From: a virus
Length of the DNA stretch: 29,483 bases
Reading direction: 5' to 3' (one strand)
Virus record (IMG/VR): IMGVR_UViG_3300014838_000062
Location: 1-29,483 of that record
The first letter of the stretch is position 1, and each line of letters starts with the position of its first letter. The notes beneath the pieces were generated by a model. The model was not told the origin of the DNA, did not search any database, and saw only the letters and a program-made list of their open reading frames with translations. This document shows positions 1-29,483 of the stretch, piece by piece. Made by a program: the position numbers and the translations under genes.

Positions 1-2334
1 AGAATAGCTTCTGGTAAATCTTTTCAGGATAATAATGGAGTCAACTCATTAACAATGAGTGATGCTAATACTGGAATCTCATTAATTGACAGTACTGGAA
101 ATAGTATTAAAACAGAAGATGGTTCCGGAAATATTATTCTTACTGCTCCTATTGTTAATATAAGTGCTAATCTGAATGTAGCTGAAGATATTGCTACAGG
201 TAATGCTTCTAATTCTGGTAGTTTGATATTATTTAATAGTAGCTTATCTAATTTTGTTCAATTAACTGCTAGTAATGCTATTTCTGCTACTGCCTATACC
301 TTTCCAGCAGCCTATCCGGTTTCTAATGGACAAGCTCTTGTTAGTACAACTGCAGGAGTTTGGTCATGGGCTACTTTATCAACTGGAACAGTTATCTCAT
401 TTTCTGCTGGCAACTTAAGTCCTTTATTTAGTACATCTGTAGCTACAGCCACTACTACTCCTGCTCTTACTTTTACTTTATCTAGTGCTGCAGCTTTTAC
501 TATTTTAGGAAATAATACAAATGTCTCTGCAGTACCAACTTATTTTGCTCCTGTTTTAGCATCAGCTTTATTTGCTAATCAAGGAACTACCACTACAGTA
601 TTACATGGTAATGCTTCTGGTAATCCTTCATGGAGTGCTGTTGTATTAACTACAGATGTATCAGGTATACTTCCAATTGCTAATGGAGGAACAAACAATT
701 CAGCTAGTGCGACTGCAAATACAGTGGTAATTGTAAATTCAGCTGGGACACAGTATGTTTATCTGGCTAATGGAACAACTGGTCAGGTATTAACTGCTAA
801 TACAGGAGGTGCTCCTTCATGGTCAGCTCCTGCAACCTCAGGTACAGTAACCAGTGTCTCTGTAACTACCAATCAAGGTGTATCAGGATCTGTTGCTACA
901 GCTACTACAACTCCCAATATTACATTATCACTGGGTGCTTTAACTGGAGTTACAAGCGTTAATGGTCTTGTTATTACTGCTAATACTGGCGTTATAACTA
1001 CAGGTACTTGGAATGGATCTTTAGTTACAGGAACTTATGGTGGTACAGGAGTAAATAATGGATCTTTCTTAATTACAGTAGCTGGAAACTTAACTACTAC
1101 TGGAGCTTATAATTCTACTTTTGCTGCAGGAGGATCTTACACTTATACTCTACCCTTAGCTACTTCAACTCTCCTAGCTAATAACTTAGGACTAGTTGGG
1201 AATACTACTTTAATTGGTGGTACTACTGCATCTGGAACTCTTACTTTAGAGTCTACTTCTGGAGCAGGATCTACTGACTACATAGCATTCTTAACAGGAT
1301 CCCAGTCTGAAAGAGCTAGGATAACAAGTAATGGTGCCTTCTTTGTTGGAGAAACAGCCGCTTCTCCAAATGGGGAAAGATTTGGATTTGCCTTATCAAG
1401 CAATTCTAATGTTTTATTGCAAAACTATAATAGTAGTACTGGAACTGGTGCCCAATCAAGTATATGGGCAACCTCTAGTGGTGGAACAGCTATATTGAGA
1501 GGTTTAAGCTCTGGATATACTACAGCAGGACTTTATAAAGCTAATGGAGCATACTTAGAGCTTGGTAGTGGGAGTTCTTCTACTACATCCTATATAATGA
1601 ATACTACTGCCACCTCAGCTTTAGGTATAGCCGTAGGGGGATCCGCAGCATCTAATTTAATTGCAACATTTAATACTACTGGATTATTTGTAGGAGGAAC
1701 TGCAGGAGGAACAGCTACAGGATATCTTACATTGGCTGCAGGTACTACCTCAGTGGCTCCTATTGTACTTACTGCAGGAACTAATCTTACTACTGCTACA
1801 GCAGGTAATTTAGAATATGATGGTACTCATATATGGTTTACTAATAGTGGAGCTACAAGACAGGAAATTCTTCAGATTCAACAGTCTTATGTAACAAGTA
1901 ATTTTACATCTAGTGCAGGTACAACTACTCCTGCAAATATTACAGGATTAACGGCTACTCTTGTAGCAGGGAAATCTTACTATTTTATGATAGTATTATT
2001 TGTTACTGCAGATCCTACTGGAAGTATGGCTTATGCAGTAGCAGGAACCACACCAACAGGTAGTTTAATATTAGATTTTGATGACATTGACTTAGCAGGA
2101 ACAACAGTAACTAATCAAACTAAAGGAGCAAGGGTCACTGCTTTTGGGGGAGGAACTCAACAATTAGCTCATTCAGCAGTAACACATTCTGCATTTCAAT
2201 GTGTAATAAAAGGTACTGTAATTAATGCAGGTGCAACAGGAACTATAACTCCACAATTTTCTAATTCTCTGACAGGTGGTTCTGGTTCAATTGTATTGGC
2301 TGGATCATACATGACTGTAACACAAATAGCTTAA
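1..2334 (+). CDS. Tail-fiber-like virion protein, 5' end cut by window
   Basis: The frame is open from base 1, so the ATG at 55 is probably internal and the true start lies outside the window. The visible 777 or so residues are rich in Gly, Ser, Thr, Ala and Asn. They contain the Gly-Gly-Thr turn motifs common in phage fibers (IANGGT near 661-690, TYGGTG near 1033-1050) and an ERARITSNGAFFVG element near 1309-1350 of the kind seen in fiber and tailspike shafts. No C-terminal S74 chaperone domain is visible; the end is a small beta-rich, jelly-roll-like region with many hydrophobic strands. The likely role is a receptor-binding or head/tail fiber on the virion surface. This rests on composition and motifs, not on a recognised full-length homolog. 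Confidence 0.7.
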   Translation, partial: RIASGKSFQDNNGVNSLTMSDANTGISLIDSTGNSIKTEDGSGNIILTAPIVNISANLNVAEDIATGNASNSGSLILFNSSLSNFVQLTASNAISATAYTFPAAYPVSNGQALVSTTAGVWSWATLSTGTVISFSAGNLSPLFSTSVATATTTPALTFTLSSAAAFTILGNNTNVSAVPTYFAPVLASALFANQGTTTTVLHGNASGNPSWSAVVLTTDVSGILPIANGGTNNSASATANTVVIVNSAGTQYVYLANGTTGQVLTANTGGAPSWSAPATSGTVTSVSVTTNQGVSGSVATATTTPNITLSLGALTGVTSVNGLVITANTGVITTGTWNGSLVTGTYGGTGVNNGSFLITVAGNLTTTGAYNSTFAAGGSYTYTLPLATSTLLANNLGLVGNTTLIGGTTASGTLTLESTSGAGSTDYIAFLTGSQSERARITSNGAFFVGETAASPNGERFGFALSSNSNVLLQNYNSSTGTGAQSSIWATSSGGTAILRGLSSGYTTAGLYKANGAYLELGSGSSSTTSYIMNTTATSALGIAVGGSAASNLIATFNTTGLFVGGTAGGTATGYLTLAAGTTSVAPIVLTAGTNLTTATAGNLEYDGTHIWFTNSGATRQEILQIQQSYVTSNFTSSAGTTTPANITGLTATLVAGKSYYFMIVLFVTADPTGSMAYAVAGTTPTGSLILDFDDIDLAGTTVTNQTKGARVTAFGGGTQQLAHSAVTHSAFQCVIKGTVINAGATGTITPQFSNSLTGGSGSIVLAGSYMTVTQIA

Positions 2335-2352
2335 TAACTAAAAACAAATAAT

Positions 2353-2766
2353 ATGGCACTAGTATCACTAATTAATATAAGTAATAATCCTACTACTGGA
2401 TTAAAAAGAAACTTAGATATCATAGGTTTAAATATAGGATCTACAAGAATAGATATGACTGTAGTTATTTATAGTCTTGATAGTAATAGTAATAGATTAA
2501 ATACTTTATCTATTCCTGCTGTTAACTTTGTAGACAGTGCTACAGATGATACTTTAATAGATCCCGCTACAGGAGTTTATGTTATATCTAATGGATCAGG
2601 TGGATATAACTACCTAGGAGGTCCTAGTAATGGGCAACCTTTTACGGGAACACCAATTGGTGAGTATGACTTCTTAATAGCTCTATTAAATACATCTGTA
2701 AATATTAGTACTCTTATGACTAGTTATATAGCACTTAATGATTCTCTAGGTTACTATAACATCTAA
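2353..2766 (+). CDS. Hypothetical protein after the fiber gene
   Basis: A 137-residue protein starting MALVSLINISNN, 18 nt after the fiber gene and almost touching the next gene at 2769. It is rich in Asn, Ser, Thr and Ile with alternating hydrophobic positions, which suggests a beta-sandwich. I see no signal peptide, membrane segment or catalytic motif. The pattern and position resemble small proteins that accompany fiber genes, such as a baseplate or fiber-associated subunit, but that is inferred from context only. The start is the first ATG after an A-rich leader. Confidence 0.6.
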   Translation: MALVSLINISNNPTTGLKRNLDIIGLNIGSTRIDMTVVIYSLDSNSNRLNTLSIPAVNFVDSATDDTLIDPATGVYVISNGSGGYNYLGGPSNGQPFTGTPIGEYDFLIALLNTSVNISTLMTSYIALNDSLGYYNI

Positions 2767-2768
2767 AC

Positions 2769-3119
2769 ATGAAAAAGTTCTTAGGTTATATTTTAAGTTT
2801 TGTAGCATGGTTACTAACTATAATTACAAAGCCTCTTATTACTCTCTTTACCTGGATTAAGCTTCATAGCTTTTCCAAGATAGGTAACTGGTACATGCAG
2901 ACCGCAGACATAACAGATGTAGCTGGAAATGTGAGAGGTCAACATGTATGGAATTTTATCTTCATAACCAAGGATGGTTATAAGTTTGGTTCTTCCATGG
3001 AGAAGATTAGTGAGGTACTAGCTAAGAATTATATTCTGGGTAAACTAATACTTCCAGGAAAAGCTCTATGCTGGATTCTAATAAAATTAAAAGACCCTGC
3101 ATTTGCTTTAATAAAATAA
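2769..3119 (+). CDS. Small membrane-associated protein
   Basis: A 116-residue protein whose first 30 or so residues (MKKFLGYILSFVAWLLTI...) form a hydrophobic segment preceded by two Lys, consistent with an N-terminal signal anchor. The rest is basic and mixed, with another hydrophobic stretch at the C-terminus (PGKALCWILIKL). It lies 2 nt after the previous stop, so the two are probably translationally coupled. In this position, ahead of the holin-like gene, an envelope or lysis-related role is possible. I do not recognise a family. Confidence 0.6.
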   Translation: MKKFLGYILSFVAWLLTIITKPLITLFTWIKLHSFSKIGNWYMQTADITDVAGNVRGQHVWNFIFITKDGYKFGSSMEKISEVLAKNYILGKLILPGKALCWILIKLKDPAFALIK

Positions 3120-3150
3120 TTATATTTGTAGAAGACCAACACATAAAAAT

Positions 3151-3588
3151 ATGAAGATCACAAATCTAGAATTAACAGGGCCTTTTATAACAGCCCTTGC
3201 AGAATTAGCAAAGACAAAGACTAATACTAAAGTAGCATATAATGCTGCTAAAACTATTAAGTCTGCAAATGCAGCTATTGAAGTATTTAATGATGCTAAG
3301 AAATCATTAGTGGAACCACGTTGTAAGTTAGATACATCTGGTAAGCCAGAAACAGAAAACATTACAGTTCAGACAAGAGATGCTTCAGGTGCTCTAGTAG
3401 ACCAGGTACAGAATCATTATGTATTTCCAACATCTGAGATTAAATCAGAAGTAGAAGGTCTTATTGCAGAACTAAGTAAACAAGAAGTAGAAGTAGAAGT
3501 GTGGCCTGTAACTCTGGATGATCTAGGAAATATAGAGCTCACTCCACTTGTAATGATGGGTCTAAAAGACTTCATTAAAGAATCTTAA
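3151..3588 (+). CDS. Conserved phage protein, DUF1617-like (tentative)
   Basis: A 145-residue protein starting MKITNLELTGPF. The N-terminal 60 residues are helical and Ala/Lys-rich, followed by a middle section with charged residues and short beta stretches (ETENITVQTRD). The opening KITNLEL and the acidic C-terminal third recall small phage proteins of the DUF1617 type, whose function is not known. The ATG follows a leader containing AGACCAACACATAAAAAT and no Shine-Dalgarno sequence. Role unknown; it sits between a membrane protein and a holin-like protein. Confidence 0.6.
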   Translation: MKITNLELTGPFITALAELAKTKTNTKVAYNAAKTIKSANAAIEVFNDAKKSLVEPRCKLDTSGKPETENITVQTRDASGALVDQVQNHYVFPTSEIKSEVEGLIAELSKQEVEVEVWPVTLDDLGNIELTPLVMMGLKDFIKES

Positions 3589-3597
3589 ACTATTCTT

Positions 3598-3828
3598 ATG
3601 ATGACAAAGGAACAGGAACAGAAGCTAGATCAGATCTACACTGCTATAGTAGGACACAAAGATACTGGTGTAAGAGGTCTGGCAGATAGAGTTAAGAGTC
3701 TTGAGGAATATAAAACCAAAGACAAAGCTCTAAAGAACAAAGTAGCAGGGGGTATATCAATAGGAACTCCTCTTTTTGTAGTAGCCTGGCACTGGTTCTA
3801 TGATACCATCATTAAAGGAGGACACTAA
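3598..3828 (+). CDS. Holin-like protein (XhlA/hemolysin-type architecture)
   Basis: A 76-residue protein (75 if the second ATG at 3601 is used). Residues 1-48 are hydrophilic and predicted helical, and residues 49-68 (VAGGISIGTPLFVVAWHWFY) form a single hydrophobic segment, followed by a short charged tail. A soluble helical N-terminus with one C-terminal membrane span matches XhlA-like accessory holins found next to endolysin genes. It ends just before a terminator, and a probable cell-wall-acting protein is encoded at 4329. A structural membrane protein is the alternative. Confidence 0.55.
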   Translation: MMTKEQEQKLDQIYTAIVGHKDTGVRGLADRVKSLEEYKTKDKALKNKVAGGISIGTPLFVVAWHWFYDTIIKGGH

Positions 3829-3859
3829 GATTTTATAAGATAGTATATTAGTATAGAGG

Positions 3860-3887
3860 ATCCCAGTTTAAACCACTGGGATTTTTT
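3860..3887 (+). terminator. Rho-independent terminator
   Basis: A perfect 7-bp stem (ATCCCAG at 3860-3866 with CTGGGAT at 3876-3882), a 9-nt loop and a run of six T at 3882-3887. It lies 32 nt after the holin-like gene and closes the transcription unit that contains the fiber and holin genes. Confidence 0.85.
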
Positions 3888-3921
3888 ATGTCTTAGATTT
3901 AAATAAATAATTTGATTTAAC

Positions 3922-3954
3922 TTTAGGAAGTTTAAATAATAAACTTTACATTTG
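3922..3954 (+). promoter_or_regulatory. Candidate Bacteroidota-type promoter
   Basis: TACATTTG at 3947-3954 matches the Bacteroidota -7 element TAnnTTTG. TTTA at 3922-3925 is one base from the -33 element TTTG, with a 21-bp spacer. It lies directly after the terminator at 3860-3887 and 27 nt before the next ATG, which is where a promoter is needed. The motif alone would occur by chance in AT-rich DNA; the position adds weight. Confidence 0.5.
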
Positions 3955-3981
3955 ACAAGTTTAAATCTTAAACATTTAACT

Positions 3982-4332
3982 ATGGCAGACCAACAAGAAG
4001 AAAGAATTCCTCTAACCAAAGAACAAATAGCTAAACGTAGACTTGATCTTGTAGAATTCTATAAAGAACAGATTAAGTTCCTAACTCACCAGAGAAACTA
4101 TGAAGCATTGATTACTGAGCTAGAGGAACTAAACATGAGAAGGATCATGGCACAGATGAGAGTAGCTCAGATGACTGCTCCTCCACCTCCTGATAAAGAT
4201 TTAGATAAGCAAGAAGATCTTGATCCTAATGAAGGTAAGATGCCAGAAGTACCTACTAACACTTTACAGACAACTGAACAACCTAATGAACCCATTCCTA
4301 CTTTACAACCTAGAAAATTAAAAACAACATGA
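3982..4332 (+). CDS. Hypothetical protein, coiled coil plus Pro/Asp-rich tail
   Basis: A 116-residue protein starting MADQQEERIPL. I chose the ATG at 3982 over the in-frame TTG at 3952 because the TTG lies inside the promoter-like element and the ATG has the A/C-rich leader typical of this phage. Residues 10-60 are highly charged and probably form a long helix or coiled coil. The remainder is Pro-, Asp- and Thr-rich (APPPPDKDLDK) and probably disordered. The start codon of the next gene overlaps its stop (ACATGA), suggesting coupled translation. Function unknown. Confidence 0.65.
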   Translation: MADQQEERIPLTKEQIAKRRLDLVEFYKEQIKFLTHQRNYEALITELEELNMRRIMAQMRVAQMTAPPPPDKDLDKQEDLDPNEGKMPEVPTNTLQTTEQPNEPIPTLQPRKLKTT

Positions 4333-4946
4333 CAACTTATGATGATATAAAGAATAGAGTTCTAGCTCTGAACTATGAATTTTTTGAAGGAGAGTTAAAT
4401 CTTAATATGATCTGGGAAAGAACTAGTAATATATTTACTAATAAGTTCTCTGATTTCCTTCACATAGCTTATCAGCAAAATGGACAGAATCTAGTACTTA
4501 CTATTCCAGCTACTACTAAACCAGGTCTTAATGGAGAAGGAGCTATTCTAAATCCTCCTACAGTTCATGGAATAACGGGTACTGATGTAATTATTCCAGG
4601 TCAGTATAAAGGTACCTGGGAATGGATAGATGCTCCTACTGGAAAACCTTATCCATTTGATAAGGAATTCTTTAGACAAATTAAAGGAGTAAACTACTGG
4701 AGAGATGGAGAGAAGCTTTTAAACATTACTAAGAATCAAGAGCATGATAATACTATAGATGGGACTCAGTGGCATAAGATGAGTAATCCTGAAGCTTCAG
4801 GATTTGATGTAAACAACTGGTCTGAAGGATGCATGGGAGCAGAAGAACCAGTATTTAAAACTATTTTTTCATTAGTAAGAGAGGCTGTAGCTAAGTATGG
4901 TCCAGTCTTTACAGGTACATTAATAGATACAACACCAACAACATAA
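4329..4946 (+). CDS. Probable cell-wall-acting protein with H...WSxGC motif (L,D-transpeptidase-like, tentative)
   Basis: A 205-residue protein starting MTTYDDIKNRVLALNYEFF. It contains TIPATTKPGLNG around residues 59-70 and VIIPGQYKGTW around 91-101. Near residues 149-170 a His (TQWHKM) is followed by NNWSEGCMG. The order 'pGqYkg...H...WSxGC' is shared with a group of phage proteins whose His and Cys positions resemble the HxG...SxGC active site of YkuD-type L,D-transpeptidases. I infer a role in cleaving or modifying host peptidoglycan. The upstream holin-like gene fits a lysis function, although a terminator separates them. No signal peptide is seen. The family assignment is from memory of the motif and is not certain. 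Confidence 0.55.
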   Translation: MTTYDDIKNRVLALNYEFFEGELNLNMIWERTSNIFTNKFSDFLHIAYQQNGQNLVLTIPATTKPGLNGEGAILNPPTVHGITGTDVIIPGQYKGTWEWIDAPTGKPYPFDKEFFRQIKGVNYWRDGEKLLNITKNQEHDNTIDGTQWHKMSNPEASGFDVNNWSEGCMGAEEPVFKTIFSLVREAVAKYGPVFTGTLIDTTPTT

Positions 4947-5404
4947 TGACTAAGTACAGAAAATTACCTATAGAAGTAGATGCAGAACAATTCTTCTTTG
5001 GCAAGGAAGTAGATGGAGTTAAAGTTACTTCTCCTCAGATAGTGCATTCCCTAGATGATAAGTTATACTACGTAACTCATACAGATGCAAAAGACTGGTT
5101 ATCTAAAGAGAAGATCCAGAAAGAATATGAGGAGATGCCTAAGTATGATTCTCTTCCATTTGCTTTCTGGAATGTTAAATCAGGAAGAAAAGAGTTTATC
5201 AATACTGATAATGAACATTTAGTAAAGCTCTATGTAGAATTATACAAGATTAAGTATCCAAAGCCATATGCCTGGATAGAGACAATACATAATGGACAGA
5301 CAGTAACTATAGAAGATGGAGACTGGATTATAAGGGAACCTAATAGTGATAAAGTATACCCTTGTAAACCTGAGATCTTTAAGAAGTTTTATGAAGCAAT
5401 TTAA
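4946..5404 (+). CDS. PGDYG-like conserved phage protein
   Basis: A 152-residue protein that begins YRKLPIEVDAEQF and ends with IEDGDWIIRE...YPCKPEIFKKFYE. This layout (a YRKxPxxVxAxQ start, then a GDWI turn and a xPxIFxxxYE end) is that of a small phage family often labelled PGDYG domain proteins. A middle insertion (residues 40-100) is longer than in the usual 70-100 residue members. Biochemical function is not known. The ATG overlaps the previous stop by one base, so the two genes are probably coupled. Confidence 0.65.
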   Translation: MTKYRKLPIEVDAEQFFFGKEVDGVKVTSPQIVHSLDDKLYYVTHTDAKDWLSKEKIQKEYEEMPKYDSLPFAFWNVKSGRKEFINTDNEHLVKLYVELYKIKYPKPYAWIETIHNGQTVTIEDGDWIIREPNSDKVYPCKPEIFKKFYEAI

Positions 5405-5410
5405 TAACCA

Positions 5411-5423
5411 AAACCAACAAGCA
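5411..5423 (+). repeat. A/C-rich leader, copy 1 (AAACCAACAAGCA)
   Basis: This 13-nt sequence directly precedes the ATG at 5424 and is identical to 16406-16418 before the scaffold-like gene. Related ACCAAC leaders precede the starts at 3151, 5855, 19630, 21584 and 26858. No Shine-Dalgarno sequence is present at these starts. Confidence 0.6.
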
Positions 5424-5642
5424 ATGGAAGTAACCAAATCAAGAATGTTTCAGTATGTAGTATTACTACATCCAACAGAAAAAGAAGTTAAGGATAATGC
5501 AGCTAAGTCTACTATCCTTACAGATGTAACCTCTATACTAGCTAAGGATGAGAAGTCTGCAGCTATGCAGGCTACTATGGGTATTGATCCTAAGTATAAA
5601 GACCAACTAGATCAGGTGGAGGTGGTTGTACGCCCTTTTTAG
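5424..5642 (+). CDS. Small conserved phage protein ending VRPF; zero-frame product of a frameshift gene
   Basis: A 72-residue protein starting MEVTKSRMFQYVVLLHPTE. I prefer the ATG at 5424 to an in-frame ATG at 5346 because 5346 lies inside the previous gene and 5424 has the ACCAACAAGCA leader. The pattern of N-terminal beta strands (FQYVVLLH), a central ILAKDEKSAA segment and a terminal VEVVVRPF resembles small phage proteins with a conserved LAKD...(V/I)RxF layout, of unknown role. The stop is TAG, rare here. It directly follows the heptamer CCCTTTT, after which the -1 frame stays open to 5839. Confidence 0.65.
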   Translation: MEVTKSRMFQYVVLLHPTEKEVKDNAAKSTILTDVTSILAKDEKSAAMQATMGIDPKYKDQLDQVEVVVRPF

Positions 5643-5670
5643 GTGACCTGATCTCAAGAGAGAATCAGGT
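5633..5670 (+). promoter_or_regulatory. Programmed -1 ribosomal frameshift signal (candidate)
   Basis: The heptamer CCCTTTT at 5633-5639 has the X XXY YYZ phase required for simultaneous -1 slippage: zero-frame codons are CGC CCT TTT TAG, so the stop occupies the next A site. After a 6-nt spacer, a hairpin at 5646-5670 forms: ACCTGAT pairs with ATCAGGT and CTC with GAG, around an AAGA loop with one bulged A at 5663. No T run follows, so it is not a terminator. In addition AGATCAGGT at 5609-5617 is fully complementary to ACCTGATCT at 5646-5654, a competing pairing that a translating ribosome would open. Confidence 0.65.
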
Positions 5671-5839
5671 ACATACTTCACACCATATTGTAGATAATAC
5701 AAGGATAAGAACTCCTTGGAATGATAATGTACTTACTACTAATACTAATAACTGGGGAACTACTAATAGTATATTTACTATGGGTTCTGCAGGAACTGCT
5801 ACTAGTTATAGTGCACTATCACTAAGTGGAAATAATTAA
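5639..5839 (+). CDS. Frameshift extension (66 residues) fused to the 5424 protein
   Basis: In the -1 frame relative to the 5424 gene, reading continues from TTA at 5639 as LGDLISRENQVH and so on to TAA at 5837-5839. Slippage at 5633-5639 would give a 138-residue fusion. The stretch is Ser-, Thr-, Asn- and Gly-rich, in line with virion surface proteins in this window. No ATG, GTG or TTG lies in this frame between the preceding stop at 5597 and the frameshift site; the only ATG is 18 codons from the end, so independent translation is unlikely. The alternative is a degraded gene that lost its start or a single-base sequencing error in the T run. Confidence 0.5.
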   Translation, partial: LGDLISRENQVHTSHHIVDNTRIRTPWNDNVLTTNTNNWGTTNSIFTMGSAGTATSYSALSLSGNN

Positions 5840-5854
5840 ATAAGCTAGACCAAC

Positions 5855-6223
5855 ATGCCAATAGTAAATCAAGTAGAAAAGAAGGTGAGGATGGACCAGT
5901 GGAACATAGTTAAGTTCCAACTAGCTGTTCACTGTCATCTGAATAACATTATAGTATCTGATCTGGATCTAAGTTGTCTTACTCTCCTGGCATTAACAGG
6001 AGAGAAGACACTTGGTGAATTCTGTGAAGAAGCAGCTAACCATAATATCTTTGGATGTTCTCAGTCAGTTAGAAATGCTATAACTAAGGCTGAGAAGAGA
6101 AATCTAGTTATTAAGAAAGGTAATAATAAGAAGAAACTCTCTCTTAATATTCCTAATATAGAGACTAAGGGTAATATACTTCTTGACTATAAAATTCTTA
6201 GAGTTGAAACACAGGTCTCATAA
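5855..6223 (+). CDS. Helix-turn-helix-like protein
   Basis: A 122-residue protein starting MPIVNQVEKKVRMDQWNIVKFQL. It is predicted mostly helical in residues 12-90. A segment around 70-95 (SVRNAITKAEKRNLVIKKG) has the recognition-helix-plus-wing pattern of winged-helix proteins, followed by a short basic wing (GNNKKK) and a beta-like end. I infer a DNA-binding regulatory or architectural protein, in keeping with the IHF-like gene that overlaps its 3' end. No family is recognised with confidence. Confidence 0.55.
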   Translation: MPIVNQVEKKVRMDQWNIVKFQLAVHCHLNNIIVSDLDLSCLTLLALTGEKTLGEFCEEAANHNIFGCSQSVRNAITKAEKRNLVIKKGNNKKKLSLNIPNIETKGNILLDYKILRVETQVS

Positions 6224-6602
6224 AGAGCTTATATCTAAGACTGCCTCAGATTTAAGCCTACCTGAGGAGATGGTTAGTGATCTTGTAGAAGCTTACTGGA
6301 AAGCTTTTAAAATAGAGATGAGAACTTTTAAATATCCCAGATTAAAGATTATTAACCTAGGAGACTTTCACATAAGTCCTAGGGGATTAGCTAAAAATAT
6401 AAAAGTCCTTACTAGCTGGAAAGAAAGTTCTAATGTACCTAAAACATTTGGAAGAATGGTAAGATACCAGGAAGGTCAGGAGAAGTTAAAATTATTACTT
6501 GAACTTAGTAAGAAACTTGAAGAAGAAGACAAAAAGTTCCAACTAAAACTTAAAAAGAGATATGGAGAGCAGTATAATAAGAATCTGGAAAAACAAAGGT
6601 AA
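6183..6602 (+). CDS. IHF/HU-like DNA-bending protein
   Basis: A 139-residue protein with the IHF/HU plan: an N-terminal helix pair (SHKELISKTASDLSLPEEMV, residues 12-31), a helix through EAYWKAFKIEM, then the LKIINLGDFHISP strand that corresponds to the GFGtF region of HU proteins. The C-terminal 50 residues form a charged helix rather than the usual HU arm. IHF subunit genes are a known part of crAss-like genomes near the terminase. No ATG is available before the fold; TTG at 6183 or, more likely, TTG at 6204 (MKHRSHKEL) is the start, inside the 3' end of the previous gene. This suggests coupled translation. Likely role: DNA compaction or packaging. Confidence 0.7.
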   Translation: MTIKFLELKHRSHKELISKTASDLSLPEEMVSDLVEAYWKAFKIEMRTFKYPRLKIINLGDFHISPRGLAKNIKVLTSWKESSNVPKTFGRMVRYQEGQEKLKLLLELSKKLEEEDKKFQLKLKKRYGEQYNKNLEKQR

Positions 6603-6909
6603 GATCCTTGAAGGTATCAAGAATAGTATCTTTACTTCTCAACATGTAGAGGAGATTGCAGAACTTAGAAATCTTATATGCCAAGAGTGTCCTCATATAG
6701 ATAAGAGAGGAAGTATGTGTGCTATGCCTGGGACACAACCATGTTGTAAACTTTGTGGTTGTAATCTCAAATTGAAACACAGATCTCTATCTAGTTCTTG
6801 TGATGATGGTAGGTGGCATGCTGAACTTACTCAGCAGGAAGAAGATGCCCTAGCTGATCAACTAAAAAATAAGTCAAATGATACTAACATTCAAGGAGAA
6901 GAATCATGA
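6562..6909 (+). CDS. Cys-rich zinc-ribbon-like protein
   Basis: A 115-residue protein with a Cys cluster between residues 40 and 80: CQECP, then SMC, then CCKLCGC, and a further SSSCDDGRWH. The CxxC...CxxC spacing suggests one or two bound zinc ions. Residues 1-35 are helical and basic. It overlaps the IHF-like gene upstream by 41 nt and the nuclease gene downstream by 32 nt, so the three are expressed together. A nucleic-acid-binding role is plausible. Small zinc proteins at this position are conserved in crAss-like phages as I recall them, with no known function. Confidence 0.6.
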   Translation: MESSIIRIWKNKGKILEGIKNSIFTSQHVEEIAELRNLICQECPHIDKRGSMCAMPGTQPCCKLCGCNLKLKHRSLSSSCDDGRWHAELTQQEEDALADQLKNKSNDTNIQGEES

Positions 6910-8704
6910 GTATAAAAGTCTTGATGAAGATCTAGACTGGCTTTCTGTAACTAGTTTTGTTAGTTATTTTAAACAACCTTTTGATCCTATTGAACAAGCT
7001 CAAAGATCTTCTAGAAATAAAAGATCTAAATGGTATGGAATGGATCCTATGGAAATACAGTATTACTGGAAAGCGGAAGGTGATAGAGCTTCTCTAATGG
7101 GTACCTGGTATCATTCCCAGAGAGAGAAAGATATTATGGAGTTTACTTCTATAGAAAGAAATGGAGTTACAGTTCCTATTATAAGACCTATCTATAAAGA
7201 AGATATTAAAATAGCTCCTGTACAAATTATTACTAATGGGGTTTATCCTGAGCATTTTGTTTACTTAAAATCAGCAGGACTATGTGGACAATCAGATAGA
7301 GTAGAAGTAGTAAATCACTCAGTGTCTATAAGTGATTATAAAGGATTAGATATAAATACTCCAATTCCAACAAGTGATGGATTTAAGTCTATGAATGATA
7401 TAATTGTTGGTGATAGAATATTTGATGGAAATGGAGAATTAACTACTGTAGATCATATATCAGATATTCATTATAATCCGTGTTATAAAATAACTTTTGA
7501 TACAAATGATCATCTCATATGTGATCATGAGCATAAGTGGGTAATAGCAGAAAGAAAATCCAAGAATGTATATATTGAAACAGAAAGAACAACAACTGAT
7601 ATTTATACTTCTTACCTAAATAAAGAATATATTAGAATTAAATGTTCATTAAGTTTGAATATTAAGGATAAAGAATTATTAATTGATCCTTATGTATTAG
7701 GCGTATGGTTAGGTGATGGATCAAGCAGTACAGGTCATCTTACTAATATGAATGAGCAAATATGGAAAGAAATAGAGAATAGGGGTTATATAATAGGAAG
7801 AGATACTTCTAATGGAGGAAGTGGAAAAGCTCAAGGAAGAACTATATTTGGACTGAGAGCAAAATTAAAAAAATTAAATCTACTTAATAATAAACATATA
7901 CCAGATATTTATATAAGATCATCACATCAACAACGACTTGACCTACTTAGAGGATTCATGGATACAGACGGTTATTATAATAGATCAAGAAATAGGTGTG
8001 TAATGGCAACTACTAAGTTATGGCAGGCAGAAGCAATAATGTCTTTGGTATCTAGTCTAGGAGGTAAACCTACTCTACTAAAAACAATAGTATCTGGATT
8101 TGGAAAAATTAATATTCCAGCTTATAATGTAACATTTAAAAGTATAGTAGAAAATCCATTCCTGTGTAGGAATAAGGACTACTTAATGGCTGCTACAGGA
8201 CATAATGAAAAAGCTATCTATAGATATATTAAAAAAATCGAAAGAGTAAATACAGTACCTACTAAATGCCTATCAGTTGATAGTTCTACTCATACCTATT
8301 TAGCAGGACCATCTTATATAAAAACTCATAATACAAATAAAGAACTAAGGCTTACTGGCTATACTAACTGGGAAGGAGTAACTACTATGATGAACTATCC
8401 AGTTGATCATCTTCCAGACTGTCACCTTACTCATTATGCTCTACAGTTAAGTTTGTATCTTTATATGATTTTAAAACATAATCATGAGCTAAGTCCAGGA
8501 AAACTATCTATAGAACATGTAATCTTTGAGGAAGAAGCTAAAGATGAACATGGATATCCTGTATATAAGAAAGATGCTCTAGGTAACTTTATAGTAAAAG
8601 AAGTAAAAGTATATGAAGTACCCTTTTATAAAACAGAGGTTATATCAATGATAAATTATCTAAGGGATAATAGAGACCTAATTAAAGCTAAGAAAAAACC
8701 ATGA
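6878..8704 (+). CDS. PD-(D/E)XK nuclease (RecB/Cas4-like) interrupted by a class 3 intein
   Basis: The 608-residue precursor splits into a 278-residue nuclease and a 330-residue intein. The nuclease opens with FKEKNHEYKSLDEDLDWLSV. It then shows GTWYHSQRE (RecB-type His motif), GQSDRVE with D140, and SISDYK with D153 and K155. After the intein it resumes at TNKELRL and continues with YALQLSLYLYMI, the QxxxY motif of RecB-family nucleases. Joined, the core reads SDYKTNKEL, a typical active-site strand. The intein thus separates the catalytic D-x-K from the following Thr, so the enzyme should be inactive until spliced. The ATG at 6878 overlaps the previous gene by 32 nt, and its stop overlaps the next start (ATGA). 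Likely role: phage DNA processing near packaging. Confidence 0.85.
   Translation: MILTFKEKNHEYKSLDEDLDWLSVTSFVSYFKQPFDPIEQAQRSSRNKRSKWYGMDPMEIQYYWKAEGDRASLMGTWYHSQREKDIMEFTSIERNGVTVPIIRPIYKEDIKIAPVQIITNGVYPEHFVYLKSAGLCGQSDRVEVVNHSVSISDYKGLDINTPIPTSDGFKSMNDIIVGDRIFDGNGELTTVDHISDIHYNPCYKITFDTNDHLICDHEHKWVIAERKSKNVYIETERTTTDIYTSYLNKEYIRIKCSLSLNIKDKELLIDPYVLGVWLGDGSSSTGHLTNMNEQIWKEIENRGYIIGRDTSNGGSGKAQGRTIFGLRAKLKKLNLLNNKHIPDIYIRSSHQQRLDLLRGFMDTDGYYNRSRNRCVMATTKLWQAEAIMSLVSSLGGKPTLLKTIVSGFGKINIPAYNVTFKSIVENPFLCRNKDYLMAATGHNEKAIYRYIKKIERVNTVPTKCLSVDSSTHTYLAGPSYIKTHNTNKELRLTGYTNWEGVTTMMNYPVDHLPDCHLTHYALQLSLYLYMILKHNHELSPGKLSIEHVIFEEEAKDEHGYPVYKKDALGNFIVKEVKVYEVPFYKTEVISMINYLRDNRDLIKAKKKP
7343..8332 (+). 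mobile_element. Class 3 intein with LAGLIDADG endonuclease (nuclease gene)
   Basis: Residues 156-485 of the precursor. Residue 1 is Gly (GLDINTPIPT), so the usual N-terminal Cys or Ser is absent. The Trp-Cys-Thr set of class 3 inteins is present: HKW in block B (His64, Trp66), CLSVDSSTHTYLAG in block F (Cys309) and KTHN at the C-terminus (Thr328, His329, Asn330), with Thr as the +1 residue. The insert carries a two-motif LAGLIDADG endonuclease: VLGVWLGDG near intein residue 118-126 and LLRGFMDTDG near 201-210, both with acidic catalytic positions. The element should splice itself out and be capable of homing. Confidence 0.85.
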
Positions 8705-9219
8705 TTGTAAATCTCTTTGATATAGAAAATGGAGTTGTTATACCTAGTATGCATGTATATACTCTTAAGACTTTAAAAAATATAATAGATGATTACCCTA
8801 CTAATTATATGAAAGTTTATGAGTATGTATTTTATATGACCTGTCCAGATCCTGATATGAATCCATTCTTTCATTATCCTGAGGAAGATAAAGAGCATAC
8901 TATTCTAAAAGAAATACAAGCTGATTTTTCTACAGAAGATACCAAAATTATAGATGCAATATCTTTCTGTAAAAAACTTTATGAGACACCAACAGCAAGA
9001 GCTTACTGGGGAATAAAAGCTATGCTGGATAAGCTAGCTACTTATATGAGTAATACTTCTATTTCTGCAGGTAGAGATGGTAATGGGCCTTTCTTATTAA
9101 GTGCAGCTAAACAGTTCCAGGATATAAGAGAGTCTTTTAAGGGAGCCTATAAAGATCTTATGGATGAGCAGAAGACTACTACAAGAGGGGGTGCTCATAC
9201 CGCATACGATGCTAAGTGA
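8701..9219 (+). CDS. Conserved crAss-like protein next to terminase (possible small terminase subunit)
   Basis: A 172-residue protein starting MIVNLFDIENGVVIPSMHVYTL. It has an alpha/beta N-terminus with aromatic-rich segments (YEYVFYMTCPDPDMNPFFHYP) and a helical C-terminal half (ISFCKKLYE...ARAYWGIKAMLDKLA) followed by a polar, probably flexible tail. It overlaps the nuclease by 4 nt and the terminase by 4 nt (AAGTGAGTG), so stoichiometric translation is likely. Position just before the large terminase is where many phages encode the small subunit, but I see no clear HTH and the assignment is only a guess from context. Confidence 0.6.
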   Translation: MIVNLFDIENGVVIPSMHVYTLKTLKNIIDDYPTNYMKVYEYVFYMTCPDPDMNPFFHYPEEDKEHTILKEIQADFSTEDTKIIDAISFCKKLYETPTARAYWGIKAMLDKLATYMSNTSISAGRDGNGPFLLSAAKQFQDIRESFKGAYKDLMDEQKTTTRGGAHTAYDAK

Positions 9220-12200
9220 GTGAAGATAGCTACATAACTATTCCAGTATGGGATAAAGGTATTTGGACTCATCAGTCCTTTAAAACTATTGAAGACTTTA
9301 GATGGTTTTTAATTCCCCTACTAAAAGAACCAGGAAAGTACAATTTTGATGAGACATCCAGGATCTTTAATGAGCAAGCTAGAATATGGAATAAAACAAA
9401 AGTATACTGCATAGCTCCCTTTAATAGTAAAGATTATATTACTTACTGGGATGATCAAAAGGAGAGATGTAGATTTGGAGTAATCTTTAAGAGTGAAAAA
9501 GATCTCTGGTATATACCAAGAGATTACTACATGTGGTTGAACTTCTTACCTATTTATGATAAAGAGCAAGCTAGGTATGATTTTCCAAAAGTTAGGGATG
9601 CACAGTATCATATGGCACTCTATGAACACTTAGCAGAGTTACACTATTTACATGTTGCAGTTCTAAAGAAAAGACAGATAGCTTCTGAACAACCTCATTC
9701 AGAACCAATTCTTACAATAGATGGATGGAGAACCATGGGAGATATTGAGATAGGAGATCTATTATGGAATCCAGATGGTACTCTAACAAAGGTCTTAAAT
9801 AAAACTAATAATGGAGTTTCTGAAGTTTACCAATTTGACTTTATAGATGGTAGATCAACTAGATGTGGAATAGATCATAATTGGCTAGTATATGATAGAG
9901 TTCTTAAAAAAGAAAAAGTAATAAATACAAGAGAGTTATTAAAGTTTGGATTATTTAGTTATACAAATGCACCAACTAGATCAGGAAAAAAGGAATATAA
10001 GTCATATAGATATGCCATAAAATATACTAATCCAATAAGCTTTCTTGGAAGTTCTAAGTTAGAAATAAACCCTTATCTACTAGGTTGCTTAATTGGAGAT
10101 GGTAGTATTAAGGGAAATACTGTACAAATAACATCTATGGATATTGAATTAGTAAATTATGTAAAAGATATAGTAGGTTCTGATTATAATGTAATTAGAA
10201 ACTTTACAAAGGGTAAAGCATCAAGGTATGGGATTACTTATAAAAAGAGATTTTCTAAAGAGTGTAAGAAGTATTATAATGGTCAATATGGTTGTAATCC
10301 TATTTCCAGGTCTCTTTTAGAAATAGGATTAAAGAATAAAATTTGTACAGATAAATTTATTCCCCAAGTATATTTAGAATCTACTATTCAAGATAGACTG
10401 GACTTACTTAGAGGATTGATGGATACAGATGGTTATATAAATAGTACAGGAAAAGATATTCATTACACTACTGTTAGTGAACAACTAGCCAAAGATGTAG
10501 CTTATTTAACTAGAAGCTTAAGTATTAAAACAGTAATAGATAAAAAATCAAAAGCTAAGAGTAGTTATAGTGACTACTATAGAGTGCGATTATCTGGACA
10601 TATTCCTTTTAATATTTTTAAACTCACTAGAAAAGCTAATAGATTTAAGAAAAGAAAAGATAGTTTTCCTTTATGTCCTATTATAAATATCACAAAACTA
10701 GACTATTTAGAAGAATCCTCTTGTATAGTAGTAGACAATCCTAATCAATTATATATTACTAAAGATTTTATAGTTACTCATAATAGTTACTTTCATGCTG
10801 CTAAACTTATTAACCAGATCTGGTTTGAAGAAGGACCTACTATGAAAATGGGTGCTTCTCACAAAGACTATATTAATGAGAAGGGAACCTGGAAGTTTCT
10901 AAATGAGTATAGAAGCTTCCTAGATGAGCACACTGCCTGGTATAGACCTATGAATCCAGGAAAAGTAATGATGTGGCAACAGCAGATAGAAATAACCAAG
11001 AGTAATAGAAAGTCACTTAAAGGTAATAAAGGAACTATACAAGGACTAACATTTGATAAAGATGCAACTAATGGTGTAGGTGGACCAGTAAAATACTTCT
11101 TTCATGAGGAAGCTGGAATAGCACCTAAGATGGATACTACCTATGAGTTCTTATTACCTTCTGTAAAGTCTGGACATATTACAACTGGTATGTTCATTGC
11201 AGCAGGATCTGTAGGAGATTTAGATCAATGTGAACCTCTTAAGAAATTTATATTGTATCCTGAGGTAAATTCTATCTATGCAGTAGAGACAGATCTTCTA
11301 GATGATAAGGGTACAATAGGAACAGCTGGACTCTTTATACCAGAGCAGTGGTCCATGCCTCCTTATATAGATCAGTATGGTAATTCTCTAGTAGAAGAAG
11401 CTGTTAAAGCTATAGATGAGGAAAGACTAAAGTGGAAGAAAGAATTAACTCCTGATATTTATCAACTTAGAATATCGCAACATCCTAAGAATATTGCTGA
11501 AGCATTTGCCTTTAGAAAAGCATCTGTATTTCCTACTAATCTATTAATGGCTCAGCAAAGAAGGATCCAGGAGAAAGAATATGGCTATGAGTTTCTAGAA
11601 CTAGATTATGATACTAAAGGTAAAGTAGAATCTAAGTCGTCCAATAGACTTCCTATTAATGAGTTTCCTATATCCTCTAAGACAGAAGATAAGAAGGGAG
11701 TTCTAGTAGTTTGGGAAAGACCAGTTCCTGATCCGGACTTTGGAATGTATTATGCATCTATAGATCCAGTGAGTGAGGGAAGGACAACTACGAGTGACTC
11801 TCTTGTATCTATTATAGTATATAAAAACCCAGTAGAAGTAACTAAGATAACTCCAGATGGTCCAGAGACTTCTATAGAAAGAGACAAGATAGTAGCTACC
11901 TGGTGTGGTAGATATGATGATATTAAACACACTCATGAGAAGCTAGAAAAGATAGTAGAGTGGTATAATGCATGGACAGTAGTAGAAAATAACATCTCTC
12001 TATTTATTCAGCATATGATCTCTAAGAAAAAACAAAGATATCTAGTACCTAAGAACCAGATGTTATTCTTAAAGGACATAGGATCTAATACTAATGTTTT
12101 TCAAGAATATGGCTGGAAAAACACAGGTACTCTCTTTAAGTCTCACTTATTAAGTTATGCTATTGAGTTCCTCAAAGAAGAGTTAGATATAGCAACTAAG

Positions 12201-12518
12201 CCAGATGGAACTATAGTAAAAACCACATATGGCGTAGAGAGAATCCCAGATCCTATGCTAATAGTAGAAATGCTAGCTTATGAAGAGGGACTTAACGTAG
12301 ATAGATTAGTTTCTTTTTGTGCACTTGTAGCTTTTGCTAAAGTTCAGCAGGCAAACAGAGGCTTAAGAAAAAGAGTAATAGAAAGTAAGGAAAACTTGCA
12401 AAAGAACAAAGATCTTTATAAATTGTCCAAGGGAATGTTTACTCATATGGGAGTTCATTCTAAGAAGACAGATCCTATGTATAAGATTAACAGGAGTCCT
12501 TTTAAGAATATTAAATAA
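9216..12518 (+). CDS. terL: Large terminase subunit, interrupted by a class 3 intein
   Basis: ATP-driven DNA packaging motor and headful nuclease. The 1100-residue precursor comprises N-extein 1-157, intein about 158-523 and C-extein 524-1100, giving a mature protein near 734 residues. Motifs: LKKRQIAS joined to SYFHAAKL forms the deviant Walker A loop; YFFHEEAG (E631, E632) is the Walker B strand; YYASIDP (D850), VVENN (E924) and VDRLVSF (D1029) are the three acidic positions of the RNase H-like nuclease domain. The start codon is GTG at 9216 (GTGAGTGAAGAT), overlapping the previous gene by 4 nt. Packaging function depends on intein removal because the insert lies inside the ATP-binding loop. 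Confidence 0.92.
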   Translation: MSEDSYITIPVWDKGIWTHQSFKTIEDFRWFLIPLLKEPGKYNFDETSRIFNEQARIWNKTKVYCIAPFNSKDYITYWDDQKERCRFGVIFKSEKDLWYIPRDYYMWLNFLPIYDKEQARYDFPKVRDAQYHMALYEHLAELHYLHVAVLKKRQIASEQPHSEPILTIDGWRTMGDIEIGDLLWNPDGTLTKVLNKTNNGVSEVYQFDFIDGRSTRCGIDHNWLVYDRVLKKEKVINTRELLKFGLFSYTNAPTRSGKKEYKSYRYAIKYTNPISFLGSSKLEINPYLLGCLIGDGSIKGNTVQITSMDIELVNYVKDIVGSDYNVIRNFTKGKASRYGITYKKRFSKECKKYYNGQYGCNPISRSLLEIGLKNKICTDKFIPQVYLESTIQDRLDLLRGLMDTDGYINSTGKDIHYTTVSEQLAKDVAYLTRSLSIKTVIDKKSKAKSSYSDYYRVRLSGHIPFNIFKLTRKANRFKKRKDSFPLCPIINITKLDYLEESSCIVVDNPNQLYITKDFIVTHNSYFHAAKLINQIWFEEGPTMKMGASHKDYINEKGTWKFLNEYRSFLDEHTAWYRPMNPGKVMMWQQQIEITKSNRKSLKGNKGTIQGLTFDKDATNGVGGPVKYFFHEEAGIAPKMDTTYEFLLPSVKSGHITTGMFIAAGSVGDLDQCEPLKKFILYPEVNSIYAVETDLLDDKGTIGTAGLFIPEQWSMPPYIDQYGNSLVEEAVKAIDEERLKWKKELTPDIYQLRISQHPKNIAEAFAFRKASVFPTNLLMAQQRRIQEKEYGYEFLELDYDTKGKVESKSSNRLPINEFPISSKTEDKKGVLVVWERPVPDPDFGMYYASIDPVSEGRTTTSDSLVSIIVYKNPVEVTKITPDGPETSIERDKIVATWCGRYDDIKHTHEKLEKIVEWYNAWTVVENNISLFIQHMISKKKQRYLVPKNQMLFLKDIGSNTNVFQEYGWKNTGTLFKSHLLSYAIEFLKEELDIATKPDGTIVKTTYGVERIPDPMLIVEMLAYEEGLNVDRLVSFCALVAFAKVQQANRGLRKRVIESKENLQKNKDLYKLSKGMFTHMGVHSKKTDPMYKINRSPFKNIK
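9687..10784 (+). mobile_element. Class 3 intein with LAGLIDADG endonuclease (terminase gene)
   Basis: About 366 residues. Aligned with the nuclease-gene intein, residue 1 is Glu (EQPHSEPILTIDGW); a Ser1 start at 9684 is the alternative. The class 3 Trp-Cys-Thr set is present: DHNW in block B (His64, Trp66, the same numbering as in the other intein), CIVVDNPNQLYIT in block F (Cys346) and VTHN at the end (Thr364), with Ser at +1. LAGLIDADG motifs are LLGCLIGDG and LLRGLMDTDG. The two inteins share layout but differ widely in sequence between motifs, so they are relatives rather than a recent duplication. Confidence 0.82.
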
Positions 12519-12523
12519 TCAAT

Positions 12524-12952
12524 ATGGAACTAATACCAGATAAAGATGATCACTTTCATATGGAAGATATTGAAAGAAGGATTAAAGAATTACAAAAAGA
12601 ACATGGGCTATTTATACCTAGAATAGTAGAACTATTAGATCCTGAGAATATTACTAAGGGAATAAACGGGTCTAAGTTTAGAATTAAACTAGATGATCCG
12701 ACATTTAGTTATGGTGATGTTATCACTTATGATAAGTATCATGGTGCTGAGATGTATGTAACAATAGATCCTATTATAGATACAGGAGATGGATTTGTAT
12801 ATACAGTTCAATTAGTAAATAATCCTGATCATAAGTTTATAGATAACAAATACATTCAAGATGGTACATGGATAATGAGAAAAGGACCCCTAGCTACGGG
12901 ACCTGATAGTTATAGTAAGAGAGAACCAATAGTAATAAAACAAGCCATCTAA
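12524..12952 (+). CDS. Stand-alone paralog of a major-capsid-protein domain
   Basis: A 142-residue protein. Residues 34-121 align with residues 90-177 of the major capsid protein encoded at 17942; by hand I count about 49 identities in 88 positions, including DKY.G.EMYVT, GDGF.YTVQLVNN and the final RKG. Upstream it has a different, charged helical N-terminus (MEDIERRIKELQKEHGLF), and downstream only about 20 residues. The capsid segment that it copies follows the N-terminal arm and probably forms part of the E-loop or an inserted domain. It might act as a minor capsid, vertex, portal-adaptor or assembly factor. It lies 6 nt after the terminase gene and just before the portal region. Confidence 0.75.
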   Translation: MELIPDKDDHFHMEDIERRIKELQKEHGLFIPRIVELLDPENITKGINGSKFRIKLDDPTFSYGDVITYDKYHGAEMYVTIDPIIDTGDGFVYTVQLVNNPDHKFIDNKYIQDGTWIMRKGPLATGPDSYSKREPIVIKQAI

Positions 12953-13287
12953 TGGCATATGTATACAGGCATATTAGGTTAGACAAGAATGAGCCTTTCT
13001 ATATTGGAATAGGTTCAGAAGAATTCAAAAAATATTTATCAGAAATTAACTCTGGATCTAAACATCCTAGATATGGTAAGTCAGTATCTCAAGAGACAAG
13101 AGATAGGTTATCAGTAGCTATTAGTAAAGCTTATAATCCAAGATCTAGAAAAGTTATAGATACCAGTACTGGTAAACAATATAAGTGTATCTTAGATGCA
13201 GTACAAGATAGTATATACCAATATGGTACACTATATAGGAAATTAATGGGAACTACAGTAAATAACACTACCTTTAAGTTAACTTAA
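12952..13287 (+). CDS. Degenerate GIY-YIG homing protein with NUMOD repeats
   Basis: A 111-residue protein. Residues 1-22 (YVYRHIRL...PFYIGIG) match the start of a GIY-YIG nuclease domain, but the catalytic Arg and Glu region is missing. Residues 33-55 (KHPRYGKSVSQETRDRLS) match NUMOD3, and residues 64-99 (KVIDTSTGKQYKCILDA...) match NUMOD1. It therefore keeps DNA-binding modules and has lost most of the nuclease core, presumably by internal deletion. It overlaps the previous stop (TAATGG) and ends 10 nt before the portal start. It may be the relic of the endonuclease that once mobilised the adjacent intron. Confidence 0.75.
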   Translation: MAYVYRHIRLDKNEPFYIGIGSEEFKKYLSEINSGSKHPRYGKSVSQETRDRLSVAISKAYNPRSRKVIDTSTGKQYKCILDAVQDSIYQYGTLYRKLMGTTVNNTTFKLT

Positions 13288-13297
13288 ATTATAAACT

Positions 13298-16200
13298 ATG
13301 GAAGTATTTAATGCTATGCAGATGGTCAAAGGGGCTAAATCTGATGGTAATCGTTTAGGTGAATAACTTGCCGTTCTAGCTAGTAATATCTAGAAGTATA
13401 ATTGGACAAAAACGGGGAAGGCTGTAATGCCAATCCCGTGCTAATACTACAAATTACGTAAGGTTGTAGTACAGTGTAGAGCATAGTAGGTGAATAAATA
13501 TAATCCTACCAAGAGTGTCCAACATCCTTATAGGATGAAAATATATGCCGAGCTTGTAAGAAATAAAATTACAAGAATCAAGGGATAAAAAGCCTTTGAG
13601 ATAACAAGACTGACGTTAATACAGCCCATCCAATTCATACCTAGAGAGAAGAAAGATGAGCAGTGGGTAGCGTGGAATATTGATTGGCAAGAATGGCAAG
13701 GACTTAAACAGCTTAGGAGAAATGCCAGAAGGCTAATGAAGAACTATAAGTTAGCTAAGGGCATTATAGACAAGACTGACTATGTAGTAGAAGAAAACAA
13801 TGAGTATGCCTCCCTAATAGAGACTCTTACTAAAGAAGACTCAGGAGCCCTGGAGTTAAAGTTTTATCCTATTATTCCTAATGTTATCAATACAATGGTA
13901 GCTGAGTTTGCTAAGAGATCATCCTGTATGAACTTTAGAACAGTAGATGAGACCTCTTATAATGAAGAACTTGAGCTTAAAAGACAACAACTAGAAGATG
14001 CTTTAATATCTGATGCAGAAAATAGACTAGCTATTAAGCTTCAAGAGTCAGGTGCAGACCCTAACTCTCCAGAGTTTAAACAACAGATGGATCCTCAGAA
14101 TATTAAATCTCTACCTGAGATACAGGAGTTCTTTACTAAGTCTTATAGAAATGTCCCAGAAGAATGGGCTCAGCATCAGTATAAGGTTGACCAGGAGAGG
14201 TTTGGAATGGAAGAGCTTGAGGAAAGAGGTTTTAGAGATAGCTTAATTACAGACAGAGAGTTCTGGCATTTTAAGATGATGGAGGATGACTATGAAGTAG
14301 AACTCTGGAATCCAGTATTAACTTTCTATCATAAGTCTCCTGAGACAAGATATATCTCCCAAGGTAATGCTGTGGGTAAGATAGAAATGATGACAGTAGC
14401 TGATGTTATAGATAAGTATGGCTGGATTATGACAGAGGATCAACTTAAATCTCTTGAAGCTATTTATCCAGTAAGATCTGCAGGGATGGCAGTACAGGGT
14501 TTCCAGAATGATGGAAGTTACTATGACCCAACTAGATCTCATGAATGGAATACTAATATGCCATCACTAGGATGGAGACAGTATGCTTCTATGTGGGATA
14601 ATATGCAGGTAGGAGGAGACATAGTAAACTGGATTACAAGTGAGTCAGAAGATTACTTTGATCTAGGAACTACTTATTTACTAAGAGTAACTACTGCTTA
14701 TTGGAAGTCTCAGCGTAAGGTAGGACATCTAACTAAAATAGATGAGAATGGTTCAGCTACTCAGAATATTGTAGATGAATCTTATGATGTAACAGATAAG
14801 CCTGAGTATAATACTATACTAATTAAACGCAAGGATAAGTATAATCTAGTCTTTGGTGAGCACATTGACTGGATCTGGATTAATGAAACAATGGGTGGAG
14901 TAAAAGTAGGACCTAATAGACCTAGCTTCTGGGGTATGCCTAACTCAGGTGGAGTAACACCGATGTATTTAGGTATTAATAAAAATACTCCAGGTAGAGT
15001 TCCTTTTCAATTTAAAGGAGATGATAATCTATATGGCTGTAAACTTCCAGTAGAAGGATCTGTCTTCTCAGATAGAAATACAAGATCTACTGCTTTAGTA
15101 GATTTAATGAAACCTTATCAAATAGGATTTAATATAGTTAATAATCAGATAGCTGATATTCTAATAGATGAGCTAGGTACAGTTATCATGCTTGATCAGA
15201 ATGCTCTTCCAAGACATTCTTTAGGAGAAGACTGGGGAAAGAATAATATGGCTAAAGCATATGTAGCCATGAAAACATTTCAGATGTTACCCTTAGATAC
15301 TTCTATTACTAATACAGAGAATGCTATATCTAATACCCATTTCCAGAAACTAGATATGGAGCAGACTAATAGACTTCTATCTAGGATTAAGTTAGGTGAG
15401 TATTTTAAACAACAAGCATTTGAAACTATAGGAATTACCCCACAGAGAATGGGAGCACAGCTTGAGCAGGCAACTGCAACTGGTGCTAATATTGCAATAG
15501 CAACTTCTTATGCACAGACAGAGATGTATTTCATACAACATTCTGATTACTTAATGCCAAGAGTACATCAGATGAGAACAGACCTAGCACAGTACTATCA
15601 GAGTAAAGCTCCCTCCAAGAGACTTCAGTATATCACTACTATGGATGAGAGAAAGAACTTTGAGATTAATGGTACTGACTTAATGCTAAGAGATATCAAT
15701 GTATTCCCAGTAACAGGAGCTAATGTAAGAAATATAGTTGATCAACTTAAACAACTTGCTCTTAAGAGTAATAGTAATGGCACATCTATCTATGATCTTG
15801 CTAGTATTATTAAGTCTGATAACCTTGCTGACATAGATCAGATATTAAAAGACACTGTAGAGAAGCAAGAGAAGCAAAGACAGGATGAACAGCAGCATGA
15901 AGCTGATCTACAGAAGCAACAACAAGATGCAGAGTTACAGAAGCAGAGAGAAGCAGATGCATTTAAAGCAGACCAGAATGAGAAAGATAGACAGTCTCAT
16001 ATCCTGGAAGCTGAAATTAGAGCTGCAGGATATATGGGTATGAAGGACTTCAATGATAATAAACAGTCTGATTATCTTGATGGACTTAAGACTATTCAAC
16101 AAGGTCAACTTTATCAAGGTCAGATGTCTATAGCACAACAGAAGGCTGACCATGCAGAGCAAGCTCACCAGGACAAGATGGACCTGGGAAGAGAGAAGCT

Positions 16201-16336
16201 TATTGCAGAAAAGGATAGAGCTGATAAGAATGTTCTAATTGCCAGAACTAATACTACAGCATCTGAGATAGCTGCTAAGAGGAAACATGAGCTGGATAAG
16301 AAGAAGTTAAGCATTTCTAAGAAGAAGAAAAAGTAG
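13298..16336 (+). CDS. Portal protein, split by a group I intron
   Basis: Exon 1 is 13298-13360 and exon 2 is 13625-16336; joined they encode about 924 residues. Exon 1 begins MEVFNAMQMVKGAKSDGN; the junction reads RLG then PIQFIPREKK, in frame. Without splicing, exon 1 stops at TAA 13364. Exon 2 continues with QWVAWNIDWQEWQGL and NYKLAKGIIDKTDY, the conserved N-terminal pattern of crAss-like portals, so the ATG at 13736 is internal. The body is a large alpha/beta portal. The last 180 residues are a highly charged Gln/Glu/Lys coiled-coil tail ending KKKKK. Role: the dodecameric ring through which DNA is packaged. The gene follows the terminase and precedes the scaffold-like protein. Confidence 0.88.
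13361..13624 (+). ncRNA. Group IA self-splicing intron (264 nt) in the portal gene
   Basis: The 5' site follows U13360 and the 3' end is G13624. Helices I can draw: P1 13358-13362/13368-13372 with a U-G pair at the splice site; P2 13374-13379/13390-13395; P3 13402-13407/13517-13522; P4 13412-13416/13435-13439; P5 13420-13422/13429-13431; P6 13445-13452/13464-13471; P7 13481-13485/13544-13548; a P7.1/7.2 hairpin 13486-13490/13505-13509; P8 13523-13527/13533-13537; P9-type hairpins 13553-13559/13569-13575 and 13580-13583/13593-13596. The AATCCCGTGCTAA element and the AUAUAUGCC P7 strand match the T4 td-type core. No endonuclease gene lies inside it. Confidence 0.88.
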
Positions 16337-16405
16337 TTATAGCTATATAATACATGAAACTATTTTCTAATGTTAAATCTTATAAGTTTAACTCTATCTT
16401 TGTTT

Positions 16406-16418
16406 AAACCAACAAGCA
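16406..16418 (+). repeat. A/C-rich leader, copy 2 (AAACCAACAAGCA)
   Basis: Identical to 5411-5423. It lies 12 nt before the ATG at 16431. A TATCTTTG sequence at 16395-16402, just upstream, matches the Bacteroidota -7 element, but no -33 partner is visible. Confidence 0.5.
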
Positions 16419-16430
16419 AAAACTAATACT

Positions 16431-17777
16431 ATGGCTGAGACAACAGAAGCTACTAACATCCAGAGAGTTGAAGTGGACTCTTTAGATAATCTATTAGGAA
16501 TTCCAGGAGCAGAGAATATTATGACTGCAACTGGTAATGAGAAACCAGGATTCTTTGGAAGACAAAAGGTTGATACTAATTTTCTTAATCCTACTAAACA
16601 AGCTATTCCAACTCCAGTAGTAGAGACTCCAGTAGGAGAAACTCCTGAAGCAAAAGTTACAAGAGAAGCTGCTGAAAAGAAAACTAAAGAAGATAAAGAG
16701 AAAGCAGACTTACTTGCTAAAGGTAAAGAGAAAGGTGCTGAAGATCTTACACAAATACTTACTGATCTAGATCCTAATAAAGATCCCGAAGCTGCTGCAA
16801 AGGCTGCTGAAGAAGCAAGTAAAAATGCAGGAAGACCTAAGGTAGATAAAGAAGGTATGATAGAGCTTACCAAAAAGTTCATTGAAAAAGGACTAATGGT
16901 TCCCTTTGAAGGAGATAAGTCAGTAGATGACTATACAATGAAGGACTTTGAAGAACTTATAGAAGCTAACTTTAATGATAGAGAAGCTAAAATAAAAGAA
17001 AGTACTCCAGTAGAGTTCTTTGATTCTCTCCCTCCTGAATTACAAGTAGCTGCCAAGTATGTAGCAGATGGTGGTAAAGACATGAAGGGCATCTTCAGAG
17101 CATTATCCCAGGTAGAAGAAACAAGATCCCTAGATCCCACTAAAGATAAAGATCAAGAATCTATAGTAAGAGAATATCTAAGAGCTACTAACTTTGGAAC
17201 AGAAGATGATATTCAAGATGAGATTATAGGTTGGAAAGATATGAATAAACTAGCTGAGAAAGCTACTAAGTTTAAACCTAAACTGGACCAGATGAATGAA
17301 CAGATGGTAGCACAAAAGCTAGCATATCAGGAAAAGGCCAGAAAAGAACAAGAAGCAGGAGCACAACACTACATGAAAAGTATATATGACACATTAAAAA
17401 CTGCAGAACTTGGTGGTCTAAAACTAGATAAGAAAGTACAAAGTCAACTGTATAATGGACTAGTATCATTTAACTATCCTTCTATTACAGGTAACAATAC
17501 TAACTTACTAGGTCACCTTCTGGAGAAGTATCAAAGAGTAGAACCCAATCCTGCTATTATAGCTGAAGCTTTATGGCTGCTATCTGATCCAGATGGTTAC
17601 AAAGCTAAAATTAAAGAAGGTGGTAAAACAGAAGCTGCAGTAGAAACAGCCAGGAAATTAAAAACAGAAGCTACTAATAAACAAACTTCAGGTAATGGTT
17701 CTGGTGTAATAGAAGATACTACAAAGACTAAGACAAGGACTATACCAAGAAACCAAAGCTTTTTTGCAAGATCTTAA
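16431..17777 (+). CDS. Scaffolding-like protein between portal and capsid genes
   Basis: A 448-residue acidic, Lys/Glu/Ala-rich protein. Residues 1-60 contain a short ordered segment (VEVDSLDNLLGIPGAENI). Residues 65-135 are low-complexity Pro/Glu/Lys/Ala and probably disordered or coiled coil (EAAEKKTKEDKEKADLLAKG). Residues 140-380 are helical with a conserved-looking ELPPELQVAAKYVADGGKD-like section (FDSLPPELQVAAKYVADGG). The tail is basic (TKTKTRTIPRNQSFFARS). Composition and the portal-scaffold-capsid order indicate a scaffolding or internal head protein. No protease motif is seen. The stop shares a base with the start of the fragment at 17777. Confidence 0.7.
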   Translation: MAETTEATNIQRVEVDSLDNLLGIPGAENIMTATGNEKPGFFGRQKVDTNFLNPTKQAIPTPVVETPVGETPEAKVTREAAEKKTKEDKEKADLLAKGKEKGAEDLTQILTDLDPNKDPEAAAKAAEEASKNAGRPKVDKEGMIELTKKFIEKGLMVPFEGDKSVDDYTMKDFEELIEANFNDREAKIKESTPVEFFDSLPPELQVAAKYVADGGKDMKGIFRALSQVEETRSLDPTKDKDQESIVREYLRATNFGTEDDIQDEIIGWKDMNKLAEKATKFKPKLDQMNEQMVAQKLAYQEKARKEQEAGAQHYMKSIYDTLKTAELGGLKLDKKVQSQLYNGLVSFNYPSITGNNTNLLGHLLEKYQRVEPNPAIIAEALWLLSDPDGYKAKIKEGGKTEAAVETARKLKTEATNKQTSGNGSGVIEDTTKTKTRTIPRNQSFFARS

Positions 17778-17920
17778 TGAGCCATTATTTATATAGACAT
17801 ATTAGACCAGATACTAATGTTCCTTTTTATATTGGTATTGGAGCTTCTAATAGTAGGAGAGCATGGGAGACTAGGAAAAGAAATAAATTAGCAACAATCA
17901 AAACAAATATAAATAAATAA
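17777..17920 (+). pseudogene. GIY-YIG endonuclease N-terminal fragment
   Basis: A 47-residue reading frame starting MSHYLYRHIRPDTNVPFYIG. It matches the start of the relic at 12952 (YVYRHIRLDKNEPFYIGIG) and then continues ASNSRRAWETRKRN, which is the expected next part of a GIY-YIG domain including the Arg-rich helix. It ends in TAA before the catalytic Glu. The start overlaps the stop of the scaffold-like gene (TAATGA), the same junction type as at 12952. It is probably the truncated remains of a homing endonuclease inserted before the capsid gene. Confidence 0.65.
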
Positions 17921-17923
17921 CTA

Positions 17924-17939
17924 AACTAAAACTTGTAAA
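17924..17939 (+). repeat. 16-nt leader repeat before the capsid gene, copy 1
   Basis: AACTAAAACTTGTAAA occurs here, 2 nt before the capsid ATG, and identically at 22991-23006, 1 nt before the ATG at 23008. A related form precedes the start at 22869. Confidence 0.55.
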
Positions 17940-17941
17940 TT

Positions 17942-19558
17942 ATGAGCACTCCAGTATTAAATAATGGCATATTCCTCAGGGACACTAGCTACCAAGCTAC
18001 CTCTCATGTGGATTCTTACCATTTGGTAAACATGTTAAAAACAGCTGAGCCTATGGATTTAGGTCCTGTAGATATTTGGGCAATGGCACAGAAAGTAGAA
18101 ATGCCCCTTTATCAACTATCTTCTTTTGGTGGTAAAAATATCATCATGGTAGATAATGCAAGAGGAGAATACAAATGGCAAACACCAGTTGTACAAGATC
18201 TTCCTTATATTATTGAAGACATCCAACCAGGTAATGCTACCAAAGGTATAGATGGTACTACCTTCCAGATCAAGATTAACAAACGTGAGTTTGGTCATGG
18301 CGATATCCTCACTTATGATAAATATAATGGTGTGGAAATGTATGTAACAGCAGATGATATCATGACTATTGGTGATGGTTTTATCTATACTGTGCAACTA
18401 GTAAATAATGATAACTACAAATATCTAGATAATAAGTTTCTTGCTGGTGGTACCAGGGTATTCAGAAAAGGTTCTGCAAGAGGTGAATATGGAGAAAGGT
18501 TCTCTGATATTAGGACTTCTACAGGATTTAGGGAATTCTATAACTATGTAGGTGGTGCTGAAGCTCACGTTCATTATAGTATTTCTTCCAGGGCTGATCT
18601 TATGATCAAAGGTGGAGTAAACATGGATGGTACAGTTCCTGTAACTGAAATCTGGAGGACATTTGATAAGAATATTGATCCTTCTATTACTTCTTTAGAG
18701 AACATGATTACAGTCATGGGTAAAGAATATGTAAAGAATGCCATTGCAAATGGTAATCTTAACAGGACTTTCTTAACTACTCTTGAAGCAGCTCACCTTT
18801 CTAAAATTGCTACTGACATTGAAACCTACTTGATGTGGGGACATGGTGGTAAGATTAAACAAGATGGTCCAGATGATATGAGGTTATCTGTAGGGTTATG
18901 GAAACAACTTGATTCTTCTTTCAAACGTGTATATAACTACTCAGGATTTAGCTTAGATTTATTTAAAGCTGAGATCTATAACTTCTATGCTGGTAAAGTT
19001 GAATTCCAAGGTCCAGATCCTAAGAGATCTCTGATAGTTCAAACTGGTATTGGAGGTATGAAGCTTGTTAATGAAGCTATTAAGACTGAAGCTGTTAACT
19101 CAGGTTTAGTAATTAATGCTGCTCAGGTAGGTGCTATTACAGGCCAGGGTATGGATTTGAATTATGGATTTGCTTACACTAGCTATGTAATTCCTTTCTT
19201 AGCTAATGTTAAGTTTATCTTAAATCCTGCATTTGATAACTTACATACAAATGATATTGAAAATCCTATTATCAATGGAAGACCTTTATCATCTTATAGC
19301 TTTGTGATCTTTGACGTTACTGACACAGGTAATGATAATATCTTCTTATTGAAACTATCCTGGGATAACCAACTTAAATGGTTCTACCAGAATGGTACTA
19401 TGGATTACATGGGAAGAACACAAGGTTTTCAATCAAATGGTAACTTTAATGGTTATAGAGTTTATATGACTCAAACAATGCCAGCTATCTGGGTAAAAGA
19501 TCCAACCAAAGTACTAAAAATTGTTATGCGTAATCCCATTACTGGTGGAAGTTTCTGA
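17942..19558 (+). CDS. Major capsid protein (HK97 fold, crAss-like)
   Basis: A 538-residue protein in the position after portal and scaffold. It has the N-terminal arm (MSTPVLNNGIFLRDTSYQAT), an aromatic segment VDIWAMAQKVEMPLYQL, and the GEYKWQTP...DILTYDKYNGVEMYVT region. The GSARGEYGERFSDI element and a long C-terminal P-domain follow (ISSRADLMIKGGVN, PIINGRPLSSYSFVIFD, TQTMPAIWVKDPTK). This matches crAss-like major capsid proteins as I know them. Residues 90-177 are duplicated in the stand-alone gene at 12524. Arg is coded by CGT several times here, unlike most genes in the window that use AGA, which fits high expression. Confidence 0.88.
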   Translation: MSTPVLNNGIFLRDTSYQATSHVDSYHLVNMLKTAEPMDLGPVDIWAMAQKVEMPLYQLSSFGGKNIIMVDNARGEYKWQTPVVQDLPYIIEDIQPGNATKGIDGTTFQIKINKREFGHGDILTYDKYNGVEMYVTADDIMTIGDGFIYTVQLVNNDNYKYLDNKFLAGGTRVFRKGSARGEYGERFSDIRTSTGFREFYNYVGGAEAHVHYSISSRADLMIKGGVNMDGTVPVTEIWRTFDKNIDPSITSLENMITVMGKEYVKNAIANGNLNRTFLTTLEAAHLSKIATDIETYLMWGHGGKIKQDGPDDMRLSVGLWKQLDSSFKRVYNYSGFSLDLFKAEIYNFYAGKVEFQGPDPKRSLIVQTGIGGMKLVNEAIKTEAVNSGLVINAAQVGAITGQGMDLNYGFAYTSYVIPFLANVKFILNPAFDNLHTNDIENPIINGRPLSSYSFVIFDVTDTGNDNIFLLKLSWDNQLKWFYQNGTMDYMGRTQGFQSNGNFNGYRVYMTQTMPAIWVKDPTKVLKIVMRNPITGGSF

Positions 19559-19575
19559 TTAAAAACAGTAATTGG

Positions 19576-19607
19576 GTTGCACAATTCAGATCTTCTTATT
19601 ATATTTG
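19576..19607 (+). promoter_or_regulatory. Candidate promoter inside the endonuclease leader
   Basis: TATATTTG at 19600-19607 matches the -7 element TAnnTTTG and GTTG at 19576-19579 is one base from TTTG, with a 20-bp spacer. Transcription would start near 19611, after the 5' arm of the hairpin at 19604-19628, so the hairpin would be absent from this transcript. Confidence 0.45.
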
Positions 19608-19628
19608 TTGGAACTAAAAACCAACAAA
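19604..19628 (+). promoter_or_regulatory. Hairpin that covers the endonuclease translation leader
   Basis: TTTGTTGG at 19604-19611 pairs perfectly with CCAACAAA at 19621-19628 around a 9-nt A-rich loop. The 3' arm contains the CCAAC leader motif and ends one base before the ATG at 19630. In readthrough RNA from the capsid gene the leader would be sequestered. Confidence 0.6.
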
Positions 19629-19629
19629 A

Positions 19630-20493
19630 ATGGAAAAGAAGAAAAGAATTTACAAACACAGAGCTTATCAAGCAGTAGCTAATCTTACTAAGATCAGTGA
19701 AGAACAAAAGAATAAAGTAAAAGAGTTATATACCCAGGGATCTTCTCAGTCTTACATAGAGAAGACTCTGGGAATGACTAGAAAAACTATCAGGACCATT
19801 CTTAAAGCAGAAGGTATTGATAGAGATAAGTCTTCACAGTGGAGACTTAGATATGGTAGTTCTTTGAAAGAAAATGTATTTGATGAATTGAATCCAGAAT
19901 CTTTATATTGGATTGGATTTCTTTATGCAGATGGTCATGTTAGAAAAGATAAAGAGTATTCTATAGAACTAGAAATAGAACTGCAGGATAAATCACATCT
20001 AGAGAAATATAAGACATTTCTAGAATGCAATAAAGAAGTTAAACAATATGAAGAAAATAGTGTTTGTTTAAAAATATTCTCTAAAGTGATTCACTCTAGA
20101 TTAAAAGAACTAGGTTTTGATAATAGAAAGAGTTGGACAGCAATTCCTCATCCTCTATTAAAAGAATCTAGAGATTTCTGGAGAGGAGTAATAGATGGAG
20201 ATGGTGGAGTATATGATTATAAAACAAAAATGGTAAGTTTATGTGGAACATTAGAAACCATTTTTGAGTTTATAATCTTTTGTAGTGAACAACTAGGGAT
20301 AAAAGAAAAGTATCCCAGTCATAGTAACAAAAAAGGATATGCTACTAGTACATTATATCAAGTACATTATTATGGAGAAGATTCTAAAAAAGTCTTACAT
20401 TTACTCTACAAAGATTCAGTTACATATCTTGAGAGAAAGTATCAAAAATATTTAAACATAGTAGAAACTAATAATCAAACAATACTAAACTAA
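19630..20493 (+). CDS. Free-standing LAGLIDADG homing endonuclease
   Basis: A 287-residue protein. Residues 18-60 form a HTH of the resolvase/sigma type (KISEEQKNKVKELYTQGSSQ...TRKTIRTILKAEGI). The two LAGLIDADG motifs are LYWIGFLYADGHV (about 95-107) and FWRGVIDGDGGVY (about 178-190), each with its acidic catalytic residue intact. No splicing blocks are present, so it is not an intein. It lies between the capsid and head-fiber genes. It probably cuts a homologous site in competing phages and drives co-inheritance of the capsid region. A hairpin directly before the start (19604-19628) suggests restricted expression. Confidence 0.88.
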   Translation: MEKKKRIYKHRAYQAVANLTKISEEQKNKVKELYTQGSSQSYIEKTLGMTRKTIRTILKAEGIDRDKSSQWRLRYGSSLKENVFDELNPESLYWIGFLYADGHVRKDKEYSIELEIELQDKSHLEKYKTFLECNKEVKQYEENSVCLKIFSKVIHSRLKELGFDNRKSWTAIPHPLLKESRDFWRGVIDGDGGVYDYKTKMVSLCGTLETIFEFIIFCSEQLGIKEKYPSHSNKKGYATSTLYQVHYYGEDSKKVLHLLYKDSVTYLERKYQKYLNIVETNNQTILN

Positions 20494-20500
20494 AAATATC

Positions 20501-21481
20501 ATGAATAAATTTGTTCCAATGTCTCCAGATCCTTACATCAAAAAAGATGGAGATCAGGAGTTAGCAAAATTTGGTCACCTAAATGCTATTGTTAATGTAC
20601 TTAATAATCAGGCACTTTCTCAAACAGGGTTAGTAGCTCATGCAGGAGATGGACAGGCATTAGGTACCCCACTTCAACAAGGATTTAATGCATTTTCAGT
20701 AGTAGCTACTACTGGAGATAGTGCTACTCTTCCTTCATTAGTTGCTCTTTGTGCATGTACTCCATGTGGACCTATTGCTCCAGTAGTAGTAGTGAATAGT
20801 GGAGCTAATGCAATGAATGTATATCCTTTTCCTGGAGAATCTATTAATGCGTTATCTGTTAATACACCAATAAGTATTGCTGCTGGAGAATCTCTTAGCT
20901 TTAAGAATGTATCTTGTAATAACTGGGATACCTATGGTGCATCTGGTACAGCTGCTCCAGTAGGAGTTTGTACTGATAGTACTTTAACAGGGACAGGATT
21001 ACCTGGATCATGCTTACATGTAGTATCACAACCAGCTACACTAGGATTTGCTGAATATGTACAACGTACTCAAGCTCCTAATAATAGTGTTGCATCTGGG
21101 CTAGCTTTAAAACTTACTACAGATAATGCTGCTATATTTGACACTATTGGTATTACAGTAGCAGGTGCTCCTACACAAGGAGATGCCTTTACATTACCTG
21201 TAGGTTACTACATGGTACGTTATGAGACTAGTACTAGTTCTGTAGGTCCTTTAGCTATTTCTCAAGGAAATACTGCTGCTGGTCCTTTTACTGCAGACAT
21301 TAATACTAAAGCAGGATCTACAACGGCTACTACCTGGATTAACGGAGGTGGTATTGTACATTCTACTGTAGGTAATCAGACTATTATAGTAGGTCCTACT
21401 GATAGTGTTGCAGCAGCTGTAACAACTACAGGAGGTGCTCCTCAGTACATAGTTAGATTAACTATACTTAAAATAGGATAA
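20501..21481 (+). CDS. Head fiber / capsid decoration protein
   Basis: A 326-residue protein starting MNKFVPMSPDPYIKKDGDQE. The first 45 residues (...LAKFGHLNAIVNVLNNQAL) form the conserved helical anchor I associate with crAss-like head fibers. The middle (residues 65-150) has a beta-rich domain with ATLPSL..., NVYPFPGESINAL and SLSFKNVSCNNW, a pattern also found in small decoration domains. The C-terminal half is a beta-sandwich (VGYYMVRYETSTSS, SIS-like turns) typical of trimeric phage fibers. It follows the capsid gene except for the endonuclease insertion. Likely role: surface fiber bound to the capsid. Confidence 0.72.
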   Translation: MNKFVPMSPDPYIKKDGDQELAKFGHLNAIVNVLNNQALSQTGLVAHAGDGQALGTPLQQGFNAFSVVATTGDSATLPSLVALCACTPCGPIAPVVVVNSGANAMNVYPFPGESINALSVNTPISIAAGESLSFKNVSCNNWDTYGASGTAAPVGVCTDSTLTGTGLPGSCLHVVSQPATLGFAEYVQRTQAPNNSVASGLALKLTTDNAAIFDTIGITVAGAPTQGDAFTLPVGYYMVRYETSTSSVGPLAISQGNTAAGPFTADINTKAGSTTATTWINGGGIVHSTVGNQTIIVGPTDSVAAAVTTTGGAPQYIVRLTILKIG

Positions 21482-21488
21482 TAGAATA

Positions 21489-21543
21489 AGATAGGCACTG
21501 GCACCAGACCCCGTAAGGTAGAGCTTGCAACTTTTCCCTATCT
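21489..21543 (+). other. Structured intergenic RNA element (three-way junction candidate)
   Basis: In the gap after the head-fiber gene, AGATAGG at 21489-21495 pairs with CCTATCT at 21537-21543. Inside lie CTG/CAG with a 4-nt loop (21498-21507) and GTAAG/CTTGC with a 6-nt loop (21513-21528, one G-T pair). The segment is richer in G and C than its surroundings. There is no T run, so it is not a simple terminator. It may be a leader element or an RNA-processing site. Confidence 0.4.
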
Positions 21544-21583
21544 CAAAAGCAATAAGTTAAACTAACCAACCAAACCAAAAACT

Positions 21584-22603
21584 ATGAGTCAAACAGTGCA
21601 ATCTATAGAAACTACTGGACCTACCAGGGCAGGTTCTATATCAGTAAAAACTTACTTTGATAGTTCTACCTCTAATATGGGACTAGAAAAATATGGTATG
21701 TCTTTATATGATGGGGTCTATCATGAGGAACAACTAGCATGCTTAGAGAATAATGGAGTAAGGAGATATGTAACAGGATTAAATGAATTTGCTCCTGAAG
21801 TTAAACTTCTCCCTATAGAATTAAGAGAAGCTAAGATAAAAGAAATAAGAAAAGTAGTAACACAGCTAGAAAAGGAATTAGCTGCTAATATTCTTGATCC
21901 AGATGATAAAGAGTTCTGGAATAAAGTAAAACTACTAAGACCAGATAATGATATATACTGGTCTAAGATATCAATTAGAGTAGGTAATCAACCTCTTTAC
22001 CTAGATCCTGAAAAGAAACCAGAAGATCTAATTAAGCTATATGCTATAGAAGCTGGAGGATTTGATATAGTAGCCAGATCTTATGAAGAAGCCCGGGCTA
22101 AAGCAGTACCTCCTAAGTTCTATTTAGATAAATATCAGGAAACTGTTTCTACTACTAATGAGTATAAGATGCTAAAGAATGCTGCAATAGCTGATATGGA
22201 TAGCATGTTTAAAAAGAACTTTATCAAGTTACTCTATGTAGCTAAGGTAGTAGATACTAATAGTCCTCAGTATAGGAAGAATACTCCCCAGGCTATAGTC
22301 TATGATAAGATGGATAAGTTTATAAATGGAGAAGGTTCTGAGACTAACAAGAAAAGAGCAGCTCACCAGTTTATAGATACCTGTACCCTAGATATAGAAA
22401 CTTTAAAGTTAAGAGCTCTTATCAAAGATGCAACTTTCTATAAGTTTATTGCAACTAAAGGAGATGGTTTTATTTACCATGTAGAGAGTAACACTATGAT
22501 GGGAAGAAACCCTTCTGATGTACTAGCTTATTTAAAAAACCCTATTAATGAACAAATCTTATCTTCAGTACTTAATGTAGTGGAGAAATATTGGAACGAG
22601 TAA
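21584..22603 (+). CDS. Conserved crAss-like structural-region protein
   Basis: A 339-residue protein starting MSQTVQSIETTGPTRAGSI, after the leader ACCAACCAAACCAAAAACT. The N-terminal 60 residues are flexible and beta-like; residues 65-330 are mostly helical with repeated charged surfaces (REAKIKEIRKVVTQLEKELA, DKMDKFINGEGSETNKKRAA). It contains YSFxLPEDKEFW-like acidic-aromatic patches (DPDDKEFWNKVKLL). No catalytic motif is seen. Its place between head fiber and small virion genes, and its conservation in this module as I recall it, suggest an internal virion or assembly protein. Exact role unknown. Confidence 0.6.
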   Translation: MSQTVQSIETTGPTRAGSISVKTYFDSSTSNMGLEKYGMSLYDGVYHEEQLACLENNGVRRYVTGLNEFAPEVKLLPIELREAKIKEIRKVVTQLEKELAANILDPDDKEFWNKVKLLRPDNDIYWSKISIRVGNQPLYLDPEKKPEDLIKLYAIEAGGFDIVARSYEEARAKAVPPKFYLDKYQETVSTTNEYKMLKNAAIADMDSMFKKNFIKLLYVAKVVDTNSPQYRKNTPQAIVYDKMDKFINGEGSETNKKRAAHQFIDTCTLDIETLKLRALIKDATFYKFIATKGDGFIYHVESNTMMGRNPSDVLAYLKNPINEQILSSVLNVVEKYWNE

Positions 22604-22626
22604 TCTTAACTTAATACTTAGAAATC

Positions 22627-22818
22627 ATGGCAAAAGACACTAGAGCAGACCTGACTAAACTTGTAGATGGCTACAATGATATGTACAGAGACCCATTACA
22701 GTATGCACAGACTACGTATCTGGCTAATATTAAATCTCAAGGAAGACCTTGGGGTGGAGATAGAGATGCCAGGAACCTAGCTAATAAACCTTGGAATAAA
22801 ATGGATGTACCAATTTAA
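22627..22818 (+). CDS. Small conserved structural-region protein
   Basis: A 63-residue protein starting MAKDTRADLTKLVDGYNDMY. Residues 1-40 are helical, and the C-terminal part is rich in Gly, Arg, Asn and Trp (GRPWGGDRDARNLANKPWNK). The leader GAAATC before the ATG shows no Shine-Dalgarno match. It is the first of three short genes that separate the 21584 gene from the ring protein. Probably a minor virion component; function unknown. Confidence 0.6.
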   Translation: MAKDTRADLTKLVDGYNDMYRDPLQYAQTTYLANIKSQGRPWGGDRDARNLANKPWNKMDVPI

Positions 22819-22868
22819 GACTTTACCAATATAATTAACTAATTAATTAACTAAAAACAAGTAAACAA

Positions 22869-22988
22869 ATGGCTAAGAAAGCAGTTGCTAAGAAACAAGT
22901 TCCACAAGGAACTAAAGTAGGTTTAAACAAATCAGTATCTGTATCTCCATCTTCCTACAAAAAAGGTGGTATGAAAAAGAAGAAGTAA
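22869..22988 (+). CDS. Short Lys-rich protein
   Basis: A 39-residue reading frame starting MAKKAVAKKQVPQGTKVGLN and ending MKKKK. It contains about 13 Lys and no acidic residue, and resembles short basic, DNA-associated or capsid-interior peptides. The ATG is preceded by AACTAAAAACAAGTAAACAA, a variant of the leader before the capsid gene and the next gene, which supports real translation. The gap to the next gene is 19 nt. Confidence 0.6.
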   Translation: MAKKAVAKKQVPQGTKVGLNKSVSVSPSSYKKGGMKKKK

Positions 22989-22990
22989 GT

Positions 22991-23006
22991 AACTAAAACT
23001 TGTAAA
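22991..23006 (+). repeat. 16-nt leader repeat, copy 2
   Basis: Identical to 17924-17939 before the capsid gene; here it ends 1 nt before the ATG at 23008. Confidence 0.55.
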
Positions 23007-23007
23007 C

Positions 23008-23295
23008 ATGGCAAAGTCAATGAAGAAGACAGGAGGAGTAACTAATGAAAATACTCTTGCAGAAGTTAGTCCAACAGTACAAGGTATATCCCCACATGGG
23101 TTAAACGGTACTGCTATGATTAATCCAACTAGCTTAGGTGATCCACTATCCAGAACTAATCTTAATGGTGATGCTAAGTCATCTCCTACTGCAAGGTGGG
23201 GAATGAATGTATCTAAAGATATTAAGAATATGAGGGACACTCTTATGGAGATGCCTGATGGTAGACCTGTGTCTAAAACAGCAGAAAGAAGTTAA
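23008..23295 (+). CDS. Small structural-region protein
   Basis: A 95-residue protein starting MAKSMKKTGGVTNENTLAEV. The N-terminus is basic, the middle is rich in Pro, Asn, Gly and Ser (SPTVQGISPHGLNG...NPTSLGDPLSRTN) and looks unstructured, and the C-terminus is a short helix (DIKNMRDTLMEM). It shares the exact 16-nt leader of the capsid gene. Possibly a minor virion or assembly peptide; no family recognised. Confidence 0.6.
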   Translation: MAKSMKKTGGVTNENTLAEVSPTVQGISPHGLNGTAMINPTSLGDPLSRTNLNGDAKSSPTARWGMNVSKDIKNMRDTLMEMPDGRPVSKTAERS

Positions 23296-23303
23296 GAACT
23301 AGT

Positions 23304-24008
23304 ATGAATAACTCCACACTACAGATCAAGATGAAACAGAGACTGAATAAGTTGGACTCTGAGGATTATGATAATGTTGAATGTTGGATGTTAGTAGAGG
23401 CTTACAATAAAGCTCAGGTAGAGTGGTGCCGTAGACAAATTACTGGTTCTAATATTCTAAAGCAAGGGGATGAGCAGTCTAAGAGAAGAGTAGATGATCT
23501 ACAAGTGCTCCTGACAACCACTCCCATTACCCTCAATGCTTTAGATCTGTATGCAGAAACTGTTGTCATGCCTGTAGATTATTTTGCATTTAAGAGGTTA
23601 GAGGTCTTTGCAACTAAAGAGTGTTGCAAGGACCCTCGCCTGATGACTGTATATCAATCAGAAGAAGCTAATGTAGGAATAGCATTAAAAGATGATAATA
23701 AAAGACCAAACTTTGAATGGGCAGAGACTTTCTTTACTTTTATAGGTAATAAAATTAGAGTTTATACTAATTCAGATTTTACTATATCCAGTTCTAATCT
23801 TATCTATTATAAGCAACCTATTAAAGTTCAGATATTAGGATGTTCTGATCCTTATACAGGAGCAGTAACAACAGTAGATGTTCCTCCAGGTCTTAAGGAT
23901 GATCTGGTAGAAGTAATTATAGATGAAGCAGTAACTATCCTGGCAGGTGACATAGAATCTCTTAACCAGAAGAGTAGAGAACAAAGTGCAGCAGAGGGTA
24001 ATAATTAA
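23304..24008 (+). CDS. Ring/neck protein (crAss-like ring protein 1 type)
   Basis: A 234-residue protein. The N-terminus has the helical pattern of connector proteins (LQIKMKQRLNKLDSEDYDNVECW, VEAYNKAQVEWCRRQ), followed by SKRRVDDLQVLL. The middle is beta-rich (ETVVMPVDYFAFKRLEVFATK, IYYKQPIKVQIL) and the end is a helix (GLKDDLVEVIIDEAVTILAGD). This arrangement, a helical bundle plus beta-sandwich, is that of head-completion/adaptor proteins that bind under the portal, and it matches the crAss-like ring 1 protein as I remember it. It lies 8 nt after the previous gene. An AT-rich gap of 86 nt follows. Confidence 0.65.
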   Translation: MNNSTLQIKMKQRLNKLDSEDYDNVECWMLVEAYNKAQVEWCRRQITGSNILKQGDEQSKRRVDDLQVLLTTTPITLNALDLYAETVVMPVDYFAFKRLEVFATKECCKDPRLMTVYQSEEANVGIALKDDNKRPNFEWAETFFTFIGNKIRVYTNSDFTISSSNLIYYKQPIKVQILGCSDPYTGAVTTVDVPPGLKDDLVEVIIDEAVTILAGDIESLNQKSREQSAAEGNN

Positions 24009-24094
24009 TTTGTACTTTTACTTGTATAATTAGAAAAGAATTATTATATTATACTATATATTTATTAATCAACTAACTAAAAACAAAAAACACA

Positions 24095-26203
24095 ATGTAT
24101 TTTAACCATGCCTTTCACAAGCTGTTTGTAGGAACTCATGCTTCCCAGACAGCTTCTGGTACCCTCTCAGGAGTGGACACAGGCTTTTTGAGCACCTCAG
24201 GTGTTCAATCAGTTCAATTATCTAATACCTCTGCTCCTTATGGACTAGGTGTAGGAACTTTTGGTTTATTCTTCCAAGATCCAGTTTTAGGTCTTGTATC
24301 AGTAAATGCATCTTCAACTGCAATTACTACAGGTAAACCATTATTACTAGCTGCATCTCAGCTTTATCAAAATGATAAGATCAGTCCTTTTATTGGAGGA
24401 ATGAAGGAAAGTAATAAATCTAAACTCATTAATCCTAAATTTGTATCTAGGTTTATCCGTGTAGATCCATGTACTCCTAACCAGAATGTAATCCATATAG
24501 GTAATACTCCGTTTACAGCTGGTTCTGGTATTACAACCGGAACTATTGGAACTCCTGGAACAGGATATACTAATGGTACATATTATAATGTATCTTTCTC
24601 AACTAATAATCTAGGATCAGGGGCACTTGCTACAGTTACTGTAGCTGGTGGTGTAGTTACTGTAGTAACAATTACTAATCCAGGCTCTGGTTATAAAGTA
24701 GGTGATACTTTAACTAGTCCAGTTGGGATTCCTTATACTGCAGGTACACTGATGGTTTATACTGTCAATGTAGTTACTGGTGAGAATGCAACTTGTAATT
24801 TCCAATTCTTATGTGATGAAACTTACTACTTACGTATTGATGTTAAGGGATCCCCTGCATTAAGAACTTTAAGTCGTAATGCATACTGGAATATGGATTA
24901 TTACACAGGATGCTGCCCAGCAAACTGTATAGCTCCACTTCCTATTGATAGTACTCTTGCTATGATTGGATGGGCTCAACAGATTATAGACAGTAAAATT
25001 GTAGGACCTTATATATTACCTGTGGTTTATGACCAAAATGGTGGTGCATGGTATTCTCCTGGAACCTCTGGTGAGTTCTTTAATAACCCTAAAGAGCCTG
25101 GAATTGGTACAGTTACTATTGTAAATGGAGGTACTGGTTATACTAATGGTACTTTCTATAATGTACAATTTGGTACTCTGGATCAAACTCCTAGTAATGG
25201 TTCTGGTGCAACAGCTACAGTAGTAGTTTCTGGTGGTGTTGTTACTACTGTTACTATTACAGAGCAAGGTACTGGTTACACAGTAGGTGACCTGATAAAA
25301 CTTCCTCTATTGGAAGGTGCTAATGATAATGCTGTATTCTCAGTGGCTACTAATATTGTTCCAACTTGGAATAACTACGTATCTCCTGGATATATTACAG
25401 GAAAATCAGCTGGTATGTCTCTTACAGGTGCTTATGTAGATACCCGTTTTGGAGATTGTACTTTCTATCCAAGTGATTGGTTTGAAAAACAACCAGTTAA
25501 TATCTATGCATCCATGGTAGATGAAACAGGAGATCCTTGTGCCTTCACAGCTATCTGTGTAGAAACACAATGTAATCCTCGTCAAGCTATGGGTCTTGGA
25601 GAACAAGTTATCCGTGACTTGATCTTATCTGAAAGTTACTTACAGAATTACTTTAACACAGGTAAGGATCTAAGAATCCGTGAGATTACTCAAGGATATG
25701 ATGTAACTGCATCTATTCATAGAGGTAACTTATATACTCGTTACCAGATCCTGCATAATGTTCCAAGGAATTATAACCCAACTGGCATCTTTGATAATGA
25801 TCAGTATTTACTGGAAATTATTACCAATGGGGTTAGTGCAACCTTTGAGACAGTTATGTCTACTTGGTTATCAGCTTGTGGATGTAATGCAGTTCTAGAA
25901 CTAGTTCAGTGTCAGCTTGCAGCATGTCCTACAGGATGTCCTGCTATTACAGTGGCTACAGTAACTGCTACTGGCACAAGAACAGTTGCTTATAGTTCTT
26001 CTGCTGCTGCTTCTGGAGGATTATCTCCTTACAATTATGAAGTTAGTTCAGGAGTATTACCTACTGGAATTACTATCAATTCTAGTACTGGTTTAGTATC
26101 TGGTACTCCAACAGTAGATGGTGTGTATGACTTTACAGTAACTGCAACAGACAGCAATGGATGTCCAGGAAGTACTGCTCAGATCATTACTATAACAGGT
26201 TAA
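24095..26203 (+). CDS. Large virion structural protein with two inserted repeat domains and an Ig-like end
   Basis: A 702-residue protein starting MYFNHAFHKLFVGTHASQT. The core (residues 1-145, 210-335, 405-620) looks like a conserved virion protein with Cys-containing loops (DYYTGCCPANC, AFTAICVETQCNPRQA). Two 60-residue insertions, about 149-208 and 336-400, share the pattern GTGYTNGTxYNV...GSGA.ATV.V.GGVVT.VTI...G.GY.VGD. Residues 625-702 form an He_PIG-type Ig-like domain (LPTGITINSSTGLVSGTP, YDFTVTATDSNGC). CGT Arg codons suggest strong expression. A strong terminator follows. Likely role: abundant collar, tail-barrel or capsid-surface protein; the exact part is not resolved. Confidence 0.65.
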   Translation: MYFNHAFHKLFVGTHASQTASGTLSGVDTGFLSTSGVQSVQLSNTSAPYGLGVGTFGLFFQDPVLGLVSVNASSTAITTGKPLLLAASQLYQNDKISPFIGGMKESNKSKLINPKFVSRFIRVDPCTPNQNVIHIGNTPFTAGSGITTGTIGTPGTGYTNGTYYNVSFSTNNLGSGALATVTVAGGVVTVVTITNPGSGYKVGDTLTSPVGIPYTAGTLMVYTVNVVTGENATCNFQFLCDETYYLRIDVKGSPALRTLSRNAYWNMDYYTGCCPANCIAPLPIDSTLAMIGWAQQIIDSKIVGPYILPVVYDQNGGAWYSPGTSGEFFNNPKEPGIGTVTIVNGGTGYTNGTFYNVQFGTLDQTPSNGSGATATVVVSGGVVTTVTITEQGTGYTVGDLIKLPLLEGANDNAVFSVATNIVPTWNNYVSPGYITGKSAGMSLTGAYVDTRFGDCTFYPSDWFEKQPVNIYASMVDETGDPCAFTAICVETQCNPRQAMGLGEQVIRDLILSESYLQNYFNTGKDLRIREITQGYDVTASIHRGNLYTRYQILHNVPRNYNPTGIFDNDQYLLEIITNGVSATFETVMSTWLSACGCNAVLELVQCQLAACPTGCPAITVATVTATGTRTVAYSSSAAASGGLSPYNYEVSSGVLPTGITINSSTGLVSGTPTVDGVYDFTVTATDSNGCPGSTAQIITITG

Positions 26204-26221
26204 TAATTAATTATCTAAGAT

Positions 26222-26260
26222 AACGGGGGAGGAGAAGTTAAATAAGCTTCCTCTTTCCCC
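26222..26260 (+). terminator. Rho-independent terminator after the large structural gene
   Basis: AACGGGG at 26222-26228 pairs with CCCCGTT at 26247-26253, extended inside by GAGGA with TCCTC, followed by TTTCTTTTT to 26260. It is the strongest terminator-like structure in the window and separates the abundant structural gene from the downstream tail genes. Confidence 0.88.
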
Positions 26261-26283
26261 GTTTCTTTTTATAACTTTATAGT

Positions 26284-26838
26284 ATGGCACAACACAGATT
26301 AAGCTTAGAAGTTCCTCACATAGTTAATACTTGCATTCTACCAGTTTATGATACAAGTATATATTCACCAGAGGTACCTACTACATGTCCTATACTAGCT
26401 ATTACGCCTCCAGGATTCTGGCAGGCTACTCAGTTAGGTAACAGAGCTCCACAGTTCATAGCTAATTTATCAGCATGTGACCTAGGAATACAACTATCTA
26501 ATTGTGATAATTATAACAATGTCTTAGTAGATGGATTATATATTATAAGATGGAGTCTTTCTCCTAATGATATAGTCTTTGTAGAATATAATCACTTAAG
26601 GATAGCTACAGTACTAACTACTTACATGAAAATATTATGTCATCTTAATTTAGCAGCATGTGAGCCAGATAAAGAAACTCAACAGAAGATAGTAAGATTA
26701 CAGTTTATAAGAACGCTTTTTGATGCTGCAATAGCCAAGGTAGAAGTAGCTCACCAACCAGAAGCTGGAATGCAGATTTATAATTATGCAAGGACTCAGC
26801 TTAACAAGCTGGGCCGTTATTATAACTGTGCATGTTAA
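26284..26838 (+). CDS. Ring/tail-hub-type structural protein
   Basis: A 184-residue protein starting MAQHRLSLEVPHIVNTCILPVYD. The N-terminal half is a beta-rich domain (YDTSIYSPEVPTTCPILAITPPGFW, LVDGLYIIRWSLSPNDIVFVEYNHLR), and the C-terminal half is helical (TTYMKILCHLN, KIVRLQFIRTLFDAAIAKVEVA) with a Cys-containing end (YYNCAC). The layout, a beta-domain plus helical hairpin, and its place between two structural genes fit a ring or hub subunit of the short crAss-like tail. The ATG follows the terminator by 23 nt. Exact ring assignment not possible here. Confidence 0.6.
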   Translation: MAQHRLSLEVPHIVNTCILPVYDTSIYSPEVPTTCPILAITPPGFWQATQLGNRAPQFIANLSACDLGIQLSNCDNYNNVLVDGLYIIRWSLSPNDIVFVEYNHLRIATVLTTYMKILCHLNLAACEPDKETQQKIVRLQFIRTLFDAAIAKVEVAHQPEAGMQIYNYARTQLNKLGRYYNCAC

Positions 26839-26857
26839 CTAACCAACAACCAACAAT

Positions 26858-27028
26858 ATGCAACAATGCTCAAATTGCAAAACTGGTCTCTCTTGTGGAT
26901 GCCAGCGTAGAATAGCTTCAGATGGGAAACCAGTGTGTACTCATTGTATAGCTAGATATGAATTAGCATTACAACAACAAAGAAATAAACCACCTGTACA
27001 GGTTAACAATATACAAGTAGCAAAGTAA
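26858..27028 (+). CDS. Small CxxC zinc-finger-like protein
   Basis: A 56-residue protein starting MQQCSNCKTGLSCGCQRRIA. Cysteines are arranged CxxC...CGC followed by CTHC at about residue 29, a compact zinc-binding pattern, and the rest is a Gln-rich helix with a polar tail. The start has the doubled leader CTAACCAACAACCAACAAT. It lies 4 nt before the next, also Cys-rich, gene. Function unknown; it could be a chaperone or minor component for its Cys-rich neighbours. Confidence 0.65.
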   Translation: MQQCSNCKTGLSCGCQRRIASDGKPVCTHCIARYELALQQQRNKPPVQVNNIQVAK

Positions 27029-27032
27029 GAAC

Positions 27033-28253
27033 ATGGCATGTTACCTTTTAACAGATTGTAAGAACATTAAGCCACAAATAGTGGTATCTAATAATCTTAG
27101 TGCCTACCTATTACCAGTAGGTACTACTATTACAATCTCTACCTTAGGTGCAACATGTTGGTTAGTTACAACAGCTCTTACCTGTGAAGAAGCAGTAACA
27201 TTACCTGATACTATAATTATAAAGACGTACCAGAACTGTGCTGCATGCTCTTTTATATTTACAGGTCAGAATGGAAGTCTTGAAGGAGATAATGGAGGAT
27301 TTCTTCCACTTCAAACATGTTATCTTTTAACTGATTGTAATACTACTAATCCTCAGGCTCCTATAGTTATTACTAATAATTATTTAGCATATGTAGGATC
27401 AGTAGTTAAAATATCCACTCTAAATGGAGGAGTAACCTGCTGGCAGGTAACTGCTTCTGAAAATTGTATAGGAGCCATATCCTTAGATGATGAGTCTATA
27501 GTAAGTATATTTAGTACGTGTCTAGTATGTAATCCACCACTTATACCCATATGCTATAGACTAACTGATTGTACAGGAGTAACTCCCTCTATACTAGTAA
27601 ATACAGATTTGAGTTCTATAATTGGACTAGTAATTAATAATGTAGTTACTCTATCCGGACCAGTAGTGCCATCTATAACATGTTGGACAGTTACTCTATT
27701 TGGACCATCTAGTAGTGGAATATCTCTTATAAGCTATAACGTAAATGCATTTGAGAATTGTGCTTGTTGCCTACCACAACCAGTACCTCCTCCTATAGTA
27801 CTTCCTCCAAGGATAATTCCAGATCCTGTAGTAGATTACTATAGAGTAACTATGTCTCCTTGTGAGATAGATACTACTATTAACTTTTGTGAATCATACT
27901 GGAATTTAACAAAGAAACTAAGATTTGGGATAACTACATGTGAGTGGAACAAAGATTCTACTCAACTTTGGGTAGAGCAGCAACTAGTACAGTTACAGAA
28001 TAGTTTTAATCCATTATACTGTATAGAGGGAGATAATAATCCTCCTCCGTTTCAGCAAAATCCTTGTAGTCAATGTGCACCTAATCCATGTTCATGTGGT
28101 AGAAATCCACAACGCCCTTTGGGAAAGTGTGGATGTCACACTATATTTGCAGGAGTACCTTGTAGAGAACATGAAGTACCTCAGACTTATATCTTATGGA
28201 GTGATCTAGGAATACTAAACTGGAGTTGTGAAAATCCATTACTAAACGAATAA
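27033..28253 (+). CDS. Cys-rich triple-repeat tail protein
   Basis: A 406-residue protein with three tandem repeats of about 80 residues that begin CYLLTDC (residue 3), CYLLTDC (residue 96) and CYRLTDC (residue 174). Each has a later TCWxVT motif and ends in CxxC or CACC. A Pro-rich hinge (PQPVPPPIVLPPRIIPDP) leads to a distinct C-terminal domain with YRVTMSPCEIDTTINFCES and a dense Cys cluster (NPCSQCAPNPCSCG, GKCGCHTIF). The repeats look like small beta-domains stabilised by Cys pairs or metal. The position among ring and fiber genes suggests a tail or muzzle-region protein. The first 4 nt overlap no other gene. Confidence 0.65.
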   Translation: MACYLLTDCKNIKPQIVVSNNLSAYLLPVGTTITISTLGATCWLVTTALTCEEAVTLPDTIIIKTYQNCAACSFIFTGQNGSLEGDNGGFLPLQTCYLLTDCNTTNPQAPIVITNNYLAYVGSVVKISTLNGGVTCWQVTASENCIGAISLDDESIVSIFSTCLVCNPPLIPICYRLTDCTGVTPSILVNTDLSSIIGLVINNVVTLSGPVVPSITCWTVTLFGPSSSGISLISYNVNAFENCACCLPQPVPPPIVLPPRIIPDPVVDYYRVTMSPCEIDTTINFCESYWNLTKKLRFGITTCEWNKDSTQLWVEQQLVQLQNSFNPLYCIEGDNNPPPFQQNPCSQCAPNPCSCGRNPQRPLGKCGCHTIFAGVPCREHEVPQTYILWSDLGILNWSCENPLLNE

Positions 28254-28262
28254 CTATATATC

Positions 28263-28793
28263 ATGTTAACTATATCCAAGAGAATTGATCAACTAGCCTC
28301 AGCTCCACTGCTTACTTTACAGGCTCTTATACCAGTAGTTCCTGCAGGTACAACAGATGCCACTTCAGCTACTTTACAACAGATAGCTAACTTATTACCT
28401 CCTAATAATACTCTAGTGTTTAAACAGAGTTTTTCAGGGGCTACTCTTCAGAATATTAATACCTCTGCTATTACTCTATTACCAGCACCAGGAGTTAATC
28501 TGCTTTATGCTATTATTCCTGGAACAGCTTATATTAAATATGTATTTGGTACTGTAGTGTATAATTTTGGAATTGGAGGTCTTCAACTTAATAATAATGC
28601 AGTACTTGGAACTATAACTCAAGCCCAGATAAATTCAGCAGTGAGCATTACTGAAGGATTTAGTACTCTAGTTACTCCAGGTACTAATACAACTAATCAA
28701 CCATTGTTACTTTTTGCTCCAGGAGCTAATGCAACAACTGGAGATGGGATCCTTACCATAGCTTTTGATTACAGAATAATTGATTTAACTTAG
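28263..28793 (+). CDS. Fiber/collar-like structural protein
   Basis: A 176-residue protein starting MLTISKRIDQLASAPLLTLQAL, a short N-terminal anchor of the kind that begins phage fibers (KRIDQLA...LIPVVPAGTTDATSATLQQI). The rest is beta-rich with an aromatic strand pattern (LLYAIIPGTAYIKYVFG, GILTIAFDYRIIDL). The stop is TAG, one of three in the window. Likely role: small tail or collar fiber subunit. The neighbouring genes, Cys-rich protein and fiber-type protein, support this. Confidence 0.6.
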   Translation: MLTISKRIDQLASAPLLTLQALIPVVPAGTTDATSATLQQIANLLPPNNTLVFKQSFSGATLQNINTSAITLLPAPGVNLLYAIIPGTAYIKYVFGTVVYNFGIGGLQLNNNAVLGTITQAQINSAVSITEGFSTLVTPGTNTTNQPLLLFAPGANATTGDGILTIAFDYRIIDLT

Positions 28794-28836
28794 GATATAT
28801 AGATAATTTTTTGTAGATTATATAAACAGAACTAAG

Positions 28837-29483
28837 ATGCTTCCAAATTCACAATTTAATACTAATCAAGCAGGATGTACTCCCGTTGCATCTAACTGTG
28901 TTCTTTGGACAGGTCCTAATCTGCCCTGCATTCAGTTATGTACTGGAGATTCTATAAGTGATGTTACAGCTAAGCTTGCTCAACAGTTATGTGCACTACT
29001 ACAAGAAGTAAATATCTCTAATTTTAGTGCTGCTCTTCTTTGTTTTGATCCTTTATGTCCTGTTCCTCAGAATCTTACTGATATTATTAACTTCATTATT
29101 AATGAGTTATGTGTACTAAAAACAGGACAAGCTGCAGGACCAGGCACTAACGGATGTCCTGATTGTACTATTACAGTAGCTCCTTGTTTTTATACTACTA
29201 ATCCTCAGGGAGATGTAATAACTACTATGCAGCTTACTGCATATGCTCAGGCTATAGGAGTTCAGGTATGTAGTATATTAAACCAGATTACTACTATTAA
29301 TAGTACACTAACCTCTTATGGAGTTAGAATAACTAATCTTGAGAATAGAATTATTACTCCTTATACTCCTCCTTTAGTCCCACCAACATGCTTATCAACA
29401 ACTTCTACAGATATAGTAAGTGCTATAGTTCTTGTTACCTCTACCTTATGTAGTTTACAAGCAGCTACTGGACTTCCTAATGC
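28837..29483 (+). CDS. Cys-containing tail/fiber protein, 3' end cut by window
   Basis: The frame starts with ATG at 28837 (MLPNSQFNTNQAGCTPVASN) and stays open to the end of the window, giving at least 215 residues. The segment NCVLWTGPNLPCIQLCTGD followed by SISDVTAKLAQQLC is a motif I associate with crAss-like tail appendage proteins, where a small Cys-containing head precedes helical and coiled segments. The motif recurs loosely (DCTITVAPCF...TTMQLTAYAQAIGVQVC, then TCLSTTSTDIVSAIVLVTSTLC), which suggests repeated modules. Likely role: trimeric tail fiber or appendage. It is 43 nt after the previous gene. Confidence 0.65.
   Translation, partial: MLPNSQFNTNQAGCTPVASNCVLWTGPNLPCIQLCTGDSISDVTAKLAQQLCALLQEVNISNFSAALLCFDPLCPVPQNLTDIINFIINELCVLKTGQAAGPGTNGCPDCTITVAPCFYTTNPQGDVITTMQLTAYAQAIGVQVCSILNQITTINSTLTSYGVRITNLENRIITPYTPPLVPPTCLSTTSTDIVSAIVLVTSTLCSLQAATGLPN

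Follow-up and report, generated by a model that had tools for sequence, protein, structure and literature searches.

Why should a small phage gene end on a slippery heptamer, with a stop codon directly behind it and a second frame lying open beneath both? The question arises in the window, as we call the whole stretch of DNA analysed here, 29,483 nucleotides of the IMG/VR virus record IMGVR_UViG_3300014838_000062. On its plus strand, to which the gene and its signals belong, the zero frame runs from ATG 5424 to the TAG at 5640-5642 (5424-5642) and specifies a 72-amino acid protein, MEVTKSRMFQYVVLLHP...QLDQVEVVVRPF, with VVVRPF as its last residues. The codons at the gene end read CGC CCT TTT TAG, and the heptamer C_CCT_TTT (5633-5639) stands there in the correct phase for a -1 slip, adjoining the stop. 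No stop interrupts the -1 frame between 5600 and a TAA at 5837-5839, which gives 66 codons past the slip (5639-5836); the long product would read ...VVVRPF-LGDLISRENQV...SLSGNN, its tail with the stop codon occupying 5639-5839. The initial annotation had proposed a programmed -1 frameshift cassette here, with CCCTTTT in the right phase directly before TAG, and on direct reading of the window all of its coordinates and sequence claims for the cassette proved correct. Is the arrangement a coincidence, an error, or a working signal? From the comparison with relatives described below, we hold it very likely that this small phage gene ends in a programmed -1 ribosomal frameshift cassette, and the gene almost certainly makes two proteins.

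The phage itself had been placed among the crAss-like phages, and this placement holds. The portal gene (13736-16336) matches crAss-like phages, the best matches being Leptolyngbya phage Lbo-JY46 and csAssE-Sib, and the 29.5-kb record contains PHROGs matches to terminase, portal and major head. Its nearest relatives by portal, L005 and L045 (77%), have the flanking genes in common with the window and lack the frameshift gene; L045 carries thymidylate-synthase-like and amidase-like genes, assigned by reading the sequence, at that position. Because these two phages keep the flanking genes without it, we class the frameshift gene as an accessory gene, and its role as dispensable. The closest relative in gene order around the frameshift gene is L101 (3575-7171), in which genes like those at 5855-6909 of the window follow.

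How widely is the gene distributed? DNA and protein searches returned no homolog from isolated phages. Among 50,697 phage records the only homolog belongs to one 735-kb metagenomic phage genome present as two records, LR756501 and LR756503 (47% identical, E 4e-13); it ends CGC CCT TTT TAA, its -1 frame is open for 190 codons, and its tail contains collagen-like GTSGTSG repeats that match tail-fibre families. A DNA pattern for the gene end led to about 46 further homologs. For the counts given below, homologs were gathered by two amino-acid patterns derived from an alignment, with codon choice left free; since one of the two patterns contains VRPF, the amino acids at the gene end were partly selected, and the codons were not. 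These patterns recovered 68 viral contigs and two bacterial-bin contigs, and removal of near-duplicates left 61 non-redundant sequences, the window included. They fall into 27 clusters at 60% N-domain identity, range from 27 to 67% in GC content, and are about 28-56% identical to the window in the N-domain. Searches of PHROGs, NCBIfam and Pfam with 58 members gave no significant match, nor did a search of PDB sequences with the domain. A weak full-length match in the crAss-like contig L051 was dropped, as the family HMM did not recover it. Two further proteins, in L098 (5298-5485) and L125 (654-907), end in VRPF at a CCCTTTT-type site, and their -1 frame is open; the family HMM scores L098 marginally (E 0.008) and L125 not at all, and both are possibly remote or convergent cases.

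The genes next to the family members differ between phages (GroEL, a sigma factor, RecT-like, RusA-like, DNA polymerase, methylase, terminase and lysis-type genes, with names partly assigned by reading the sequences), and for this reason genomic context gives no function. In the near-identical phage contigs L184, L185 and L186, the frameshift gene follows the end of a GroEL chaperonin gene after about 20 nt. Judged by these sequences, it is an accessory gene common to very diverse uncultured phages.

Do the relatives preserve the slip site itself? An X_XXY_YYZ heptamer in phase just before the zero-frame stop is present in the window and in 50 of the 61 members, where it takes the form CCCTTTY (CCCTTTT in 29, CCCTTTC in 21). 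The proline codon at the slip is CCT in 58/58, with 14.4 expected from each locus's own codon use, the preceding arginine codon is CGC in 51/59 (expected 12.7 +/- 3.0), and the stop is TAG in 47/61 against 11.6 expected, counts that come from related rather than independent members, albeit from many clusters. Only 3 of the 31 ORFs of the window end in TAG. In L172, glycine replaces proline and a perfect heptamer is kept as G_GGT_TTT, a covarying site, and in L156 the heptamer lies one codon ahead of the stop. The 11 members without a perfect C_CCT_TTY heptamer have, for example, T_CCT_TTT, G_CCT_TTT or C_TCT_TTT; because a U still precedes UUY in them, they could slip through the Phe tRNA alone, in a less canonical manner. 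CCCUUUU is known to work as a slip site, since West Nile virus, a eukaryotic and unrelated virus, reportedly uses the same heptamer, C_CCU_UUU (PMC11507841).

Could the two frames be a single ORF whose T run was misread or misassembled, or one that a genuine frameshift mutation has turned into a pseudogene? Five T are error-prone, and the window comes from a single metagenomic contig. Yet the same arrangement recurs in 61 non-redundant sequences from many samples, 21 of them with CCCTTTC, and the -1 tail keeps a conserved motif. Resequencing that revealed another T-run length had been named as grounds for doubt; dozens of independent contigs, the GC-rich CCCTTTC members included, exclude such an error, and we give this explanation practically no credence. 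The same members bear on slippage by the polymerase. The five T of CCCTTTTT could slip during transcription and yield mRNAs with one base more or less, making ribosomal slippage superfluous. In GC-rich members, however, only TTT stands between C and C, and with only three T both homopolymer error and transcriptional slippage are excluded there; the selection of CCT and CGC, the downstream structure and the Shine-Dalgarno-like pairing are, moreover, ribosomal signals. Transcriptional slippage is thus extremely unlikely.

Some crAss-like phages use genetic code 15, in which TAG is recoded. Might the TAG at 5640 simply be read through to extend the protein, given that the stop is of the very kind that crAss-like relatives can recode? 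The zero frame continues GTG ACC TGA, only two codons before the next stop, and readthrough is refuted by this TGA. TAG also terminates other genes of the window, and relatives have TAA or TGA at the position in question, leaving a vanishingly small chance for readthrough.

A stable hairpin with a 10-bp stem and a 6-nt spacer had been reported downstream of the heptamer, and folding bears it out. The stem at 5646-5655/5660-5670 (hairpin 5646-5670) has 10 bp with one bulged A, the spacer covers 5640-5645, and the minimum free energy fold adds a pairing of 5642-5645 with 5681-5684. At -15.9 kcal/mol the 51-nt fold has z = -3.3, and only one of 200 shuffles folds equally well. Across the family, 50-nt windows folded against dinucleotide shuffles give one clear peak, in the 50 nt that immediately follow the slip site (mean z -1.43 +/- 0.22), and values farther away are near 0. 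Hairpins with spacers of 5-8 nt are evident in many members, individually in L157, L177, L182, L190, L197 and L201; downstream structure is weak in some, such as L101, L194, L205 and L214. The initial annotation had also described a second, mutually exclusive pairing that spans the slip site (5609-5617 with 5646-5654; 5609-5654) and could act as a switch. The two segments are indeed exactly complementary in the window, but a regulatory function does not gain support from the family, where the signal is weak (-11.8 versus -10.7 kcal/mol for swapped partners, a comparison uncontrolled for composition).

Upstream of the heptamer lies a feature missed in that first reading, the Shine-Dalgarno-like stretch AGGTGGAGGTGG (5614-5625), a candidate upstream stimulator; 10 nt separate the end of its GGAGG from the heptamer. 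Family-wide, pairing with the anti-Shine-Dalgarno sequence is strongest 6-10 nt ahead of the slip site, and a conserved glutamate within the stretch is encoded by GAG in 39/57 members against 25.1 expected; some AT-rich members lack the element. The E. coli dnaX gene has a Shine-Dalgarno-like element 10 nt upstream of its heptamer, and it resembles the window in the succession of this element, slip site and downstream stem-loop. It is, however, another gene, with A_AAA_AAG in place of C_CCU_UUY, and the slip described here occurs directly at the stop codon.

Is the -1 frame a coding sequence in its own right? Relatives with stops throughout this frame had been named as the observation that would speak against a frameshift. 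Instead, the relatives keep it open, with a median length of 70 codons versus 12 in the +1 frame (61 members), and they share a conserved motif near its C-terminus. Local codon use favours the -1 frame in 45/58 loci, and where tails can be aligned, differences are commonest at -1 frame third positions. An unsupervised Gibbs search of the tails found the motif [SA]T[SY]Y[NTS]A[AS][SQ][LIV], mostly 9-18 residues from the C-terminus, with an information content of 15.05 bits versus 8.5-9.0 in shuffled tails. In the window it is represented by ATSYSALSL (5798-5824), 13 residues from the C-terminus of the -1 tail, with a leave-one-out score of 17.0. By the same leave-one-out procedure, 53/61 tails score >8 near the C-terminus and 0/61 do so in each other frame, a control that is not wholly even, as stops in those frames depress scores. 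Among the other ORFs of the loci, 2/1062 score >9 near the C-terminus, and one of these two exceeds the lowest score of a true motif.

The tails otherwise diverge rapidly. The N-domains of L147 and L148/L149 are one residue apart, while their -1 tails are almost unrelated (~35% identical for L147/L148) apart from the first few residues and the end motif; the tails may have been exchanged or have changed very fast. On such comparisons, the tail is hypervariable except at its two ends, and the family includes collagen-like and Ser/Thr/Asn/Ala/Gly-rich tails, with a fixed end peptide.

A conserved -1 reading frame could also belong to a separate gene, reached from its own start or by termination-reinitiation, next to which the slippery sequence would be a coincidence. 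The -1 frame does overlap the zero frame at the stop codon, several tails have early GTG, TTG or ATG codons, many members have one within the first 30 tail codons, and separate initiation may operate in such members. That the -1 frame has no start of its own, as first claimed, is true of the window up to an ATG 46 codons past the stop, which is its first ATG, GTG or TTG; the 66 open codons stand as described. The tails of L160 and L193, by contrast, contain no start codon anywhere. Neither the constraint on CGC-CCT-TTY-TAG nor the structure peak has a role in a model of independent initiation, and in L206-L208 a tail of this kind is joined to the domain in the zero frame. We therefore regard a separate gene as very improbable, and return to the programmed frameshift.

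L206-L208 have the same domain up to ...VVVRPF, followed by a zero-frame tail; their sites read CCT_TTT_GAA or CCT_TTT_GAC, and the tails contain SSSYTPMSI or STYTSLSNL. The tail of L207 contains collagen-like G-x-y repeats. Since C_CCT_TTT_GA puts TGA in the -1 frame, a -1 slip in these members would stop at once, so that shifted and unshifted products would be swapped with no change in the pair of proteins made. For dnaX as well, a swap between a long form read in frame and one made by shifting is known (PMC5009743). The contig of L165 carries two tandem paralogs without a slip site (L226, 320-1010), one short, ending in IVVRAL, and one long, with an in-frame C-terminal extension. In-frame fusions and a phage with both short and long paralogs suggest that selection keeps the pair of products.

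How would the two proteins arise? Most ribosomes would stop at TAG 5640 and release the folded 72-residue domain ending in VRPF. A fraction would pause at this codon, held by the downstream hairpin and probably aided by the upstream Shine-Dalgarno-like stretch, with slow termination at UAG adding to the pause. The Pro(CCU) and Phe(UUU) tRNAs would slip to CCC and UUU, and a further 66 or so residues would be translated from the -1 frame, forming a mostly disordered, fast-evolving tail ending in a conserved SYxAxSL-like peptide. Relatives down to about 30% identity in the zero-frame domain keep heptamer, structure and open -1 frame. Family-wide codon, structure and motif statistics argue against chance. 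Conserved slip codons, structure, an open -1 frame, a -1-encoded motif and in-frame fusion relatives thus speak for the shift by comparison; the proportion of ribosomes that shift and the stimulation ascribed to each element are our inferences.

The phage frameshifts known so far come mostly from cultured phages, in genes for tail assembly chaperones, capsids or tail tubes. Does the present gene belong to one of these groups? C-terminal parts added by frameshifting are known in phage proteins of T3, A2, Listeria phages and lambda (G-T) (PMC5009743). The capsid systems of T7/T3 (gene 10A/10B), Lactobacillus phage A2 and Listeria A118/A500 likewise have a frameshift close to the gene end that adds a C-terminal extension, so that a short major product is joined by a long minor one, and related phages have in-frame versions of the extension, as L206-L208 do here (PMC5009743). 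In contrast to capsid and tail-tube systems, the base protein here is an undescribed domain of ~70 residues, with no family match and only weak fold matches, and is probably neither a capsid nor a tail-tube protein, and the tail is predicted to be disordered (L207) rather than an Ig-like domain. The lambda G/G-T tail assembly chaperone (Xu et al. 2004, cited in PMC5009743 and PMC4276943) resembles our gene in that a small phage gene has, close to its end, an XXXYYYZ site for a -1 slip and gives short and long products, and in its conservation across unrelated phages; phage 9g has the site CCCUUUUUUU for its tail assembly chaperone gene (PMC4276943). Unlike in lambda, no tape measure gene or long tape-measure-like ORF follows in the window, the neighbours vary among relatives, copies adjoin replication, GroEL, sigma-factor or lysis-type genes, and the long form ends in a conserved peptide of its own. 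None of the 58 members searched against PHROGs, NCBIfam and Pfam matched a tail assembly chaperone family significantly. We found no description of the gene family, its spread or its -1-encoded end peptide in the literature. As the signal for slipping and the tail hidden behind it are both preserved in relatives from many unrelated uncultured phages, these genes appear to form a frameshift family not described before, separate from those known.

What might the two products do? AlphaFold2 models the 72-residue protein of the window with a pLDDT of 86 as beta-beta-alpha-alpha-beta, the domain ending at the VRPF strand; in the in-frame fusion of L207 the domain reaches a pLDDT of about 95, and the tail is disordered, mostly under 60. 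The slip thus lies at a domain boundary, for the predicted domain ends at VRPF and the tail is predicted to be disordered. Foldseek gave no significant fold match. VIA-align rows for eL20, PurS and PaaB (Z 5-7) and for the phicrAss001 unique-vertex chain 7qoh_h (Z 4.5) were set aside as within the chance range. The likeliest function, we infer, is that the short form serves as a major oligomeric subunit and the long form as a minor one. Because the tails are collagen-like or Ser/Thr/Asn/Ala/Gly-rich, with a fixed end peptide, they suggest a minor long form whose C-terminal peptide and flexible tail would tether it to a partner, either while the virion is assembled or on the finished particle; such a role is plausible, though we put it at somewhat less than even. 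Many copies lie in replication or recombination regions, which makes a role during infection an alternative.

The frameshift could be real and serve a regulatory or degradative purpose, for example if the tail destabilised the product, instead of making a structural minor form. A tail that is predicted to be disordered and is hypervariable, as between L147 and L148 (about 35% identical), would suit such a purpose, and some copies reside in replication and recombination modules. The C-terminal peptide, however, is unlike any obvious degradation tag, the collagen-like G-x-y tails of LR756501 and L207 match tail-fibre families, and in-frame long forms exist. We consider a regulatory or degradative purpose rather unlikely, although clearly a more serious contender than any of the explanations that dispense with the frameshift. 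For a structural minor form, we tentatively suggest a broader picture, itself doubtful: a mobile family in crAss-like, huge and many other uncultured phages, unseen in isolates, in which minority subunits made by frameshifting would carry an exchangeable, hypervariable tail with a conserved docking peptide. The family would serve as a general adaptor module, its tail diversifying while base domain and end peptide stay fixed.

The comparative evidence for frameshifting is strong across genomes of 27% to 67% GC, all from uncultured phages. Annotation pipelines will have recognised the short ORF alone, or else mistaken a piece of the tail for a gene of its own. The conserved C-terminal peptide provides a direct handle for finding the partner.

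Elsewhere in the window, a 142-residue ORF at 12524-12952 contains a stretch much like part of the major head protein (17942-19558), YGDVITYDKYHGAEMYVTIDPI.TGDGFVYTVQLVNN compared with HGDILTYDKYNGVEMYVTADDI.TIGDGFIYTVQLVNN in the latter; a capsid gene fragment seems to have been duplicated upstream of the portal. The terminase large subunit (9216-12518) and an upstream ORF (6878-8704) both look intein-interrupted, with homing endonuclease parts, and the insert in the terminase ORF has PHROGs matches to helicase-loader and primase families and also to terminases. Free-standing homing-endonuclease-like ORFs lie among the structural genes at 19630-20493 and 12952-13287.

Follow-up and report, generated by a model that had tools for sequence, protein, structure and literature searches.

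A predicted class 3 intein with a LAGLIDADG endonuclease domain in the Walker A loop of an environmental phage terminase

The window that we analysed (the whole 29,483-nucleotide stretch of the IMG/VR virus record IMGVR_UViG_3300014838_000062) contains a gene for a large terminase subunit (TerL) whose reading frame is interrupted at the ATP-binding loop. A preliminary description, made from the letters alone, had interpreted the interruption at 9687-10784 as a class 3 intein, the second in the window. This locus raises the question of what exactly the insert is, where it begins and ends, and whether it is inherited with its terminase or moves between phages.

The terminase gene and the boundaries of the insert

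The host gene (9216..12518, plus strand) is an intact open reading frame with a GTG start that encodes a precursor of 1100 aa, and PHROG 6681 (terminase large subunit) matches its C-extein with an E-value of 2e-53. The insert, for which the coordinates 9687..10784 (plus strand) proved exact, is in frame with this gene and encodes 366 aa (EQPHSEP...FIVTHN), from Glu1 to His365-Asn366. The N-extein (9216..9686, plus strand) ends in ...LKKRQIAS, reaches the Walker A position occupied by Lys in other TerLs, and aligns without gaps with 156 intein-free loci. These loci also define the C-extein (10785..12515, plus strand), whose first residues are Ser(+1)-Tyr-Phe. Since no Rfam family or tRNA was detected within the window, there is no sign of a group I intron that could have been mistaken for an intein.

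The window sequence by itself leaves two junctions open, with Glu or Ser as residue 1. We searched IMG/VR separately with the N- and C-halves of the terminase, and both halves could be placed in 163 loci. Nothing lies between the halves in 156 loci, which by contig name come from 152 distinct contigs, while the remaining 7 of the 163 have an insert of 498, 1071, 1092 or 1098 bases at exactly the same point, the 1098-base insert being that of the window itself. All 156 empty loci read LKKRQIAS-SY[F/Y] with a gap of 0 (FKKRQIAS in two of them), and RQIASYF is absent from all 156. Thus, the last residue of the N-extein is Ser (9686), the intein starts with Glu as residue 1, and Ser (10785) follows it as the +1 residue, so that only the first of the two proposed residues stood; residue 1 is also Glu in every carrier that has this end of the intein. 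Intein-free relatives with neither RQIASSYF nor RQIASYF at this place had been named as evidence against the intein, and none was found among these loci. Judging from the empty alleles, the mature terminase would read RQIAS-SYF. A junction one residue over, with Ser as intein residue 1 and RQIASYF in the mature protein, is compatible with the window sequence in that Ser stands on both sides, but it is ruled out for practical purposes by RQIAS-SY in 156 of 156 empty loci and RQIASY in none, and class 3 inteins have no nucleophile at residue 1 (PMC5050341). The insert is therefore in frame, without counterpart in the homologues and confined to a single exact site, as an intein should be.

When the window terminase is aligned with the TerL of Leptolyngbya phage Lbo-JY46, RQIAS|S corresponds to RRLAK|T. 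The insertion thus occupies the classic P-loop position between Lys and Ser/Thr, in agreement with the proposed Walker A location. The P-loop of this family is itself deviant (9672-9686 plus 10785-10787): it reads KKRQIAS-S, with Ser where Lys is usual, and is fully conserved in all 156 empty loci.

Splicing and endonuclease domains

Class 3 inteins are defined by the lack of a nucleophile at residue 1 together with Trp at B:12, Cys at F:4 and Thr at G:5 (PMC5050341). The TerL intein has Glu1 in place of Cys, Ser or Thr, and it has Trp66 at block B position 12 (9882..9884, in DHNW), Cys346 at block F position 4 (10722..10724, in SSCIVV), which is the predicted first nucleophile, and Thr364 within the block G triplet Thr364-His365-Asn366 (10776..10784), which contains the Asn cyclisation site. 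All are on the plus strand, as is His64 of block B (9876-9878). When 35 related inteins are aligned, W66, C346, T364, H365 and N366 are the only invariant columns. The Trp-Cys-Thr (WCT) set is thus complete, as previously claimed, and on these sequence features the insert is confidently predicted to be a class 3 intein.

The closest sequences to the TerL intein in the PDB are the mycobacterial class 3 DnaB inteins 6bs8 and 6rix. An AlphaFold model (pLDDT 92.8, pTM 0.91), its structure matches and these DnaB inteins place the N-terminal part of the HINT (splicing) domain, with blocks A and B, at 9687..10046 (plus strand, limits approximate). The splicing domain of the model matches 6bs8 with Z 19.5, 1.7 Å rmsd and 30% identity. 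Over both DnaB structures the splicing fold and the WCT residues are shared (1.7-2.2 Å rmsd, 28-30% identity), but 6bs8 and 6rix are short chains from a helicase host without an endonuclease domain, whereas the window intein includes an endonuclease and resides in a terminase. A two-domain layout is instead shared with PI-SceI (the yeast VMA intein), to which residues 1-366 of the model align over the whole length (Z 28, 3.3 Å, about 18% identical); PI-SceI is a class 1 intein (Cys1). The HINT fold with its splicing blocks, the terminal Asn366 and Ser+1 (from alignment, model and empty loci) are further features of an intein.

The middle of the TerL intein encodes a LAGLIDADG homing endonuclease domain (10047..10667, plus strand; intein residues about 121-327), a feature missing from the preliminary description. 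Pfam LAGLIDADG_3 (PF14528) matches with an E-value of 6e-14 and 52.4 bits, compared with a curated cut-off of 22.5, PF05204 also matches this region, and model residues 121-327 align to I-Tsp061I with Z 15.4. In addition to a profile score above the cut-off, both acidic motifs are present: LLGCLIGDG (motif 1, 10077..10103, plus strand), which keeps Asp138, and LRGLMDTDG (motif 2, 10407..10433, plus strand), which keeps Asp248 in a nearly invariant column. From what is known of the LAGLIDADG family, we take these two Asp residues to be of the catalytic type. The pN/pS ratio is 0.39 to 0.42 in the endonuclease and 0.16 to 0.26 in the splicing part, so the endonuclease is constrained, although less so than the splicing part.

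Taking sequence and structural model together, we consider it very probable (roughly 0.93) that the insert is a bifunctional class 3 intein, in which a LAGLIDADG homing endonuclease is inserted into a HINT splicing domain. If it behaves like other members of its class, the terminase would be made as a single precursor, Cys346 would attack the upstream Ser-Glu1 bond, and the N-extein would be transferred to Ser+1. Cyclisation of Asn366 would then release the intein and restore the RQIAS-SYF ATP-binding loop. The endonuclease would presumably cut the conserved site in intein-free terminase genes of co-infecting phages, and the intein DNA would be copied over into the cut site (homing), while some lineages would already have lost the endonuclease or would lack the intein.

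Distribution, precedents and mobility

Homologues of the intein occur in 753 of 50,697 phage records. The class 3 pattern (HxW plus Cys-...-THN) is found in 11 of 12 homologues sampled across the ranking, the exception being a Salmonella phage helicase, although this proportion is no census because the query itself is class 3. The TerL intein query also found 76 loci in viral contigs versus 6 in 84,980 bacterial and archaeal genomes. By these sequence counts, class 3 inteins appear to be common in phages, which contradicts the earlier view of an uncommon intein class.

Several TerL inteins have been described before. The TerL of Delta-group crAss-like phages typically has an intein according to Yutin et al. 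2021 (PMC7886860), and the likeness to our case consists of inteins in the TerL of crAss-like phages. Where that paper presents example inteins it calls them Hint-Hop, with no splicing class, residue 1 or site given there, and the window phage appears to belong to a different, environmental lineage from the Delta-group phages treated in it. The TerL inteins of cr111_1 and Bacteroides phage DAC15 (Steigviridae, GenBank) are also class 3 (HxW, C, THN), with LAGLIDADG and the Walker A K|S position, but they belong to another intein clade than that of the window, and the precursors are only about 25% identical. In mycobacteriophages, the TerL1-a intein lies between the invariant Lys and Thr of the P-loop (Kelley et al. 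2016, PMC5050341), and TerL1-c/-e are class 3 TerL inteins (PMC5050341); these are other phages, and the P-loop Lys there contrasts with Ser in the window family (RQIAS|S). The kind of element is therefore already known, and the TerL intein leaves the general picture of inteins unchanged. What it contributes is a class 3 intein whose boundary is fixed by empty alleles, and all three states of a homing cycle at one P-loop site in several lineages of environmental crAss-like phages. As DAC15 is in culture and carries a class 3 intein at the corresponding position of its TerL, splicing could be studied in a laboratory host.

Three states are found at the TerL site: empty (most relatives), full intein, and a mini-intein that has lost the endonuclease. 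Besides the window, carriers are the loci L001, L002 to L004 (with identical inteins), L238, a partial L005, and L044/L045. The last two, contigs 7 bases apart over 10.5 kb, have a 166-aa mini-intein without endonuclease. The terminase family has at least 598 members by a C-extein search, which covers divergent inteins less than exhaustively, and carriers of the TerL intein are a small minority of it. On an extein tree of 92 rows the carriers need 4 changes, and the starred branches force 4; an extein tree of 31 rows rejects a single clade of carriers. Carriers are spread over four separate terminase lineages. L210 and L199 have no intein although their exteins are 94% identical to those of the intein-bearing L001.

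The comparison of intein and extein phylogenies that had been suggested earlier supports mobility, since the trees disagree and the carriers are not one clade. The intein tree joins the window and L001 (100/98) and rejects a grouping of L001 with L044 (p-AU 0.002), which the 31-row extein tree supports (100/98). This conflict is based on five inteins, one of them the L044 mini-intein with 45% of the columns, and the group for the topology test was picked after the trees were seen. It also requires the 31-row extein tree, as the exteins of the five carriers alone do not reject window plus L001 (p 0.09). A four-row test could not discriminate, as intein and extein trees alike have L002 and L238 as sisters, and L044 was taken as the fifth row. 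In this sequence comparison, patchiness and tree conflict together give the pattern expected if a homing element is both gained by transfer and lost, and part of the patchy distribution could come from losses. Next to the L001 intein, compared with L210 and L199, no clear co-conversion tract was seen, only a weak dip in identity just upstream of the insertion.

The main competitor, which we consider unlikely, is a class 3 intein that is immobile here, with an inactive endonuclease, vertical inheritance and frequent precise loss. It would account for the many empty relatives, for the endonuclease-deleted allele of L044/L045, and for an intein identity between the window and L001 (69%) close to their extein identity (68%). 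However, both LAGLIDADG Asp residues are kept and the endonuclease is under purifying selection, the intein and extein trees conflict, and precise loss from a P-loop, which leaves no margin for error, would have to recur many times.

We give somewhat less credence to conditional splicing, a form of post-translational control in which the packaging ATPase would stay inactive until triggered by a signal from the host or the infection. A precursor with an insertion in its ATP site should indeed be inactive, and one class of DnaB inteins from mycobacteria is described as an oxidative stress sensor in PMC6195587. Most close relatives lack the TerL intein, though, which means that it is dispensable. 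A specific version, that host redox or metal state gates activation of the packaging motor through an ATP-site class 3 intein with an internal Cys as first nucleophile, is slightly more doubtful still.

The companion nuclease intein and the placement of the phage

Upstream of the TerL intein, a class 3 intein of 330 aa with Gly1 (7343..8332, plus strand) lies in a PD-(D/E)XK nuclease gene (6878-8704) at DYK|TNKE; in 124 empty relatives of this site, DYK is followed directly by TNKE or a close variant. The TerL insert is thus indeed the second intein of the window. The two genes are 511 bp apart, within the 1 kb originally mentioned, and the inteins 1354 bp apart. Trp is residue 66 in both and the sequences have diverged, also as first described; the two inteins are 31% identical.

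Shared class, proximity and the common position of Trp could suggest that one intein is a recent local copy of the other, and local spread had been proposed. In a tree of 46 inteins, however, the TerL and nuclease inteins are far apart, each grouped at 100% support with the inteins that other phages have at its site, so that each has closer relatives in other phages than in its neighbour. Their carriers also differ: L001 has both inteins, L140 only the nuclease one, and L002 and L044 only the TerL one. Furthermore, the nuclease allele is found in unrelated large phages, and in the 320-kb phage L241 the nuclease intein is 59% identical to that of the window while the exteins are 27% identical. 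With 31% identity between the neighbours besides, a local copy is highly improbable, and the intein tree rejects a duplication between the nuclease and TerL genes. Separate clades, separate sites and independent carriers instead point to two independent site-specific elements.

The nuclease intein has clearly moved horizontally, as intein identity far exceeds extein identity both in the L241 comparison and between L001 and L140 (intein 89%, nuclease exteins 68%, terminase exteins 73%). That these class 3 inteins sort by insertion site and not by genome speaks for phages exchanging them in a site-specific manner.

In mycobacteriophage Dexes, the nuclease intein is met again in a Cas4-type exonuclease, at the corresponding D-Y-K|T position of the active site (VVDYK|GLDLDT...). 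Nuclease-site inteins also occur in unrelated phages of 130-320 kb (L263, L241 and L248 were examined), as a site-specific class 3 lineage in very different phages. Those of L251 and L252, of 248 and 236 aa, have no visible LAGLIDADG motifs and are probably versions in which the endonuclease is missing or replaced.

With regard to the phage itself, the preliminary assignment to Crassvirales agrees with the TerL matches, which are mostly to crAss-like phages, but fits less well with the portal and major capsid proteins (13736-16336 and 17942-19558), for which the closest named phage is the unclassified Lbo-JY46, followed by crAss-like phages and Lightbulbvirus (outside the order according to NCBI). 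Judging from these protein matches, the window phage likely belongs to Crassvirales. Lbo-JY46 is a cyanophage filed only as Caudoviricetes, and its TerL is a distant, intein-free relative; the likeness to it hints that this crAss-like lineage lies outside the groups that infect Bacteroidetes. Between the capsid gene and later structural genes, an open reading frame at 19630-20493 matches PHROG 4645 (endonuclease) with an E-value of 1e-40, and may encode a free-standing homing-type endonuclease.
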